From Methanolinea sp. (GTDB taxonomy: Archaea > Halobacteriota > Methanomicrobia > Methanomicrobiales > Methanospirillaceae): a DNA stretch of 62,832 bases. The position numbers and the translations under genes were made by a program. The stretch is from contig JALOPW010000006.1 in the NCBI GenBank assembly GCA_025453675.1, positions 1 to 62,832 of the forward strand, read 5' to 3'. Under the pieces are notes generated by a model. That model searched no databases, was not told the origin of the DNA, and saw only the letters and a list, made by a program, of their open reading frames with translations. Below, in pieces: positions 1 to 62,832 of this stretch (positions are counted from its first letter, which is position 1; the number at the start of each line of letters is the position of its first letter).

Positions 1-795
1 GGCGCCGCGCCCTGCCAGTTGTTCCCTTATGGAGAGGAGCCGCTGCTGCCGCTGCACTTCCCTTCGCACCACTTCAGCGATGAGGTCCAGTTCCTGGACT
101 CCCTTGATCTCTACACGGGCACCATCGCGGATGGAGATGTTGATGTCCTGCCGAATCGTCCCGAGGCCCCTCTTCACTCTTCCGGTAGAGCGAAGCACCA
201 TGCCCAGGTATTCGGCCATCTCCTGAACTTCTTCCGGTGTATGCATGCAGGGTGAGGTGGTGATCTCCACCAGCGGGATGCCCAGTCGGTCCAGTGAAAA
301 GACCTCGTCCTTCACTCTCTGGGCTGCTTCCTCCTCGAGGCAGATGGTCTCGATGGCTCCCCCATTCGGGAGTGAGCCGTTGACGGCCACCAGCGCCGTC
401 CTCTGGAACCCGCTGGTGTTGGATCCGTCGATGACCAGTTTGCGCATGGTGTGCACCTGGGGGATGGGGGTCATCCGGAACATCCTGGCGATCTGGAGGC
501 TGATGGCGAGGGCTTCCGTGTTGAGAGGGGCCGGGGGTTCCTCATCGTTCTCCACCAGGCAGGTGGTATCATACGTGTAATAGCAGAACCTGCGCAGGTT
601 CTTCATCTCCTCCCGCGCAGCCCGGTCGATCTCCCCGAGTTCGCTCTCGGTAGCACGCAGGTAGCGGTAGAACTCCCCGTCATGCTCTTCGAACGGGCGG
701 AGCCGGGTGGGGCAGCGGCAGAAGAGCTTCTCCCCTGTATTCAGCTGCTGGTGTATCTCGATCCCTGCCTTCAGGCCGAGGGTCTTATAGTCCAT
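1..795 (-). CDS. gatE: Glu-tRNA(Gln) amidotransferase subunit E (partial)
   Basis: GatE with GatD converts Glu-tRNA(Gln) to Gln-tRNA(Gln) in archaea. GatE binds the tRNA and activates the glutamyl group. The reading frame starts at ATG 795 with [20 protein letters not shown], the typical GatB/GatE opening. The GatB-fold motifs follow: [13 protein letters not shown] near residue 125 and [15 protein letters not shown] near residue 170. The gene runs off the left edge, so only about the first 265 codons are present and the C-terminal domains are missing. It overlaps the end of gatD by 11 nt, so the two subunits are probably translated together. Its resemblance to GatB is expected, but the pairing with gatD and the separate gatCAB cluster in this window settle the call. 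Confidence 0.95.
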
Positions 796-2020
796 GCCAC
801 GACCTCCGGGTATACTCGCCTTTCTGGTCCTCCCGCATCATCTGGCGTGCCTTCTCGGGATCTGGCTCGTTTCCGAGCACCCACATCAGTTTTACGAGTG
901 CTGTCTCGGGGAGCATGTCCTCACCCTCCACCACACCTGCCTTTATCAGGTCCCTCCCTGTATCATAGACCCGGTCACATACCCGGCCATGGAGGCACTG
1001 GGAAGTCATCACCACCAGCGTGCCCTGGTCGATCAAGTCTCTTATCGCGGGGATAAGGGCTGTGCTCACGTGCCCGAGCCCGCTCCCCGCTATCACGAGC
1101 CCTTTCAGGTTTTTATACGCCTCACACAGATCCGGGGACATCCCCGGGCTGAACATCATGAGGCCGCATCGAGGTTCCAGCCGGTCGCGGATCCTGGGTT
1201 CGCACGCTCCCCGCCTCACAGCCCATGGGGAGAGGGTCACCTCAAGTGAGGGATAGTCCACGTATCCCAGGGGAGGGGTCCCTATGCTTTTGAATGCGTC
1301 CCTTCTCGAGGTGTGCATCTTCCTGACCCTGGTTCCCCTGTGGATCGCGCACCTGTCATCGCTGGTGCTCCCGTGCATCACCACGGCCACTTCTCCAAGA
1401 TCTCCTGCCGCGGTGCGGGCGCTGCAGAGTGCATTCATCATATTATCGGAACTGGGGCGGTCCGCAGACCTCTGCGAGCCCACGAACACCACCGGCACGG
1501 GGGTATCAAGCATGAAACTGAGTGCCGCCGCCGAGTATGCCATGGTATCTGTACCGTGGGTGACGATCACTCCCCTGGCCCCTCCCTGAATCTCCTCAAA
1601 GACCGCTCCCGCAAGCTCCTGCCAGATGGCAGGGGTCATATTCTCAGAGAGGATGGTATAGAGCCTCCTGGTCTGATACCTGGCAATAGAACGAAGGCCC
1701 GGGATAGCCCGTAAAATGTCAGCCGCATCGAACTGGCTGGTCACCGCCCCGGTCCTGTAATCTATCCGGCTCGCGATGGTCCCCCCGGTGGAGACGATGG
1801 AGAGAGGGGGGAGGGAGGAATCCTGCTCCACCTCCACCCTTGAGAGCGCAGGCGGGACGGGACGTTCCACGAGGGTGCAATCTTCTGGGAAGACTCCTAT
1901 GTTGTACCCGGTGTCCATCTTCAGGACCGCCATACCGTCCCTGTCGGTAATATAGGTCCCGCTCCGCTCAGATCCCCCAAATGCACACCTGACCAGGTCG
2001 CCGGGAAGGAAACTGCTCAC
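785..2020 (-). CDS. gatD: Glu-tRNA(Gln) amidotransferase subunit D
   Basis: GatD is the asparaginase-like subunit that releases ammonia from glutamine for GatE. The 411-residue protein has a small N-terminal beta-barrel-like part (residues about 1-75). The asparaginase core then begins with [15 protein letters not shown], carrying the nucleophile-type TGGTI motif, and [19 protein letters not shown], carrying the HGTDT motif. Length and order match archaeal GatD. The start is a GTG at 2020 that overlaps the argH stop codon (GTGA), implying coupled translation in argH-gatD-gatE. Confidence 0.96.
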
Positions 2021-3507
2021 GATCCAGCCTCCTTTCTCGCATCCGCAATAAGCCGCTGGATGGCCCCGGAGTAACAGGCCATCTTCTCCTCGAGCATGTG
2101 CGTATCCTCCATAAGCGCCTCTCTCCGGGAGGCCAGCGATATCTTCACCGCAAATGCCGAAGGGCTGCCCGGTGCCCTCCGGCGGTCAATGCTTGACTGC
2201 ACATCGAGTGCTGCAGCCACATCGCCGGCAGTGATCCCCAACATCGAGAGCAGTCTCTGCCCCATCTCCTGTGCGGCAAGATCAAGAGTGGGGAGATCGA
2301 GGTTTCCTTTCTGGATGGCCTTTCCCACCAGGGTGTGTGCTGTTCTGAAGGCGAATCCGTGCTTCTGGACCAGCATATCGGCAAGATCGGTTGCGGTGGA
2401 ATACCCCTTTTGGGCCTCATCTGCCATGGCAGCACTGTTGAATGTCGCTGTGGAGAGCATGTCTACCAGGAGGCGGGTGCTGTGCTTGGCATCCTGAATG
2501 CCCCTCCAGAGGCTGGGGGTCAATTCCTGAAGGTCGCGGTTATAACTCAAGGGGAGGGCCTTCTGAATAGCCAGGGAGGCGGTAGTGGACCCGAGGACAG
2601 ACGCAGCCTTGGCCCTCATCACTTCCGCGATGTCGGGATTCTTCTTCTGGGGCATGATGGAGCTCGTGGAGCAGAAGGCATCGTCAAGTTCCACGAACTT
2701 CGCAAATCCGGAACTCCATATCACCAGCTCTTCGCAGACCCGGCTGGCATGGGCCATCATAATGGAGAGATTGGAGAGCACCTCCAGGGCAAAGTCACGC
2801 GAAGCGACCGCGTCCATGGTATTCTCCAGGACCCCCTGGAAACCGAGGAGGTCTGCCGTGAATTCCCGCTGTATCGGGTAACTGGTGGAAGCAAATGCCG
2901 CTGCACCGAGTGGGCACCAGTTCACCCTCGAGAGCGCACCGGTAAGCCGCTGGAAATCACGGGTAAAAGCGGCCTCGTGGGCAAGGAGGTGGTGCGCAAG
3001 GGTGGTGGGCTGGGCGTGCTGGAGATGCGTGAACCCGGGCATGAGGGTTCCCATATGTTCTTCTGCCAGTGCCAGCAGCACTTCACGAAGCCGGATAAGG
3101 ATGGAGAGCTGCCGGGTGACATCCTCCCGGACCCGCAACCGCAGGCAGGTGGCCACTTCATCGTTCCTCGAACGCCCGATATGCAATCTCCCGCCAGTCT
3201 CCTCCCCGATCGTAGCGATGAGCAGGGTCTCAATCCCGGCGTGTATATCCTCGAACCGGTCGTCGAAGGCTGCTTCCGGGATCCCGTTGTCATAGAGTTC
3301 CAGGAGGGCCCGCAGCAACTGCCGTGCCGGCTCTTTTTCGATGATCTTCTGCCTGGAGAGCATCAGCACATGGGCAATATCCACCAAAATATCCGCATCG
3401 GCAATGCAGCGATCTGCACCCATGGACGAGAGAAAATGCATCATCTCCCCGCTCCGTTCCCCTGTGAGCCGTCCCCTGCGCACCACGTCGTGCTCCATCC
3501 TTTCCAT
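2017..3507 (-). CDS. argH: argininosuccinate lyase
   Basis: This enzyme cleaves argininosuccinate to arginine and fumarate, the last step of arginine biosynthesis. The 496-residue protein carries the fumarase/aspartase-superfamily signature SSIMPQKKNPD near residue 280. It also has the N-terminal GRSRNDEVATCLRLRVR substrate-binding region and TRDFQRLTGALSRVN. Length is normal. A second ATG at 3498 gives MEHDVVRRGRL and is an equally good start. It is the first gene of a tight argH-gatD-gatE run. The fumarate it releases could feed the fumarase encoded at 7869-9268, but that link is only inferred. Confidence 0.96.
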   Translation of the reverse strand: MERMEHDVVRRGRLTGERSGEMMHFLSSMGADRCIADADILVDIAHVLMLSRQKIIEKEPARQLLRALLELYDNGIPEAAFDDRFEDIHAGIETLLIATIGEETGGRLHIGRSRNDEVATCLRLRVREDVTRQLSILIRLREVLLALAEEHMGTLMPGFTHLQHAQPTTLAHHLLAHEAAFTRDFQRLTGALSRVNWCPLGAAAFASTSYPIQREFTADLLGFQGVLENTMDAVASRDFALEVLSNLSIMMAHASRVCEELVIWSSGFAKFVELDDAFCSTSSIMPQKKNPDIAEVMRAKAASVLGSTTASLAIQKALPLSYNRDLQELTPSLWRGIQDAKHSTRLLVDMLSTATFNSAAMADEAQKGYSTATDLADMLVQKHGFAFRTAHTLVGKAIQKGNLDLPTLDLAAQEMGQRLLSMLGITAGDVAAALDVQSSIDRRRAPGSPSAFAVKISLASRREALMEDTHMLEEKMACYSGAIQRLIADARKEAGS

Positions 3508-3540
3508 TACCTCGCATACAGGTAAGACGCTGGAATGAGA

Positions 3541-4071
3541 TTAAAGCCACGCTTTCCGGGCCGCGAGTTCGATTGCCCTCTGCACGGATTCCCTGGGGAT
3601 GATCGTGGCAACAGGCAGATTCACCAGCTGCTCGATGACGCTGCTGACAATGGGGGCACAGACGATAGCGGCCGCTCCTTCCCTCTCTGCCCTGATTGCG
3701 GCAATGATTGCCTCCTCCATAGTATGCACGGGATATTCACGTACTCTTACCTTCCGGCCGTCGACCTCGGCATTCCGCTCCTGTATCACGTCCAGGACCG
3801 GGCGGGCTGCGATCAGGCCGATAAACTCCCCCTCGGCAGAGTGGGTAATTCTCCGCATCGCGTGGACCACCGCACGAAGGGTGGAGAGGTTGGGTGATCG
3901 CTTTCCATGCACCATCTTGTAGAGGGAACTCGGGGCGATGCCACTCTTCTCGGAGAGTTCCCTGACACTGATTCGCAGGTCACGGCGCATAACCTCGCGA
4001 AGGGTGTGCACAAATTCCTCATCAGAGATAAGAGCCGCCTTGATCAGCCGATCGACAGGATCACTCTGCAT
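3541..4071 (-). CDS. XRE-family DNA-binding regulator
   Basis: This is a predicted transcription regulator of 176 residues. Residues about 30-75 form a helix-turn-helix: SVRELSEKSGIAPSSLYKMV followed by HGKRSPNLSTLRAVVHAM, the XRE/Cro pattern. The C-terminal half (about 85-176) has alternating hydrophobic stretches such as GAAAIVCAPIVSSVIEQLV and VATIIPRESVQRAIELA. These suggest a ligand-sensing alpha/beta domain that I cannot name. It lies 33 nt before argH on the same strand and is divergent from the ABC importer at 4263, so either could be its target. No operator was recognised. Confidence 0.85.
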   Translation of the reverse strand: MQSDPVDRLIKAALISDEEFVHTLREVMRRDLRISVRELSEKSGIAPSSLYKMVHGKRSPNLSTLRAVVHAMRRITHSAEGEFIGLIAARPVLDVIQERNAEVDGRKVRVREYPVHTMEEAIIAAIRAEREGAAAIVCAPIVSSVIEQLVNLPVATIIPRESVQRAIELAARKAWL

Positions 4072-4108
4072 TGTGTATTCTCCTCTGGGTGAGATCTACG
4101 CTTCATAG

Positions 4109-4119
4109 GTATAACCCTT
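4109..4119 (-). promoter_or_regulatory. candidate promoter of the XRE regulator
   Basis: On the minus strand a GGGTTATACC motif lies about 40 nt before the ATG at 4071. Position and composition fit an archaeal TATA box. It sits in an AT-rich gap shared with the divergent ABC operon. Confidence 0.4.
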
Positions 4120-4207
4120 TTGTCCATTTCTCCTGCTCAATTTTTACTTTTGTCATAATAATAGATACATTAATACCATATTTTAATTATTTTTAGTAAT
4201 AAAAGCC

Positions 4208-4214
4208 ATATATT
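4208..4214 (+). promoter_or_regulatory. candidate TATA box of the ABC importer operon
   Basis: ATATATT lies in a strongly AT-rich gap (about 4130-4260), roughly 50 nt before the ATG at 4263. This fits an archaeal TATA box with a short leader. The gap between the divergent regulator and this operon is the natural place for an operator, but none was identified. Confidence 0.4.
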
Positions 4215-4262
4215 GGTCATCTTTCGGAGAATTTAAGAGATGGACGCGATAAAATATTCTCC

Positions 4263-5498
4263 ATGAAATTTTCATACGTGTGTGCAATTGTAGGCGTGCT
4301 GTTCTGTGCAGCCCTGATCGCCGGATGCATCAACCCTGCTCCGCCTTCGGGCACTCCGACGCCCACGACGCCCGCATCTGCTGGCACCGTCATCGTCACC
4401 TACGCCAAGGGAACGGGACCCATGCCTACCCTGCTCGGAACCGATCAGATCGATGGCTACATCGCCTGGCAACCCTTCGTTGAGGTCCCGCCACTGGTGG
4501 GAATTGGAAAAGTCCTGATCTATTCCGGCGATCTCCCCCCTGCAGGCAAATGGAAGAACCATCCCTGCTGCGTCTTCACTGCCACTGACGGGATGATTAA
4601 GGGCAACCCGGAACTCGCGAATGCCATGACGGCGGCGTTAATACTCTCCACGCGCTACCTGGAGGAACACCCGGATGAGAGCGCCGAGATTGTCGCAGAC
4701 TGGCTGGCAGGGAAGGGGAACTTCACCTACGGCGATATCTCCGTATCTTCGGTGGAGGTGCTGAAGAGGGCATTCCCCACGGTGAAGTTCGTGAATGAGC
4801 CAACCGATGGGTGGATGGACTCGAATATCGAATTCGTGTATGCCTTAAGAGACCTTAACGTCCTCACAGGGTCTCTTCAGAATTCCACAGACAGTGAGTC
4901 AAAGGAGATACTCTTTGACAAGAGCCCATATGTTGCCGCCAAGTCCATGATTGATGCAAGGAATATTGTTGCACCTGCCCCGGTGAAGGACCCGGTCGGG
5001 GTGGGTTACCTGATGTCAGACCATCATGCCGCGCTCTTTGTGGCCATCAAAAAATGGCAGTACTTCAATGACACCTATGGCATCGCCATCAAGCCCAGGG
5101 ATCTCTCCGCATCCAGGCCGGATACCGCAGACCTCCTCGTGAATGGAAAACCGGTTGCCGAGCTCAAGTTAGTCTCGGGTGACGCCGGTCCCCAGCTGAT
5201 GCAGCTGATGGCCACCGACAATATCCAGTTTGCACTGGTAGGTAATCCCCCGGCAATCTCAGCCGCAGACAAGGGTACTCCGGTCAAGATCATCATGGCC
5301 ATCAACTCGGAGGGATCCGGAGTGGTGGTGACCGAGGACTCCCCCGCTATCGACTGGAACAGCTTTGTCACATGGGCAAAAGAGCGATCTGCAGCCGGAA
5401 AACCGCTGAAGATCGCGGCTCCTGGAAAGGGCTCCATACAGGACGTCATGATCCGGTACTCCCTGGAAGCAAGCGGTTTATCAGTGAAGGAAGGATAA
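4263..5498 (+). CDS. ABC transporter substrate-binding lipoprotein, SsuA/TauA/NMT1-like, circularly permuted
   Basis: This is the extracytoplasmic binding protein of an importer in the nitrate/sulfonate/taurine group. A lipoprotein signal occupies residues 1-22 (lipobox ALIAGC, Cys22), followed by a Pro/Thr linker. Residues about 41-231 match what is normally the C-terminal half: KGTGPMPTLLGTDQIDGYIA, the NHPCCVF motif, NPELANAM, and a closing YVAAKSMIDA. Residues about 245-411 match the normal N-terminal half: GVGYLMSDHHAALFVA, GDAGPQLMQLM, FALVGNPPAI, PGKGSIQDVMIRY. The protein stops at SGLSVKEG, exactly where usual homologues continue into the segment now at residue 41. Length (411) is about that of one full binding protein, so this is a permutation, not a duplication. 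The permease starts 12 nt downstream. The substrate is unknown. The family is clear; natural permutation is inferred. Confidence 0.88.
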   Translation: MKFSYVCAIVGVLFCAALIAGCINPAPPSGTPTPTTPASAGTVIVTYAKGTGPMPTLLGTDQIDGYIAWQPFVEVPPLVGIGKVLIYSGDLPPAGKWKNHPCCVFTATDGMIKGNPELANAMTAALILSTRYLEEHPDESAEIVADWLAGKGNFTYGDISVSSVEVLKRAFPTVKFVNEPTDGWMDSNIEFVYALRDLNVLTGSLQNSTDSESKEILFDKSPYVAAKSMIDARNIVAPAPVKDPVGVGYLMSDHHAALFVAIKKWQYFNDTYGIAIKPRDLSASRPDTADLLVNGKPVAELKLVSGDAGPQLMQLMATDNIQFALVGNPPAISAADKGTPVKIIMAINSEGSGVVVTEDSPAIDWNSFVTWAKERSAAGKPLKIAAPGKGSIQDVMIRYSLEASGLSVKEG

Positions 5499-5510
5499 CC
5501 TTAGGGGACA

Positions 5511-6275
5511 ATGAGGTATCTCCGGTTCCTCCTCCCCATTCTTCTTGTCGTGGGCTGGGAGATCGCGTCCTGGATCATCAACAATCCATTTATTGTCCCC
5601 TCTCTTACAACCGTAATTCCCATACTGATGCATCCTCTCAGCACCGAGTATACCCTCGGGACCGGGAGCATGGTGGAGAATGCATCTATTAGTATCCAGC
5701 GTGTAGGCCTGGGATTCCTTGTCGCTGCGGCCGTAGCCATTCCGCTTGGCATCCTGATGGGGCGGTCGACCCTTCTCAACGATTTCTTTGACTCAACCAT
5801 CGAGCTCCTCCGGCCCATCCCTCCCCTGGCATGGGTCCCGCTGGCCCTCGCATGGTTCAAGATTGGGCTCACCTCCATTGTATTCATCATCTTCATAGGG
5901 GCGTTCTTCCCCATACTCCTGAACACCATCGACGGGGTGAGATCGGTCAAGAAGACATGGCTCGAAGTGGCAACCACGCTTGGGGCAAAAGAGCGGCAGA
6001 TAATGGCAAAGGTCGTACTCCCCGGGGCCGCGCCCACCATATGGACGGGGCTTCGGGTGGGGTTCGGGATCGCCTGGATGTGCGTCGTTGCCGCGGAGTG
6101 GCTTCCCGGCATCTCCAAGGGCCTCGGCTACCTGATACTCTATGCCTACAACTTCGGCCAGACCAACCTGATCATAGCCGGGATGGTGGTCATCGGGGTC
6201 ATCGGTCTTCTTATCGACTTCGTCTTCAAGCGGGTGGAGAGACGATGGTTCTCCTGGAGGGGGCTTGAGCGATGA
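5511..6275 (+). CDS. ABC transporter permease, SsuC/TauC-like
   Basis: This is the membrane channel subunit of the importer. The 254-residue protein has about six hydrophobic segments. It carries the BPD_transp_1 coupling-helix pattern EVATTLGAKERQIMAKVVLP near residue 155-175 and PIPPLAWVPLALAWF near residue 103. Both are characteristic of the nitrate/sulfonate/taurine permease group. It lies 12 nt after the binding-protein gene and 37 nt before the ATPase, so the three genes form one operon. Confidence 0.94.
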   Translation: MRYLRFLLPILLVVGWEIASWIINNPFIVPSLTTVIPILMHPLSTEYTLGTGSMVENASISIQRVGLGFLVAAAVAIPLGILMGRSTLLNDFFDSTIELLRPIPPLAWVPLALAWFKIGLTSIVFIIFIGAFFPILLNTIDGVRSVKKTWLEVATTLGAKERQIMAKVVLPGAAPTIWTGLRVGFGIAWMCVVAAEWLPGISKGLGYLILYAYNFGQTNLIIAGMVVIGVIGLLIDFVFKRVERRWFSWRGLER

Positions 6276-6312
6276 ATCAAATCCCTGGATACCCGCACGG
6301 AGGTGATCTTCG

Positions 6313-7077
6313 ATGAGCCTGGTTCTCAAAAACCTCTCCAAATCCTTTGCAGGGGAAGGAAAGGCTCAGGTGGAGGCACTCTCCCATATCGACCTCGAGG
6401 TCAGGGATGGCGAGTTCGTCTCGGTCCTGGGCCCCTCGGGGTGCGGGAAGACAACCCTGCTCCGGATCATCGCCGGGCTCGACCATGCAACAGGTGGGAC
6501 CATCCAGCTGGATGGGAGGTTGATTGATGGCCCCTGTCCCAGGATGGCCATGATATTCCAGGAATACTCTCTCTACCCCTGGAGGACGGTAATCGACAAC
6601 ATCGCGTTCGGCCTTGAGATGAAAGGCATGGAGAAGCAGGAGAGGAGGGAGAAGGCGCTTGAGTTCCTGGAACTGGTCGGCCTCGTCGATTTTGCCGGCA
6701 ACTATCCTTATGAGCTCTCGGGGGGCATGCGCCAGAGGGTGGCCGTGGCCCGGGCACTTGCGATCGACCCCCAGATTCTCCTGATGGACGAACCTTTCGG
6801 TGCCCTGGATGCCCAGACCAGGAACATGCTGCAGCGGGAACTCCTGGAGATATGGGAGAAGACCAGGAAGACTGTCCTCTTCGTCACCCACAGCGTGGAT
6901 GAGGCGGTTTTCCTCTCAGACCGGGTCGTGGTGCTGACATCACGCCCGGGAGCTATCAGGGAAGTGGTCCCCATCGATCTCCCGCGTCCCAGGGAGAGGA
7001 CCGGTGCAGAATTCGCCAGTATACGCCGGTATGTCCTGGATCACGTGGAACACTCCGCGAATCCCAGTAAGGTTTAA
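6313..7077 (+). CDS. ABC transporter ATP-binding protein, SsuB/TauB-like
   Basis: This is the ATPase that powers the importer. In the 254-residue protein I see Walker A GPSGCGKTT (about 36-44), a Q-loop in MIFQEYSLYPW, signature LSGGMRQRVAVARAL (about 136-150), Walker B ILLMDEPFGALD and the H-loop FVTHSVDEA. The start is well supported by a strong Shine-Dalgarno sequence, GGAGGTGATC at 6299-6308, just before ATG 6313. It is the last gene of the importer operon. Confidence 0.96.
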   Translation: MSLVLKNLSKSFAGEGKAQVEALSHIDLEVRDGEFVSVLGPSGCGKTTLLRIIAGLDHATGGTIQLDGRLIDGPCPRMAMIFQEYSLYPWRTVIDNIAFGLEMKGMEKQERREKALEFLELVGLVDFAGNYPYELSGGMRQRVAVARALAIDPQILLMDEPFGALDAQTRNMLQRELLEIWEKTRKTVLFVTHSVDEAVFLSDRVVVLTSRPGAIREVVPIDLPRPRERTGAEFASIRRYVLDHVEHSANPSKV

Positions 7078-7092
7078 TAAGGCACATCCCCA

Positions 7093-7101
7093 TTTTATAA
7101 A
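7093..7101 (+). promoter_or_regulatory. TATA box of the L10e gene
   Basis: TTTTATAAA lies about 30 nt before ATG 7131, preceded by a purine-poor stretch. It is a near-ideal archaeal TATA box and gives the ribosomal protein gene its own promoter, separate from the importer operon. Confidence 0.6.
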
Positions 7102-7130
7102 GCACAGATAGGGACCAGGAGTTCTCAATC

Positions 7131-7667
7131 ATGGTACGAAAACCAGGAAAAATGTACAGGAACATCTCAAAAAAAGCCTATACCCGCAGGGAGTATATGG
7201 GCGGAGTTCCCGGGAGTAAAGTGGTGCAGTTTGATATGGGCAATCTCTCCCAGGACTTTCCCATGGCCGTCAGCCTGTCAGTGGAAGAGGCCTGCCAGAT
7301 CCGCCACACCGCGCTCGAGGCAGCACGTATCAGTATCAACCGTCACCTGATCAAGGACGTCGGGAGGATGAACTACCGGCTGAAGCTCCGGGTCTTCCCC
7401 CACCATGTGCTCCGGGAAAACAAGCAGGCAACCGGTGCAGGAGCAGACCGTGTATCTGAAGGGATGCGGCTCTCGTTCGGAAAGGCTGTCGGAACTGCAG
7501 CCCGCGTGGCACCAGGACAGGAGATTTATACCGTGTATACAACCCCCCAGTACCTTGCCCAGGTGAAAACCGCACTCAGGTCGGGCGGCCACAAGCTACC
7601 CTCCCCTTCCTTTGTCACCATCAAGGAGAAAGCAGTCCCTGAATCACCTGCTCCCCAGCAGGCATAA
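7131..7667 (+). CDS. rpl10e: large ribosomal subunit protein L10e (uL16)
   Basis: This is the archaeal/eukaryotic counterpart of bacterial L16, a 50S protein near the peptidyl-transferase region. The 178-residue protein begins [20 protein letters not shown]. It contains the conserved [19 protein letters not shown] region (about 84-102) and [16 protein letters not shown]. Length is normal for the family. It is a single gene with its own TATA box and a following T-run. Confidence 0.97.
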
Positions 7668-7675
7668 TTTTTTTT
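7668..7675 (+). terminator. T-tract terminator after L10e
   Basis: A run of eight T residues directly follows the L10e stop codon. Oligo-T tracts act as intrinsic terminators in archaea. Confidence 0.55.
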
Positions 7676-7832
7676 CCTGATATTCCCCTTCATCCCGTCT
7701 TATTCTGTGGAGAGGATAATCCAGAGAAGCCCATTTTTTACCTGACCGGATTCTTTCTCAGGTGATATGCTGTGCGAGAGATGCACAAGATCCCGCCGGT
7801 ATATATTCCCCGCCCATTCGTGCGTTATCACA

Positions 7833-7840
7833 ATATATAT
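7833..7840 (+). promoter_or_regulatory. TATA box of the fumarase/Kor/Suc operon
   Basis: ATATATAT lies about 30 nt before ATG 7869. Initiation about 25 nt downstream would fall within a few bases of the start codon. No Shine-Dalgarno sequence precedes this ATG, so the first gene of the operon may be read from a leaderless mRNA. A second TATA-like stretch lies near 7800-7807. Confidence 0.5.
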
Positions 7841-7868
7841 TCCACCCTATCGCCTAATTTTATAGAAT

Positions 7869-8705
7869 ATGATCCCTCTCCCCGACCCTTCTCTCCTCTC
7901 CGCCATCACCCATGCTACCTGCGAGGCTTTCCGGCAGGCCGAGATCAACCTCCCACCAGATGTGGTGCAGGCTCTCCGGAATGCACGTGAAAAGGAGACG
8001 AGCGAGATTGCCAGGGGGGAACTTACCAATATCCTCACCAACCTGGAGATGGCTGGGTCACTCCGCGTTCCCATCTGCCAGGACACCGGGGTGCCGGTCA
8101 TCTATCTCACCATGCCGCCCGGCATCCCGCTCACCACCGGTATTTATGACGCCATTGCCGAGGGGGTGAGGGAGGCGACAAGGGAGATTCCTCTCCGGCC
8201 AAACGTGGTGGACCCCCTTACAAGGGAGAATACCGGAGATAATACAGGTGTTGGGATGCCTGCCATTCATGTCCGGCCTGGTGATCGTTTCACCATCACG
8301 GTGCTGCCCAAGGGTGCAGGGGCCGAGAACATGTCCAGGATCACCATGATGCTCCCCTCTGAGAGGGAGCAGATACACAAGTTCGTGGCCGAGACCATGC
8401 TCCTTGCCGGGGGAAGACCCTGCCCTCCGGTGATCCTCGGTGTGGGGATCGGGAGCACGTTCGACGGGGCTGCAGCGCTCGCAAAGGAAGCTCTGCTCGA
8501 ACCTATCGACACCATGACCCCCTACGAAGAGCAGATCCTGGCGGCGGTGAATACGCTCGGCATAGGGCCGATGGGCCTCGGTGGGAGCACAACGGCACTT
8601 GCGGTCAAGGTCAAGACCGGTGGGTGCCATACCGCATCACTCCCGGTCGCGGTCAATGTCCAGTGCTGGGCCTGCCGGAGGGCCACTGTGGAGGTGCCAT
8701 ATTGA
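7869..8705 (+). CDS. fumA: fumarate hydratase class I, alpha (N-terminal) subunit
   Basis: This is the larger subunit of the two-subunit iron-sulfur fumarase, which interconverts fumarate and malate. The 278-residue protein has MAGSLRVPICQDTGVPVIYL, with one cluster-ligand-type Cys. It also has VDPLTRENTGDNTGVGMPAIHV, GAGAENMSRITMM and LGIGPMGLGGSTTALAVKVK, followed by the CHTASLPVAVNVQCWA Cys region. It is the first of eight overlapping genes (fumA-fumB-korDABC-sucCD) covering much of the path from malate/fumarate to 2-oxoglutarate, which methanogens use for glutamate synthesis. It lacks an obvious ribosome binding site and may be leaderless. Confidence 0.95.
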   Translation: MIPLPDPSLLSAITHATCEAFRQAEINLPPDVVQALRNAREKETSEIARGELTNILTNLEMAGSLRVPICQDTGVPVIYLTMPPGIPLTTGIYDAIAEGVREATREIPLRPNVVDPLTRENTGDNTGVGMPAIHVRPGDRFTITVLPKGAGAENMSRITMMLPSEREQIHKFVAETMLLAGGRPCPPVILGVGIGSTFDGAAALAKEALLEPIDTMTPYEEQILAAVNTLGIGPMGLGGSTTALAVKVKTGGCHTASLPVAVNVQCWACRRATVEVPY

Positions 8706-9268
8706 ACGTCATGGATCTCTGCACCCCGCTCTCTCACGAAGTGCTGATGCTCCGGGCCGGTGACCGGGTCACCCTCTCGGGGACGGTCTTCACCGCAAGG
8801 GACGAGGCGCACCTCCGCATGATGGAGAAAGGCATCCCCTTTGATCCCCATGGTGCCGCCATCTACCACTGCGGCCCGGTAATCCAGGAGAAGAGGATCA
8901 TCGCCGCCGGTCCCACTACCTCTGCCCGCATGAACACCCTCTCGGGATTCCTGCTGGAGAAGGGAGTAAGGGCTCTGGTGGGGAAGGGAGGAATGAGCAG
9001 GCAGGTTGCAGATCAGCTGAAAGGCCGGGGAGTGTACCTTGCCTTCACAGGAGGGTGTGCAGCTCTTGCCGCCTCCCGGATGACACTGAAAGGGGTCTAT
9101 TTCGAGGATCTGGGGATGGCCGAGGCGGTGTGGGCCATCGAACTCGACCGCCTCCCCCTGGTAGTGGGCATCGATGCCGCGGGAAACGACCTCTTCGAAG
9201 GGGTCAACAAGAATGCCCAGGCGCAATTCAGGAGAAGGTTCCAGGTAAAGAAGGAGGCCCCGGCATGA
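8702..9268 (+). CDS. fumB: fumarate hydratase class I, beta (C-terminal) subunit
   Basis: This is the smaller subunit of the iron-sulfur fumarase. Its features are DLCTPLSHEVLMLRAGDRVT, GAAIYHCGPVI (Cys), TTSARMNTLSG and GVYLAFTGGCAALAA, all of the fumarase C-terminal family. The chosen start is TTG 8702, which overlaps the fumA stop as TTGA. It has a well-placed GGAGGT at 8690-8695, six nt upstream. The ATG at 8711 is the alternative, but its spacing is poorer. Length is about 188 residues. Confidence 0.93.
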   Translation: MNVMDLCTPLSHEVLMLRAGDRVTLSGTVFTARDEAHLRMMEKGIPFDPHGAAIYHCGPVIQEKRIIAAGPTTSARMNTLSGFLLEKGVRALVGKGGMSRQVADQLKGRGVYLAFTGGCAALAASRMTLKGVYFEDLGMAEAVWAIELDRLPLVVGIDAAGNDLFEGVNKNAQAQFRRRFQVKKEAPA

Positions 9269-9537
9269 GACTGGTGATCGATGAACGAAGGTGCAAGGGG
9301 TGCAACCTCTGTACCATGGTCTGCCCGTATCGGATATTCAAACCGGGAACGAAGCCGAATGCCCGCGGTATCGTGGTTCCCGAGCTGGACCGGCCGGAGC
9401 GCTGCGCCAACTGCCGCCTGCAGGCGCTCTACGGCCGCACCCTGTGCGGGATGTGCCAGATGATCTGCCCCGACCAGGCCATACGCTGGGAAGAGGAGAA
9501 ACCGGGAGAGGCGACGAAGGTGGCGATAGAGTTTTGA
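9265..9537 (+). CDS. korD: 2-oxoglutarate:ferredoxin oxidoreductase, delta (ferredoxin) subunit
   Basis: This is the electron-transfer subunit with two [4Fe-4S] clusters. The 90-residue protein shows CKGCNLCTMVCP (about residues 10-21) and a second set spread over CANC and CGMCQMICP (about 50-71). The start ATG 9265 overlaps the fumB stop (ATGA). It is placed before korA, as in many methanogens. Confidence 0.93.
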   Translation: MRLVIDERRCKGCNLCTMVCPYRIFKPGTKPNARGIVVPELDRPERCANCRLQALYGRTLCGMCQMICPDQAIRWEEEKPGEATKVAIEF

Positions 9538-10634
9538 CCAGAATTGACTTCATGCAGGGCAATACTGCCTGCGCCGAGGGGGCGCTAGCCGCAGGCTGCC
9601 GTTTCTTCGGCGGCTACCCCATCACCCCCTCAACCGAAGTGGCCGAGCATATGGCCGCAAAGCTCCCGAAAACCGGTGGAGTGTTTATCCAGATGGAAGA
9701 CGAGATAGCCGGGATCGCCGCGGTGATCGGGGCATCCTGGACCGGCATGAGAGCCATGACCGCGACAAGCGGCCCCGGGTTCTCCCTTATGATGGAGAAT
9801 ATCGGCTTTGCGGTGATGACAGAGACCCCCTGCGTCCTGGTGAACATCCAGCGGGGCGGGCCCTCCACCGGGCAGCCCACCATGTCCGCCCAGGGCGACA
9901 TGTTCCAGTGCCGTTTCGGGTCCCACGGGGACTACAGCATCATTGCCCTCTCGCCATCGAGCGTACAGGAAATGTATGAGCTGACGATAAAATCCTTCGA
10001 CCTGGCCGACCGGTTCCGGGTGCCGGTCTTCCTCATGGCAGACGAGATTATCGGGCATATGCGGGAACGTATCGAGATCCCTCCGAGCGTGCCCAGGGTG
10101 GAGCGAAAACCACTCGCCAGGGGTGTCCTGCCGTTCCACCCCGACGAGGATCTGGTCCCTGGATTCCCACAGTTCGGAATGGGCTACGGGGTGCACGTGA
10201 CAGGGCTCACCCACGACGAGCGGGGTTACCCCTGCACTACCAGCCCGAGCCTCCACGAGGAACTGGTCAAGAGGCTGGTCGCAAAGATAGAATCAGCCCG
10301 GCACGAGATCGCCGACTACCGGGTCACCAACCCGGATGCAGAGGTGGTGTTTATCACCTACGGATCTCCTGCCCGCTCGGTGGAGCAGGTGATCCATGAT
10401 AATCCAAGTGACAGGGTCGGCCACCTCCGCTTCCGGGTAGTATGGCCATTTCCTGAAAAAACCCTCTGGGAGTTCCCGAATGCGAGAGTTTTCCTGGTGC
10501 CCGAGCAGAACCTGGGGCAGATGGCGCGGGAGATAGAGCGGCATACCTCTGTTCCGGTTATCTCGCTCCCAAAACTCGGTGGAGCCCTCCACACGCCAGA
10601 GGAACTAAAGAGGGCCATGGAGGCCTGGCGATGA
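9534..10634 (+). CDS. korA: 2-oxoglutarate:ferredoxin oxidoreductase, alpha subunit
   Basis: This subunit belongs to the enzyme that carboxylates succinyl-CoA to 2-oxoglutarate with reduced ferredoxin in the reductive direction. It contains QGNTACAEGALAAGCRFFGG, YPITPSTEVAEHMA, QMEDEIAGIAAVIGASWTG and ATSGPGFSLMMENIGFA, typical of the pyrimidine domain of the 2-oxoacid oxidoreductase family. The chosen start is TTG 9534, giving LTRIDFMQGN. It overlaps the korD stop as TTGA, has AAGGTGG upstream, and restores the residues normally found before MQGN. ATG 9552 is the alternative. Length is about 366 residues. Confidence 0.93.
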   Translation: MTRIDFMQGNTACAEGALAAGCRFFGGYPITPSTEVAEHMAAKLPKTGGVFIQMEDEIAGIAAVIGASWTGMRAMTATSGPGFSLMMENIGFAVMTETPCVLVNIQRGGPSTGQPTMSAQGDMFQCRFGSHGDYSIIALSPSSVQEMYELTIKSFDLADRFRVPVFLMADEIIGHMRERIEIPPSVPRVERKPLARGVLPFHPDEDLVPGFPQFGMGYGVHVTGLTHDERGYPCTTSPSLHEELVKRLVAKIESARHEIADYRVTNPDAEVVFITYGSPARSVEQVIHDNPSDRVGHLRFRVVWPFPEKTLWEFPNARVFLVPEQNLGQMAREIERHTSVPVISLPKLGGALHTPEELKRAMEAWR

Positions 10635-11419
10635 CATACGCGGACTGGCTCCGGGAGGACCGTCTTCCCCACATTTATTGTGCAGGGTGCGGGAACGGGA
10701 CCGTAATAAACTGCACCCTGAACGCGTTGGACCGGATGGGGTGGAAGAAGGAGGAGACCATCTTTGTATCCGGGATAGGCTGTTCGTCACGGGCCCCGGG
10801 GTATATTGTCACCGATTCCCTCCATACTACTCACGGGAGAGCGCTTGCGTTCGCTACTGGGATCAAGATGGCCAACCCGGCCCTGCACGTGGTGGTCTTC
10901 ACCGGTGACGGGGATCTCGCAGCTATAGGCGGGAACCACTTTATCCATGCCTGCCGCCGGAACATCGATCTCACCGTTGTCTGCATGAACAACCAGATCT
11001 ATGGTATGACCGGGGGCCAGGGGAGCCCGACCACACCCAGGGGAGCTCTCTCCACCACCACGCCCTACGGCTCACAGGAACCGGCATTCGACCTCTGTGA
11101 ACTGGCCTCTGCGGCCGGCGCCAATTTTGTCTCCCGCTGGACCTCGTACCATGTAAAGGAGCTGACGCGGGCGGTCCATACGGGCTTTGAAACTCCGGGT
11201 TTCTCCTTCATCGAGGCCCTTGTCCAGTGTCCCACCAATTATGGGCGGAGGAACAAGTTCCGCAATGTCATGGACCAGATCGAGTATTTCAAGACGCATG
11301 GGATCCTGCTGCAGAAGGTAAAAAGGCTTCGGGAGGAGGGGAAACCAATCCCTGACGACGCCATCGTCCTTGGTGACTTTGTCCAGAGAAACCGGGCTGC
11401 GATGGGAGTGAGGCGATGA
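10631..11419 (+). CDS. korB: 2-oxoglutarate:ferredoxin oxidoreductase, beta subunit
   Basis: This is the thiamine-diphosphate-binding subunit. The 262-residue protein has CAGCGNG near residue 18, GIGCSSRAPGYI, and the ThDP motif GDGDLAAIGGNHFIHACRRN ending in NNQIYGMTGGQ. Its start overlaps the korA stop (ATGA). Confidence 0.95.
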   Translation: MTYADWLREDRLPHIYCAGCGNGTVINCTLNALDRMGWKKEETIFVSGIGCSSRAPGYIVTDSLHTTHGRALAFATGIKMANPALHVVVFTGDGDLAAIGGNHFIHACRRNIDLTVVCMNNQIYGMTGGQGSPTTPRGALSTTTPYGSQEPAFDLCELASAAGANFVSRWTSYHVKELTRAVHTGFETPGFSFIEALVQCPTNYGRRNKFRNVMDQIEYFKTHGILLQKVKRLREEGKPIPDDAIVLGDFVQRNRAAMGVRR

Positions 11420-11955
11420 GGCACGAGGTGCGATTCTCAGGGTTCGGAGGCCAGGGCATCATCCTGTCAGCGGTGATCCTCGGGAGAGCTGCGGTGATGT
11501 ACGATGGGAATTATGCGGTCCAGACCCAGGTCTACGGGCCGGAGGCCCGGGGAGGAGCTTCCATGAGCGCGGTGATCATCGATGACCAGCCCATCCTCTA
11601 CCCCAAGGTGACCACTCCTGATATCTTTGTAATCATGTCACAGGAAGGGTATGAGAAATACGGGGTCCAGGCAGGGGAGAATGCGGTAATGATCCTGGAC
11701 TCATCCCTGGTGCATTCCCGCCCCCGGTGCAGGTATGTCGAGATCCCGGCCACGCGTGAGGCAAAGCAGACTCTTGGCAGGGATATCGTGGCCAACATCA
11801 TCATGCTCGGGGCCCTGGTGAAGGTATCAGGGGTCGTGGGCGAGACCGCGATTGAGAGAGCCATCCTCGACTCTGTGCCCAAAGGTACTGAGTCGCTGAA
11901 CCTGAAAGCCATGAAACTTGGATTTGAACTTGCAGAGAAGGGGAATACGGTATGA
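11416..11955 (+). CDS. korC: 2-oxoglutarate:ferredoxin oxidoreductase, gamma subunit
   Basis: This 179-residue subunit starts RHEVRFSGFGGQGIILSAVI, the Rossmann-like glycine motif of the gamma family. It continues with QTQVYGPEARGGASMSAVI. It completes a full D-A-B-C set. It overlaps korB and sucC by 4 nt on each side. Confidence 0.94.
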   Translation: MRHEVRFSGFGGQGIILSAVILGRAAVMYDGNYAVQTQVYGPEARGGASMSAVIIDDQPILYPKVTTPDIFVIMSQEGYEKYGVQAGENAVMILDSSLVHSRPRCRYVEIPATREAKQTLGRDIVANIIMLGALVKVSGVVGETAIERAILDSVPKGTESLNLKAMKLGFELAEKGNTV

Positions 11956-13037
11956 AACTGTTGGAACACGAGGCCAGAAAGATATTCGGGGAGTACGGAA
12001 TCCCGGTTCCGAAGGGATTTGTCATCTGCTCTCCCGGGGAACTTGAGTCCCGGATGGGAGAACTGGGCACACGGTTTGTGTTAAAAGCCCAGGTGGAAGT
12101 GGGCGGACGCGGAAAATCAGGCGGAATCCTCATGGCCGATCCCTCCAGCGGGAAGCAGATGGCTGAGGAACTCCTTCAGAAGGAGATCAAGGGGGTTCCC
12201 GTACGGGAGATCCTGGCAGTGGAATACCTGGAGATCCAGCAGGAATATTATATGAGTATCGCCATCGACCGCTCCACCAAGCAGGCCCTGATCCTCTTCA
12301 CAGACCAGGGGGGGGTGGATATCGAGACCCTGGCAAAAGAACAGCCTGGTGCCGTGCGGAAGGCCTCACTCCCCCTCCTGATGCGGGATATCCCCCCGTT
12401 CATGGTCCGTGACCTCCTGGGGAAGGCCCCCAAGGAGCTTGCAAAGGTGATGAACCAGCTCTACAGGGTATTCTGTGAGAGAGATGCGCTCCTGGCGGAG
12501 ATCAACCCCCTGGTCACCACGCCCACAGGCGTCTTTGCTGCAGACGCGAAGCTTATCATCGACGATAATGCCCTCTCCCGGCAGGGTATCACCCTGAACA
12601 GGGACCTCACCGAGCGAGAGCGGGAGGCAGAGAAGCATGGGTTCTCCTATGTGGAGCTTGAAGGAGATATCGGGGTGATAGGCAACGGAGCCGGTCTTAC
12701 CATGGCAACTCTCGACCTTATCGAGTATTACGACGGCAAGGCGGCGAACTTCCTCGACGTAGGAGGTGGTGCCGACCAGGAGCGCGTGATGCATGCCGTC
12801 AGGCTGGTCGCGGCCGACCCCACTGTTCAGGTGATCGTGGTCAACCTCCTCGGCGGCATCACCCGCTGCGACGAGGTAGCCAGGGGGATCATCAGCGCAG
12901 GAATCAGCCAGCAGGTGATAGTCCGCCTTGCCGGGACCAATGAGGCTGAGGGGCGGCAGATCCTGGATGGCAGCGGGTACCGCATGATGGAGAGCATGGA
13001 GCAGGCGGTAAAGGCTGCAGTGGAGGCGGTGAAATGA
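11952..13037 (+). CDS. sucC: succinyl-CoA synthetase, beta subunit
   Basis: This subunit carries the nucleotide-binding ATP-grasp domain of succinate-CoA ligase. The 361-residue protein shows EHEARKIFGEYGIPVPKGFV, KAQVEVGGRGKSGGI, LAEINPLVTTPTGVFAADAK and ANFLDVGGGADQERV. Here it would make succinyl-CoA for the Kor enzyme. ATGA overlaps join it to korC and sucD. Confidence 0.95.
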   Translation: MKLLEHEARKIFGEYGIPVPKGFVICSPGELESRMGELGTRFVLKAQVEVGGRGKSGGILMADPSSGKQMAEELLQKEIKGVPVREILAVEYLEIQQEYYMSIAIDRSTKQALILFTDQGGVDIETLAKEQPGAVRKASLPLLMRDIPPFMVRDLLGKAPKELAKVMNQLYRVFCERDALLAEINPLVTTPTGVFAADAKLIIDDNALSRQGITLNRDLTEREREAEKHGFSYVELEGDIGVIGNGAGLTMATLDLIEYYDGKAANFLDVGGGADQERVMHAVRLVAADPTVQVIVVNLLGGITRCDEVARGIISAGISQQVIVRLAGTNEAEGRQILDGSGYRMMESMEQAVKAAVEAVK

Positions 13038-13900
13038 TCTACGGTGACCGGAACACCGGGGTGATCGTCACCGGTGCCACAGGAAAGCAGGGAGCGTTCC
13101 ATATCGCTCTTATGAACGAGTACTCCCGCCAGGTTGGGGGAAAGGGCGTGGTCGCCGGAGTGACGCCCGGCAAGGCAGGGCAGGAGGTGGCGGGAGTTCC
13201 TGTCTACAACAGTATCAGGGATGCCCAGAAAGAGCATGATGCGAGCGCAAGTGTCCTCTTCGTCCCGGGGTTTGCAGCGGGGGACTCCATCATGGAGGCT
13301 GCCAGTGCCGGGCTCTCCCTGGTAGTGGCCATCACGGAGCACATCCCAGTGCACGACACCATGCGGGCCATCTCGTTTGCACGTATCCACGGCTGTGATG
13401 TGATCGGACCCAATTGCCCGGGGCTCCTCTCCCCAGGGGAGATCAAGATGGGGATCATGCCGGTCCACCTCTCCTGCCGGGGCCATGTGGGGGTTATCTC
13501 GAGGAGCGGCACGCTGACCTACGAGATCGTGGATCAGCTTACAAGGGCAGGGCTCGGGCAGAGCACTGTCGTAGGGATTGGCGGTGACCCGGTGATAGGC
13601 CAGACGTTCCTGGATGTTCTCCGCCGGTTCGAGGAGGATGAACAGACCCGGGCCGTGGTGATACTCGGTGAAGTCGGGGGATCCCTGGAGGAGGAGGGCG
13701 CAAGGGCCACAGATCTCCCTATCGCTGCGTATATTGCAGGTATCTCGGCACCCCCCGAGAAGCGGATGGGGCATGCCGGGGCCATCGTCGAGGGGGGAGA
13801 GGGAGACGCCCGCTCGAAGATCGCCCGCTTGAAGAAGATGGGTGTCCCGGTGGCGTCCAGGCCATCAGAGGTTCCCCGCCTTATCAGGGAGATCCTCTGA
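13034..13900 (+). CDS. sucD: succinyl-CoA synthetase, alpha subunit
   Basis: This subunit binds CoA and carries the phosphohistidine. The 288-residue protein has VIVTGATGKQGAFH (CoA-binding Rossmann start), DVIGPNCPGLLSPGE, GVISRSGTLTYEIVDQL and the phospho-His loop GHAGAIVEGGEGDA near residue 246. It is the last gene of the operon; its start overlaps sucC by 4 nt. Confidence 0.95.
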   Translation: MIYGDRNTGVIVTGATGKQGAFHIALMNEYSRQVGGKGVVAGVTPGKAGQEVAGVPVYNSIRDAQKEHDASASVLFVPGFAAGDSIMEAASAGLSLVVAITEHIPVHDTMRAISFARIHGCDVIGPNCPGLLSPGEIKMGIMPVHLSCRGHVGVISRSGTLTYEIVDQLTRAGLGQSTVVGIGGDPVIGQTFLDVLRRFEEDEQTRAVVILGEVGGSLEEEGARATDLPIAAYIAGISAPPEKRMGHAGAIVEGGEGDARSKIARLKKMGVPVASRPSEVPRLIREIL

Positions 13901-13995
13901 ATGGAGTCATTTCCAATCTCCAGACGAATCTCTTCCCCTGGAAACCATTTAACCCAGCACATACCATCACATCTGTAGTCTCTACCGGAGGAATG

Positions 13996-14853
13996 ATGAG
14001 CGACAACCAGAACCCGGGCTACGATTCAATGACCGGAGAAGAAGAGCCCCAGGGCCCGGAACGGTACCTGAGGCAGGGCGAGGAACTCCTGATTTATACC
14101 ACTGATATCCAGATAAAAAAGTTCAGATTCGATGCCTATCTCACGAACACCCGGCTCTTTCTCACCGATCAGAACGAGAAGACCCCCGGTGTGACTGCAA
14201 AAGAGATCCCCATCGATTCTGTGGCCGATACGTATCTGGAACATTCACAAGCCCAGGAACCCATTCTCGTCCTCTCCATCCGCACATCCGATGATGACAT
14301 TCGCACCATGAAGATGGTGTTTGTGCACACCGGTGCCGATCGCCTCTCGCAGGCAGAGGAGTGGATACACCTTATCAGGCATGGCCTCACGAAACCCTCA
14401 ACGCCAGGAGGAACAGCCCAGAGCGCGGCCCGCTCACCGACACCGGTTATTTCCCCTGAAGCCCGGGCACTCTCCGAGACGATGATATTTCCTGAGAAGA
14501 CGACCGTGGAACCGGGGCGGATCCCAACCCCTGAACCTATGATGACCCCCCGGGAAGAGAAAGCCCGGGTGCCTCCGCCAACTCCTCCTGCACACGCCCC
14601 TCCCGGAAGCCGCCCTGCGGTAAAGCCCATTCAGGACGCATCCACCACCCAGATACAATTCTGCTACCACTGCGGGCACAGGCTCCCTCCAAATGCCAAC
14701 TTCTGCCCCTATTGTGGAACCCGAATGCACCAGACCCCATCCCCTTCGGGACCTCATATCCCACTCCACACCCCGAGGGCGGCCGAGGAACCACGGAATC
14801 CCGTTGAGAAAGAGAAGAAGAAGAGACTTGGCTGGTTGTTCAAGAGAAAATAG
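13996..14853 (+). CDS. PH-like / zinc-ribbon protein of unknown function
   Basis: The predicted protein is cytoplasmic, with about 285 residues and three parts. Residues about 20-125 form a beta-rich domain (LLIYTTDIQIKKFRFDAYLT, TRLFLTDQ, ILVLSIRTSDDDIRTMKMVF) resembling bacterial PH-like domains. Residues about 130-215 are a Pro/Ala/Arg-rich linker. Residues about 222-248 are a zinc ribbon (CYHCGHRLPPNANFCPYCGT), and the tail is basic (KEKKKRLGWLFKRK). Such PH-like plus zinc-ribbon proteins are common in Methanomicrobiales, but I know no function. ATG 13993 and ATG 13996 are both possible after GGAGG. Confidence 0.75.
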   Translation: MSDNQNPGYDSMTGEEEPQGPERYLRQGEELLIYTTDIQIKKFRFDAYLTNTRLFLTDQNEKTPGVTAKEIPIDSVADTYLEHSQAQEPILVLSIRTSDDDIRTMKMVFVHTGADRLSQAEEWIHLIRHGLTKPSTPGGTAQSAARSPTPVISPEARALSETMIFPEKTTVEPGRIPTPEPMMTPREEKARVPPPTPPAHAPPGSRPAVKPIQDASTTQIQFCYHCGHRLPPNANFCPYCGTRMHQTPSPSGPHIPLHTPRAAEEPRNPVEKEKKKRLGWLFKRK

Positions 14854-15626
14854 ATCACTTAACCCGTTTTTTCTAATGAAAATGGCTTCGCCATTTTCAT
14901 GATATATGTCCGAAATCCTGAAAGGAGTTCATAGTGTGTTTTTATGAAAATGGCTGTGCCATTTTCATGAATGCATATGCGTGTATCCCGAAGGGAATCT
15001 TATAGGTTTTTTCAGAGAACGGTAATCCCACCACGCATCCTCTGGAAATATATCGCTGTGCCACGGTAAACCCGGTCGGGGTGAACATTGCAGACAATCG
15101 GGTTGGTTAGTGGAACTTGGGAGTGAGAGAAGGATCGTCACCCAGAGGGATGGAGAAGGGCCAGACAAGGTACAGGAGCGCGCATATCTTATGCGAAAAT
15201 ATGAGTATGAAAAGGGATGAAGGATCTCTTTCTCCTATGTGGATACAGATGGACCAACGGACCCTGCATAGGGACGAAAAGGGATTCTTTTTGGTATGAA
15301 AACCGCATTCGCGGTTTTCATCAGGAGGGGGCATGTGACCCGACGGTCTCATGTGCGTTTCATGAGAGATGACTCTGGAATTTTTATAAGGTATGCGAAA
15401 TGTCCCGAAGGGAATCATATGGTTTCTATTTCTGGTTTCAACATCCCTGTATTTTCAGTCACACGGCTGCAAAGGAGAAAAGACAACTACAAATACTCAC
15501 GCTCCCGTCTCTCTGTGAGAATGGTGGGTATAGATCCTGGCAAAGGGACGCGGGAAGAGCACGGGCTCCGGAAGACCCTGCAAAGAACATCCTCGGAAGG
15601 CAGGGAAAAACTGTGAGGTGAAAAAA
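14854..15626. other. long non-coding gap with repeats
   Basis: No convincing gene lies in this 773-nt gap. It opens with a T6 run (14867-14872) that could end the preceding gene. Next come the palindromic repeat modules described separately at 14876-15016 and 15296-15420. Between them, about 15017-15295 shows no recognisable coding or RNA signature. Open frames that cross the repeats are products of the palindromes. Confidence 0.6.
14876..15420 (+). repeat. dispersed palindromic repeat, locus 1 (composite)
   Basis: Module A (14876-14900) is a perfect hairpin with 11-nt arms, ATGAAAATGGC and its complement, and loop TTC. Module D (14901-14943) contains TCCGAAATCCTGAAAGGAGT. A second copy of A with loop TGT is at 14944-14968. 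Module E, the short TCCCGAAGGGA hairpin, is near 14986-14996. After about 280 unique nt comes module B (15296-15321), a perfect hairpin with arms ATGAAAACCGC and complement and loop ATTC. Module C (15322-15365) follows, with CATGTGACCCGACGGTCTCA, then a second E near 15400. The same modules recur at 23142, 28805 and 60078. Confidence 0.85.
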
Positions 15627-17450
15627 ATGAAGGTCCCTTCCGCGTTCAATGGGCGTGACGGCGCCTGGAATGCCGCGGTCATCGCCTCTACAGCCGTGGT
15701 GCTGCTCCTCAACCTGGTTGGCCTGATCCTCGGCATAACCATCGTCTTCCCTCATCTTTTGTATATCCCTGTCGTTATTGGTGCATATCGTTTTCCAAAG
15801 CATGGCCTTGCAATCGCGGGAGGAATCGGAGGCGGGTATCTCCTCATGATACTCATCCTCAAGGGGACCGGCAGCCCGATTCTCATTGAAGCGGTGATAC
15901 GGGTCTGCGTCATCATCCTCATCGGATGGCTGATTGCCACGCTCTCCGGGAGACTTCGTGAACAGGAAGATCTTTATCGCGGTCTTTTCGATCACTCCGA
16001 GGCAGGGAGTATCCTTGTCTGTGAGAGGGAGGGGAGGTGGGTTGTCGAGGAGGTAAACTGGAACGCAGCAAAACTGCTGGGAAGAGATGTTGCCGGACTC
16101 AAAGGGGCCCCTCTGACGACATTCCTTGCTGAAGATGTGGAGCGTAACCTCTTCTCCCGCCTCGCGAGCGAGGGAAGGATATACGCTGAACACGCTGTGC
16201 TGACAACCCCCGATGGGAACGAGCAGCATCTCCTCGTATCGATTGCAGCCCTCCCGGGAAACCGTGCCATCATCACCGGTGTGGATATCACCCAGATGGT
16301 GAACGCGAGAGAGGCACTCAAGACGGCAAACGAAAAACTGAACCTCCTCTCCCGGATATCCTCCGATCACCTCCACAGGACCGTGAACGAGATCATCGAG
16401 ACCGTGGACCAGGCATCTGTAAAATGCGAAGATCCAAAGACGGTCAGTTTCCTCGACAGAGTCCGGGAGAAGGCCTGGAGCCTCGCGCGGCAGATCTTCC
16501 TTACAGAAACCTACCAGGACCTGGGGGCCTCCCCGCCCGGATGGATAGGGGTCCAGGATGCACTCCGTGCAGCAGACACTTCCGGTGGCGGCAGTGATAT
16601 TTCGGTGCGGCTATGGACAGAGCGCCTGGAAATTTATGCTGATCCACTCTTCCGCAATGTCATGCCCCACCTCGTGGAGAATGCCATCCGCCATGGCACC
16701 ACTGTGCGGAATATCATCGTGTCCTACCATAAGACCCCTGATGCCCTTGAACTGGTAGTCGAGGATGACGGCAAGGGGATATCCAAGGGGAAGAAAGAGG
16801 CCATATTCGAGTACGATTCCGGCCAGCATGCGGGACTTGGCCTCTTCATCTGCCGCCAGATCCTTTCTGTGACGGGTATGCACATCTCCGAGACGGGGAG
16901 AGAGGGGAAGGGTGCACGCTTTGTCATCCGGGTCCCGGAGGGGAACTGGCATATCGAGGGCGCCACAGAAGATGCACCGCCTTTTCCTCTCCCCGCCCCG
17001 GGCACAGATGTTGCGAGCAAAGGGAACATCGCCAGGGAACTCCTCTCCATCGAGTTCCCAATCGCGAATGAACTGTGGATTGATTATCATCAGACCACGG
17101 GTGATCCCAGGACAGACCGGATCTTCGTGGCTTTTTCCGGGGGTGAATCGGTTTCGCTTGCACGGTGCCGCAGGCATACGGACGGCCTCGAGGTGGATGC
17201 GGTCTTCACCCCGGTCCGCTACCGCGGACATGGGTATGCCCACCTCACTGTAAAGGGACTCGTGGAGGCCTGCGGCCATGAACCACTCTATATGCATTCG
17301 GTGCTGAACCTGACGGAATTCTATGGTAAATATGGGTTTATACCAATCAGGGAGGACGAGCTTCCTCCCACGATCAAGGAACGGTTTGCCTTTGCAGGCG
17401 GGCAGCTGGAAGGGGCGAATGTCCAGCCAATGCGGAGGGAACCAGATTAA
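15627..17450 (+). CDS. membrane histidine kinase fused to a GNAT acetyltransferase domain
   Basis: Residues about 10-105 hold four membrane segments. Residues about 115-230 are a PAS domain (YRGLFDHSEAGSILVCERE to ITGVDITQMVNAREAL). Next is the usual H-box region, then a HATPase_c domain (about 330-435) with N-box HLVENAIRH, VEDDGKGIS and GLGLFICRQILSVTGM. After about residue 465 the protein continues with a GNAT-like domain: IFVAFSGGESVSLARCRR, VDAVFTPVRYRGHGYAHLTV (the acetyl-CoA-binding R/Q-x-x-G-x-G/A type loop) and NLTEFYGKYGFIPI. The H-box is odd: where relatives read ITRHD, this one reads ISSDH. The start is ATG 15627 with GAGGTG upstream; GTG 15618 is possible. A kinase-acetyltransferase fusion is unusual; no response regulator lies next to it. 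Confidence 0.88.
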   Translation: MKVPSAFNGRDGAWNAAVIASTAVVLLLNLVGLILGITIVFPHLLYIPVVIGAYRFPKHGLAIAGGIGGGYLLMILILKGTGSPILIEAVIRVCVIILIGWLIATLSGRLREQEDLYRGLFDHSEAGSILVCEREGRWVVEEVNWNAAKLLGRDVAGLKGAPLTTFLAEDVERNLFSRLASEGRIYAEHAVLTTPDGNEQHLLVSIAALPGNRAIITGVDITQMVNAREALKTANEKLNLLSRISSDHLHRTVNEIIETVDQASVKCEDPKTVSFLDRVREKAWSLARQIFLTETYQDLGASPPGWIGVQDALRAADTSGGGSDISVRLWTERLEIYADPLFRNVMPHLVENAIRHGTTVRNIIVSYHKTPDALELVVEDDGKGISKGKKEAIFEYDSGQHAGLGLFICRQILSVTGMHISETGREGKGARFVIRVPEGNWHIEGATEDAPPFPLPAPGTDVASKGNIARELLSIEFPIANELWIDYHQTTGDPRTDRIFVAFSGGESVSLARCRRHTDGLEVDAVFTPVRYRGHGYAHLTVKGLVEACGHEPLYMHSVLNLTEFYGKYGFIPIREDELPPTIKERFAFAGGQLEGANVQPMRREPD

Positions 17451-17882
17451 TGTGGAAATAATGTTTTATTGTGGGAAATAAAGGGGATAGTGGAGGATTT
17501 CATTCATTCACAGGGATCTTCCCTTTTTTTTTCTTTTTCATATCCGACAGCTTCAGATGCGGGTGCGTATATAGCCCCCATTTGCTGTTTTTTTTGCTCC
17601 ACGGAATAGACTTTCCGGGAAGAGATGGAGGCAGGCTATGCTTAATTCGCAGTGGTGCTGCCATACAGGGCATACCTCTGCCATCATTCTGTTCGAGACA
17701 GGGCAGGCAGCTGCACACAGGTTCGGCAGGAGATGCATCGAACATCAGGAACGAATTCCCTGTCATACCCGCGGACCCTGGTGATGAAACCAGGGTACAT
17801 GGAGTGACTTCCAGGATGGTGGCGATCTGGCGCGTTCCGGGCAGGGAACTCCCGGTCCCCGTGAATTAATAGATGAGCATCT
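17451..17882. other. gap without a recognisable gene
   Basis: This 432-nt gap lies between the convergent kinase and flavodoxin genes. Open frames on both strands have unnatural composition and no family resemblance. The only feature I see is the T-tract near its left end. Confidence 0.5.
17524..17538 (+). terminator. T-tract, probable terminator of the kinase-GNAT gene
   Basis: Nine T residues, a C, then five T residues lie about 75 nt after the kinase stop codon. This is a typical archaeal oligo-T terminator. Confidence 0.5.
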
Positions 17883-18368
17883 TCACTTTGCATCAACTGC
17901 CATCATGACCATGCGCACCAGTCCGTCGATCTTCGCCCGATCTTGCACTTCTCCCCTGGTAAAGACCATCTCTCCGACTACATTGACTCCCTTTCCAGCC
18001 AGCGCCTGTTTAAGGAGCGGGATGGTCTCCCCGGGCTTCCCTCCGCAGGTGGCGAAGATAACCGCCTTTTTTCCTTGTGAACCTTTCAGGGAGGCTACTG
18101 CGGCATTCACTGCGGGGGTCGGTTTGAATGCCCAGACGGGAGTGCCAAACACGATGAGGTCATATGCCGACACGTCGATGACATCCGGGTCGATGGGATC
18201 GTATTCCTGATTCCTGGCCCGGAGACACCCAACCGTGTAGGCACTGAGCGTGCCGTACTTCTGGTGGGGAATCACTTCTACGAGATCTCCACCGCACGAT
18301 GCCTTTAGTTTCCCGGCAATGCCCCTGGTAATGCCCGAGTAGGAATGAAAGACGATACATATCTTCAT
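17883..18368 (-). CDS. flavodoxin family protein
   Basis: This is a small FMN-binding electron-transfer protein of 161 residues. The phosphate-binding loop is VFHSYSGITRGIAGKL (about 6-21). DLIVFGTPVWAFKPTPAV (about 69-86) and VIFATCGGKPGETI (about 103-116) are the other two FMN-contact regions. Its ATG overlaps the end of the regulator reading frame upstream (ATGA), so it was probably controlled together with that regulator. Confidence 0.92.
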   Translation of the reverse strand: MKICIVFHSYSGITRGIAGKLKASCGGDLVEVIPHQKYGTLSAYTVGCLRARNQEYDPIDPDVIDVSAYDLIVFGTPVWAFKPTPAVNAAVASLKGSQGKKAVIFATCGGKPGETIPLLKQALAGKGVNVVGEMVFTRGEVQDRAKIDGLVRMVMMAVDAK

Positions 18369-18719
18369 GGTTTACTCCTATCAGAATTTGAGTTCTCCTG
18401 GTCGCACCGATTCATGACACAGCCGTAGAGGAAGTCAAAATTTTCCTTGAAGGCTTGCATCTTCTCGCGGTTGAAAGAGAAATACACGTGATATCCCTTC
18501 TTTCTCGATTCGATAATCTTCCCATTCTTCAGTGTCCTGAGATGCTGTGAGACTGCCGGCTGCGAGATGCCAAGTATCCTTGCAAGATTGCTCACCCCCC
18601 TATTGTACCTGTGGCATCAAGAGCCAGCAGGTAGCAGATCTTTAGCTGGTTCTCCACACCAATGCCTCGTATACTCCATCCGTCTCTTCGATTATCCCTT
18701 GGGAACTACAAGGTTCCAT
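18365..18719 (-). pseudogene. ArsR-family regulator with two frameshifts
   Basis: The intact C-terminal frame (18595-18365) reads VSNLARILGISQPAVSQHLR and then KKGYHVYFSFNREK, a winged helix-turn-helix of the ArsR type. Upstream the protein continues in two other frames. From ATG 18719 one reads MEPCSSQGIIEETDGVYEAL, then in a second frame GVENQLKICYLLALDATGTI. Joined, the three pieces give one normal ArsR-like protein of about 118 residues. Each junction needs one extra base; the second lies at a run of six G residues (18595-18600). The gene is either decayed or the assembly has two single-base errors here. A shorter product could start at GTG 18595. Confidence 0.7.
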
Positions 18720-18928
18720 AACTACATAAGATATTATTATACACTGATTTAATGTTCCAGAAAGGTCCCAGTCAAACTCTCTCCATGTATCCGCTCTCCG
18801 TTTTTGAGCATACATTTCCGGAAAAATGAAAGAACCCAATGGGGAGAGTCCGGGTAAATGATCAGAGGGATGATAATTTCGCTGAGTCTTTATAATCTCC
18901 ATGCTGAAAGAGAATATCAGGCTGTTTC

Positions 18929-20632
18929 ATGTCCCATGCTATCCAGTGGTGGCTGAGGCGATTACTGGTTATAATCCTCATAGGTGGGGCATTCGTCACC
19001 GCATGGTCCGTGCAGCATGAAGATGCCAGGCTTCGGCATGAACTTCTCATAAAAGCAAAAATTGCCGCAAGTGGCATTCCCCTCTCCCACGTGCAGTCCC
19101 TCTCCGGGTCAGATGCAGACCTTTCCACCGGGGAGTATCTCTCTCTCAAGCAACAGATGGAAAGAGTTCGGTCCACTGATGAGAAGATACGATTTGCGTA
19201 TATAATGGGGAAAAATGAGGATGAGGATATCTTCTTCTATGTCGATTCAGAACCCCCTGATTCCGACGATTATTCGCCGCCAGGGCAGGTCTATTCCGAA
19301 GCAACCGCTCCTACTTTGATCGCCTTCACCTCAGGGGAGGAATTGACCGGAGGACCGGATAATGACAGATGGGGGACGTGGGTGACTGGCTTTGTTCCCC
19401 TTCGAGACCCGGTTTCGGGGGCGTTGATTGGCGTTTTTGGTATGGATCTCGACGCCAGGGACTGGTTCTATTCTCTCGCCATTGCGGCAGCCCCCGTGAT
19501 AATGGGGACTGTGTTATTTCTTGTCATGGTGATGGCCTTCCTCTTCGTGATTGAGCGGAAACAAAAAGAAGATGAACTTCTTGCTTCTTCCCGGAAAGCC
19601 ATTCAGGAGAGCGAGGAACGCTATCGCCTCCTCTTCACCCAGTCCCCGGTGGGGATTCTACAGGTCGGCCAGGACGGCGTGATCCTCACTGTAAATCAGA
19701 AGTGTGCAGAAATTCTTGGATTGCCCCCCAATGACCTGATTGGCTTCAATATCCGTACGCAGTTGCAGAATCCAGGATTAATTGCGGCGATCCAGGATAT
19801 TCCCCGGGGAAAACCCGCGTATTATGAGGGGAAATATCAATCCGTGGGCTCGGGAAAAGTCTCATCGGTGCGTATCCTTGTTCATCCTCTTTTTTCCGAG
19901 GAGGAGGGATATTCAGGTGCAATTGCCATTATAGAAGACATAAGCGATCGTAAACTGGCCGAGGAAGCCCTCTTTCAGGCAAACCAGAAACTCAATCTTC
20001 TGAACACTATCACACGGCATGATATCCTCAACCAGTTGCTGGCACTCAAGGGATACCTGGAATTGTCTGGAGATTTCAGGAATGACCCCGAAAAGGAACG
20101 TTATATTCTCGACAGGGCAAAAAAAGCTGCAGATACTATTGAACGCCATATCATCTTCACCAGGGATTACCAGGACATGGGGGTAAAGAATGCCAACTGG
20201 CAGAAGATAGGGATGGGGATCCTTCGCGCGAAAGGAACCCTGCCCCTGGAACGCCTCACCATCATCACGTCGGGGTTGGGATATGAAATATTTGCGGATC
20301 CGCTACTCGAGAAGGTCCTTTACAATCTTTTTGAGAATTCCCTCAAGCATGGCGGTGACCAGTTGCATACTATCCGGGTCTCTGCACTTGAGACGGATGA
20401 GGGGCTGATGATTGTATACGAGGATGATGGTGTGGGTGTCCCGGTCGAGGTGAAGCATTCCCTCTTCGAGCAGATGCCAGGGCCACAGAAAGGCCTCGGG
20501 ATGTATCTCGCCGGACAGATACTCGGGATCACCGGCATCACCATCACCGAGACAGGTATTCCCGGAAGAGGAGCCAGGTTCGAGATCAGGATCCCCCCGG
20601 GGGGCTACAGGAGAGAAGGAGCCCCGGGCTGA
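18929..20632 (+). CDS. membrane sensor histidine kinase with Cache-like and PAS domains
   Basis: The 567-residue protein has a transmembrane helix at about 10-27 and an extracytoplasmic Cache-like sensor at about 30-185 (GVFGMDLDARDW near its end). A second transmembrane helix follows at about 188-212. A PAS domain covers about 228-345 (YRLLFTQSPVGILQVGQDGV to AIIEDISDRKLAEEAL). The H-box is KLNLLNTITRHDILNQL, with the phosphoacceptor His in RHD. A HATPase_c domain covers about 440-560 (NLFENSLKHGG, YEDDGVGVP, GLGMYLAGQILGITGI). It is a single gene with no adjacent regulator, the usual arrangement for methanogen kinases. Confidence 0.92.
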   Translation: MSHAIQWWLRRLLVIILIGGAFVTAWSVQHEDARLRHELLIKAKIAASGIPLSHVQSLSGSDADLSTGEYLSLKQQMERVRSTDEKIRFAYIMGKNEDEDIFFYVDSEPPDSDDYSPPGQVYSEATAPTLIAFTSGEELTGGPDNDRWGTWVTGFVPLRDPVSGALIGVFGMDLDARDWFYSLAIAAAPVIMGTVLFLVMVMAFLFVIERKQKEDELLASSRKAIQESEERYRLLFTQSPVGILQVGQDGVILTVNQKCAEILGLPPNDLIGFNIRTQLQNPGLIAAIQDIPRGKPAYYEGKYQSVGSGKVSSVRILVHPLFSEEEGYSGAIAIIEDISDRKLAEEALFQANQKLNLLNTITRHDILNQLLALKGYLELSGDFRNDPEKERYILDRAKKAADTIERHIIFTRDYQDMGVKNANWQKIGMGILRAKGTLPLERLTIITSGLGYEIFADPLLEKVLYNLFENSLKHGGDQLHTIRVSALETDEGLMIVYEDDGVGVPVEVKHSLFEQMPGPQKGLGMYLAGQILGITGITITETGIPGRGARFEIRIPPGGYRREGAPG

Positions 20633-20664
20633 CCCCCTACTATCCTGGATCTCTCTCTCCCTTC

Positions 20665-21171
20665 TCACTCCCAGAATTTTGGTGAGGGACAGTATCCCGA
20701 GCCGCATTTCTCATAATACTGCTGGTGATACTCCTCCGCCTTCCAGAATTCTGCTGCAGGCACGATCTCGGTGGCAACAGCCCTATTCCCATAGCGCCCG
20801 GATCTCTGCAGCCGGTCACGGGATGCTTCAGCCTTTTTCTTCTGCTCTGGTGAATGGTAGAAGATGACTGACCGGTAATTGGTCCCGATATCAGGTCCCT
20901 GCCGGTTTACCTGGGTTGGGTCGTGGCTCTCCCAGAATACGTCCAGGATCTGTTCATATGCCACCAATTTTGGATTATAGATCACCCTGACTGCCTCTGC
21001 ATGCCCTGTAGTTCCCGAACAGACACGCTCGTAAGTAGGTTCGGGGACTGTTCCGCCAGTGTAGCCCACCGTGGTCCCGACCACGCCCTTTACCCTCCGA
21101 AATGCAGCCTCCACCCCCCAGAAGCACCCGGCGGCAAATGTGGCCTGATCCAAATCCTGGTTCTCTTCCAT
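20665..21171 (-). CDS. msrA: peptide methionine sulfoxide reductase A
   Basis: This enzyme repairs methionine-S-sulfoxide in proteins. The 168-residue protein has the active-site motif [12 protein letters not shown] (Cys near residue 16). [22 protein letters not shown] and [15 protein letters not shown] follow, all diagnostic of MsrA. The C-terminal [11 protein letters not shown] contains a probable recycling Cys. It suggests some exposure to oxidants. Confidence 0.96.
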
Positions 21172-21279
21172 AGTATGGGGGTTGGGTCCATAGAGTGATG
21201 GAATTTTTGGTAGGGATAGTTTTCACTTTTCATGTCGGGGGTGCCCTTCCCCTTTCCGAAAACCACACATATTCTCTCT

Positions 21280-21720
21280 TTACCAGTGCCTTTTTCCTCT
21301 AACAAAACCCCCGACCCCTTTTTTGATGAGAAGGGCCAGGTTCTTACGGTGCGAATCGCCGTGGGTCGCGTTCAAAAAGTCGAGTTTCTCGCACTTTTCA
21401 TGTGCATCGCACTCCCAGCAGCCTTTCAGGTCCTTCTCCTGGCAGCACTTCCTGATCTGGCAGAAAGGGGGTCCCCCGCCGTTCCTGCACCCTTTTTTGC
21501 ACCGGAATTTCATCATCAGCCCGAGCGCGTCATAGCATTCCTGGTAGTTCCTGAATGCACTCCCGAAGGGCAATGTTGAGATTGCCCTGGCGAACTTTTC
21601 GTAGTGCACCCGGCGCAGCTCCTTTCTCAAATCCCTCGCAAGATCCGGAACTATCTGGGTATGGCCGTGGCAATCGAGGCAGCAGAGCCCGCAATACGTA
21701 ACGAAAGCCTCATCATCCAT
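21280..21720 (-). CDS. DUF3795-like cysteine-rich protein
   Basis: The predicted small cytoplasmic protein has 146 residues and many Cys in the order YCGLCCLDCHGH (about 9-20), RCKKGCRNGGGPPFCQIRKC (about 70-90) and CWECDAHEKCEKLDFL. This pattern is typical of DUF3795 proteins in anaerobes and implies bound metal. The function is unknown. I chose ATG 21720 because the frame upstream of it has no resemblance to the family. Confidence 0.8.
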   Translation of the reverse strand: MDDEAFVTYCGLCCLDCHGHTQIVPDLARDLRKELRRVHYEKFARAISTLPFGSAFRNYQECYDALGLMMKFRCKKGCRNGGGPPFCQIRKCCQEKDLKGCWECDAHEKCEKLDFLNATHGDSHRKNLALLIKKGVGGFVRGKRHW

Positions 21721-21870
21721 GTGAAAAAAAAGACGATGAGAAGATAAGAAGCCAGCTGCCCCAACCCTGCATATACATTCTTCTCTCAAAGACAATGAGT
21801 GCAGGATCAAATGACACTCCACTCTCAGCCAGGCAAGGCGGGATAAAGAATGGCGGTGGTCGGGGGCCAC

Positions 21871-22695
21871 CTATTTTGCGTAGGCCTCCACGAGGTCCCT
21901 GGCGGTGATGATTCCGGCGAGTTTCTTCTTCTTCATCAGCGGGAGCCGACGTATATGCCTGGTAGCCATGACCTTTGCCGCCTCGTGGATGCTGATGCCG
22001 GTCGGGGCAGAGACCAGCATCGGCGAACAGACCTCACCAGCGGGGAGATCGAGCGAGATTCCCTTGGCCATGAGTGCCGAGAGGAGGTCCCGCTCGGTGA
22101 ATATCCCCCTGGGTTTCCCCCCTTCGGTCACAATCACGCTGCCAATCCGCTTCTCCCCCATGATCCTGGCAATATCCTCAATTTTTTGTTCATCCCCGAC
22201 GGTAACGACCTCCCTTGTCATGAAGTCATCGACGACCAGGGAAGTCTCCGGGGCGTCCGGCATCTCGCGTATGAGGTCCGATGCAGTGATAACCCCACAT
22301 ATCATCCCACATTCGAAGACCGCCAGGCGCCCTTTCTTTTTGATCATGGTACGGGCGGCTTCACGGATCTCGAGACCCGGACATATCTTGATGAGCGGGA
22401 ATGACATGACATCCCTGACCGTCGTCTTTTCAAGGTCCAGTCCCCCGGCAAGCACTTTTGAGAGGAGGTCGCGTTCGGTGACTATGGCGATCGGGGTGCC
22501 ATACTGCACCACAATCAGGCTCCCGATGCGCCGTTCTCCCATTATCTGTGCGGCCTGAGCCATGGAGGCCTGAGGGGTGGTGACCACCACCTCTGTGCTC
22601 ATGATATCGGACACTTTGCGGTGCCTCTTATACTCCTGATAGGCACGGTCAACGACGCTCTGGAATTCGATACCTGGTTTCTCCGGTGCAACCAT
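21871..22695 (-). CDS. CBS-domain protein with four CBS repeats
   Basis: The 274-residue protein is made almost wholly of four CBS motifs in two Bateman pairs. They start near VSDIMSTEVVVTTPQASMAQ, VRDVMSFPLIKICPG, VDDFMTREVVTVGD and CSPMLVSAPTGISI. Repeats end with IVTERDLLSKV, VITASDLIREM, IFTERDLLSAL and IITARDLVEAY. CBS proteins sense adenosyl ligands such as AMP, ATP or S-adenosylmethionine. No partner domain is present, so the output is unknown. Confidence 0.93.
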   Translation of the reverse strand: MVAPEKPGIEFQSVVDRAYQEYKRHRKVSDIMSTEVVVTTPQASMAQAAQIMGERRIGSLIVVQYGTPIAIVTERDLLSKVLAGGLDLEKTTVRDVMSFPLIKICPGLEIREAARTMIKKKGRLAVFECGMICGVITASDLIREMPDAPETSLVVDDFMTREVVTVGDEQKIEDIARIMGEKRIGSVIVTEGGKPRGIFTERDLLSALMAKGISLDLPAGEVCSPMLVSAPTGISIHEAAKVMATRHIRRLPLMKKKKLAGIITARDLVEAYAK

Positions 22696-22952
22696 TCTGA
22701 TCCCCCAATGGTGAGAGAGAGCTTCTCATTGGTAAAAAGCTTGTGGGAGGAGATGAGAAAGCAGGGTGTTGGGGGGAGGGATTGAGTTGAATACCAGGAT
22801 CAGGTAAAGAGAAATCAGGAGCCTTCGTTTTTTTTGGGAAAACCCCGTGAAACAGGTATTGATCTTTCTCCCCGCAATGCCGATGATTCAAGGATACCGA
22901 AATACAACAAAGACATAAATAGTCTCAGCATAATGATTCATCGGTGTAATCC

Positions 22953-23117
22953 ATGCCTTCGTTTGTATGTTTTGGTAAAAATTGTTCATTTGAGACATCA
23001 GCTCCCACCGAAGCTGAGCTAATGAAAAAAATTGCAGAACACGCAAAAACTGCCCATAATATGGACCCAATCCCACCAGATATGATGGTAAGGGTGAAAG
23101 CTGCAATCAAAAAGTAA
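22953..23117 (+). CDS. DUF1059 family small protein
   Basis: This is a 54-residue gene: MPSFVCFGKNCSFETSAPTE, then AELMKKIAEHAKTAHNM and a short tail to KAAIKK. The CFGKNC pair and the AEHAKTAH histidines match DUF1059, a family of tiny proteins thought to bind a metal. The start codon follows a weak upstream region. The gene ends only 24 nt before the palindromic repeat at 23142. Function unknown. Confidence 0.8.
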   Translation: MPSFVCFGKNCSFETSAPTEAELMKKIAEHAKTAHNMDPIPPDMMVRVKAAIKK

Positions 23118-23141
23118 CAATTTCCCTCTTCCTTTTTTCGA

Positions 23142-23275
23142 ATGAAACGCACATGAGACTGTCGGGTCACATGCCCACCTGATGAAAACCGCGGATGCGG
23201 TTTTCATACCAAAATGGCTTCGCCATTTTCATAATTTATGTCCGAAATCCTGAAAAGAGTTCATAGTGTATTTAT
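23142..23275 (-). repeat. dispersed palindromic repeat, locus 2
   Basis: In plus-strand order: module C (23142-23181, complement of locus 1 C), perfect hairpin B (23182-23207, loop GGAT), hairpin A (23210-23232, one arm shortened) and module D (23233-23275). The arms of B are identical to locus 1 while the loop differs, so the stem is what is conserved. The gap 23118-23543 otherwise holds no clear gene, except a possible upstream extension of the next methyltransferase. Confidence 0.85.
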
Positions 23276-23543
23276 ATGGATTATTATTCCATCACAGGCA
23301 TCGGTATCAATAATTCATGAATATTCTGGTAGAATGGCACGTGTGTGTAGTACACACATACTGATACTCTCCCAAAAGTACAAATGGCAGATTCATTCCC
23401 GTGGGGTTATGGGACTGGGAGGGGCATATGGCAGTTCAGTGCAACTACAAAAAACACTTGTCTCTTCTGTGTGTGTATTCGCATATTCCCAGCGTTCAAT
23501 ACCCTTTTCCGCTGAGGCTCTCAATATTCTTGCAAGGGTACTC

Positions 23544-24620
23544 ATGCTTTTTCTTTCTGAGGAGGAGAGACGGGAATGGAAGAGGTACGCGGATGAAATC
23601 TTACGGATTTTTCCCACCCCCGGATATTATGATACGAAGGTGCGCCCGAACCTCGTCCCTGCATTTCACTTTTATATCGCCACACTCTTTGCTTCGAAAG
23701 GGCTTGGGGAACACAGCACTGAATGGCTGGAGACCGGGACTCTTGCAGAGGAGGACGGGCTCTTCGGCTGCGGGTTCCTTCTCGGGTTCCTGAAGCGGCA
23801 TGGAGGTGAGCTGATCATGCCGGCCGTGGCATTCCAGGACCCCCGTCCGTTCATCCATTTCTCCGGGGTCCCTGCGATGAAAGAAGCAAGGAGGCAGTTC
23901 GTCAGGCAGTGCGGGCATTCTCTCCCTGTTTTTGAGAGGCCTGTCCGGTTCATGGATATCGGGTGCGGTGACGGGGCGCTCACCACCGCCCTCCTCACTC
24001 ACCTTGTAGAGACCGGAAAAATCCCGGGGATCAGCGATATCCTCCTGATCGATCCGTCCCCCGCAATGGCGGCCCTTGCACAGAAGACTGTCGGGTCTGC
24101 ATTCCCGGATGCAGGAACAGAGATCGAGAACAGCCGGATCCAGAATTGTTCGGATAAGATCAACACGTCTTTTGATATCGCAATCAGCTCCCTCGCGTAC
24201 CACCACATGCCGCTCGAACTGAAGCGGATCCACCTCTCCCGCCTGAAGCCATGGATCGATCACGTATTTCTCTTCGAATTGGATGCAAACAACGATACCC
24301 CTGAGGTCTTCTCACCAGACCTTGCCTTCTCAGTCTACCAGGCGTACAGCCGGATCATCGATTTTGTCTTTGCGCATGACGCTCCGGTGGAGTTGGCAAT
24401 CGATTGTGTCGACTCGTTCCTGATGACCGAGCTCGTCTCCATCCTCACCCAGCCCAGGGGCATCCGCACGGATTACCATATGCTGAGGAGCCAGTGGAAC
24501 GCGCTCTTTCAGCAAACCCTGGGACCTGAATTCTCCTGCCGGTGTGATTCTTCTGCATATGCGGACGAGTACATGACGCTCTTTACGCTTCATTATGGAA
24601 GAGACAGTCGGGTAACGTGA
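23544..24620 (+). CDS. SAM-dependent methyltransferase, class I
   Basis: The predicted cytoplasmic methyltransferase has about 358 residues from ATG 23544. The N-terminal 135 residues are of unknown type. Residues about 140-260 form a Rossmann methyltransferase core: VRFMDIGCGDGALTTALL (motif I), DILLIDPSPAMAALAQKTV (motif II) and FDIAISSLAYHHMPL (motif IV). The substrate is unknown. The frame is open upstream to 23238, but its first codons fall in repeat module D, so that start is improbable. A start between 23340 and 23544 cannot be excluded. Confidence 0.82.
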   Translation: MLFLSEEERREWKRYADEILRIFPTPGYYDTKVRPNLVPAFHFYIATLFASKGLGEHSTEWLETGTLAEEDGLFGCGFLLGFLKRHGGELIMPAVAFQDPRPFIHFSGVPAMKEARRQFVRQCGHSLPVFERPVRFMDIGCGDGALTTALLTHLVETGKIPGISDILLIDPSPAMAALAQKTVGSAFPDAGTEIENSRIQNCSDKINTSFDIAISSLAYHHMPLELKRIHLSRLKPWIDHVFLFELDANNDTPEVFSPDLAFSVYQAYSRIIDFVFAHDAPVELAIDCVDSFLMTELVSILTQPRGIRTDYHMLRSQWNALFQQTLGPEFSCRCDSSAYADEYMTLFTLHYGRDSRVT

Positions 24621-24746
24621 GTGACGGACGGTCTGTCCCGGTTGTGTCGGGGACCCCTGATATCGGCAGGTGTGTGTGAAAGCGGGTATCAGGGCAGTTT
24701 CATCGTGTTGGGGATTTAAGGAAACTGTAAGTGGAAGGCGCCTGTC

Positions 24747-25145
24747 TCACGGCGTCATTTCCCTGCAGGCCTGGCATTTCACATACTGGTAATCGCTGTC
24801 GTTGCAGTTCCAGGGTGCATACTCCCTGCACACTGCGGGTCTCACGTCATGAATGCCGCAGAATGCTTTCCCGTCACCTGATCTTCCCAGGAATGGGCAG
24901 TGCCGCAAAGGCCTCCCGGAAGGGTCCTGCCAGTATCGAACTTTCCTGATGTGCGGGATATCGGCAGTTGTGATCTCACTTCCACTGGCTTTCCGCCCGT
25001 TCTCCAGGTGCACTGTGACGTACAGCAGGATATCCTTCCGATCCCCCGCGATCCAGGGAAGAATGTCTTGGACAGTCCCCTTCTGGCCCCACCCCCACCG
25101 TTCGCAGCAATGCCCGCACTGCCGGCAGATCTGTTCCTGGGTCAC
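24747..25145 (-). CDS. YkgJ-type CxxCxxCC cysteine-cluster protein
   Basis: The 132-residue protein starts at GTG 25145. The N-terminal CRQCGHCC (about 7-14) is the defining motif. CPFLGRSGDGKAFCGIHDVR, RPAVCREYAPWNC and a terminal CQAC follow. The family is thought to bind iron or zinc; no reaction is established. A relative lies at 54178-54660. Confidence 0.85.
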   Translation of the reverse strand: MTQEQICRQCGHCCERWGWGQKGTVQDILPWIAGDRKDILLYVTVHLENGRKASGSEITTADIPHIRKVRYWQDPSGRPLRHCPFLGRSGDGKAFCGIHDVRPAVCREYAPWNCNDSDYQYVKCQACREMTP

Positions 25146-25206
25146 GATACATGTTATTTCGGTGAGGTTATTGAAAAAAGTAAGGATACGGTTTTTGCGA
25201 GAAAAA

Positions 25207-27036
25207 TCAGATATACCTGGCCTTCTTCGAGAGCTTCATCGGGGTGTACAGGGGCCGGAACGGCCTTACCCCGCAATCCGCCTGCACAAGGGCAACGAGG
25301 TCAGGGAACGTAAAAGACTCCTTGAAGGGCTTGTTCGGCTCCGACCTCGAGCGGATGGTGACCGTCATCCGCCCGCTCTCGACCTCCGCATCGCCGACAA
25401 CGACAACAAAGGGCACCCAGTCCATCCCGGCCTCCCGGACTTTCTTTCCCACGCTCTCATCCCGGTCGTCGAGATCAGCCCGGATCTTCGCGTTGTTCAA
25501 GTCGAGTGCGATCTTCTCGGCAAAGGAGAGGTGCCGCTCGGCAACAGGGATTACCCGGACCTGGGTGGGGGAGAGCCAGGTGGGGAGCCTCGGCACCTTT
25601 TGCCGGGCGGTGCTCTCGAGGATGGCGCAGATGACCCGCTCCACGGAGCCGGTGGGTGAGCAATGGAGGATGGGGGGATGAACCTCCTTTCCGTCCAGGT
25701 GGTACTTGATGTCGAAGCGGAGCGAGCTTTCCACGTCGATCTGTACTGTGGGATTCTCTATGGGCCTTCCCTGGCCGTCGATGGCCGCGAGATCCACCTT
25801 GGCAACCCAGTAGTGGACCCGGTCGGAGAGGACTTCTATCAGCATGGGGCATCCGGAGATTTTCACCATCTGTGCGACCCATTCTTTATAATGGTCGTAA
25901 AAGTCGCGGGTACAGCGGATTACGCCGACAAGTTCGGTGCCAAAGTCTTTCCCGGTCTCCCACCCCATCTGGAGCTGCTCTTCGAAACACTGCAGGGCCT
26001 CGGGCATGTCCGTGCAGAGCGAGTGCATGTCCGGCATGGTAAAGGCCCGAAGACGTTTCAATCCGATAACTTCCCCCTTCTGCTCATGACGGAAGGAATA
26101 GGTCGAGAGCTCGTACATCTTCATCGGCAGCGTATTCGGGGAGATGTGCATGTCTCTCATGATGGAGAACATCCCGAAGCACGCGGCGAAGCGAAGCATC
26201 ATGCTCCTGTTCCCGCTCTTGAACCGGTACTGCCGCTCCCCGAACTTGTCGGCGTGCTCATAGATGGCCCGGTCGGCCAGGTCATACATCACAGGGGTCT
26301 CGACCGGGGTTGCCCCGTAGGGGAGAACTTTCTGGAGGACGTAGTCGGCAAGGAGGTCGCGGATAAGTTTTCCCCTCGGCATCCACCTGAGGTGACCCAC
26401 GTCCGAGACCGGCTCGTAGTCCACCAGCTCCTTGCTCCGCATCAGTTCGACGTGGATCGGTTCGCCGCCGCCCTCAGTGGGCTCCCCGAGCTCCTTTTTG
26501 AGCAGGCAGCCGAAGGAGGTGTCGTCCATGAACTGCTTTGGTTCATGCCGCTTTCCATCCGGCGTGAGGACGAAGAACTCGTGGGTGACCTCTTTCTTCT
26601 CGACTTTCTTCCCCTCATCAGGGGGGAGGATCGTCTTTGAGAGTTCGGAGAGGGGGTGGCCCTTGCAGGAGATGCGGAAGGACTTGTACCACCCGAAGGG
26701 AGCACGGGTCACGTCGAATCCTATCTCCACCAGCAGGTGCTCGAGCATCTTCAGTGCCTGGACCGCAGCGTCCGGACGGGCGAGGTCGCTCGAGAGGTGT
26801 GCATAAGGATAGAGGACGATGCTCTCTACCGCGAGCTGGTCAGCAGTCTTTGAGATCTCCTCCCCTGCGAGCTCCACCACGCCAGGGATGTCGTCCTCGT
26901 CCCCTGCCTCTACGGCACAGAAGACGGTAAGGGCCTCCTCTTTGAATCCTTTCAATGGTTGCCCTTCTTCGGCCATTCCCGTCTTTTTCTTGGCCTCGTA
27001 TTCGATAAAATCAGAGTGTATCAAGAGAAGTCGCAT
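25207..27036 (-). CDS. thrS: threonyl-tRNA synthetase, archaeal type
   Basis: This enzyme charges tRNA(Thr). The 609-residue protein starts [19 protein letters not shown], the archaeal editing domain related to D-aminoacyl-tRNA deacylase (about 1-140). The class II catalytic core follows, including [38 protein letters not shown] and [20 protein letters not shown]. The anticodon-binding domain runs from about 505 ([18 protein letters not shown]) to the end. Length is normal. Confidence 0.97.
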
Positions 27037-27099
27037 AGGTCAGCTCCATTGCGGTCAGATTATCCCAGATAATTGTGATTTCATGGTGTATATACCCAT

Positions 27100-27657
27100 T
27101 CAGAGTTCGGGCAGGTTCTGGTGGTAACGGGAGAGGGTGGCCTGCCGCTGGTCCATGTACTTGGCGTCTTTTTTCAGGTTGTAGGGAAAGAGAGCCTTCT
27201 CGGTGGTATAAAAGACCAGCTGCCCGATGGGCATACCCGCGTACATACGCACCGGCCGCTGGTTCACGTTGCACATCTCGAGCGTGATCGACCCCCGGAA
27301 GCCGGCGTCGATCCAGCCGCCGGTCTGGTGCAGTTCCACCCCGAGGCGGGCGATGCTGCTCTTGCCCTCGATGCTGGCCACGATGTTATCGGGGAGGCCG
27401 ATCACCTCGTGGGTCTCGGCGAGCATGAACTGTCCGGGGGCGAGCACGATGGACTCCGCCGTGGTCTCCACGGTTCCCGCGGCGATGGTCTCCTGGTGAT
27501 AGGGATCGATCACACTGTCGCCCCACTCGTACCAGACAAAATGGTTCCCGAGGCGTATGTCAAGGGAATTTGGCTGGACCAGCCGGGGATCGAAAGGTTC
27601 CACACTGATGAACCCCCGCTGGATGCGGTCCAGTATCTGCCAGTCCACGAGAATCAT
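27100..27657 (-). CDS. dcd: dCTP deaminase
   Basis: This enzyme converts dCTP to dUTP for dTMP synthesis. The 185-residue protein has [53 protein letters not shown] and [12 protein letters not shown] (catalytic Glu), the family core. A bifunctional dCTP deaminase/dUTPase activity exists in some archaea and cannot be excluded by eye. The dCMP deaminase at 40707 serves the same pathway. Confidence 0.95.
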
Positions 27658-27733
27658 GAGGAGAAGATTGAGTCCCGATGGATATTAGGGCTTCCTCTGC
27701 ATCCCCGAGAGGAGACTCAATCAGCCTGTCATA

Positions 27734-28708
27734 TCATCGAGAAGGGAGTGGGAATGAGCTGTCCACTCCGGTGACCTCGCTTAAGTAGACCCCTGAACCC
27801 AGCCACCACCGATCGTCCACGGGAAGGACATATCCGATCTTCAGCTCCTGCCGGTTATCCCTTGCGGGGTTCGGCCATACAAAGACCACAAAACCTCCTC
27901 CCGAGTGTGCCGTATCCACGAGAGCCCGGATATTCTCCATCCCGAACGGGTCTCTCCTCCCTATCAGGCTGCTCCCGACCGCTTCCTTGAGGTGAGGGTG
28001 CGCAAGAAGTGTCCCGTTGTAGTCGTATGCATACAGGTAATGGGCATCTGCATCGACGAACATCCCCGACGCATTCGAGATCTCGGCGAACGCCGCCTCA
28101 TCGCCATGATCGCGCCCATATGCCGCACCGCGCTCAACGAGGTTTACCATCTCTGCAACTGCATGCGGGAACACCCCTGGGCCTGTGCTTTTGAGATCGG
28201 AGAAGTAGGTACCGGATGCGATCCACCAGTCCTCGCCTGCCGGGAAAGCATAGCCAATCTTCGGCACGTATGACTCGATGAAGGACTCGTTGATCCCTCC
28301 TGCTGACGGTGTGGGATAGAGATATGCAATATATCCGCCCCCGTTCGCGGCCACGTGCGCTCCGATGCGGATGGCAGGGAGACCACAGGTGTCTGTCCAG
28401 TTCAGCCGGTTCGTACCCACACTTTCGCTCTGGTAGGGGTGTGCAAGGAGCGTTCCGTTGTAGTCATACGCATAGATGTAGATGTCTCCGCGTGTAAAGG
28501 CGCCGGATTTGCGGTTGAACTCGAGAAGGGCGGAATCTTTCCCGGCGTGACTCGCATATGCCGCCGCCTCATGCACGAAATCTGCCAGGTCTGCAGTGGT
28601 CATACTCGCATTACTACCTTGGGCAGGATGTGGGGAGCTGCATCCGGAGAGGAGTATTGTAATGCCGATGATGAGACAGGCCAGGCCGCAGAGGAGCCTT
28701 CTGTGCAT
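27734..28708 (-). CDS. lipoprotein with two Cache domains
   Basis: This is a predicted extracellular, lipid-anchored sensor or binding protein. From ATG 28708 the protein has 324 residues. The signal is MHRRLLCGLACLIIGITILL with lipobox LSGC. Two similar segments follow. Each carries IYAYDYNGTLLAHPY- or LYAYDYNGTLLAHPH-type motifs, a GGGYIAYLYP/GGGFVVFVWP strand and a YVPKIGYAF/LKIGYVLP ending with WW. This is the single-Cache (sCache_2) pattern in tandem. There is no kinase, receiver or transmembrane output domain. Confidence 0.85.
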   Translation of the reverse strand: MHRRLLCGLACLIIGITILLSGCSSPHPAQGSNASMTTADLADFVHEAAAYASHAGKDSALLEFNRKSGAFTRGDIYIYAYDYNGTLLAHPYQSESVGTNRLNWTDTCGLPAIRIGAHVAANGGGYIAYLYPTPSAGGINESFIESYVPKIGYAFPAGEDWWIASGTYFSDLKSTGPGVFPHAVAEMVNLVERGAAYGRDHGDEAAFAEISNASGMFVDADAHYLYAYDYNGTLLAHPHLKEAVGSSLIGRRDPFGMENIRALVDTAHSGGGFVVFVWPNPARDNRQELKIGYVLPVDDRWWLGSGVYLSEVTGVDSSFPLPSR

Positions 28709-28804
28709 GTCAATAAATTTGAATGGAAATGGCATAAATACGACGATATCCGGGTATCCCCCGTCTTTAGGGTGAACGTTCTCGATGAAAGGGTAAATTT
28801 CCTT

Positions 28805-28885
28805 TGAAACGCACATGAGACCGTCGGGTCACATGCCCCCCTGATGAAAACCGCGGATGCGGTTTTCATGCCAAAATGCCTGCGA
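28805..28885 (-). repeat. dispersed palindromic repeat, locus 3 (short)
   Basis: Module C (28805-28843) is followed by a perfect module B hairpin (28844-28869, loop GGAT). After it comes CCAAAATG, a broken remnant of module A. It lies between the divergent double-Cache lipoprotein and the cupin gene. Confidence 0.85.
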
Positions 28886-29001
28886 CTCGTTCGTCCAAGT
28901 TTTGCACGGTTGGAACGGTTCACGATGCATGGGGGCATATGAAACCGGCACCAGGGCATCAACCCGATTCATTTTATTCAGAGGCCGAGTGAGACTTGGG
29001 T

Positions 29002-29379
29002 ATGATTCTGAATCATGCGGCCAGTGTGCCTGCCGAACCTACGGACAAGCCGGGCCTCTCCTCCATGCATACCCGAGTTGTCCTCACCGCCGATGACGGC
29101 TGCCCGCGATATGCCCTGCGGCTCATGGAGTTCGGGCCAGGAGGCTATACCTCCTACCACTGCCACAAGGAGGAGCACGAGATGTTTTTCCTGGAGGGTT
29201 TCGGAGTGGCTACTGGTGGAGACAGAAAAGAGGTGCGGATTGCTGCCGGTGACGCACTTTCTATCCTGCCCAGGGAGTACCACCAGATCCGGAACACCGG
29301 GGCGGGGATGCTGAAGATGATCTGCACGGTCCCGATATTTCCGGGAAAGACAGGAAAGACCACCACGCCCTGCCAGTGA
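29002..29379 (+). CDS. cupin-domain protein
   Basis: The 125-residue protein has one cupin barrel. GYTSYHCHKEEHEMFFLEGF supplies the metal-ligand His and Glu (HxH...E). GDALSILPREYHQIRN supplies the second motif with its His. Such single-domain cupins have many roles, so no substrate is proposed. The start is ATG 29002; the TTG at 28996 would add two residues. Confidence 0.87.
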   Translation: MILNHAASVPAEPTDKPGLSSMHTRVVLTADDGCPRYALRLMEFGPGGYTSYHCHKEEHEMFFLEGFGVATGGDRKEVRIAAGDALSILPREYHQIRNTGAGMLKMICTVPIFPGKTGKTTTPCQ

Positions 29380-29394
29380 GTGCGAGCAAGAGTA

Positions 29395-30144
29395 TCAATC
29401 AGTGCGGGCATCCGGGTCCGGTTCTCCCGGATCATCCTCCCCGCCCCTTTCGCCCGGTTTGATATGCCACTCGGATCGCCGCATCAGCCCGTGCAGGGTG
29501 CTCGCCTCCCGGGCAGTCAGGTTTGCCCGGCCGAAGATTCGCCGCATCATCAGCATGGTCATCTCACGCTTGAAGTCAGGGTGGTCGATGAGGGTGAGAT
29601 ACTCGTCAAGGTGCTGGTAGAGGTGCTCCATCTGCTCCCTTCCCGCGAGGAGATACTCCCCCCGGGGGAGGTGGGCCAGCTCATACGCCATCACGGCTAC
29701 GGCGTGGGAGAGATTCAGGATGGGGTATTCGGGCGAGGTGGGAATGGTACAGATGATGTCGGATCGGCGGACTTCCCGGTTGTTCAACCCCCAGTTCTCC
29801 CGCCCAAAGAGGATGGATACCGTGCCCCGAAGGTTACCTACCAGTTCACGGATCTCGCATGGAGTATAGTAGGGCATCCGCATCGGGTTGCAGATGGATT
29901 TGCTCACCTCACCAGTAGTGGCAATAGTCAGATCGCTTCCAGAAAAGACCTCGTCCAGTGTACGCCGCCCTGCAGAATCCAGCACGTCACGTGCATGGCC
30001 AGCCCTCGCGATGGCGTCGTCTCCGAGTGGGCAGGGGTCTATAAGGACCAGGCGGGAGAACCCGAAGTTCTTGATGGCCCTTGCAGCAAACCCCACGTTA
30101 CCCTCGTAGAGGGGCTGGACCAGTACAAACTCCACCTCCGGCAT
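29395..30144 (-). CDS. trmJ: tRNA/rRNA methyltransferase, TrmJ-like (SpoU/SPOUT)
   Basis: This is probably the archaeal 2'-O-methyltransferase acting on tRNA nucleotide 32. The 249-residue protein has EFVLVQPLYEGNVGFAARAI (motif 1), VSILFGRENWGLNNREV (motif 2) and PILNLSHAVAVMAYEL (motif 3). These are the three SPOUT motifs that form the knotted SAM site. It is the last gene of the operon that starts with gatC, 6 nt after the GGGP synthase gene. TrmJ itself, rather than a related SpoU enzyme, is the likely call. Confidence 0.88.
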   Translation of the reverse strand: MPEVEFVLVQPLYEGNVGFAARAIKNFGFSRLVLIDPCPLGDDAIARAGHARDVLDSAGRRTLDEVFSGSDLTIATTGEVSKSICNPMRMPYYTPCEIRELVGNLRGTVSILFGRENWGLNNREVRRSDIICTIPTSPEYPILNLSHAVAVMAYELAHLPRGEYLLAGREQMEHLYQHLDEYLTLIDHPDFKREMTMLMMRRIFGRANLTAREASTLHGLMRRSEWHIKPGERGGEDDPGEPDPDARTD

Positions 30145-30150
30145 CCTGGC

Positions 30151-30837
30151 CTACTGGACTGCGTTGACCGTGGCTTTCAGCACATCTATCCCCTGGTCAT
30201 AGACCGCATTCCCTACCACGATAGTATCTGCGTAACGCGACATCTCCGCTGCCCGTTCAGGCGAGTTGATGCCCCCACCATAGTACAGGACAGAGTTGTC
30301 GAGGGTCTCGGATACCGCCTTTACCACCCGGGGATCGCCATACATGCCGCTGTACTCGATGTAGACAATGGGGAAATGGAAGTAGCGGTCCGCGACAGTT
30401 GCATAGGCCGCAACCTCCACTGGAGTCAGGGAGCAATTGGAACGGGTCACCTTCCCCACCGCGGAGTCGGGGTTGAGGACAAGATACGCCTCGGGGACCA
30501 CCCGTTCCCAGTCAATCTCCTGCTGCTGCACCCACTGGCGGTGCTTGCCCACGATCCACCCCACGTCCTGGGTATTCAGGACGCTCGGGATGAAGAGGAA
30601 GTCGACACCTTCCATGATCACCGCCTCCGGCCCGGCTGGCTCCACCACGAGGGGCAGGCCGTACCTGGCCACCTGCCGCAGGAGCTCCTGCATGTTCTCC
30701 CGGGTTACATTCAGCGTCCCTGAAAGCATCAGGGCATCCGTCCCGCTGGTCACCACCCCGGTGATTCCTTCAGCGGTGAGTTGCTTGTCGGGATCCAGTT
30801 TGGTCACGTGGTTCCAGCTCTTCCAGTTGATGTGCAT
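30151..30837 (-). CDS. geranylgeranylglyceryl phosphate synthase
   Basis: This enzyme makes the first ether bond of archaeal membrane lipids from glycerol-1-phosphate and geranylgeranyl diphosphate. The 228-residue TIM barrel begins NWKSWNHVTKLDPDKQLT. It includes TSGTDALMLSGT, VEPAGPEAV, FPIVYIEYSGMYGDP and LYYGGGINSPERAAEM with a closing phosphate loop, TIVVGNAVYD. It lies between topA and trmJ in a tight minus-strand operon. Confidence 0.95.
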   Translation of the reverse strand: MHINWKSWNHVTKLDPDKQLTAEGITGVVTSGTDALMLSGTLNVTRENMQELLRQVARYGLPLVVEPAGPEAVIMEGVDFLFIPSVLNTQDVGWIVGKHRQWVQQQEIDWERVVPEAYLVLNPDSAVGKVTRSNCSLTPVEVAAYATVADRYFHFPIVYIEYSGMYGDPRVVKAVSETLDNSVLYYGGGINSPERAAEMSRYADTIVVGNAVYDQGIDVLKATVNAVQ

Positions 30838-30850
30838 TCAGCCACTCCCT

Positions 30851-33691
30851 TCAGATGACTATGATATCGTCGCTTGGTTTCTTCTTCTTTTTGAGGGGTG
30901 CAGCTGCCCGGAGTTCGAGCACCCTCTCCCGTGGAAGGCCACAACGGGCTGATACCAGGGAAGCATCCGTTTCATGGAGCGTTTCAATGTTATATACCCC
31001 TGCCCGCAGTAACTGCTCCAGGGCGGATTCGGTGATCCCCCGGATACCCATCAGTTCAGCCTTCCCCTTCTCGAACTGGGTCTTGCTGACCCGGCCAGGG
31101 ACCGGCTTTCCCAGAGCCAGGGCAACCGATTCGACGTGACGGAACGCAGTCTCCGGAGAGATGCCACTCTTCAAAGAGAGATACAGGGGGTGAACGGCCA
31201 GGAGATCTTCAGGTTTGGTGAACCCCGCCTCCCGGTATTTCTTGAGACTCACCGCGGGGAGGCCGAGACCCTTCAGCCGGCGCTCACCGGCGATTTTCCT
31301 CGCCTCTCCCTGCAGGCTCTCGGCCTCCTTCTCCCCGATACCCGCCTGCTTGAGGACTGTCCGGTCCACGAGGCCCAGCCCCTCGATATCGTTGATACCG
31401 GCCTCGTGCAGCTTCCTGATCACGCTTGCCGGGCTCCTCCCCTTCCGGGGCGGAAGGATAGACCGGACAAACTTGCGGCAGTCAGAACGACGCCTCAACA
31501 GGTCAAGCGCATCTTTTGCCTCTGCCTGCAATCGCAGGGCCCCCTCTTTCTGGATGTCCAGGAGGCGCATGAGATCTTCGTCACGGGAATTGGCGATGTC
31601 ATAGACCGTATAGAGATGGGCAGTGACCATCTTCTGGTGCAGGGTATCGGAGAACGAGGGGAGGAGGGCGAGTGTCTCTTTGTGGGAAGTGATATGGTGG
31701 CAGAGCGGGCATCCCAGGTCCCAGGGCCGGGCCCCTTTCCTGACCAGGCGAACAGAGTGAAGGTGGTGTGTGGGGCAGACCTCGTCGGACCGCACGGCAA
31801 AGCCCCACATGGTCATGGGGAGCCCGATATTGAAGTTGCACTCCGGATAGTGGGTGCAACCGATGAACTGCGTCTGGTTCCGGAGGTGCCGGATTCGGAT
31901 GTCGTGGCCGCATATCGGGCAGGGCCCAAGCGTCAGCTCCTCCGCGGTCTGGTCCATGATCTCCTCCCCGATCTCGCTCTGGTGTGCCTCAAGCTGGTCG
32001 AATACCTGGTACAGCATGCCCCTTGACTCCCTGACCACGTCATCCCTGGTCCGGGCTTTCCCCTTGATCTGCTGCATATGTGATTCCAGCGTCTGAGTCA
32101 TGTCAGGGCGGGTGATGGTGTCGGCATGGTGCTCCAGGCTCTCGATTACCGCCCTTCCCACCAGGGTGGGCCGGAGCGGGGTACCCTCCACGTATTTCCT
32201 GGAGACCAGTTTTGCGATGACCTCGTGCCGTGTGCTCTTGGTCCCGAGCCCGAGTTCCTCCATCCTCTGGATGAGCCTGCTCTGGGTGAAGCGGGGCGGG
32301 GGCTGGGTCTCCTTCTCATCCATACTGACCTTCAGGAGAGGGAGAGTCTCCCCCACCTTCATGGCAGGGATGACATACTCTGTCGCGGCGCTGAATGGAT
32401 AGACCTTCCGCCAGCCCGGCTCGATGATCTGCCCGCCGGTAATAGTATAGGGCTCTCCGCCGGCCGAGAGCATGACCTTCATGGTCAGCCAGTGAGCGTC
32501 AGGGGAGAGTGTCGCCAGGAAACGGCGTACCACCAGTTCGTAGATCTTCCAGCGATCCTCCCCGAGATCCTCCCTCCTGGCCGGGCCGGCAGGGTGGATG
32601 GGAGGATGGTCTGTGCTCGTCTTTTTACCCCTTGTGGGGACCGGCCGGCGGTTGGCCATCACCCATTCCACGTCGGAACGAAAGGAAGTGGGCCTGATCG
32701 CTGAAAGGATGGCATTCAGGTCAAGGGTTGCAGGGTACACGGTGTTATCGGTCCTCGGATAAGAGATGAACCCGTTCATGTAGAGGTCCTCTGCGAGGCG
32801 CATGGCGTTTGCGGCTGAGAACCCGAGCCTCGCCGCAGCCACGATGAAGGTGGTGGTGTCGAAAGGGGATGGGGCCCTGTCTGCTTTTGCCCCCTCTTTC
32901 ACGTCGGTGACCGATAGTGGCTGCACTGTGTGGTCCCGGGCAGATTCTGCTTCTCTCCTGTCCGTGAACCGGGAAGTGGTATGCCTGGCCTCCATCTGCT
33001 CCCCCTGCTTCTCGGTGAGCAGGTGGATCTGCCAGTACTTCTCGGGGGTGAATGCCTCGATCTCCCGTTCCCGGTCCACGATCATGGCGAGCGTCGGGCT
33101 CTGCACTCTCCCGACAGAGAGGATATTGGCCCCGCCCCTCCTCGCGGCGAGGGAGATGAACCGCGTGAGGGAAGCTCCCCACATCAGGTCGATCACCTGG
33201 CGGGCCTCCCCTGCTGCGGCAAGGGCAAAATCAAGGTCTGTCGTTGCGGAGAAGGCGTGCCGGATCTCCTCGGGGGTGATGGCCGAGAACCTGGCCCGGT
33301 CCACTTTCACCTTCGGGTTGGCCTCACGTATGAGCTCGAATGCCTCTTTTCCTATCAGTTCCCCCTCGGTATCAAAATCGGTGGCAATCGTCACCCGGGA
33401 AGCTTTCCGGGACAGTTTCTGGAGGAGGGAGACGATCTTCTTCTCGGTGGGCACCTTGACCGTCGGGGCGTCGATCAGGCTTCTTGGAGTGCGCGACTCG
33501 CTCCGCCAGTTGGAATACCCCTCTACAAAGTCCACCTCCACGACGTGACCCTTCAGTCCCACGACCACAGTCTCGTCGAACTGGTAGCTGGAGATCCCGC
33601 CATCCCTGGCCTCCTGTACCCTCTCCTTTCCGGCGAGTATCCCCGAGATCCTCCGGGCAGAGATGTTCTTCTCGGTCACTATCAGGTACAT
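30851..33691 (-). CDS. topA: DNA topoisomerase I (type IA) with long C-terminal helix-hairpin-helix tail
   Basis: This enzyme relaxes negatively supercoiled DNA. The 946-residue protein has a Toprim domain (about 1-140: MYLIVTEKNISARRISGIL, ATDFDTEGELIG). The core follows, with MNGFISYPRTDNTVYP carrying the catalytic Tyr and GLGTKSTRHEVIAKL. Next come Cys-rich zinc segments (CPICGHDIRIRHLRNQTQF to CTHYPEC, and CPTHH to CPLCHH). The last 300 residues hold repeated helix-hairpin-helix-like units such as LHEAGINDIEGLGLVDRTVL, GIGEKEAESL and MGIRGITESALEQLLRAGVY. That tail is longer than in a plain TopA. It lies 7 nt after gatB. Confidence 0.95.
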   Translation of the reverse strand: MYLIVTEKNISARRISGILAGKERVQEARDGGISSYQFDETVVVGLKGHVVEVDFVEGYSNWRSESRTPRSLIDAPTVKVPTEKKIVSLLQKLSRKASRVTIATDFDTEGELIGKEAFELIREANPKVKVDRARFSAITPEEIRHAFSATTDLDFALAAAGEARQVIDLMWGASLTRFISLAARRGGANILSVGRVQSPTLAMIVDREREIEAFTPEKYWQIHLLTEKQGEQMEARHTTSRFTDRREAESARDHTVQPLSVTDVKEGAKADRAPSPFDTTTFIVAAARLGFSAANAMRLAEDLYMNGFISYPRTDNTVYPATLDLNAILSAIRPTSFRSDVEWVMANRRPVPTRGKKTSTDHPPIHPAGPARREDLGEDRWKIYELVVRRFLATLSPDAHWLTMKVMLSAGGEPYTITGGQIIEPGWRKVYPFSAATEYVIPAMKVGETLPLLKVSMDEKETQPPPRFTQSRLIQRMEELGLGTKSTRHEVIAKLVSRKYVEGTPLRPTLVGRAVIESLEHHADTITRPDMTQTLESHMQQIKGKARTRDDVVRESRGMLYQVFDQLEAHQSEIGEEIMDQTAEELTLGPCPICGHDIRIRHLRNQTQFIGCTHYPECNFNIGLPMTMWGFAVRSDEVCPTHHLHSVRLVRKGARPWDLGCPLCHHITSHKETLALLPSFSDTLHQKMVTAHLYTVYDIANSRDEDLMRLLDIQKEGALRLQAEAKDALDLLRRRSDCRKFVRSILPPRKGRSPASVIRKLHEAGINDIEGLGLVDRTVLKQAGIGEKEAESLQGEARKIAGERRLKGLGLPAVSLKKYREAGFTKPEDLLAVHPLYLSLKSGISPETAFRHVESVALALGKPVPGRVSKTQFEKGKAELMGIRGITESALEQLLRAGVYNIETLHETDASLVSARCGLPRERVLELRAAAPLKKKKKPSDDIIVI

Positions 33692-33698
33692 AGGACGT

Positions 33699-35303
33699 TC
33701 ACTCCCCCCGGGAGAGGATGCCGGTGAGCACCCGGTTCACATCTGCAGGTTTTGCGCACCCACGGGTCTTCTTCATAACCTGTCCGACCAGGAAGTTGAG
33801 TGCTTCAGATCTTCCCTTACAGAAGTCGGCGACCGCCTGGGGATTCTCAGCAATTGCCTCCTCGGCGGCTGAAGTCACGGGGTCTTTTCCTCCGGGAGCG
33901 GCGCAACCGAGCACTTTCAGCCCCAGTCTCTCGATACATTCCCATGGCAATTCGCATGTTCCTCTCTCTTTTTGTTGATCGAGGAGGCTCCGAAGGACTT
34001 CCACCGCTCCTTTCTCGGTGATCTCTCCGGATTGACGAATGAGGAGGAGTTCTTTGAAATGTGAGAGGGGGACCCCCCGGATCGTCATGTCCCTGTAATT
34101 CAATTCTCCAAGGAGAGTATCGGCCACCCATGTTGCAGTCGCTGTCGACGTTTTCAGATCGTTCGGGAGATTATCATAGAATTCTGCAATCTGCCAGTCG
34201 CCGGTGAGGGTTGCGGCATGAGTGGGTGACAGGCAATAATCCTCGATGAACCGGGTTTTTCGCGCATCCGGAAGTTCCGGTATCACTATACGGTCCGCCC
34301 AGTCAGAGACCCGCAGCGGTCTGAGGTCCGGCTCGGGGAAGTACCGATAGTCCTGCTCCATCTCTTTGCTCCGTGATGCAGTGGTCACTCCCCTGGCCTC
34401 CACGAAGTGGCGTGTTGCCGATTCAAGTTTCTGCCCCCTCCTTAAAGAGTTCTTCTGCCGGGTCACTTCAAAAGTGAGAGCTTTCTCCACCCCCTTGTAG
34501 GATGAAATATTCTTGACTTCCACCCTTCCCCTGTCTTCCTTTCCCTTGCCAAATCTATCGAACCATCCTTTTGGCTGGATGGAGATGTTGGCATCCACAC
34601 GGAGTGACCCCTCCTTCTCGCTGTCAAAGACACCCAGGTATTCGAGCGTTGCCCGGAGCTTGTTCAGGAAACGCCGTGCCTCCTTCGGGGAGCGGAAGTC
34701 CGGTTCCGTCACTATCTCGATAAGCGGGATACCTGCCCGGTTGTAATCCACGAGTGTATATTTCGCCCGGTCAACACCTCCCTTGTGAACGAGCCGGCCA
34801 GGGTCCTCCTCTACGTGCACGCGTGTAATCCTGACCCGTTTCTCCCCGTCATCCCCCTCAATATCAAGATGCCCTTTCACCGCGAGGGGTTTGTCATACT
34901 GGGTGATCTGGAACCCCTTGTTCAGGTCGGGGTAAAAGTAGTTTTTCCGGGAAAATTCTGACTCTTCGAGTATCGTGCAGTTGAGCGCCTTTCCAACCCT
35001 CAACGCATACTCGATCGCTTTTTTGTTCATCCGTGGAAGCGAGCCCGGCAGGCCAAGGCAGATCGGGCAGACATGGGTGTTCGGGCTGTCGTCCCGGTAA
35101 TCTGTCGAGCAGCCACAGAAGAGTTTTGTCCTGGTATCCAGCTGGCAGTGGATCTCAAGGCCGATGATCACTTCATCATCGGAAAAGTCTCTGTTCATTC
35201 CGACATTCGCCGTTTCGGTGTGGTTTTGAATGTCAGTTCCTTTCTTTTCGGAAAAGGATATCCCATCCCCCGTTGGCCGTGAAACCTTCGTGGTATCAGT
35301 CAT
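33699..35303 (-). CDS. gatB: Asp/Glu-tRNA amidotransferase subunit B
   Basis: GatB of GatCAB, which in most archaea forms Asn-tRNA(Asn) from Asp-tRNA(Asn). The 534-residue protein has [20 protein letters not shown] and [14 protein letters not shown]. The later motifs are [19 protein letters not shown] and the C-terminal YqeY-like tail. The first 35 residues are an unusual polar extension before the normal start at [10 protein letters not shown] (ATG 35198). I kept ATG 35303 because it overlaps the gatA stop as ATGA, but 35198 is a real alternative. Confidence 0.95.
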
Positions 35304-36604
35304 CGTGATACCCCCTGCTCGAACGCATAGCCCACGTCCACCACTCGCTCGTCCTCCATCCAGCGTCCCATAATCTGCAGGCCGACTGGCAGGCCCTCCA
35401 CTCTCCCGCAGGGAACGGAGATCGCGGGGACGCCGGCCAGGTTTGCGGGGACTGTGAGGATGTCAGAGAGGTACATGGAGAGGGGATCGCTCTTCTCCCC
35501 GAATTTGAATGCCACCGTCGGCATGGTGGGACCGGCAAGCACGTCCACCTCCCTAAAGAGGCGTTCGAAATCAGCCCGCACCTGGTTCCGGGCAGCCTGG
35601 GCCTTTGCGTAATACTTCCCATAGTACCCGGAGGAGAGTGTAAACGTCCCGAGCATGATCCTCCTCCTCACCTCCTCGCCAAACCCATCCCTGCGCCGCT
35701 CCTGGAAGGACTCGTGCCATGTCTTTTTGGTATCCGCGGGAGGCCCGTAGCGGACCCCGTCGAAGCGGGCCAGGTTGGAACTGGCCTCACTCGTGCAGGT
35801 CACGTAGTAGGCGGCCAGGGCATACGCCATGCTCGGCATTCTGCAGGTGACGATCTCGGCGCCTTTCCGCTCGAGGAGGGAGATGCCTTCCCAGACGACC
35901 GACGCCACCCTGGGATCCACTCCCTCCCCGAAGAACTCTTCCGGCACCCCAATCCTCATCCCCCGTATCTCAGGGTCCGGGGTGTGCAGGTAGGGGAAGT
36001 CAAGGGAAGTGGAATCGCGGGGGTCGTGCCCGGCGATAACTCCCATAAGGAGGTTTGCGTCCGTGACGTTTGCCGCCATGGGTCCTATCTGTTCCAGGGA
36101 ATTGGCGTAGGCGATCAGCCCGTACCTGGAGACACGACCGTAGGTGGGCTTGAGCCCGACAATCCCGCAGAACGCTGCCGGACAGCGGATGGAGCCCCCG
36201 GTGTCGGTCCCGAGCGCCAGGGGGACGAGCCCCGCAGCGATGGCCGCCGCACTCCCTCCGGACGACCCGCCCGGGACACGGGAGGGGTCCACCGGGTTCC
36301 TGGTGGGGCCGAATGCGGAGTTTTCGGTGGTCGTTCCCATACCGAACTCGTCCATGTTGGTCTTTCCGGCAATGGCCGCACCCTCGTTCTTAAGGCGCTC
36401 CACCACGGTGGCATCATACGGGGGGATATACCCCTCCAGAATCCGGGAGGCGCAGGTTGTCTCTATCCCTGCAGTAGATATGTTGTCCTTGACCGCGACC
36501 GGTATCCCCGAGAGTCTTCCTTCCCTGCAGGAGATCTCCCCAACCGTGCGGAGGAAGGCAAAGAACCTGTCTTCGGGATGAAACGAGACAGTGAATCCGG
36601 GCAT
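35300..36604 (-). CDS. gatA: Asp/Glu-tRNA amidotransferase subunit A
   Basis: This is the amidase-signature subunit that hydrolyses glutamine. The 434-residue protein has [20 protein letters not shown] (catalytic Lys region) and [17 protein letters not shown] (catalytic Ser region). [20 protein letters not shown] carries the Ser-cis-Ser and nucleophile. The protein starts close to the conserved core and is slightly shorter than bacterial GatA. It lies one nt after gatC. Confidence 0.96.
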
Positions 36605-36605
36605 A

Positions 36606-36875
36606 TCACATCACCCGGGGAGCCCTGAAGAACCCTTCTTCTTTTTCTCGGGTATTTGCAAGTGCATCCTGCTGGGAGAGCGAGGGGATGACCTCGTCCT
36701 CGCGGAAGACATTACACTCTCTCCCCTCAATACTCTCCACCACCTCCACCTGGTCCAGAAGATCGAAGTATTCCAGGATCTCGTTGAAACGGGAGGTGAA
36801 TGCGGCGAGCTCCTCCCGGTGTATAGCAATATCGGCAAGTTGCCCGATATGTTCTGTATCCCTCTCGGTGATCAT
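36606..36875 (-). CDS. gatC: Asp/Glu-tRNA amidotransferase subunit C
   Basis: This small subunit stabilises GatA-GatB. The 89-residue protein has [39 protein letters not shown] and the ending [19 protein letters not shown], the GatC pattern. It is the first gene of gatC-gatA-gatB-topA-GGGPS-trmJ, all on the minus strand with gaps of 13 nt or less. Confidence 0.93.
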
Positions 36876-37455
36876 CCCAATCTAGCCTCCCTGGCGGTGT
36901 GTCATCCCACGTAGGGTTAAGTAGTCTTGATATGGATTTTTATAACCATTGTTGTCTGCCCCGGATATCGTCTCATCACTGCTGCAGGATCCATATTTCG
37001 CATTTGTAAACACTAAAACGGAAAATAACAGATATCCGTCCTTTAATACGCTCCGCACAATCATCAGCTTCTCATGAAGGAATCAGATGATACGCGCAGA
37101 GAGATGATTGGCCCCGGGTAGTATACTATATAGATAGTGCAAGACTCCTGCTTCTGTTCTTCACTATATTCAGGGGATAAATGGAGTGACCAGCCATGAG
37201 TTCCTCATCTGGTAGTATCAGGTACGATAAATCGGGCAGAACAACCAGTACCTTGCTTGGAGGAAGATCACCACCATCAGTGCAGGGGCACTCCGGGTGG
37301 GAATGCAGGCTCACCCTGCAGCCCACGCAACTCTTTTTTACACTCCTCATCCTTCTGCCGATGTCGGGACGGAGAATATGATTGGTGATCCACACACCGA
37401 TACTCTCTCATTCTCACGTAGCCTGTTGCCCGGAGGATCGCTGAAACGAAAAGGG
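36876..37455. other. gap without a recognisable gene
   Basis: This 580-nt gap has an AT-rich left part (36900-37080), suited to the gatC promoter on the minus strand. The rest has open frames on both strands (37126-37395 minus, 37297-37536 plus) without family resemblance. No tRNA signature was found. Confidence 0.45.
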
Positions 37456-38442
37456 TTATTGTGCATGGAACAGAGCCAGGTATTCGGTCACTCTTCCATA
37501 TCCTCTCCTCCTTGCCAGCCGCTGGATCTCTTTTGAGATCCCGCTCCCGTACTGCATCGCCTTCTTCTCTCTCCACGCGAGGTCATGCGGCATATATCTC
37601 ATGGCGACTTCCCGGAGAGCTATTTTCCGGAGGCCCCCTTTCACTTTCCTGTGTGCCGGAAGCGCTCTTGAAGCCCGGACGACACGGAGATCAAGATAGG
37701 GCATGGAGAGGAGGGAGCCGTGCAGGGCTGCCACCGCCTGGTCACGTTCCCCCTGATCCCTGAGCGAAGTAAAATCCATCACGAGTTGTGCCTCCACGTC
37801 CTCAACCAAGAGGTAACGGGCATAACCCCCGAAGAGTTCATCAGCCCCCTGGCCGGTGAGCACCCGCGAATGACCCATATCCCGGGCTGCACGGGTGATA
37901 AAATACTGTGTGGTGGCGATCGCGGCATCAACCGGGTTTTTATCCGGAATAACCCTGAGCACCTGCCTGAGTGCCTCTTCCACCTCACTGGACTGTATGG
38001 TGATCAGGGTACAATCAAGCGAAAGAACGTCGGCGGAGAAGGCTGCCCTCTGCAGGTCATGGGACCCTGCCATTCCCACAGCCAGGCATGGCAGTCCAGC
38101 CAGGGCGGCTATAAGTGCGGAGTCGACTCCACCGGAGAGCGCCACCACACCGTGGTCACTGCGAAGCCGCACCGCCTCCCGGATGGCGGATTCGAGATCG
38201 AGTGTGGGGATTTCCGGATTCACCTCCCCGATAATCTTGCCATGACATACGATCTTCCCGGCAGGGGATTCACCTGGGATGACCCCGAGTGCGTCCCTGG
38301 CAGTGCAGCCTTCGCAGGACAGGAAGAACTCCCCGCCAAAACTCGTGGCGGCAAGGGGGTCATCCTGGAAGAGGGATATGGCTTTTTCTCTTTGTAGTTT
38401 CTCTCCCCTGACCTCCACCCACCCGTTCAAAGATATGTGCAC
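37456..38442 (-). CDS. asparagine-synthase-like ATP pyrophosphatase without glutaminase Cys
   Basis: The 328-residue protein starts at GTG 38442. The N-terminal 80 residues look like a reduced glutaminase-type domain (GGEFFLSCEGCTARDALGVI), but the protein begins MHISLNGWVE, with no Cys at position 2. Residues about 90-300 carry the PP-loop VVALSGGVDSALIAALAG and RVLTGQGADELFGGYARYL, as in AsnB. Conserved mainly in methanogens, such proteins may use ammonia or amidate another substrate. Function unproven. Confidence 0.82.
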   Translation of the reverse strand: MHISLNGWVEVRGEKLQREKAISLFQDDPLAATSFGGEFFLSCEGCTARDALGVIPGESPAGKIVCHGKIIGEVNPEIPTLDLESAIREAVRLRSDHGVVALSGGVDSALIAALAGLPCLAVGMAGSHDLQRAAFSADVLSLDCTLITIQSSEVEEALRQVLRVIPDKNPVDAAIATTQYFITRAARDMGHSRVLTGQGADELFGGYARYLLVEDVEAQLVMDFTSLRDQGERDQAVAALHGSLLSMPYLDLRVVRASRALPAHRKVKGGLRKIALREVAMRYMPHDLAWREKKAMQYGSGISKEIQRLARRRGYGRVTEYLALFHAQ

Positions 38443-38526
38443 TGGTTCACCCTGTCTCTTCGGTGCAGGTGTATGGGCATGAGGAAGGGATGATTTCAGG
38501 GACTTTTGAGAAAGAGAGAGGCATGC

Positions 38527-38832
38527 TCACTTCTGGAGGCGCTTGGACCTTGGTTCATAGACTTTTGGGCGCTGAAGAAGGAGAAACCCTGCTGCTGCCG
38601 TGGCGATGAGCACGATCCCAAGGATGGTCCATATCGGGAGCGGGAGAGAGAAGGCTACCCCATGGACGGGGGTGTTCGCTGTACCGGTGGTTGATGGCGG
38701 TATATCTCCGGACGGAGGAGTATTGACGAGTATAGGAGCGTCATCGGGGGCTACGGCGAGGGCTCCCTGCACGAACAGGCTTGAGATGAGCACGATAAGG
38801 CAGAGAAGGGTGGCCGATCCTTTGGTCGTCAT
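38527..38832 (-). CDS. small membrane-anchored secreted protein
   Basis: The 101-residue protein has a signal peptide (TLLCLIVLISSLFVQGALA, about 8-26). A Pro/Thr-rich exposed stretch follows, then one membrane helix (WTILGIVLIATAAAGFLLL, about 68-86) and a basic tail. It matches no family I know. It is divergent from the pilin-like gene at 38934, so the two could share a promoter region. Confidence 0.65.
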   Translation of the reverse strand: MTTKGSATLLCLIVLISSLFVQGALAVAPDDAPILVNTPPSGDIPPSTTGTANTPVHGVAFSLPLPIWTILGIVLIATAAAGFLLLQRPKVYEPRSKRLQK

Positions 38833-38933
38833 GGTGAACCCATCTGTGACGTTCTCATCTCTCCTGTATCCTCATCAATCTTTCAGAACACTTTTCACCG
38901 ATCGCCGATGACACACTATGGAACGGTGAATCG

Positions 38934-40178
38934 ATGAGAGCTGAGAATACAGGGCGAGATGGGGGAATGAGTGCCACGATCAGCACGATTCTCATGGTAG
39001 TGCTCGTCATCGGGATTGCCATGGTGCTGTGGTCCGTGTTGATGGGGTATCCCTCGATCCTGCACCATACTGTCTATATCGCGAGCGAGGCAAAGGCCGA
39101 GGAAGTCATCCAGCCCGGAGGTCTGCCCATGCAGGTGGTCGGGTTCACCATCAGGGAGGCAGAACCATTCCATTTTGTCGGGCAGACCCCACCTATCGCC
39201 GGGAAGGAGGTGTTGATCAAGGTGATCGGCCCTGACGGCCGGACCCTCTATCCCACGCCCTTCCTCTCCGGCGGGGCCATGGAGGGCCGGACCCTCTATA
39301 TCTACCCGAACTCCACAGGGTATTCTGCGCACTGCGATTATATCGTCTCTGATACTGCCCCGCAGGGGAAGCTCAAACCATTCACCATTGGAACGTGGGT
39401 GATCCAGCTGATAGATACCGAGGCAAATCTCCTCATCTCAAGCGATGACCGTGCCAGGATCACCTCAGGGACCACCTCCTATGCCCTTGCCGGGGGCACC
39501 CCCGGTGGGGACGTCTGGCGGACGGACTGCTCGTCCCTTGGCTACACGGTGAATGGAAACCCGGTTGCTGGTTTTGCGGGGGCCCCGATGAACATGAGTT
39601 ACCTCTCGTTCGACGGGAACGACTGGCTGGAATATGCCGACGATCCCACCCTGAAGTATACCGGGGACTTGACCATCTCGCTCTGGCTGAACCCCCTGCA
39701 TGTGAACACCTGGAAGCAGGTGATAGGAAAAGGGCTCCAGACGCCCTCCGGCGGTGGGGTTATCGAGGACAAGAACTACGACCTCTACCTCATCAACCAG
39801 AAAGTCTATTTCGAATGGGATGACCGGGTGACCAATACTCATTACCATATCATGACCGATAACAATGTGGTGACTGCCAATAACTGGCAGTATGTGAACC
39901 TGGTCGTTGAGGGAGGAGACCCGAAGATCTACGTGAACGGAGTGTCACAATCGTTCTCTTATTACCAGTCCAACGTCCCTGGTAACAGCCTGATTACAAA
40001 TCCCTCGCTGATACCAGATATCCGGTTGAAGGACAACCAGTATCCCCTGACCATGGGGAAGCAGGCGTCTGTCAGTTACCCGTTCCCCTATTCCGGGGAT
40101 ATCGGGTCCTTTGCCCTCTATAACAGAGGTCTCACTGAAGGCGAGATCACCGAGAATTACCAGACCTATAATGCATGA
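38934..40178 (+). CDS. archaeal pilin-like protein with LamG/concanavalin-type domain
   Basis: This is a predicted surface protein of 414 residues. The N-terminus, RDGGMSATISTILMVVLVIG followed by IAMVLWSV, resembles the class III signal and hydrophobic helix of archaeal type IV pilins (residues about 7-35). Residues about 50-185 form a beta-rich region with FTIGTWVIQLIDTEANLL. Residues about 215-410 look like a LamG-type sandwich: LSFDGNDWLEYADDP, LTISLWLNPL, IYVNGVSQSF and a closing GDIGSFALYNRGLTEGEITE. It would carry a glycan- or ligand-binding head on a pilin stem. Start at ATG 38934, or ATG 38967 (MSATIST). Confidence 0.78.
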   Translation: MRAENTGRDGGMSATISTILMVVLVIGIAMVLWSVLMGYPSILHHTVYIASEAKAEEVIQPGGLPMQVVGFTIREAEPFHFVGQTPPIAGKEVLIKVIGPDGRTLYPTPFLSGGAMEGRTLYIYPNSTGYSAHCDYIVSDTAPQGKLKPFTIGTWVIQLIDTEANLLISSDDRARITSGTTSYALAGGTPGGDVWRTDCSSLGYTVNGNPVAGFAGAPMNMSYLSFDGNDWLEYADDPTLKYTGDLTISLWLNPLHVNTWKQVIGKGLQTPSGGGVIEDKNYDLYLINQKVYFEWDDRVTNTHYHIMTDNNVVTANNWQYVNLVVEGGDPKIYVNGVSQSFSYYQSNVPGNSLITNPSLIPDIRLKDNQYPLTMGKQASVSYPFPYSGDIGSFALYNRGLTEGEITENYQTYNA

Positions 40179-40285
40179 TGAGAATTACCCATCCCATCCC
40201 CTGATTTATGAACAGGGGCAGGCATATCCCATCCGCATATATCGACTGCCTTACGCATCCGGACCCCTCTCTCCAGGAGCATTCA

Positions 40286-40606
40286 ATGACCCAGTATTCT
40301 ACGGGTGATGTGATCCTGGCCAGGATCCGGATCGGGGGCAAGGGTGAAATGAAAGCCCGTCCGGTGGTGGTAATCCATACCTCGGCCGAAGGAGACTACC
40401 TGGTCTATCCAATCTCACATACCCCGTCCTGGGACCAGCCATCCATATCCCTCACCCTCCACGATTTCACGGAGGGAGGCCTGGATATCCTGGATGAGAG
40501 TTACGTTCTCACCGGGCAGGCGCAAAAAATCAGCAGCTCCTCAGTGATCGGAAAGAAAGGCCGGCTCAGCAAAGAGACCATGGAAGCACTCTGCCCGGAA
40601 CCTTGA
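40286..40606 (+). CDS. PemK/MazF-like protein
   Basis: The 106-residue protein starts at ATG 40286 with AGGAG upstream. It has YSTGDVILARIRIGGKGEMK, RPVVVIHTSAEGDYLVYPIS and ILTGQ-type strands (YVLTGQAQKISSSSVIGKKG), matching the PemK/MazF barrel. MazF proteins are RNA-cleaving toxins paired with small antitoxins, but no small gene lies directly beside this one. It may be an orphan or have another role. Confidence 0.78.
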   Translation: MTQYSTGDVILARIRIGGKGEMKARPVVVIHTSAEGDYLVYPISHTPSWDQPSISLTLHDFTEGGLDILDESYVLTGQAQKISSSSVIGKKGRLSKETMEALCPEP

Positions 40607-40706
40607 ACGATATGAGAGTGGGAAGGCCAAAGGCCTCTCAGCCTGAAACCGGTCTCTCCACTGGAACAGACATGTTGATACTGTGATCAGGGTAACTCTG
40701 TAGTAC

Positions 40707-41192
40707 ATGCGGACCAACCGGCACCAGTACTTCCTTGACCTGGCCTTCCGGTGCGCCCACCAGGGGACCTGCCTCCGGCGCAACTTCGGGGCCATCATCG
40801 TGGACGAATACCATACCATCGTCTCCACCGGGTACACCGGCGCTCCCCGGAAGCAGAGGGACTGCACCGAGATAGGGCGGTGCTGGAGGAAAGACCACCA
40901 GATCCCTTCAGGGTCCAACTACGAGCGGTGCCGGAGTGTACACGCAGAGATGAACGCCCTCCTGCAGGCAGGAAAGCTCGCCCGGGGCTGCACGCTCTAC
41001 CTTGCAGGTTTTGACGTCGAGACAGAAGAACTGACCAGGATCTGGCCCTGCTTCCTCTGCTCCAAGATGATCGTGAACAGCGGGATACGGAAGGTGATCA
41101 TGCGGACCGGAGAGGAGACGTTCCAGGAGATGGACCCAATTGCCCTTTACCAGATGCGAAGCACGGAGGCGCTCGGGGAGGAGGGGAGTTGA
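40707..41192 (+). CDS. dCMP / cytidine deaminase family protein
   Basis: This is probably a deoxycytidylate deaminase giving dUMP. The 161-residue protein has the zinc motifs VHAEMNALLQAG (His and catalytic Glu) and WPCFLCSKMIVNSGIRKVI (two Cys). GYTGAPRKQRDCTEIGRCWR is the substrate loop typical of ComEB-like deaminases. It complements the dCTP deaminase at 27100. Confidence 0.9.
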   Translation: MRTNRHQYFLDLAFRCAHQGTCLRRNFGAIIVDEYHTIVSTGYTGAPRKQRDCTEIGRCWRKDHQIPSGSNYERCRSVHAEMNALLQAGKLARGCTLYLAGFDVETEELTRIWPCFLCSKMIVNSGIRKVIMRTGEETFQEMDPIALYQMRSTEALGEEGS

Positions 41193-41309
41193 GGAGTGCG
41201 AAAGAGAACAGATGCGCTAGTCATATTCCCTGCAGGACAGATTCCTGGTAGAGCTCCTTGAGTATTCATTCCTTTTTAAGAACAGGATGCGGAGATAGGG
41301 GATATTACT

Positions 41310-42815
41310 TCACACCCTCCACCCGATGGCGACCTTCCACCCTGTGAAGTCTATGGTCCGGAAGATGGCCTGGCTGGGGGTGCCCTCGTCGCGATAGTCC
41401 ACCCGTCCTTCCGGCATTCTACGCATCTGCATCAGGGCTGATTCGTCAAGGGAGACGATATGGTCCGGGATGGAGTCGAGGACCGGCATTCCCTCGCGGT
41501 CAAGAATAAAAAAGGAGTAGCCATCCTGCAGGGGGAATTCTCTGGCGAGGATTTCCGCGAGGGTATCACAATACACAGATGTACCGAGGATGCCATTCAC
41601 CACGCTGTCATGATACACTGGTACTGCGATGATGGCAGTGTATCTCCCGGTCGATTTGCTCACCACCACAGTCCCGACAGAGGTCTCTCCTGCGAGCACC
41701 CCGGGGAAGTAGGAGCGGTCTTTCAAGTTGGCGCTCGTGAGATTGTCCACGGTGGTGTAATAGGAGCCGTCGGGCCGTGCAAACCAGAACCGTGCCTCAG
41801 GATACTCTCGTTCCAGCCTGATGAGGAGTGGCCGGATGCGCTCCCAGTCACCCGACTGCAGGTCTGACGTGAGGGCCAGCGATTCCATGGCTGCGGCTAT
41901 TCCATGCATGCGGGCGGATATGAGGGATGAGAGTGCGGAAAGGACAGTGTCAACCGGCAGGCCATTTTCATTTTCCAGAGGTCGGGCCAGAGTGGCGGTA
42001 TTTGTCCCTTTGCCAGTAACACGTGCGAAAGTCCCGTCAGCCTTCATGGCGTTGAGGGCATCCTGGTATGCCCTGATGGTCCCGGTCGCAGTCGCCTTGT
42101 TGAATGCGATGAAGAGCTCAGTCTTGAGGAGGGTGTAGGCCGGGACTGCCGTGCCCTCGGGGATGCCACTCCTGCGGAGGGTGTCAGGGGTAGTAGACGA
42201 CGATCCCATCCAGAGGGAGACCGAGCGGTTCATGAGCGCCTCAAGGCACTCTGTGTCCGTGGAGAAGGCCACCACATTGCTGAAATGATTCGAACGCAGA
42301 AACTCTTCGCGGGCATCCCCCCTGACCACTGCAATCGACCCGGCCGTCCGGGCAGCCTCAAGACTCGGGAGCGTGATGCCCGAATCGTGCCTTGCATACA
42401 GCACATACTCAAATGAGGCGATGGGCCCTACCCATGCGAACATCGCTTCACGTTCCGGTGTCCTGGCGGCGGAGAAGACCGCATGTCCCGGATTGTGAAG
42501 AGCATTCAGGTAGGCATCATTCCAGGGAAGTACCTCGATCTCAACGCTGCAGTTCAGGCGCTTTGCAAGCTCCCGCACAACCTCTACAGACTCGCCGTGA
42601 ATCGTCCCATCAGGCTCAAGGTAGTTGAAAGGATACAGGTCCTCGGTCAGAAAGAGGATGTTCTCCGACAGACAGGGCGACGTCTCCGGCGTGGTATTCT
42701 CTACGCAGGGTGGGGCGGGGGTCGCAGATGGTCCCATGCATCCTGTGGTGGTGGTGAGGATGATCAAAAGTGCACTCCCCAGTGCCAGAAGTACCCATGG
42801 GCTGGAGTGGTTCAT
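41310..42815 (-). CDS. lipoprotein fusing a periplasmic amino-acid-type binding domain to a Cache domain
   Basis: The 501-residue protein is lipid-anchored (signal about 1-26, lipobox TTGC). Residues about 50-275 match the bacterial extracellular solute-binding family 3: ILFLTEDLYPFNYLEPDGTI, HGESVEVVRELAKRLNC and LLKTELFIAFNK near the end. Residues about 290-500 match a Cache sensor: ARFWFARPDGSYYTTVDNLT, LKDRSYFPGVLAGETSVG and YSFFILDREGMPVLDS. There is no transmembrane or kinase part, so it must act with another protein. Confidence 0.83.
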   Translation of the reverse strand: MNHSSPWVLLALGSALLIILTTTTGCMGPSATPAPPCVENTTPETSPCLSENILFLTEDLYPFNYLEPDGTIHGESVEVVRELAKRLNCSVEIEVLPWNDAYLNALHNPGHAVFSAARTPEREAMFAWVGPIASFEYVLYARHDSGITLPSLEAARTAGSIAVVRGDAREEFLRSNHFSNVVAFSTDTECLEALMNRSVSLWMGSSSTTPDTLRRSGIPEGTAVPAYTLLKTELFIAFNKATATGTIRAYQDALNAMKADGTFARVTGKGTNTATLARPLENENGLPVDTVLSALSSLISARMHGIAAAMESLALTSDLQSGDWERIRPLLIRLEREYPEARFWFARPDGSYYTTVDNLTSANLKDRSYFPGVLAGETSVGTVVVSKSTGRYTAIIAVPVYHDSVVNGILGTSVYCDTLAEILAREFPLQDGYSFFILDREGMPVLDSIPDHIVSLDESALMQMRRMPEGRVDYRDEGTPSQAIFRTIDFTGWKVAIGWRV

Positions 42816-42960
42816 TGAAGATCCTCCCTATAAGAGAAGTGCTCTCAGAATGGTGAAAAAATGATAGGTTTTGGTTGTATGGATAAGGGCATCCATGATT
42901 TTTTTACTGGCTGGATAAGCGAGAGATTCTGCCAGGCCTCATGAGGTGGCCTTAGGGGCC

Positions 42961-43680
42961 TTATTCAAGGGAAGTACTTTTTGTCACGTTCCGTACCAGC
43001 TGTTCCCTGACCTGGGCGGCGGGAAACGGTCCACCGTGCCCCGGGTAAATCATCCCGTCCTGGAACGCCAGTACCTTCCCAATACTGGTCCGTACCTCCT
43101 GGAGATCCTCGGCCCAGAAAGGCAACCCGGGTCTTCCGGTGGGGAACGAGGGGATGATGAGGTCCCCCACGATGGCATCCCCATTCCCAAGCAGGAGAGA
43201 GACCGATCCCAGGGTGTGGCCGGGCGTGGGGATCACCTCGCCCCTGATGCCGTATTCATGGAGATCAATGGTTCCATCGATGAGGATGTCCGGCTCCAGA
43301 GCGGGATATAAGGAGATTTCCTCTCTTCCAAATGCAAATCCGAGCAGGATACCCATCGCACCGGTGGGAACCAGTGTCCCCTGACGTCCTGCACGCAGCA
43401 TGTGGGCGTCATTGTGGTGAATGGCAACAGGTGCTCCTGTCAGGTCTTTGAGCGCCAGGGCAGACCCTGCATGGTCGGGATGACCATGAGTGAGGAGGAT
43501 AAGCCGGAGATTGTCTGGCGCGATCCTGGAATTTTCCATCTTTTCAAGTATCTTCCCTTCGCTTCCCGGGATGCCGGTGTCTACCAGAATCACCCCGTGC
43601 TGCCTTACTATGTAGGCCCGGGAGGTCATCCCGAGCGGCAGAGTGATGATCTCTATCCGCTGCTCCCCCTCATGTTCCAT
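42961..43680 (-). CDS. MBL-fold metallo-hydrolase
   Basis: The 239-residue protein has the zinc motif ILLTHGHPDHAGSALAL (HxHxDH, about 63-79), VIPTPGHTLGSVSLLL and GDAIVGDLIIPS (further ligands His and Asp). The family covers hydrolases and oxidoreductases with many substrates; none is assigned. MIYPGHGGPFPAAQV supplies the last His. Confidence 0.9.
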   Translation of the reverse strand: MEHEGEQRIEIITLPLGMTSRAYIVRQHGVILVDTGIPGSEGKILEKMENSRIAPDNLRLILLTHGHPDHAGSALALKDLTGAPVAIHHNDAHMLRAGRQGTLVPTGAMGILLGFAFGREEISLYPALEPDILIDGTIDLHEYGIRGEVIPTPGHTLGSVSLLLGNGDAIVGDLIIPSFPTGRPGLPFWAEDLQEVRTSIGKVLAFQDGMIYPGHGGPFPAAQVREQLVRNVTKSTSLE

Positions 43681-43769
43681 TGCATTTTTCCTCTCTGTGG
43701 TGATGATAGCCAGCGGGATATATGAAATTTCCTTCGCTTATTTCAACCCACATGAAACAGCGAAAAAGT

Positions 43770-44084
43770 TTAAAATTCGATATCCTCGTCCTTCACCTTC
43801 AGGCCGATATCCTTCGCATAGGGAAGGTCAGACCATAGGTATCCATCTTTTATCCGATAGCCATGGGTGAGCACCATCCTTGCCGGTGCCGGCACGAGGA
43901 ACCGTTCCAGGGGTTCCCCGTGGCGGTATTCGTTCTCTAAAACCACGAGGAGGGAATGTCCCCCGTCGCGGGTGTAACAGTAGAAATCCCGCAGGCCTTC
44001 GGGGAGGGGACGGGGGTACTGCCTCCCGGGGAGCACCCAGCCCTCGAGCCCCGCCGCTTTTATCAAGTGAGCAGTGTCTGGCAT
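43770..44084 (-). CDS. conserved-looking hypothetical protein
   Basis: The 104-residue soluble protein has no recognised domain. Its composition is protein-like: MPDTAHLIKAAGLEGWVLPG, DFYCYTRDGGHSLLVVLENE and a charged end, LKVKDEDIEF. It has its own gap on both sides and could start at ATG 44090. It could be a small metabolic-adapter protein, but nothing supports a role. Confidence 0.6.
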   Translation of the reverse strand: MPDTAHLIKAAGLEGWVLPGRQYPRPLPEGLRDFYCYTRDGGHSLLVVLENEYRHGEPLERFLVPAPARMVLTHGYRIKDGYLWSDLPYAKDIGLKVKDEDIEF

Positions 44085-44282
44085 TGCATGAAACTACCTC
44101 TCCCCGGAATATAAACCTGGTTTTCACCAGGGGGCATCAGTGTTGCCAATTCTCTCAGTGGTAATCCTGTTCTCACCTATCCGCTCTGAATATGGGACAA
44201 CGACCCGGAATACAGCGAGTCCCGGGGAAGAGAGAACCTGCGCCATTTTCTGCACCTCCTGACAGGTGAGAAGTCTGCCGGA

Positions 44283-45176
44283 TTATACCAGTGACCCCAG
44301 AACCAGGGAACCTGCGTACAGGAGCATGGCGATATGAAAGAGCGGCAGGACCTTCATGCCACCTTCAGGAGTAGGATTCCTGATGAGGGATACTACCGCA
44401 ACAAGGAGAACAACCAGCCCGAGCAGAACGCCACCCACCGCTATCGCACCGAGACGGGTCAGGAAGATGAATGCGAGTATCACATGAAGAACAAAAAACC
44501 CGGCGATCCACCGGACAGTCCCCTGCATATCATAAAGGATTGGGATGGTCTGCATTCCCCTGGCCCGGTCATTTGCGATATCGACGAGATCATTGACTCC
44601 CAGGTGTGCCATGGCAAACGGGTAGAAGAAGAGAAAATAAAGGAGTGCGCTCTGGTCAGGGAACCCGCTGCAGAGGTACCCTGCCACCGGGAAGAGGGCG
44701 AAGTCTGTCCTTCCGACCAGCTGGGCCACGGGAAACGACTGGTTCCTCTTCTTCACCTGGTAGAAGGCCTCTGCCGCGTAGCAGTACACCAGGATGAGGG
44801 CAACAAAGAGTGAATGCGGGAACGGGAGTGTAGCAGTGAGGATGAGGGCACTTGCCGCCAGTATGAGGAAGAGCAAAAAGGCACTTCTGGGAGCGATGAG
44901 CCCGGCAGGGATGGGCCGGGTTCCAAAGATCCTCCAGTATTTGGTGAGCCTGCCGAACTCGGTATCCCGTTTATCGTACTCGCGGTCGATGTAGTCATTC
45001 AGGACAAGTCCTCCTTCGAACCCGAGGAGGCCGATGAGTGAGACCCGGCAGAGGTCCACCATTGAGAACGAACCATATGCAGTAGTGGCCAGGAGATACC
45101 CTGAGCAGAACAGGAGCGGCCAGGCGAAGAAAAAATGAAGCCTGAGAATATCTGCGTATGCCCTCAAGTGTACCAT
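44283..45176 (-). CDS. UbiA-family prenyltransferase
   Basis: This is a membrane enzyme that moves a prenyl group from a diphosphate to an acceptor. The 297-residue protein has about eight hydrophobic helices and the two Asp-rich motifs of the family: NDYIDREYDKRDTE (about 61-74) and NDLVDIANDRARG (about 195-207). UbiA homologues in archaea include DGGGP synthase for ether lipids, which is one possibility here, but the acceptor cannot be told by eye. Confidence 0.9.
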   Translation of the reverse strand: MVHLRAYADILRLHFFFAWPLLFCSGYLLATTAYGSFSMVDLCRVSLIGLLGFEGGLVLNDYIDREYDKRDTEFGRLTKYWRIFGTRPIPAGLIAPRSAFLLFLILAASALILTATLPFPHSLFVALILVYCYAAEAFYQVKKRNQSFPVAQLVGRTDFALFPVAGYLCSGFPDQSALLYFLFFYPFAMAHLGVNDLVDIANDRARGMQTIPILYDMQGTVRWIAGFFVLHVILAFIFLTRLGAIAVGGVLLGLVVLLVAVVSLIRNPTPEGGMKVLPLFHIAMLLYAGSLVLGSLV

Positions 45177-45283
45177 GGGTGTGAAAATATTGTCACACTC
45201 AATCTACATACAACCTCTGCTGCCCGGTTTTATGGGGGTCTTCACCAAGAGTTACCCTGCATAAGTATTTTCCCCATATGAGC

Positions 45284-45293
45284 CAATAAATAA
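45284..45293 (+). promoter_or_regulatory. candidate TATA box of the YeeE/DsrE/TusA-like operon
   Basis: An AT-rich AATAAATAA stretch lies about 50 nt before ATG 45340, in the gap divergent from the UbiA gene. Confidence 0.35.
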
Positions 45294-45339
45294 CTTCGTT
45301 TCAAAAAATACATACCTTTTGGAGACCTTTCATAAAGGA

Positions 45340-45873
45340 ATGTCATCTGAACCCGAGCAGCTCCGATCACCCTCTGTGTGGTCTGTGCTTTTCAGGCATC
45401 CGGCTTTCCTGGGAGCGGTTATTGGCATCCTGGCAGCATTCTCCCAGGCTCTTCTGATAAGTGCCGGTGGTCCCGAGGCCTACGGGTTCTGTGTCGCCTG
45501 CCATACCCGTGACCTGGTGAACGGGATGACCAATATCGTCACCCATACCAACCTGGCCCTGGCTGCCATCTCGAAGAACGCAATACTCCCCGTGATGAGT
45601 GTGGTCGGCGTGCTCATCGGTGGTTATCTTGCCGCCCGGCAATACAGGGAGCATAAGATCAGGAAAGGGACCATAAGGGAGTATGCCATCTATTTCGTGG
45701 CCGGGATCCTGGTCCTGAATCTTGCTATGATATTTGGGGGATGCCCGTACCGGGCAGCGCTCAGGACAGGGTATGGTGATCTCAATGCCATTGCATTTAT
45801 CGTTGCTATGGCAGCAGGGGTCATCCTGGGGGCATTCCTGATGCTCAAGAGGGCTGAGAAGGAGGATGGCTGA
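45340..45873 (+). CDS. YeeE/YedE half-size membrane protein, first copy
   Basis: This is probably half of a channel for a sulfur compound such as thiosulfate, or for a selenium compound. The protein has about 177 residues and four or five membrane helices. It has GFCVACHTRDL (about 52-62) and FGGCPYRAALRTGYGD (about 134-149); the GGCP-R motif is diagnostic of YeeE/YedE (DUF395). Full-length bacterial relatives are about twice as long and contain both halves in one chain. The gene overlaps the next one by one base. TTG 45319 is another possible start. Confidence 0.86.
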   Translation: MSSEPEQLRSPSVWSVLFRHPAFLGAVIGILAAFSQALLISAGGPEAYGFCVACHTRDLVNGMTNIVTHTNLALAAISKNAILPVMSVVGVLIGGYLAARQYREHKIRKGTIREYAIYFVAGILVLNLAMIFGGCPYRAALRTGYGDLNAIAFIVAMAAGVILGAFLMLKRAEKEDG

Positions 45874-46397
45874 TGGCAACCGGGATACTCCCCACGGAAG
45901 CGGCGGTCATCGCTGTTCCCATCGTGACCCTCCTCCTGGGCCTCCTCATCGGTTACCTGGCCCAGAGGTCAGGGTATTGTTCTATTGGAGGTTTCCGTGA
46001 CTATTTCCTGTTCCGGCATACACGCCTCCTCTCAGGGTACCTCACCCTGATCGCTGCATCATTTACCGGGTATCTCCTCTTCTGGTTCTTCACTCCGGCC
46101 GCTATGGAGCACTTTTTCTGGGCGTTGTCCAGCGGACCGGCATACCCAATGCCGGGGGCTCCAGGGGGCCTGAATGCCGCTGCTTATCTCATATTTGCCA
46201 TCATCCCCGGGTTTCTGGTCGGATTCATCGCGGTGCTCCTGGGGGGCTGCCCCATACGCCAGACGGTGATGGCGTCGGAGGGAAACTACAAGGCCGCGTG
46301 GTTCTTTGTGGGGATGTGCGTGGGTTCGATCCTGTTTGCTGCAATCGTCTCCGGCTGGGTCGTCTCACTCATGCGGGCTCTTGGATTTGGAGTGTGA
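45873..46397 (+). CDS. YeeE/YedE half-size membrane protein, second copy
   Basis: This is the second half of the putative sulfur-compound channel. The 174-residue protein has about five membrane helices. It has QRSGYCSIGGFRDYFLFRH (about 31-49) and VLLGGCPIRQTVMASEGNYK (about 122-141), the YeeE/YedE hallmarks. The two half-size proteins carry complementary Cys motifs and would pair to form one channel. It is followed 42 nt later by the DsrE-type fusion. Confidence 0.88.
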   Translation: MATGILPTEAAVIAVPIVTLLLGLLIGYLAQRSGYCSIGGFRDYFLFRHTRLLSGYLTLIAASFTGYLLFWFFTPAAMEHFFWALSSGPAYPMPGAPGGLNAAAYLIFAIIPGFLVGFIAVLLGGCPIRQTVMASEGNYKAAWFFVGMCVGSILFAAIVSGWVVSLMRALGFGV

Positions 46398-46439
46398 GTG
46401 GAGCATGTGTGAGCAATTCCGGGGGATGAGATCGGTAGT

Positions 46440-47630
46440 ATGACTTCGCGTTCATTCTTCTTCCTCTGCGGGGAGGTTCCACCCGAACGGGCACACTGGA
46501 TCAGGGATGCGGCATCTCCCTTATCCGGGCAGGCAACGACTGGACCTGATCCCCCCTTCACTCTCTATCTCACCGGAGAAGCCCTGGTGAGCCTCGCGGA
46601 CAGTCGGAGTGAGGAATACTGGCATTCAATAATGTATGAGACCGGAATGCGGGTAATCGTAGACAGTGACGAGCTCAGACTCCACGGGCTGCTCGGCACC
46701 ATCAAGGAGAAATACCCGGGGATTCTCACCCCCGGTGATGTGAATGCCGGAGAGGAGTTGACATTCTGGCATTCCCTGGTGGCATACCTCAAAGGAGAGA
46801 ACAAGGCCTGCGACAGAGCGGCCTTCCTCCTCTGCGAGGGGCCATATATGAGCCGAACCTCTGTGTATATGCTGCGGTTCCTGAAAATCATAGTGGAATT
46901 AGGAGGCCAGCCGGAACTGTATGCCTATCTCGACGGGGTTCATGCGGCTCATCTGGACCAGCACCCTTCCGAATTCGAGAATATCGGCGAGGGAGTGTCT
47001 GTCCTGGCCACGGTCACCGGGGAGGATGAGGGAGAGGGGTGGTTTGGGGCATGTTCACGGTGCGCCACCGCCCGCGGGTATTTCGTAAAGGATCAGGATA
47101 CGGGTGCCTGCAGGCCCTCTTCCTGTATTCCCGCCGTCACCATCAGGCCACTGAAGGAGATCCTGGAGAGATTTGCGGGATCTCATCCCATCCTCGCTCA
47201 ATGTTCCGGCGGTACGTTCCCGTCCCGGCCGGGGCAGGAGACGTTCCCCCCTGGTCTCAACATTCTGATCACCTACAGCCCCTATGTATCAGAATGGACC
47301 TTTGGAGGGCTCTCCCTGGCAGTCGCAGCTGCCATGGGAGGGTTAAAGACCCGTGTGCTCTTCATTGAGCAGGGTGTGTATGCATTGTGCGGAGACCATA
47401 CCGTCCTCCCGGAGGATCGCGTCTTCAACGTACAGGAGATGGTCGAGGCGACCATGGATATCCCCCTGCTGCACTACGCTGTCTATTCCCCTTCACTTGA
47501 GGAGAGAGGCCTGGAGCTCACGGGGACCTTTTCCGGGATGGAGAGAGTTGATGCGGAGGGGATTGGTCAATTCCTCTTCAGTGAACAGGGGGAGGACACA
47601 CTTCACCTGTCCAGGATAATATTTTTCTGA
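46440..47630 (+). CDS. three-part DsrE/DsrF/DsrH-like (TusBCD-like) fusion
   Basis: The 396-residue cytoplasmic protein seems to be three DsrE-type domains in one chain. The N-terminal part (about 35-105: FTLYLTGEALVSLADS, YETGMRVIVDSDELRLHGL) is DsrE-like but divergent. The middle (about 125-250) is TusD/DsrE-like, with the candidate sulfur-carrying Cys pair CSRCATARGY (205-214) and further Cys at 224 and 229. The C-terminal part (about 273-396: LNILITYSPYVSEWTFGGLS, VLFIEQGVYALC) is TusC/DsrF-like. In bacteria these domains relay persulfide sulfur. Its neighbours, a putative sulfur channel and a TusA-like protein, support a sulfur relay. The family of the first domain is the least certain. 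Confidence 0.75.
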   Translation: MTSRSFFFLCGEVPPERAHWIRDAASPLSGQATTGPDPPFTLYLTGEALVSLADSRSEEYWHSIMYETGMRVIVDSDELRLHGLLGTIKEKYPGILTPGDVNAGEELTFWHSLVAYLKGENKACDRAAFLLCEGPYMSRTSVYMLRFLKIIVELGGQPELYAYLDGVHAAHLDQHPSEFENIGEGVSVLATVTGEDEGEGWFGACSRCATARGYFVKDQDTGACRPSSCIPAVTIRPLKEILERFAGSHPILAQCSGGTFPSRPGQETFPPGLNILITYSPYVSEWTFGGLSLAVAAAMGGLKTRVLFIEQGVYALCGDHTVLPEDRVFNVQEMVEATMDIPLLHYAVYSPSLEERGLELTGTFSGMERVDAEGIGQFLFSEQGEDTLHLSRIIFF

Positions 47631-47651
47631 CATGAACAGGAGAGAACACAC

Positions 47652-47873
47652 ATGAGTACCAAAGGAATTGCGGATTTCACTGACCTGACCTGTACCAACC
47701 TGATGATCAAGCTCAAGATTCTGCTGAAGAAGCAGGTCGATAGTGAACCACTTGAGTTCTATGCCACACGGGAGCAGGTGGACAACACCTGCTCCCAGTT
47801 TACCCATCAGCAGTACGAAGTGAACTGGGACCAATCGGGCGAGAACCAGTACCTGGTGAGTATGAAGAGATAA
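47652..47873 (+). CDS. TusA/SirA-like protein with altered active site
   Basis: The 73-residue protein has the TusA length and pattern. DFTDLTCTNLMIKLKILLKK aligns with the TusA helix that normally reads CPxP; here it is CTNL, so the Cys (residue 14) is kept and both prolines are lost. QYEVNWDQSGENQYLVSMK is the final beta hairpin. It would accept or pass on sulfur as a persulfide. It is the last gene of the operon, 21 nt after the DsrE-type fusion. Confidence 0.72.
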   Translation: MSTKGIADFTDLTCTNLMIKLKILLKKQVDSEPLEFYATREQVDNTCSQFTHQQYEVNWDQSGENQYLVSMKR

Positions 47874-48016
47874 TGGGTGAATCTCAACACTCGGGATTTA
47901 TTGAGGTATACCTTTGAACTTCCTCACTAACGGGTGATTTCTTGTTTTTCATCGGCCAGGGAAATCCCATGATACTACCAAATAATTCATGAACGTGGAG
48001 AAGGATAGGTTCCTTC

Positions 48017-51000
48017 ATGGAACCCGATCGTCCCTACTCTGTCCTGTATGTGGACGATGATCAGGATCTCCTGTACCTGGGAAAGACATTCCTGGAGAGG
48101 ACAGGGAAATTTTCTGTCGATACCATTGATTCTGCACAGTGTGCCCTGGAGATGATTGAGCATACTCCCTTTGATGCGGTCATCTCTGATTACCAGATGC
48201 CATCCATGAACGGGATCGAATTTCTCAAGACCCTTCGTTCCAGGAAAAGCGAGGTTCCCTTCATTATCTTCACCGGGAAGGGCCGGGAAGAGGTGGTCAT
48301 TGATGCCCTCAATGCCGGTGCAGATTTCTACCTCCAGAAGGGAGGGGATCCAAAAGTACAGTTTGCGGAACTCGCCCACAAGGTCAGCCAGGCAGTACAA
48401 AAGCGATGGGTGGAACAGTCGCTTATCCAATCAAAGAAACGTCTTGCTGACATCATTGACTTTCTTCCTGATGCGACCTTTGCCATTGATACTTCGGGTG
48501 CTGTGATCGCGTGGAATCGGGCGATGGAGGAGATGACTGGAACTGGAGCCGCCGCTGTACTGGGGAAGGACAAGTATCAATATAGCAAGGTGTTTTACGG
48601 GGAACCCCGCCCCATGCTCATCGATCTTGTCCTCTCCCCCGATGAATATTATGAACAGGAAAAATACCTCTATACTCGCCGGGATTCAACGACACTGACC
48701 GCGGAAACCGTCCTTCACAGGGAAAAAGGGAAGACCTCTCATTACTGGGGAAAGGCAAGCTGTCTCTACGATGAGAACGGACAGATATCGGGAGCAATCG
48801 AGTCTATCCGGGATATCACGGAGCGGGTAGCTGCAGAAAACGACCTTAAAGAGAAGACCCGCGAACTCGATCTCTTCTTCCAGAACGCGATCGACCTGCT
48901 CTGCATCGCAGATACCGGAGGATACTTCCGGAAGCTGAACCCTGAGTGGGAGCGGACACTCGGGTACACGCTGGATGAGCTGGAAGGGAACTCATTCCTC
49001 GACTTCGTGCACCCCGATGACCATACTTCCACAATGAGAGCAGTGGAACAGCTTGCCAGGGGAGAGGCCATACCCAACTTCGTGAACCGTTACAGGGCAA
49101 AGGATGGAACATATCGATGGATAGAATGGCGATCCTTCCCCCATGGAGATATTATCTATGCTATTGCCAGGGATATCACTCATCGTCTCCATTCAGAAAA
49201 TGCCCTGAGGGAGAGTGAGGAGAAATACCGTACGCTGGTGGAGGAGATCAGGGACGGGTTCTTCATAGTCGACACCCAGGGAGTGGTAACCTATGCCAAC
49301 CGGAGAGTTGCCGAGATGTTTGGTGTTCAATCTGCTGAAGAGATCACGGGCACTCATTTCTCACTGTATTTTCCCCCTCCAGAGAAGGAGATGGTCCTTG
49401 CCCTCCTTACCGAGTTCCTGAAGAACGGGGATATTCCAGATATGCCGTTGGAGATCGAAGCTCTCAGGAAAGATGGAAGTCGATTCCTGCTTGAGATGAA
49501 AGCGTTTCCGATAACAGAGGGTCTTCGCGTAACAGGTATACGGGGTGTGATAAGGGATATTACAGCACGAAAAGAGGCAAATGAGCAACTACGCATCCTG
49601 GCCCAGCTTGTGGATATCGCCCCGGCGTCGATCACCATCCATGACTTTGAGGGAAATTTCCTGTATGCCAACCAGAAAACGTTCGATCTCCACGGTTATA
49701 CCAGGGAGGAGTTCTTCTCCCTGAACCTGCATCATCTGGATGCACCCGAAAGTGAAGCACTGATACAATCCCGGATCCAGAGTCTCATGAAGACGGGAGA
49801 AGGGGATTTCGACGTTCGGCACTTCAAAAAAGACGGAACACTGATCCCCCTCCATGTGATGAGCAGTCTTACCAAATGGCATGGGAAGATGGTCCTGATG
49901 AGCATTGCAACGGACCTGACCGAGCGTTTACTTGCTGAGCAGGAACGCAGGGAGAGCGAAGAGAAGTACCGCCGCATCGTGGATACCGCCCACGAGGGCA
50001 TCTGGGCAATGGATGAGAACTTCATCACCTCGTATGTGAATACCCCCCTGGCAGAGACCCTCGGGTATACCCCGGATGAGATGATCGGCCGGTCTATCGA
50101 ATCTTTCATGGCAAAAGAAGAGAAGGCTGACAACCGGGTACAACTGCTGGAGCGCATGAAGGGTCGGCCGGGAAGTTACGAGCGAACATTCCTCCACAGG
50201 GACGGCTCCATCCGGATCATGAATGTCTCCGCCACCCCTATTGTGGATGCCGAAGGGGTATTCAGGGGTTCCTTTGCCATGCTCACTGACATCACCGAGG
50301 AGAGACGGGTGGAAAAAGAATTCCGAAAGGAGCATGACGAACTGATCGCCTCCTACGAACAGCTCGCTGCCACGGAAGAGGAACTACGCCAGATGCTGGA
50401 CGACCTCCGGGATCACCAGGAAGCCCTCGCCGAGAGCGAAGAGCGCTACCGCAGGCTGATGGCCACAACGTTCGATGCCATGGCCATCCACCGAGAGGGG
50501 AAGATAATCTTCGTGAATGAGGTGGCTGCCCGGCTCATGGGGGCTTCGAACCGTGCGGAGATCGAGGGAAAGGATACTCTTGACCTGGTGCACCCTGACT
50601 CAAGAAACGAGGTAGTGGAACGCATCGCCAGGATGACAAGTGACCCTGACGGGGTCATGCCTCCGATTGAAGAGAAGTTCATCCGGCTTGACGGACAGGT
50701 GATCGATGCGGAAGTCATCGCGACCAGTGTCATTGAGAAGGGTGAGCGGGCGTTCCTCGTGATATTCCGGGATATCTCCGAGCGAAAACGTGTCCAGGAG
50801 GCGCTTGTTCAGGCTAACCGCAAGCTCAACCTCCTCAACAGCATCACCCGCCATGATATCAGGAACAAGATGTCCGTTCTTGCCGGCCACATTACGCTCG
50901 CGAAGAGCATTACACAGGATGACTGCCTGGTTCGATGCATGGACCGGCAGATGAGTGCGGTCGGGGCTGTCCAGCAAATCCTTGAGTTCACCCGGGATTA

Positions 51001-51442
51001 CCAGGATCTGGGCCTCAAGGAGCCTCAGTGGCATTCCTTTGAAGGTACCTTTGCCCGGGTCAGAGGCCAGGTTGATACAGGGCAGGTCGATCTCAAGGTA
51101 GATAAGTGCCAGTTCGAGGTCTTTGCCGATCCTCTCCTGGAGAAGGTCTTTTACACCATCCTTGACAATGCCATCAGGTATGGGGAACACCTCACCAGGA
51201 TTCTCGTCGGATGCACGGAGAGGGGGGATGAACTGGTCGTTTCGTTCGAAGACGACGGCGTGGGGATTCCGGACCAGGAGAAAGAAAAGATTTTTGAGAA
51301 GGGATATGGAAAAGGGACAGGTCTTGGGCTCTTTCTTGCCCGGGAGATACTCTCAATCACCGGCATGGCAATCAGGGAGACGGGGACGTCCGGGGAAGGT
51401 GCAAGGTTCGAGATCACCATTCCGAAGGGGATGTGGCGATAG
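48017..51442 (+). CDS. hybrid histidine kinase: receiver plus six PAS domains
   Basis: The 1141-residue cytoplasmic protein begins with a receiver domain (about 7-125) with DDD and phosphoacceptor Asp58 in AVISDYQMPSMNG. Six PAS domains follow, starting near LADIIDFLPDATFAIDTSG, LDLFFQNAIDLLCIADTGG, YRTLVEEIRDGFFIVDTQG, LVDIAPASITIHDFEG, YRRIVDTAHEGIWAMDENF and YRRLMATTFDAMAIHREG. The H-box is NSITRHDIRNKM, and the HATPase domain has ILDNAIRYGEH, FEDDGVGIP and GTGLGLFLAREILSITG. With no membrane segment it must sense an internal signal. The receiver at the N-terminus suggests it is driven by another kinase. Confidence 0.93.
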   Translation: MEPDRPYSVLYVDDDQDLLYLGKTFLERTGKFSVDTIDSAQCALEMIEHTPFDAVISDYQMPSMNGIEFLKTLRSRKSEVPFIIFTGKGREEVVIDALNAGADFYLQKGGDPKVQFAELAHKVSQAVQKRWVEQSLIQSKKRLADIIDFLPDATFAIDTSGAVIAWNRAMEEMTGTGAAAVLGKDKYQYSKVFYGEPRPMLIDLVLSPDEYYEQEKYLYTRRDSTTLTAETVLHREKGKTSHYWGKASCLYDENGQISGAIESIRDITERVAAENDLKEKTRELDLFFQNAIDLLCIADTGGYFRKLNPEWERTLGYTLDELEGNSFLDFVHPDDHTSTMRAVEQLARGEAIPNFVNRYRAKDGTYRWIEWRSFPHGDIIYAIARDITHRLHSENALRESEEKYRTLVEEIRDGFFIVDTQGVVTYANRRVAEMFGVQSAEEITGTHFSLYFPPPEKEMVLALLTEFLKNGDIPDMPLEIEALRKDGSRFLLEMKAFPITEGLRVTGIRGVIRDITARKEANEQLRILAQLVDIAPASITIHDFEGNFLYANQKTFDLHGYTREEFFSLNLHHLDAPESEALIQSRIQSLMKTGEGDFDVRHFKKDGTLIPLHVMSSLTKWHGKMVLMSIATDLTERLLAEQERRESEEKYRRIVDTAHEGIWAMDENFITSYVNTPLAETLGYTPDEMIGRSIESFMAKEEKADNRVQLLERMKGRPGSYERTFLHRDGSIRIMNVSATPIVDAEGVFRGSFAMLTDITEERRVEKEFRKEHDELIASYEQLAATEEELRQMLDDLRDHQEALAESEERYRRLMATTFDAMAIHREGKIIFVNEVAARLMGASNRAEIEGKDTLDLVHPDSRNEVVERIARMTSDPDGVMPPIEEKFIRLDGQVIDAEVIATSVIEKGERAFLVIFRDISERKRVQEALVQANRKLNLLNSITRHDIRNKMSVLAGHITLAKSITQDDCLVRCMDRQMSAVGAVQQILEFTRDYQDLGLKEPQWHSFEGTFARVRGQVDTGQVDLKVDKCQFEVFADPLLEKVFYTILDNAIRYGEHLTRILVGCTERGDELVVSFEDDGVGIPDQEKEKIFEKGYGKGTGLGLFLAREILSITGMAIRETGTSGEGARFEITIPKGMWR

Positions 51443-51627
51443 GAGACCGCCACCTGGTATGGAAATTTTTGGAGACTATCGAGAGAGGAATGAGGAATGT
51501 GGTTCTCCAGGAGAGACGTCCTTTCATGGTGCACATTCGCGCCTTTGTATTCATCAAAGCGACCCGTTGAGGCACTCGTCAACGCAGGGTCCCCGGGGTC
51601 TCCCGATAACTGGGAGTAAGCGGGCGG

Positions 51628-52926
51628 TTATTGTGTTCTCTCCTCCCTTCCTCCCCCCTCGCTCTCCCTCTTGAAATAATTGGTGAAGAAGACCGCCGCG
51701 ATTGCGGCGAGGACTATGCAGAAGGTCTTATCAATGACTTCCACTACCAGGTTGACCAGCAGATGGGCCACCCAGGAATTTCCGGAGAGATTCTGTACGA
51801 GCCGGAAAAAATCAAGTATACCCTCATAAGAGGGCAGGCCTAGGGCGATTGTGAGTGAGAAGGTAAAAAGGGCGTTGACTAGACCTGTAAGGGCCCCGGC
51901 AGCAATGAGGTTGCCCGGTCTCCTCACATCCACCCATCCCCTCCTCCAGAATATATAGGTCAGGGCGGCCACGAGCACGCTGCTCCCCGCGAACATCAAC
52001 GAAGTTGGCTCCCATATGGTAAAGGCCATCAGAAGATTGTAGAGAACACCGGCCAGGGCTCCCACCGGGAACCCGGACATGATCACCGCAAATGAGGTCC
52101 CCCATGTATCTAAAAAGAGGGGAACCCCAAAGACCACCATCACCATGGAAGACGCCATGTTCAGCATCACCGCGATAGCCAGGATGGTGAGAGGACCCCC
52201 CGATGAGAGGAAGGGGACACGAAACCTCATGATCGGCCCTGTCCCCTCCTCTCTCCACTCTCCACGGGGTTTCGAGTACTTTGCAGAATAGTGGGCATTC
52301 ACCAGGAACCCGATCAGGACAGCCATGTACATGACCCCAATGAGAAGCTCGATTGTCACCAGGGATCGGGCAATGGGGGCTACCGCAGTGATATCCCCGA
52401 ACCCTGAGGTAGAAAGGGCTACAAAGGAGAAGTAGATGAGTGATTCGGGGTCATGGATCCCGGAACTGAAGTGAAATGAATGTGGGACAAGTATCTCCAG
52501 AATGAGGTACAGAAGCCCGAATGCCAGCCCGATCATCATATAGATTATCACTGCCCGGAAGAGCTCGACAAGGGTCACCTCACGGGCTTTGACGACCCGC
52601 CTGAGCACGACCGAGAGGATATACACCAGGAATACGATCAGGGAGATGACGAGCGCGATCCATATCTCCATTGAGGGGACCACCATGTATGTCCAGGAGC
52701 AGAGAAGGGTGGGTATACAGAGAAGGAACCCCACAGCGACCTGGGTGGGCCGATCACTCACAGAGTAGAGTGCCGAGAGAAGGAGTCCGGTGATCAATAA
52801 TACCAGGATGAGTACGCCGAGCCGGGATTCATCAAGGTAGGGGATGGCAAGTATGATGGCAATCAGCCAGAGGAGGGTAAATAAGTCCCGGTTACGCTGG
52901 AGAAGTGTTCTCAGCTCGTGAAACAT
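51628..52926 (-). CDS. K+-channel-like pore fused to an ECF-S-like membrane domain
   Basis: A membrane protein of 432 residues from ATG 52926. Residues about 15-145 have several helices. Then comes a two-helix pore (about 125-215) with IYFSFVALSTSGFGDITAV, where the selectivity filter reads TSGFGD instead of TVGYGD. Residues about 245-425 have six more helices: MLNMASSMVMVVFGVPLFLD, TWGTSFAVIMSGFPVGALAG and VNLVVEVIDKTFCIVL. That block resembles the substrate-binding S component of ECF vitamin transporters and similar sensor regions of bacterial kinases. The start could be ATG 52959, but only ATG 52926 has GGTGG at a suitable distance. Confidence 0.78.
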   Translation of the reverse strand: MFHELRTLLQRNRDLFTLLWLIAIILAIPYLDESRLGVLILVLLITGLLLSALYSVSDRPTQVAVGFLLCIPTLLCSWTYMVVPSMEIWIALVISLIVFLVYILSVVLRRVVKAREVTLVELFRAVIIYMMIGLAFGLLYLILEILVPHSFHFSSGIHDPESLIYFSFVALSTSGFGDITAVAPIARSLVTIELLIGVMYMAVLIGFLVNAHYSAKYSKPRGEWREEGTGPIMRFRVPFLSSGGPLTILAIAVMLNMASSMVMVVFGVPLFLDTWGTSFAVIMSGFPVGALAGVLYNLLMAFTIWEPTSLMFAGSSVLVAALTYIFWRRGWVDVRRPGNLIAAGALTGLVNALFTFSLTIALGLPSYEGILDFFRLVQNLSGNSWVAHLLVNLVVEVIDKTFCIVLAAIAAVFFTNYFKRESEGGGREERTQ

Positions 52927-53017
52927 GGGAAAGATGCCACCCGGGTGCGCCCCCGTCATGCTGGGCAGTGCGTATACGGTGTGATGTCAACGATGATGAT
53001 ATTAGTGTTTTTCCCTT

Positions 53018-53041
53018 GAGAACCGGCTTTCAGCCGGTCTA
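53018..53041. other. short dyad of unknown role
   Basis: ACCGGC and GCCGGT flank a TTTCA loop upstream of the channel gene, in the 53-nt to 120-nt region before its start. It could be a protein-binding site or part of a leader hairpin. Confidence 0.35.
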
Positions 53042-53133
53042 AACGTATACCAGGGGATCCGCTGCATCCTCCAGGCATCCTCCCAAGATGAGAACACAGT
53101 CGGTTGCATGGGTGAAAGGGTGAATGAATGTTG

Positions 53134-53751
53134 TCATTGACCTTTCCGTTCCTCGGCACAGGGGATGCAGAGGAGTGTTCCACCTACCCGCCGTGTCTTT
53201 GCATCCGCCACCGACTCCCCGCAATGGTCGCAGGTGACAGAGGTGAATATGCGGGCCTTCGGAGGGCTTTTCATATTGACTTCCCGGATCGTCAGTATAT
53301 CACTGGCCGGCGCATTGAGAATACGCCCGATGTTCTTCTGCTTCAGTTCCTCGAAACGCTTCTCCTCGGCAGGCGTGGCCTGGCCGGAGAACACCTTTTC
53401 CCGTAAGGTGTCAAATTCCTCGCAGTCAGGCTCCTCCCGCCGGGGGAAGGTGATGCGCACTGCTCTGCCATTCTTCCTGTTGAGGAAAGAAAAAACGTGC
53501 TTTCCGTAGTCATTGATGACCAGGTTGCCTTTCCCCGCAGTCGTCCCGGCCACCACCTGGATAGCATCCACTCCGCAGGCATCGGTCTCGCAGATGGCCA
53601 CCAGTTCCTCGTCCTCTGGCCTCTCAACACCCAGGGCCTCCATGGCGGCGATAGCAGCCCTGAATCCAAGGGCCAGCCCGGGGCAGGAGTGGCCATGGAA
53701 GCTGATGCAGTCGGAGAATGTTCTTTTCTCTGTTGCCGGATGAGCATTCAT
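53134..53751 (-). CDS. fmdE: FmdE-family protein (formylmethanofuran dehydrogenase subunit E-like)
   Basis: The protein is about 205 residues from ATG 53751. CISFHGHSCPGLALGFRAAI (about 15-34) is the FmdE hallmark, with Cys and His residues that bind metal. CETDACGVDAIQVVAGTTAG and KGNLVINDYGK follow. The C-terminal CDHCGESVADAKTRRVGGTL followed by CIPCAEE is a zinc ribbon. Homologues accompany formylmethanofuran dehydrogenase in methanogens, but FmdE is often found alone and its exact task is not proven. Confidence 0.9.
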   Translation of the reverse strand: MNAHPATEKRTFSDCISFHGHSCPGLALGFRAAIAAMEALGVERPEDEELVAICETDACGVDAIQVVAGTTAGKGNLVINDYGKHVFSFLNRKNGRAVRITFPRREEPDCEEFDTLREKVFSGQATPAEEKRFEELKQKNIGRILNAPASDILTIREVNMKSPPKARIFTSVTCDHCGESVADAKTRRVGGTLLCIPCAEERKGQ

Positions 53752-53876
53752 TCCAATCTCACTTCCTATATTGTGCGGGGAAGTATGAGAACGCAATGGA
53801 TCTCCCAGCGAATGATTCCCTTTCGGGGGAGTTCTGAAGTCTGAATCTCCAGGAACTCTTTCCAATCAGAGAGCAT

Positions 53877-54095
53877 TCAGGGGGGAGCAATTCCGGTTCC
53901 TTCATTATCCTGCCCCTCCTCTGGCACGAGGATCCAGGCTGCGATGTATACGATCACCCCAATTCCAACCGAGAGGAGGGTGAGGACCACCCACAGGATC
54001 CGGATGATGACGGGATCGATCTCAAAATACTTCCCGATACCTCCGCACACACCACCGAGCAGTTTCCCTTCCTTCATCCGCAAGAGCCTTTTCAT
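53877..54095 (-). CDS. PspC-domain membrane protein
   Basis: The 72-residue protein has KEGKLLGGVCGGIGKYFEID, the PspC signature. A hydrophobic helix follows (IIRILWVVLTLLSVGIGVIV). PspC-like proteins act in membrane-stress responses in bacteria; in archaea the role is unproven. ATG 54095 is chosen; TTG 54101 adds two residues. Confidence 0.85.
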   Translation of the reverse strand: MKRLLRMKEGKLLGGVCGGIGKYFEIDPVIIRILWVVLTLLSVGIGVIVYIAAWILVPEEGQDNEGTGIAPP

Positions 54096-54177
54096 TGACA
54101 ATACACCGCTTCCCTGACGGAAAAATGTTCCTCCCGTCCCAAACCTGCATATCCCCGAAAGGAGAAGGTACCTGTAG

Positions 54178-54660
54178 ATGTCCTATTTCTGCCAGCAGTG
54201 CGGGGAATGCTGCAGCGTGATGGGGCAGGTCTTTGCCATCATCCAACAACTGGACCCGTTCCGGTTCCGCCTGCGAAACCAGTATACAGGGGATACCCGG
54301 GAGGTGGAGGTAGCCATCTCAATGCGACAGCTCTTTACGGAGTCTGCAATCCCCGCCTCCTGGCAGGACCCCTGCCCTTTCCTCCGCCTGGACGCTTCCC
54401 TGGGGTTGGCATTCTGCACAGTGCACCAGACCCGGCCGGAGGTGTGCCGGGAATACCAGTGCTGGCGTATCCTTGTCCTGGATTGCGAGGGGAGAAGGGT
54501 GGCACGGGTCATGGACCAGCGCTACCTCTGCCTTGAGGACGAGCGTCTCAGGGAACCATGGGAAGAATTCCGCGAGAACCTGGATTCTCTTTGCACGCAT
54601 GAATGGGATAATGAGGTAATCCGGTTCTTCAGGGAACGGGGATATACCGTGCGGGTTTGA
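54178..54660 (+). CDS. YkgJ-type CxxCxxCC cysteine-cluster protein
   Basis: The 160-residue protein begins MSYFCQQCGECCSVMGQVFA, with the family motif at residues 5-12. CPFLRLDASLGLAFCTVHQT and RPEVCREYQCWR complete the metal-binding set. The C-terminus (EFRENLDSLCTHEWDNEVIR) is charged. Its relative is at 24747-25145, but the two are clearly diverged. A metal-binding role is likely; no reaction is known. Confidence 0.85.
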   Translation: MSYFCQQCGECCSVMGQVFAIIQQLDPFRFRLRNQYTGDTREVEVAISMRQLFTESAIPASWQDPCPFLRLDASLGLAFCTVHQTRPEVCREYQCWRILVLDCEGRRVARVMDQRYLCLEDERLREPWEEFRENLDSLCTHEWDNEVIRFFRERGYTVRV

Positions 54661-54925
54661 CCGGGGTGTTGGCTCCAGGTCAGGGAGTCCCCGGGCATAC
54701 CATTGTGCCTGCCTCTCCCACGATCGAAAGAGAGATGTCCGGAAAGGGATCGGGAAGTATTTTATTCATTTTCCCTTCTTTCTTATCCCCCGGCTGGCTT
54801 TCCCCTGTGCCAGTGTCTTTATGTACAATTACTGACGAGATGTGATCAGAGAACAGGAGCGTGTCATCCCATTGGAGGAGAATGACCTTTCACCAGACCT
54901 GAACGAAGATCAAAAGGATAGTTGC

Positions 54926-55405
54926 ATGGGCATCAAATCACGCAAAAGTGCCCTGGTCGGTCCCGGGAGCAAATTAGTCTTCCTCCTTGCAGTCCTCGGA
55001 TCAGCGCTCCTCGCCATCACGTTATTTATTTATGGCTTTCTTATCACCATTTTCAGCATTACGCACTCCGCCACCCATTTCTCCCCTGATATTAATGCCA
55101 TGAAGGAGGTAATGGCCTTCTCGATCGAGATCATCGACCTGTTTCTTGTGGCCACTGTCTTCTACATCATCGCCCTGGGTTTCTACGAGCTCTTCATTGC
55201 GAAGGCACCCCTTCCTGGCTGGCTGAAGATATGCGACCTCGACGATCTCAAGGACAAGCTCCTAGGCCTTGTCGTGATCGCCCTCGCAGTCCTCTTCCTC
55301 GGGGAGGCACTGACCTGGACTGGGAATACCGATATCATGGCGTATGGCGTTGGCACTGCCGCGACCATCATCGCCATCTCCCTGTACTTCTGGGCAAAGC
55401 ATTGA
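54926..55405 (+). CDS. UPF0114 family membrane protein (YqhA-like)
   Basis: The 159-residue protein has four hydrophobic segments: KLVFLLAVLGSALLAITLFI, IDLFLVATVFYIIALGFYEL, LLGLVVIALAVLFLGEAL and a final helix. SRKSALVGPGSK and the KICDLDDLKDKLL loop match the family. The function is unknown. ATG 54926 has AAAGGA upstream; GTG 54842 would add 28 residues of poor similarity. Confidence 0.85.
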   Translation: MGIKSRKSALVGPGSKLVFLLAVLGSALLAITLFIYGFLITIFSITHSATHFSPDINAMKEVMAFSIEIIDLFLVATVFYIIALGFYELFIAKAPLPGWLKICDLDDLKDKLLGLVVIALAVLFLGEALTWTGNTDIMAYGVGTAATIIAISLYFWAKH

Positions 55406-55507
55406 TCCCTGGTGTTGCCCCTCCCCGATGAGGGGGAGCGTCACACCCCCGCGAGGGGGTCTGGTTCAGGCCGATCCCACCTTTCCCTCATCCGGATTCC
55501 GGGGACC

Positions 55508-56983
55508 TCATACTCTCTTTTCCATTGCCACCAGGCGTGAGATGAAGAACCTGGCCCAGAGGTACGCCACACCGCTTCCCAGGATATTTCCGAGCACTAT
55601 TCCCGCCCAGACGCCGGTTTCGCCATATCCCAGGAGGACGCCCAGGATGAGGACACCGACCGCCACAAAAGCCACGTTCCTGAGAATGTTGATGACAAGC
55701 GAGGTCATCCCCCTGCCGGTTCCCTGGAAGACCGAGAGGGACATCATCCCGGCAGGGATAAAGATGAGCAGGAGGGAGATCACCTGCAGGAAGAGTGCGA
55801 TCCGGGGTGCGATATAGGCCGTGCTCTCGGTATATGCGAATAAATAGGCGAGTTGATTCGCGAAGATAAAGATGACAATGGCCATTCCCCCCGCGATGAT
55901 GGTCCCGAGACGTATCGCATATCGGTGAGCGATCTCCAGGTTCGGGAAATTCCGGCCACCGTATGCAGATCCAATCACTGAAATGAGAGTGGTGCTGATG
56001 GCAATATCCGGGATGACGGCAAACATCACCAGCCTCCAGCCTGACGTATACACCGCGACCGCATCGGTCCCGGCGACCAGGACCAGCACTCCATTGACCA
56101 GGATGCCGATGATGGCCATCAGGAGATACTCGACGCTGGCCGGGAGCCCCACTCTCAGAATATCTCTGGTGGTTTCTCTTTCCGGGATGAATATCCGTGG
56201 CGATATGGCAAGATAGGTATCTTTCTTGACGAAGAACCAGTAGAGGATGACCACTGATACGAGAGCCATGGAGATGACGGTCGCGATCGCAGCCCCTGCT
56301 ATACCGAGACCCGCGCCATAAATGAGCAGGGGGTCGAGGATTACGTTCAGGAGAGATGAGGCCCCCATCGCATACATGGTCCGCCTGGTATCCCCCTCGC
56401 CCCTGAGAATGGCATAGGCGATAGTGTTGAAGAGGATGAACACGGTCCCCGAGAAGACTATCCGCCCGTATTCGGCGGTGAGCGACGTCACCTCGCCCGC
56501 TCCCAGGAGTGCGGCCACGGGTTCGGCGAACAGGACCAGCGGAACGGTCATTACGGCCGAGATGATCAGTGAGATGATGAGGCCATGGCACGCGGCGTTG
56601 TCTGCGCCGGCCCTGTCACCTGACCCAATATGGCGGGCGACCGCTGATGAGACCCCTGCACCGATGCCATTCCCAAGGCCGATGAAGATCATGAAGAGAG
56701 GAGTGATGAACCCCACGGCCGCGAGCGCACCTGCTCCCATTCCCGCCACCCAGACGGCATCCGCCAGGTTGTAGAGGGACATAAGGAGCATGGCCACCAT
56801 CATGTGCCCGGAGAGCTTCCAGATGGCGGTCTTCGGGTCCCCGGTGAGGAGCGAGACGCCCCTGGTGATGGCCCTGGTGTGCGGCTTTTCGGCCTCCGGG
56901 GGGAGGGGATCGACAGGCCCGCTTCTGCGCACTTCAGGATGCGTATCGGGAATGGATATCACCGTGATATATGGTGGGGGCAT
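55508..56983 (-). CDS. MATE-family efflux transporter
   Basis: This is a multidrug/toxin extrusion antiporter of 491 residues with twelve membrane helices in two similar halves. Marks include VWVAGMGAGALAAVGFITPL, GLGNGIGAGVSSAVARHIGS and VINPLL-type positions in ILDPLLIYGAGLGIAGAAIA. YGGRNFPNLEIAHRYAIRLG lies in the second half. The first 45 residues are a soluble tail. It probably exports cationic compounds using Na+ or H+. Confidence 0.93.
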   Translation of the reverse strand: MPPPYITVISIPDTHPEVRRSGPVDPLPPEAEKPHTRAITRGVSLLTGDPKTAIWKLSGHMMVAMLLMSLYNLADAVWVAGMGAGALAAVGFITPLFMIFIGLGNGIGAGVSSAVARHIGSGDRAGADNAACHGLIISLIISAVMTVPLVLFAEPVAALLGAGEVTSLTAEYGRIVFSGTVFILFNTIAYAILRGEGDTRRTMYAMGASSLLNVILDPLLIYGAGLGIAGAAIATVISMALVSVVILYWFFVKKDTYLAISPRIFIPERETTRDILRVGLPASVEYLLMAIIGILVNGVLVLVAGTDAVAVYTSGWRLVMFAVIPDIAISTTLISVIGSAYGGRNFPNLEIAHRYAIRLGTIIAGGMAIVIFIFANQLAYLFAYTESTAYIAPRIALFLQVISLLLIFIPAGMMSLSVFQGTGRGMTSLVINILRNVAFVAVGVLILGVLLGYGETGVWAGIVLGNILGSGVAYLWARFFISRLVAMEKRV

Positions 56984-57206
56984 ATCCCTGCCCCCGGGAG
57001 GAGAACAATGCTCATATATCGGGTTTCGTAAGGCTAATAACTGCCGATGAAAGAAGAGGGCGCTGGTAATACTGTGCTGGTGTGCGAGAGAAGATGCGTA
57101 CTACCCGGAATATGACGCCATCGCCTGGTTCTCTCCACGATGAATGGGTGCACTGTGCCTATGAATGACCGTGAACTTCATCAGATCATCCCTCCACCAG
57201 ATGATC

Positions 57207-57785
57207 ATGCGTGTCGTGGCGTTCAATGGCAGCCCGAGGAAGGGAGGGAACACCGAGCACCTGCTCCGGCATGTCCTCTCCGTGCTTGAAGACAAAGGCG
57301 TAAAGACCGAGCTCGTGCAGGTCGGGGGAGAGAAGGTGCACGGGTGCACTGCCTGCGGGAAATGTTTCGTGAACCAGGACAAAAAATGCGTCTTTGATGA
57401 TGACATCATCAATGACTGCATCGGGAAAATGGTAGCTGCCGATGGGATTCTCATCGGTTCGCCCACCTACTTTGCCGATGTCTCCACCGAGACGAAAGCC
57501 CTCATCGATCGTGCGGGATTCGTGGCGATGGCAAACGAGGGCTTCCTCTCACGGAAGGCGGGTGCGGCGGTGGTGGCTGCCAGGAGGGCTGGTGCGGTCC
57601 ATGCGTTCGATACCATAAACCACTTCTTCGGTATCAGCGGGATGTACACGGTGGGATCGATCTACTGGAACCTTGGTCTCGGCATGAATCCCGGCGACGT
57701 GGAGAAGGATAGCGAAGGCATCAGGACCATGCAGGCCCTGGGGGAGAACATGGCCTGGATACTGAAGAAGATGAAATCGAGATGA
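57207..57785 (+). CDS. iron-sulfur flavoprotein / NADPH-dependent FMN reductase family
   Basis: The 192-residue protein has the FMN loop [20 protein letters not shown] and a compact Cys motif, [20 protein letters not shown]. The Cys motif binds [4Fe-4S] in the Methanosarcina iron-sulfur flavoprotein (Isf) group. [20 protein letters not shown] is the next FMN contact. Such proteins often reduce O2 or H2O2 or pass electrons from ferredoxin. ATG 57201 is an alternative start. Confidence 0.88.
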
Positions 57786-57888
57786 ACGGGCTCCTCATGT
57801 CCCTTCCAATGCTCTGGAGGAGAGCCTCCATTTACGATGAAGATCCATCATTCTCCGCCGGTATGCCGGACCCGGGGTGCATGTGCCG

Positions 57889-58422
57889 ATGAAAAGGTAT
57901 TATACTATCCCCGTCCTCCTCCTCACCATCAGCGTCCTCCTTTCAGGATGCCTCACGGGTGAGAGACCCGTCCCGGAACCGGTATGCCCTGATTTCCTGG
58001 AGCCGGCGATCAGGGAAGACCTGCAGCGGTATACCGTTGTTATGTCGTCGTCCCCTGGCATCCCCTTCGGCCCGGACCTTGGTTGGGTCAATGCCTCTGC
58101 CTGCAGCTACCGCTACCGCTGGAAAGCTTCAGATGGTCTCTTCCTCGATTGGGAACCTCCGGGATTCCAGGTGCAGGAAGTGGGGGCAACATTCACCCGC
58201 GAGTATGGGAAAGTCTACTGGACATGGAAGGATCAGGGGATACAGGGAAAGAATGTGACGATCACCCTGGAAGTGCTCGACCCTGCAGGGGTGCGTGTGC
58301 TCGGAAGGGCCGAGCGGGAGATATCCTGGGATGGTGAGTATGCGATAGTCCAGCCGAACGAGAATGCCATTGGAGAGTGCAGGTTCTCACCTTTCGGAGA
58401 GGAAAAGAAGACAATGGAGTGA
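57889..58422 (+). CDS. small lipoprotein of unknown function
   Basis: From ATG 57889 the protein has 177 residues, with signal RYYTIPVLLLTISVLLSGC (lipobox LSGC). A soluble domain of about 150 residues follows, rich in Trp/Tyr (SYRYRWKASDGLFLDWEPPG, EYGKVYWTWKDQGIQ) with an apparent beta-sandwich character. It resembles proteins annotated only as hypothetical in methanogens. It lies apart from its neighbours. Confidence 0.75.
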   Translation: MKRYYTIPVLLLTISVLLSGCLTGERPVPEPVCPDFLEPAIREDLQRYTVVMSSSPGIPFGPDLGWVNASACSYRYRWKASDGLFLDWEPPGFQVQEVGATFTREYGKVYWTWKDQGIQGKNVTITLEVLDPAGVRVLGRAEREISWDGEYAIVQPNENAIGECRFSPFGEEKKTME

Positions 58423-58429
58423 GGAATCC

Positions 58430-58771
58430 TTAATGGTGTCCGGGTGAGGAGACCGGCGGGGCCGATGTGCGTGCTGAGAACAGCATCTCTTTGAGGCGCT
58501 CGAAATCCCCGTCTTCTGCATCCACCTCAATCAGCATCGGTCCGAAGCACGGTTTTACAAAGGGCATCAGGATCTTCTTCTTCTTCCGCTTAAATCCCAT
58601 TGTTGCGGGGCCTGGAAGAAGTATGGTGATCCCCCTGAACTCAAAATCCGGTGGGATCTCATACCATTCGGAACACGCATCCCGGACATACTCATTGACC
58701 TTCTCCATGGTTGTATCTTTGAGGAGGATCTTTGCCACCAGCTTGTTGATGCACCGTGCCGAGGCTGCCAT
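58430..58771 (-). CDS. hypothetical protein
   Basis: From ATG 58771 the protein has 113 residues. SARCINKLVAKILLKDTTME and CSEWYEIPPDFEFRGITILL precede GPATMGFKRKKKKILMPFVK and CFGPMLIEVDAEDGDFERLK. The basic KRKKKK stretch suggests nucleic-acid or membrane contact. Composition and codon use look real. The gene follows the DUF155-like gene on the same strand after 99 nt and might belong with it. No family recognised. Confidence 0.65.
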   Translation of the reverse strand: MAASARCINKLVAKILLKDTTMEKVNEYVRDACSEWYEIPPDFEFRGITILLPGPATMGFKRKKKKILMPFVKPCFGPMLIEVDAEDGDFERLKEMLFSARTSAPPVSSPGHH

Positions 58772-58870
58772 GCCAGATCGGTGAACCCGAACAGATAATA
58801 AAATCAACGAAGGGGGAACAGACCTTCGGACCACCGCATTCGAACCATACACGGTCCAGGGTTCGCCCTC

Positions 58871-59935
58871 TCAATGCCCTGGGAGAGGGATGATGAATAT
58901 GAAAATCTCAAAGGCGATCAGGAGAATCACAATCCACTCCAGGAAATGGGCATGCTGTACATTCACCTCTTCATAGAGCATGCGGTAGGTCTCCCTGATG
59001 GTGCCGAGCTTCCGGTTGACACTGTCGGTCCACTGGCCGCTGCGAAGTACCTGGAGTGCAGCAGCATAGACCCGTGCGTAGTATACGTCCTCGGTGACCT
59101 TGATGAAGTTGTTGATACCCTCGATGATCTCTGAGACCTCCGCCTGTTCGCTCATCAGCTGCTTCATCAGTGCCCGGTACTGGAAGGTCCGGGAGATCCA
59201 CCACTGTCGTTCTGCATTCTCGATATCATCGTACATCTTCTCCATCTGACGCGAGAGTTCCCGTTCATAAAAACGCAGTTCCAGGACCTGGACGGCAGCG
59301 AACTCGGTCAGCTCGATGAGGTCAAGGGGCGGTTCGGGGGAGAAGAGTATGGCTCCACTCCAGGAGAGTATGGCCTTCTCGTCCAGATAGTAACTGAAGG
59401 TATGGCGGAGTGTCTCTTTCCGTATGTCAGGGGAGAATTCAGCCTGCTCCCCGAGGAGGATTGCCACCTGATCGATCCCCGGGTCCTGCCGGTCGGCGAG
59501 GTAGAGCGTATAGTCGTCATAGAACCTGCAATCCAGTGGACGGACCCCGATATGAGGGGTCACGATGCCCAGGAGTTCGGCAAGAGTGTTCTCAAAATGG
59601 GGAGAGAGCCCCTCATGGCCGGCAAAAAAGAGCGCCATCTCCTCAAGTGCCGATGCCGGCGCGTCCATCTCCTCCAGGCGGAGACATATGCTTACCGCTC
59701 CAAAGTCAAAGACCCTGGCCATGGCCGCGAGGGGGAGGGTGCCCCGCGGCGTCAGTGCCTCTGCACCCTGGAGCCGGATAAGGAGAGGAGGCTCTTCGAT
59801 GGTGATAGAAGTGGGCCGGACCCGGTGGAACCGTGAACGCGAGGTCGGCATCCCCGCTGCCAGGTTTCGTTCCAGGGACCGGAGGTCGATCTCTTCCCCG
59901 ATATCATACATCCGGTAGAAACGGATGGCGTACAT
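58871..59935 (-). CDS. RMD1/DUF155-like membrane-anchored protein
   Basis: The 354-residue protein is mainly soluble with one C-terminal membrane helix (FLEWIVILLIAFEIFIFIIP, about 332-351). Long helices precede it (QYRALMKQLMSEQAEVSEII, DSVNRKLGTIRETYRMLYEE). The pattern of a mixed domain, two long helices and a final LEWI-x-LIA helix is that of DUF155/RMD1, known from eukaryotic mitochondria and some bacteria. The function is unknown. The similarity is clearest in the last 100 residues. Confidence 0.72.
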   Translation of the reverse strand: MYAIRFYRMYDIGEEIDLRSLERNLAAGMPTSRSRFHRVRPTSITIEEPPLLIRLQGAEALTPRGTLPLAAMARVFDFGAVSICLRLEEMDAPASALEEMALFFAGHEGLSPHFENTLAELLGIVTPHIGVRPLDCRFYDDYTLYLADRQDPGIDQVAILLGEQAEFSPDIRKETLRHTFSYYLDEKAILSWSGAILFSPEPPLDLIELTEFAAVQVLELRFYERELSRQMEKMYDDIENAERQWWISRTFQYRALMKQLMSEQAEVSEIIEGINNFIKVTEDVYYARVYAAALQVLRSGQWTDSVNRKLGTIRETYRMLYEEVNVQHAHFLEWIVILLIAFEIFIFIIPLPGH

Positions 59936-60077
59936 GGCAAAGCGTGCTCCCTGTCAGGAGAGTGTGCACTGCGAAAGACGATAAGGGTTTGTCGCACCAT
60001 ACACCCGGGCAGAGCGGAGTGGTTGTTTCAATGTTTCCTCCAATGTTCGGTGCAGGATGCACATGTCATGAGTTCCG

Positions 60078-60287
60078 AAAAAAATCATATGATCTCTTCG
60101 GGAAACAGGTATACACACTCATGAAACGCACATGAGACTGTCGGGTCACATGCCCACCTGACGAAAACCGCGGATGCGGTATTCATACCAACACACTATG
60201 AACTCCTTTCAGGATTTCGGACATACATCATGAAAATGTCGACGCCATTTTCATTAGAAAATGGCAAAGCAGTTTCATATCAAAATG
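60078..60287 (-). repeat. dispersed palindromic repeat, locus 4 (degenerate)
   Basis: From left to right: module E (near 60085-60105), module C (60121-60160), module B with two arm mismatches (60161-60186), module D (complement; about 60190-60228), one degenerate A hairpin (60230-60254, ATGAAAATG arm) and a further degraded A (about 60256-60280). The order E-C-B-D-A is close to the mirror image of locus 1. It fills most of the gap 59936-60414. Confidence 0.8.
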
Positions 60288-60414
60288 AGACTGGCACCTC
60301 ATGCGCTGGCAGATCCCTGCCATGACAATGACGGATGGGATCTCTCTTCAGGATACGGTTCTTCCTGTTATGGATACTGTATCATTTTTGAGATCAACTG
60401 CGAAACCTTCTGTA

Positions 60415-61008
60415 ATGGCAGCTTACTGCGTCATGTGCACCACGAAATCATGGAAGTATCCCCTTGCAGCAGGAACTCTCTCAATCCTCCTCGGGGTGCT
60501 CCTCTTCCTCGAGCCTGCGCTTTCTCTCCGGCTATTTCTCTACTCCCTCGGGATCATCGCCGTGGTGATTGCAGCGGTCATCCTTGCCGGGGCTGCATTC
60601 TTCTCCCGGGGGAGTGGCCCGCTCGCCCCACTGCTGCTGGTGATTGGCATCCTGGTGCTTGCTATGGGAGTGACAGCTTTCATCAACCCGGGTCTCCTTG
60701 GGGGGGTCATGGCAGTAATTGCCGCGGCAGTCCTGATCGTGGGAGGGCTCGGGATGGCATGCACAGGGGTGTTCCAGGGCGAGACTCTCCCCCGCAGGTT
60801 ACTGATGGCGCTCGGGGGTATTATCCTCGCCATCCTCGGATTCATGGTCCTCTTCCATACCGCGTTCACCACGGTCCTGATCGTGCGGCTGCTCGGGCTC
60901 TTTTTCCTGGTTGCAGGCGTAGTATCAGTGGCAGGGGCGGTGGTGCTCTGGTGGCAGGGAAGGTCGTGCCAGCCCGGATGGATAGATGCAGAACTCGTGG
61001 AGAAATAA
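60415..61008 (+). CDS. HdeD/DUF308-like membrane protein
   Basis: The protein has about 197 residues and six hydrophobic helices in an internally repeated pattern (YPLAAGTLSILLGVLLFLEP, GLLGGVMAVIAAAVLIVGGL, LMALGGIILAILGFMVLF). This is typical of the HdeD/DUF308 family found in acid-stress proteins of bacteria. The role in archaea is unknown. ATG 60415 is the chosen start; the frame is open to 60301 and ATG 60433 is another choice. Confidence 0.78.
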   Translation: MAAYCVMCTTKSWKYPLAAGTLSILLGVLLFLEPALSLRLFLYSLGIIAVVIAAVILAGAAFFSRGSGPLAPLLLVIGILVLAMGVTAFINPGLLGGVMAVIAAAVLIVGGLGMACTGVFQGETLPRRLLMALGGIILAILGFMVLFHTAFTTVLIVRLLGLFFLVAGVVSVAGAVVLWWQGRSCQPGWIDAELVEK

Positions 61009-61047
61009 ACCTGCACAGATGATGGACATACTCCTGTTTCCATACCC

Positions 61048-61734
61048 TCAGAGCGGGCACACCTTGATGCACATCCCGCACCGGAGACCCCCGAGCTCCC
61101 GGAACATGTAGTCGGCGCATGCCTCCCGGTTGATGGTGCCGTCATCTGAAAGTGCCTTCGCAGGGCAGATGTCGATACATTTTTTGCACCCCTTACAGGA
61201 TGGGTGGTGGAAACCGGATGCATGGGGATTTCCAGCTTCAAGCGGTGCATCGGTGAGGATGCCGGTCATCCGCAGCCGGGCACCGAAGTCAGGGTGTATT
61301 AGAAGGTGGTTATGCCCAAACGATCCAAGCCCGGCGTGATATGCGGCATACTTGAGGGAGAGATCGGCCTTCAGGGTTTCCCGGTCTGCATACCAGTACC
61401 CGAATTCGCTTCCCTCCGTCGGTACGATGGAGGCCAGGTACCCCTCTCTCTCTATCTGCCGGGCCAGTGAGAAGGCGATTACCCGCAGGGTCGCAGTCCC
61501 GGCCATCAGGGTGTTGGTGTACTCTCCCCTCCCCCCGGGCAGGGTGGCAAAGGCACCGCGAGGGATGGATACCCCGAGGAGGAGGACTACAGAGATTTCA
61601 GGCATGATCTCCTGGGGGCGGTTCCCCGTGTAGTCAGGTCGGAGAAAACAGGATGCATCAGCCACCCCAAAGAGATCCGTGCCTTTTTGGAAGGCTGCAT
61701 CCCTCAGGTTTCCGGTCAGGGAGTACCTGCTCAT
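61048..61734 (-). CDS. QueG-like 4Fe-4S protein, ferredoxin-type
   Basis: The protein is about 228 residues from ATG 61734. The C-terminal [4Fe-4S] motifs are CKGCKKCIDICP (about 178-189) and CADYMFRELGGLRCGMCIKV (about 206-225). The upstream part, RETLKADLSLKYAAYHAGLG then SFGHNHLLIHPDFGARLRM, matches the epoxyqueuosine-reductase-like COG1600 family. True QueG needs a cobalamin domain, and this protein is shorter, so the exact reaction is unknown. A longer frame to 61827 has no better start. Confidence 0.83.
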   Translation of the reverse strand: MSRYSLTGNLRDAAFQKGTDLFGVADASCFLRPDYTGNRPQEIMPEISVVLLLGVSIPRGAFATLPGGRGEYTNTLMAGTATLRVIAFSLARQIEREGYLASIVPTEGSEFGYWYADRETLKADLSLKYAAYHAGLGSFGHNHLLIHPDFGARLRMTGILTDAPLEAGNPHASGFHHPSCKGCKKCIDICPAKALSDDGTINREACADYMFRELGGLRCGMCIKVCPL

Positions 61735-61875
61735 ATGCAGAAGAGCATGGTATCCAGGAGGTATTAGGGTGTTCGGAACGTGGGAGCGCGCATGAGGGGC
61801 AATGGGCATTCTATTCCACCCGTTCAATCCGGCACTCTCCCGGAGCCAGAATAGCGTTCTCTCCCTGTCTCGTGT

Positions 61876-62244
61876 TCAGCTCCTTCTCAACAGCCTTCGG
61901 GCACCATTCGAGACCAGAAATGCCGAGCCGAGGACCCAGACGCCAAAGAAGTCTTTCACCACAAAAAAGAGGGTCTTGTCGGGAAACTGGGCGTCCCGAA
62001 CATTTCGGAGGGAGAAGAACGCAAGGAACAACCAGACGACCGCGACAAACGACTGTGCAATAACGGAGATCCAGAGGCCAAGCGACGCAAAGATGGAACT
62101 GATGCAGAACAGGAGTACGCTTGTCAAGCTTGCGGAAAAGAAATTGACCACGGCGCCACGGTTCATCGTATCCAGCAGCTGCGGGATGAGCAGCACCCCT
62201 GCGAGGAATATGAAGCTCGTGAGTGCCAGGTCCTGCCAGTTCAT
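61876..62244 (-). CDS. small membrane protein, hypothetical
   Basis: From ATG 62244 the protein has 122 residues. Hydrophobic helices appear at LALTSFIFLAGVLLIPQLLD, ASLTSVLLFCISSIFASLGL, VIAQSFVAVVWLFLAFFSL and TLFFVVKDFFGVWVLGSAF. No family was recognised. It lies upstream of the QueG-like gene on the same strand with a gap of about 140 nt. Confidence 0.6.
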   Translation of the reverse strand: MNWQDLALTSFIFLAGVLLIPQLLDTMNRGAVVNFFSASLTSVLLFCISSIFASLGLWISVIAQSFVAVVWLFLAFFSLRNVRDAQFPDKTLFFVVKDFFGVWVLGSAFLVSNGARRLLRRS

Positions 62245-62790
62245 GCGTAACCACCCCGTGGGGATTCCTCCAGGGATACCCCATTCTGCTGGAGATAATC
62301 GACGGCAATGCATATGAAAAGATACATCCATCTACCCCCATCCGGGAGAATATGCCACACGATCGCAGCGCTGGGAGCGGTCGGAACCCCATCACCTCCC
62401 CCATCCGGGAGGACGGTCGATCAGAGGTGCCGCGGGATTTTTATCAGGCACTATGCCATTGACCAGGCATCCCTCCCCTGACAGGTTGAAAAGGTTTAGG
62501 CATACCAGGTAATGGACAACTGCCTGGCTTTTTGAATACCGGGAAGAAAAGGCGATGAATGTCCCTATGGCTCCCATTCACCTCAGCTGCTCTCGAAAAG
62601 GCGGAGAATGGCCCGGTCGTTCTCCTCTGAAGAGTACAGTCAACGGTTTTTGATGTATGAGAAAAAGAATGATTCCGGAATTGATAAGTTCCACTCCCGG
62701 ATCACCCTTGAATTTCACATGCTGCAGGTATCATTCTGATCGACTACCTTATGCCTGAATATGAATACATTGTTTAGGGCCATATCTAAA
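62245..62790. other. gap without a recognisable gene
   Basis: This 546-nt stretch has no frame with clear protein character. The AT-rich 3' part probably contains the promoter of the tRNA that follows. Confidence 0.45.
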
Positions 62791-62832
62791 GCGAGGGTAT
62801 CTAAGCCAGGCCAAAAGAGCCGGACTTAAGAT
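62791..62832 (+). tRNA. tRNA-Leu, 5' part (anticodon TAA)
   Basis: The sequence starts GCGAGGGTATCTAAGCCAGG, the typical leucine acceptor stem and D-arm. The anticodon region CCGGACTTAAGAT then ends at the window edge. The loop CTTAAGA gives anticodon TAA. Only the first 42 nt are present, so the T-arm is not seen. Leu tRNAs of methanogens share this 5' sequence closely. Confidence 0.82.

Follow-up and report, generated by a model that had tools for sequence, protein, structure and literature searches.

The window, that is, the whole stretch of 62,832 nucleotides of Methanolinea sp. DNA that was analysed, contains an open reading frame at 4263-5498 (+) that encodes a lipoprotein of 411 aa. 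The translation begins with a signal peptide and the lipobox LIAGC, whose cysteine is Cys22; this residue is present in 48/48 aligned relatives, a count that is partly by construction since the cysteine was used to choose the starts of the rows. The gene is single-copy in its own genome and encodes the substrate-binding protein (SBP) of an ABC transporter, with permease and ATPase genes downstream (Table 1). There is one permease gene in the operon, and therefore the permease probably acts as a homodimer.

Table 1. Features of the locus (positions in the window), and matching DNA segments of two rearranged genes and their unpermuted relatives (positions in each of the two sequences).
Feature	Position	Strand	Evidence
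Divergent HTH_3 regulator, weak PrpR_N-like C-terminal part	3541..4071	-	PF01381 4e-7; PF06506 5e-4, below cut-off
Signal peptide with lipobox LIAG|C, Cys22	4263..4328	+	Translation
Pro/Thr/Ser linker downstream of lipobox	4329..4382	+	AlphaFold2 pLDDT <50 for mature residues 1-16; disordered in model
Canonical C-terminal half, now first, residues ~41-231	4383..4955	+	Profile and orthologue alignments
New linker, old C-terminus to old N-terminus, residues ~232-243	4956..4991	+	Alignment to L158
Canonical N-terminal half, now last, residues ~244-411	4992..5495	+	NMT1_2 and alignments to unpermuted orthologues
ABC permease (BPD_transp_1)	5511..6275	+	PF00528 E 2e-28; permease tree
ABC ATPase	6313..7077	+	PF00005 E 6e-32
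L173 vs L235: upstream flank and signal peptide	5703-6504 with 5518-6323
L173 vs L235: C segment	6536-7137 with 6616-7220
L173 vs L235: N segment	7169-7446 with 6337-6614
L173 vs L235: downstream flank	7452-9066 with 7241-8861
L157 vs L164 (Methanococcales): signal peptide region	5707-5890 with 5998-6167
L157 vs L164: C segment	5946-6461 with 6709-7221
L157 vs L164: N segment	6514-7016 with 6197-6696
L157 vs L164: downstream	7095-7532 with 7251-7686

The arrangement with gatD, argH and the HTH regulator on one side and SBP, permease, ATPase and L10e on the other is widely kept across Methanomicrobiales. The regulator is of the XRE type and may control the transporter by sensing a ligand; its homologues adjoin both permuted and unpermuted SBP operons in several families. 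In the Methanococcales sequences (L149-L167), unlike Methanomicrobiales and the Archaeoglobi-like group, no permease or ATPase like those of the window lies beside the SBP gene, permuted or not. The SaoX, SaoP and SaoA equivalogs all score below their NCBIfam cut-offs (42.1 against 300, 185.6 against 295 and 281.8 against 360, respectively). Assignment of a substrate from NCBIfam and gene context was dropped on account of these scores and because gatD, argH, L10e and the metabolic genes are unspecific.

Both halves of the protein match the NMT1/THI5-like and SsuA/TauA/NrtA/CmpA SBPs (PF13379, TIGR01728; type II), with which it shares the lipid attachment and the cognate permease and ATPase, but its halves stand in the opposite order. 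In profile searches, positions 137-232 of SsuA_fam (TIGR01728) match residues 49-149, while positions 5-150 of Pfam NMT1_2 (PF13379) match residues 242-408; that is, the C-half precedes the N-half instead of following it. The NMT1_2 match, composed of two stretches, scores 93.9 bits against a curated cut-off of 24.7, and the score for the aliphatic sulfonate SBP family TIGR01728, 71.4 bits, is below the family cut-off of 163.5. The C-half comprises the rest of lobe 2 followed by the C-terminal helices of lobe 1, and also matches the C-terminal parts of TauA, CmpA, NrtA, 3un6 and unpermuted orthologues. The N-half comprises the start of lobe 1, the motif GNPPAI, and then the start of lobe 2 with PGKGSIQD. 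A PDB sequence search with the window protein alone was uninformative (best E 0.1); in a PDB profile search, both halves of TauA and of 3un6 were matched in crossed order.

Direct comparison with unpermuted proteins gives the same picture. Against 12 unpermuted same-order SBPs (L062-L073), the native sequence produces two crossing HSPs per target (E ~1e-5 to 1e-12), while the rejoined sequence, residues 244-411 followed by 41-231, produces one colinear HSP for each (E 1e-17 to 6.6e-26); with L064, for example, residues 4-356 of 359 pair with 60-352 of 352. In a scan of every rotation, three different unpermuted targets put the best start near residues 228-246 (best against native scores of 570 vs 341, 259 vs 139 and 392 vs 211), and an unpermuted control protein scored best unrotated. 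The rejoined protein is 39.4% identical over 343 residues to an unpermuted Methanococcales orthologue (L158), in which the counterparts of the window protein's C-terminus, SLEASGLSVKEG, and of its mature-domain start, TVIVTYAKG, make up the two sides of a single short loop. The initial annotation had proposed that the halves are swapped behind the signal peptide, that the end and the mature start of the protein flank a normally continuous segment, and that the rejoined order should align end to end with normal homologues. The first proposal agrees with the profile positions, the HSPs and the rotation scan, the second with the L158 alignment and the third with the 12 single HSPs; the proposed interval for rejoining was right to within ~15 residues, the new linker lying at about residues 232-243.

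An AlphaFold2 model of the window protein, built with 48 permuted relatives, has a mean pLDDT of 93.1 and a pTM of 0.89, and the model of L158 has a pLDDT of 91.4. When the secondary-structure strings of the two models are compared, 27/27 elements agree at one rotation only, with agreement declining on either side, and after rejoining the residue-level DSSP agreement is 93%. As a negative control, the permuted model was compared with the PDB by order-dependent Foldseek, which returned one match at E<=0.001 (TM 0.25); with the L158 model it returned 1142 such matches, led by 3un6 (E 3.8e-19), with CmpA/CmpBCD, NrtA and TauA among the further leading ones. Because of the rotated secondary-structure match and the Foldseek contrast, the prediction shows what would be an ordinary two-lobed type II SBP fold in which only the connectivity is rotated. 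Structure prediction had been suggested by the initial annotation as a check, and it yielded a confident fold whose secondary structure, once rotated, coincides exactly with that of the unpermuted orthologue.

The arrangement is not confined to this genome. A match to the window protein (E <= 1e-5) was found in 56 of 61 related genomes, including single-contig ones, and most matches are full-length and in the same order, which is thus kept across Methanomicrobiales. Carriers named in GTDB are Methanolinea, Methanoregula, uncultured Methanospirillaceae and Methanothermococcus sp. SCGC AD-155-C09, the last being a single-cell genome and the others MAGs. Between close relatives dN/dS is 0.05-0.10, indicating purifying selection; among the aligned permuted relatives the length is conserved and 15 columns are invariant. 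From dN/dS and the conservation of the operon, the window protein is very likely a functional SBP, in line with the earlier suggestion that the transporter, with its SBP-permease-ATPase operon intact, may work.

The window assembly consists of 53 contigs, in which tandem SBP genes might have been collapsed or contigs mis-joined. However, dozens of independent assemblies, one-contig genomes among them, share the order at 28-84% identity; the frame, lipobox, stop and flanking operon are all intact, and purifying selection is strong. The mis-assembly that the initial annotation had named as a refuting outcome is itself refuted by these independent genomes, and its remaining probability is negligible. 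The unusual order of the halves could also mark a degraded pseudogene, or the remnant of a fused duplicate, that has lost SBP function. This is very improbable in view of the low dN/dS, the kept length, the invariant columns, the conserved operon and the confidently predicted fold. As read from the sequence, the order signal peptide, lipobox, C-half and N-half stands in an intact SBP-permease-ATPase operon. It is near certain that the window protein is a natural circular permutant, and we give a probability of about 0.93 to the fuller reading, a working substrate-binding lipoprotein of NMT1/SsuA type (type II fold) that is naturally permuted.

Genomes of Halobacteriota, Methanococcales and Pseudomonadota were sampled for relatives, and the distinct ORFs fetched were classified as 101 permuted and 45 unpermuted. 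In the phylum-level group of Methanothermococcus (36 genomes; profile A1), the order is canonical in most genomes and permuted in nine; note that under this profile a canonical gene gives a pair of neighbouring matches in a single frame, at profile positions 208-381 and then 6-202. A second profile (A2) detected the permuted order in many more Halobacteriota genomes (f9 and others; Archaeoglobi-like). Permuted SBPs thus turn up in four or more separate parts of the family: Methanomicrobiales, some Methanococcales, an Archaeoglobi-like clade, and one Methanocella-like MAG (G095, family f14), whose gene, L173, is cut elsewhere, between SGLFYRKG and TIADLKGKK. Relative to the initial annotation, which described a single gene, the permutation is clade-wide and apparently recurrent. 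Among 249 Pseudomonadota genomes, the only relative found is unpermuted; this gene (L175:6320-7384, G365) is related to the archaeal subfamily and possibly reflects an old transfer. No relative was found in a plasmid collection. One unpermuted orthologue (L168:5300-6700, G324) appears broken, with its N-half spread over two frames: profile positions 204-321 are in a frame of 148 aa, and positions 323-381 together with the C-half are in a frame of 252 aa.

For phylogenetic analysis, the halves were aligned separately and set in canonical order, and unrooted trees were calculated using IQ-TREE. The permuted sequences of Methanomicrobiales (98/86) and those of the Archaeoglobi-like group (100/100) each occupy one side of a branch, unpermuted clades lie between the two groups, and the whole tree contains four state changes. 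The nine permuted Methanococcales genes form one clade (92/88) that is nested in unpermuted genes and is sister to the unpermuted L164 (97/95), in agreement with separate N-half and C-half trees. AU tests reject a single clade of all permuted rows (p 2.2e-9), as well as the joining of permuted Methanomicrobiales with permuted Methanococcales (p 0.0015) or with the Archaeoglobi-like permutants (p 0.0005); these p values are somewhat optimistic, as the groups were picked after a quick tree, and the outcome is unchanged when long-branch and compositionally odd rows are dropped. The permease has no permutation of its own and so serves as an independent check: in its tree, the Methanomicrobiales sequences fall with the partners of f14 SBPs, both unpermuted and differently permuted (96/87), and stand separate from the Archaeoglobi-like set. 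The unpermuted order, being that of the wider superfamily, is taken as ancestral. From these trees we infer repeated origins of the arrangement within the family, three of them at the same loop, and recurrence at this loop is likely. A fourth event, with the different cut of L173, may be represented in one fragmented MAG.

The two younger events can be followed at the DNA level (Table 1). All matching segments of L173 and the unpermuted L235 (G068) are on one strand at 71-83% identity; at the internal junction of L173 stands a further piece resembling the lipobox linker, GTPxVKD, and the gene still ends at the original stop region, TTAATC. The L173 gene (L173:6364-7456), found in a single MAG, shares 70-80% identity with its unpermuted counterpart in the relative G068. 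We regard its swap as a very young event, with a private assembly error being less likely. In the comparison of L157 and L164, the next genes are also syntenic. In both cases the halves have changed places within a single gene, at its original site and behind a signal peptide that has stayed where it was. The DNA alignments of the two events suggest tandem duplication within the gene as the route; the first N-half and the last C-half would then have been lost, leaving the signal peptide ahead. The initial annotation had proposed this route for the window gene: the predicted product is seen in the two younger events, but the window lineage retains no trace of the process, its close relatives being all already permuted.

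An alternative to repeated origin is one ancient permutation, after which the unpermuted members reverted or horizontal transfer distributed the permuted form. The shared cut loop is compatible with this scenario, as is the same kind of divergent regulator beside permuted forms, and in unrooted trees one gain with several exact reversions is formally possible. In particular, a shared origin of the Archaeoglobi-like and Methanomicrobiales permutants was considered because of their common regulator; it was discarded, since the regulator also flanks unpermuted operons and both the AU tests and the permease tree contradict it. A single origin is opposed more generally by the rejection of a single permuted clade, by the position of the permuted Methanococcales genes inside an unpermuted clade and by the several exact reversions required. 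One permuted Methanococcales gene shares its locus and neighbours with its unpermuted sister, and was therefore not transferred in. We thus consider the single-origin scenario improbable compared with repeated origin. As for the route, fission into half-genes with re-fusion in reverse order, or intragenic cut-and-paste, are recognised mechanisms (PMC3320104), and no duplicated intermediate (N-C-N or N-C-N-C) was found among the sampled genomes. Such routes are unlikely, if somewhat less so than a single origin: no examined genome has two separate half-genes of the family, the signal peptide, both segments and the flanks are in place in one gene in both young events, and the repeated linker piece and reused stop region of L173 are as tandem duplication predicts. 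Duplication and trimming therefore remains our preferred route.

Circular permutation is known in other SBPs. Tp0684 (TpMglB-2) of Treponema pallidum is a circularly permuted 'Type Ic/Cluster Bc' SBP that still binds glucose, and its authors suggested a link between the permutation and membrane tethering (PMC4990184). As in the present case, a tethered SBP is naturally permuted and the permuted homologues form a family, but Tp0684 has a Type I/cluster B fold in which the N lobe is permuted and the order of the C lobe is unaffected, and recurrence is not known to be reported for it (PMC4990184). Membership of the window protein in Type Ic was rejected, as it matches NMT1_2 and type II SBPs only. 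CPSARST detected circular permutation at the structure level among glycine-betaine-binding proteins, molybdate-binding proteins and CysB (PMC2395249). These are also two-lobed binding proteins, permuted even among the glycine-betaine-binding proteins themselves, but they are <24% identical, belong to another subfamily, and come without a close unpermuted sister or a DNA-level breakpoint (PMC2395249). DNA methyltransferases are, as cited in PMC3320104, a classic case of circular permutations within one family, with duplicated intermediates documented; these are enzymes, while the SBP family provides recent in-place events without intermediates. The initial annotation knew of no described circular permutation in this family; SBPs of other families have been described as permuted (PMC4990184; PMC2395249). 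No description in the NMT1/SsuA family or in methanogens was found in open-access full text, and a report elsewhere is possible.

Natural circular permutations have mostly been recognised late, between proteins too diverged to reveal their origin. Here, the unpermuted sisters of the young permutants are ~60-84% identical per half at the protein level, and permuted and unpermuted orthologues at one locus make the steps, the constraint and the functional effect directly testable. A practical consequence is that order-dependent tools, such as profile domain order and Foldseek, under-recognise permuted SBPs.

The cut falls in the lobe-2 loop that separates the GSIQD helix from the following strand. 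The helix ahead of this loop points its N-terminus at the ligand cleft, which places the loop on the distal side of lobe 2. Judging from homology and DSSP, the cut would shift both termini there from lobe 1 and take the lipid anchor with them, and by the same fold reasoning the cut of L173 probably also lies in lobe 2, in a neighbouring loop. The fold would be unchanged, with lobe 1 becoming one continuous stretch, and the permuted protein would work as an ordinary lipid-anchored SBP that closes on a small substrate and delivers it to the homodimeric permease and ATPase. The chance that three random cuts share one of ~26 inter-element loops is ~0.0015, a rough figure given viability constraints. 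Three apparently independent events at the same loop, all moving the lipid anchor, raise the question of whether topology is selected in tethered binding proteins. We tentatively suggest, as a possibility that we doubt more than we believe, that permutation at this loop (at least three times, and once at a neighbouring loop) was repeatedly selected because the move of the anchor changes the encounter of SBP and permease. If so, SBP topology would not be frozen but open to adaptive evolution.

The C-terminus follows the Q of SIQ/TVQ by 16-19 residues in the Archaeoglobi-like group, by 17-18 in Methanococcales and, with a range of 17-31, by a median of 18 in Methanomicrobiales; the cuts of these three groups are thus in one and the same lobe-2 loop. 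The longer Methanomicrobiales tails, up to 31 residues, probably come from a second permuted paralogue clade (L076-L081 and L087), which is ~30% identical to the window protein and in which several members have longer C-terminal tails. In at least one of these paralogues (L080), an N-terminal transmembrane-like stretch seemingly replaces the lipobox.

Follow-up and report, generated by a model that had tools for sequence, protein, structure and literature searches.

The window, a stretch of 62,832 nt from the archaeon Methanolinea sp., carries a compact set of genes resembling bacterial sulfur-transfer systems, and this locus raises the question of whether sulfur is imported and relayed by the products of a single operon and, if so, where that sulfur is delivered. 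A first-pass annotation had placed here four close plus-strand genes, encoding two half-size YeeE/YedE proteins with Cys motifs of their own, a protein of three DsrE-type domains and a TusA-like carrier. All four ORFs were present at 45340-47873, head to tail and with intergenic gaps of no more than 42 nt (Table 1). YA and YB overlap by one base (TGATG), DSR begins 42 nt after YB, and tN begins 21 nt after DSR. The source genome (1.84 Mb, 94% complete) holds the cassette on its contig C14, and among named genomes it is closest to Methanolinea and other Methanoregulaceae MAGs. When the cassette was scanned for sigma-70-type promoters and terminators, a promoter type that is the wrong one for archaea, the result was near shuffle level.

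Table 1. Genes and conserved motifs of the cassette, with one nearby gene (positions in the window).
Feature	Position	Strand	Description
YA	45340..45873	+	half-size YedE/YeeE membrane protein, 177 aa; C-terminal half of PF04143
YA C51 and C54	45490-45501	+	CVACH; invariant in 20 homologues
YA C135	45742-45744	+	GGCPYR; invariant in 20 homologues
YB	45873..46397	+	half-size YedE/YeeE membrane protein, 174 aa; N-terminal half of PF04143
YB C36	45978-45980	+	RSGYCSIGGFRD; invariant in 20 homologues
YB C126	46248-46250	+	GGCPIR; invariant in 20 homologues
DSR	46440..47630	+	396 aa; three DsrE-like domains: DsrH/TusB-like, DsrE/TusD-like, DsrF/TusC-like
DSR C205 and C208	47052..47063	+	CSRC in the middle domain; C205 at the place of the TusD/DsrE active-site Cys
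tN	47652..47873	+	TusA-fold carrier, 73 aa
tN C14	47691-47702	+	CTNL, replacing CPxP
tN C47	47790-47792	+	DNTC; second conserved Cys, conserved among window-type copies
FmdE-family gene	53134-53865		5.3 kb from the cassette

The same gene order, which the first-pass annotation had advised seeking in relatives, was kept in 12/12 other genomes of the genus searched, in G019, G021 and G027, and in further Methanoregulaceae. This window-type order was seen at 19/19 loci (18 from a scan of named genomes, a set that overlaps with the 12 genus genomes, plus the window), and the cassette is therefore not a chance arrangement. Because the genes are closely spaced and their order is conserved, we infer that YA-YB-DSR-tN forms a single operon. 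A five-gene form, YA-YB-tC-DSR-tN, in which tC is a Pfam TusA protein (it passes PF01206) with CPYC, was found in Methanoregula and MAGs related to it, in g12, another genus of the family (L166, L169), in Lokiarchaeota (L083, L088, L125), in L094 (labelled Prometheoarchaeum) and in L101 (labelled Bathyarchaeota); the Lokiarchaeota locus L091 ends at a contig edge. In a third group DSR stands on its own (solo). In a midpoint-rooted tree, the direction of which is uncertain, the window-type proteins formed one clade (support 0.999) and those of Asgard archaea and Bathyarchaeota another (0.93).

Both channel proteins exceeded the cut-off of 27 bits of the Pfam Sulf_transp model (PF04143), YA with 31.1 bits and YB with 34.9 bits, and they cover opposite halves of the profile; four hydrophobic segments were found in each. 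With these scores and their invariant Cys residues, the two half-size proteins stand as first described. YA C135 was aligned to Cys293 of S. thermophila YeeE (6leo), and YB C126, which lies in an equivalent invariant GGC, would correspond to Cys91 of the same protein when mapped through its Pfam half; a search of PDB sequences with the YB profile gave no match. The best NCBIfam model for both halves was TIGR04112 (seleno_YedE, 70 bits for YA and 83 bits for YB), which describes YedE as a 'putative selenium transporter', and its equivalog score of 200 bits was reached by neither. Split YedE genes in archaea were known earlier (PMC5322559).

For DSR, PF02635 was matched over two stretches with 29.2 bits (cut-off 22.7), and TIGR03010 (TusC) weakly, with 19 bits against a cut-off of 94. 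The AlphaFold2 model, built with 60 related sequences, had a pLDDT of 91.3 and a pTM of 0.92 and contained three consecutive units (residues 4-81, 126-211 and 272-355) with the identical element order E-H-E-H-H-E-H. The middle unit matched DsrE (2hy5_A) and TusD (2d1p_A), each with a Z of 17.0 (Foldseek/VIA), and the C-terminal unit matched DsrF by profile (E 3e-4). The claim of three DsrE-type domains was thus borne out for these two units, and the N-terminal unit is likely to be of DsrE type, as judged from the element pattern of the model and the positions of motifs, among them a TusB-like '..DELxLxGL' motif. We grade it no higher than likely since sequence searches gave it no independent support: among PDB sequences it matched only an annexin, at chance level, and profile-profile comparison with the other two DSR domains was not significant.

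The middle domain holds a CxxC and not only a single Cys. C205 was placed, in our own alignment, by its spacing to the RG motif (Cys, then RG seven residues on), and it is kept in 19/19 window-type, 15/16 five-gene and 21/25 solo copies (55/60 overall). C208 is likewise kept in 19/19 window-type and 15/16 five-gene copies and in only 8/25 solo copies, that is, in 34 of the 35 DSR copies accompanied by YA/YB versus 8 of the 25 that are not (Fisher 4e-8, kinship not corrected). The lone exception among the accompanied copies is L119, where DSR lies apart from YA-YB and tN is missing. Because retention of C208 tracks the presence of YA/YB, channel and relay go together.

The carrier tN gave no match in Pfam or NCBIfam and did not reach the cut-off of PF01206. 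Its AlphaFold2 model (pLDDT 86.7) was best matched (VIA) by proteins of the TusA fold, namely a SirA-like protein (3hz7, Z 9.2), the YeeD part of 8k1r (Z 9.0) and E. coli TusA (3lvj, Z 8.9), and C14 is invariant in 29 homologues, so that a TusA-like carrier which retains its Cys within CTNL was confirmed. The second conserved Cys, C47, is an addition to the earlier description; its DNTC motif occurs in every window-type copy of tN and in 0/15 five-gene copies. The tC gene was found at 0/19 window-type loci, and tN may have taken over a job of tC, possibly in a single event. When the AlphaFold model of DSR was compared with TusBCD and gene linkage was followed into other genomes, neither of the results that count against the first-pass reading (no DsrE fold; genes unlinked elsewhere) occurred. 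A channel, a single-chain TusBCD-like protein and a carrier in one operon are backed by sequence, fold and synteny, from which it is very probable that the cassette imports and relays sulfur or a close analogue.

To address the destination of the sulfur, the neighbours of the relatives were compared. Five-gene and solo DSR copies were found beside fwd/fmd operons, MoeA, Mod or Tup/Wtp-like transporters and fdhAB (fwd and fdh were labelled by sequence recognition, plus TIGR03129 for fwdB), and also beside nitroreductase, the sulfite-reductase-like protein Dsr-LP, OsmC and C-GCAxxG proteins. Among the 15 five-gene or solo copies in genomes with fwdB mapped, 12 have a full fwdB within 10 kb, compared with ~5% expected if six fwdB per genome are assumed (binomial 6e-11, kinship not corrected). 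From group to group, DSR is linked to fwd in different arrangements that include MoeA, Mod/Tup transporters and fdh. In genus g29, from another family of the order, the loci were reached via the CTNL carrier; an aminotransferase V gene and FdhD adjoin the set YA-YB-tC-tN-OsmC in 4/4 genomes examined, upstream and in the same direction in three loci and divergently in L175. At two of these four loci fwdDBAC also adjoins the set. DSR was found at none of them, and this speaks against the Mo/W destination, since FdhD is linked most closely here.

No fwd, FdhD or MoeA gene adjoins the cassette of the window itself, and for want of such neighbours the acceptor is drawn from the relatives only. Among the window-type loci, otherwise without Mo/W neighbours, L071 is the one exception, with fdhAB beside the cassette. 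The first-pass annotation had suggested looking for rhodanese or cysteine desulfurase neighbours; the window copy has neither, and it is in relatives that cysteine desulfurase-type and FdhD genes adjoin the cassette. The FmdE-family gene (Table 1) was considered as a local Mo link and rejected, as it is not conserved beside other cassette copies. The bis-MGD cofactor of formate dehydrogenase receives its sulfur from FdhD together with the cysteine desulfurase IscS (PMC12140954), and the formate dehydrogenase activity of C. jejuni is controlled by FdhT and FdhU (PMC4178425). Because of these roles and of the relatives' neighbours, maturation of the Mo/W cofactor is favoured as a main destination, a claim whose chances we put slightly below even. 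The cassette as a replacement for FdhD was rejected, because FdhD is near-universal in the order (59/61 relatives). The conserved neighbourhood may also reflect co-regulation and not function.

A rival reading is general sulfur assimilation, in which import of the TsuA-TsuB type feeds Fe-S clusters, cysteine or tRNA thiolation and has no special Mo/W role. It fits the scarcity of Mo/W neighbours at window-type loci and the likeness of tN to YeeD and TusA, YeeD being essential to thiosulfate uptake by YeeE (PMC11073785). The cassette may, moreover, be the only such relay of its genome, where no PF01206 protein was found and DSR was the sole DsrE protein observed; the PF02635 search of the genome (E 0.001) gave no match and is a weak test, having missed even DSR, which passes by hmmscan. 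Against this reading, relatives are repeatedly linked to fwd, fdh, moeA and fdhD in differing arrangements, and the same genome has, on contig C48 and apart from the cassette, a PmpAB-like pair accompanied by a rhodanese protein. General assimilation is judged unlikely, though the most probable of the rival readings.

The match of both channel halves to seleno_YedE also brings in selenium, and the cassette could be a module of the YedE/YedF type for uptake and handling of selenium species. In L083, L125 and L101, of Lokiarchaeota and Bathyarchaeota label, SelD adjoins the cassette and has its active-site motif G-TGA-S-C-K in frame, as in a selenocysteine SelD, and Methanoregula loci hold gene types of bacterial selenium clusters, namely a cysteine desulfurase/Sec-lyase-like gene, a double-cubane reductase and a CoA-type activase (PMC5322559). 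However, 230 of the 232 genomes of this class, among them that of the window, have no SelD over the cut-off; in the two that have it, the neighbours of SelD are a CPIP TusA and a DsrF-like gene that is not fused, and the cassette is missing there. In M. maripaludis, furthermore, selenium transport was not clearly affected by deletion of YedE (PMC11097638). A selenophosphate-dependent role in the window lineage was rejected, SelD being absent, and selenium as the cargo here is improbable. Given this distribution of SelD, the family is probably a chalcogen module, selenium-linked in Asgard archaea, and the window lineage most likely uses it with sulfur.

Two further readings were weighed against the neighbourhoods. 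Dsr-LP genes are frequent beside Methanoregula-type and g29 loci, and bacterial type II DsrEFH hands sulfur to DsrC (PMC13293266), from which a sulfite/sulfane redox pathway resembling DsrEFH type II could be drawn, with sulfur passing to a neighbouring Dsr-LP. No Dsr-LP lies beside the window-type cassettes, and in vivo sulfite reduction by Dsr-LP is unsupported (PMC3448663), which makes such a pathway highly improbable. Still less credible is a role in sulfane-sulfur sensing or homeostasis, where channel and carriers would report or detoxify under an ArsR-type repressor: an ArsR-family gene occurs near 7/19 window-type cassettes in both orientations, and ArsR-type repressors of Hyphomicrobium sense sulfane sulfur (PMC12423496), but none was seen beside the window copy and ArsR often belongs to a separate divergent permease operon.

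Among known systems, the bacterial yeeE-tusA-dsrEFH (YTD) type II clusters, in which channel, TusA and separate dsr genes lie together (PMC13293266), share with the cassette the clustering of a YedE-type channel gene with TusA and DsrE/DsrF/DsrH-like proteins and an active Cys on the DsrE part. The first-pass statement that the bacterial pieces are separate is thus right for the genes, which were nevertheless already known to be clustered. The cassette, in contrast, divides YedE between two genes, joins DsrH-E-F in one chain, has a CTNL carrier in addition and lacks the CPxP/CPYC TusA, and the neighbours of relatives are fwd, fdh and Mo/W genes instead of dsr genes. With the YedE/YedF selenium pair (TIGR04112, TIGR03527; PMC5322559) the cassette has in common its best family match, the accompanying TusA and DsrE domains, a YedE that is split in archaea and Asgard copies beside SelD; it differs in lacking a YedF fusion and, in the window lineage, SelD, and each of its halves scores below the family cut-off. 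FdhT of C. jejuni is YedE-like (NCBIfam NF033796, 'YedE/FdhT') and FdhU is YedF according to Lin 2015, these two sources supplying the family labels, as the review PMC4178425 names no families; it names the tungstate transporter TupABC in the same system. The C. jejuni enzyme is, however, selenium-dependent and Sec-containing, and the DsrEFH part is absent there.

The YeeE-YeeD (TsuA-TsuB) system likewise pairs a channel with a TusA-fold partner, with an equivalent of Cys293 conserved and the YeeD part matched by the tN model, whereas the cassette has a split channel, the CTNL motif and an extra triple DsrE protein. TusBCD and type I DsrEFH have DsrE-fold units with the active Cys in the TusD/DsrE-like unit, as DSR does, and consist of three separate subunits in a heterohexamer; DSR is one 396-aa chain in the order H-E-F, with CxxC in place of one Cys and very low identity. 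PmpA and PmpB also represent the YeeE family as two half-size proteins, and the PmpAB-like pair of this genome is the separate one on C48. In the open-licence PMC literature no paper was found that describes the archaeal form of the cassette. New features are the fusion of DsrHEF in a single chain, the family of CTNL carriers and the Mo/W neighbourhood; the split YedE and the clustering of the bacterial pieces were already known.

In the favoured reading, YA and YB would pair into a YedE-type channel taking up reduced sulfur, such as thiosulfate or zero-valent sulfur. The sulfur atom would then be accepted on cytoplasmic Cys residues, C14 of tN and C205 of DSR (with C208), DSR holding in one polypeptide, by its modelled fold, what TusBCD and DsrEFH hold in three. 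As suggested by the relatives, the relay may end at the machinery that places the sulfido ligand on the Mo/W-bisMGD cofactors of formylmethanofuran and formate dehydrogenases. That the cassette serves sulfane-sulfur (chalcogen) import and relay, most likely ending at this sulfido-ligand machinery, is a proposal for which we consider the chances evenly balanced. More tentatively, an undescribed archaeal route can be envisaged, in which imported chalcogen (selenium in Asgard archaea) would go straight onto the Mo/W-bisMGD of CO2-reducing enzymes, with the split YedE, the CTNL carrier and the single-chain DsrHEF at work before FdhD or alongside it, and with formylmethanofuran dehydrogenase as a client.

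The earlier suggestion of a methanogen with an unusual sulfur source is not favoured, as comparison with relatives speaks for where the sulfur goes (Mo/W enzymes; selenium metabolism in Asgard archaea) and not for a special growth substrate. The position of relatives beside genes for Mo/W-dependent CO2-fixing enzymes suggests what the sulfur is for. Being encoded by one gene, the single-chain DsrHEF is handy for studying how TusBCD/DsrEFH pass on sulfur. It also marks clusters overlooked by surveys for three separate dsr genes; it would have escaped the YTD survey, because three separate dsr genes in synteny were demanded there (PMC13293266).

Formylmethanofuran dehydrogenase, the CO2-fixing entry enzyme of methanogenesis, is not known to have an established sulfuration factor. 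If the relay ends at this enzyme, the uptake of sulfur or selenium would be tied to methane formation, with candidate proteins named.

An ArsR-family regulator was found close to the window-type cassette (the four genes without the CPYC TusA-like gene) in loci L068, L071, L075, L076, L077, L079 and L082, in both orientations and commonly accompanied by permease, DGC-domain and CcdA-like genes. The FmdE-family gene 5.3 kb downstream of the cassette in the window was not kept beside other cassettes. The window also encodes an ABC transporter, and the PmpAB-like pair on contig C48 of the same genome adjoins a metallo-beta-lactamase/rhodanese protein. In genome G016, a broken copy of the triple DsrE-like gene has an intact copy nearby.

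Features in the window, in its genome and at other loci
Feature	Location	Strand	Remarks
NitT/TauT-like ABC transporter	window 4263-7077	+	NMT1-like binding protein, permease, ATPase
FmdE-family protein	window 53134-53865	-	zinc-finger tail; PF02663, 150 bits
Second half-size YeeE pair, PmpAB-like	C48, L064 7138-9663	-	
Second triple DsrE-like copy	L056 3683-4534 and below (G016:C1:845291-846533)		split over two frames; one in-frame TGA
190-aa protein	L097 7865-8434		contains SEYMEAFFGVEL
SelD	L083 about 11850-12872		adjoins five-gene cassette; in-frame TGA at active-site position
SelD	L125, end at 12856		as L083
SelD	L101 3586-4497	-	as L083

At loci L173-L176 of genus g29, the two half-size YeeE/YedE genes, the CPYC and CTNL TusA-like genes and an OsmC gene, in that order, adjoin genes for FdhD and an aminotransferase V. 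Genes for fwd, Dsr-LP or MoeA lie in the vicinity, and no fused triple DsrE-like gene was found there. Homologues of the conserved 190-aa protein, which had no match in Pfam or NCBIfam, occur at these loci and 13 others, mostly close to Dsr-LP and the cassette.

The SelD genes beside five-gene cassettes belong to Lokiarchaeota and to one Bathyarchaeota-labelled contig (L101), which may be misbinned. When the TGA was read in frame, their active-site motifs were HG-TGA-SCK and FG-TGA-SCK. Within the window organism's class, only two of the 232 genomes searched bear a SelD that scores over the cut-off (G208 and G151; loci L165 and L167), each in a row with an unfused DsrF-like gene, a CPIP TusA gene and one more uncharacterised gene.
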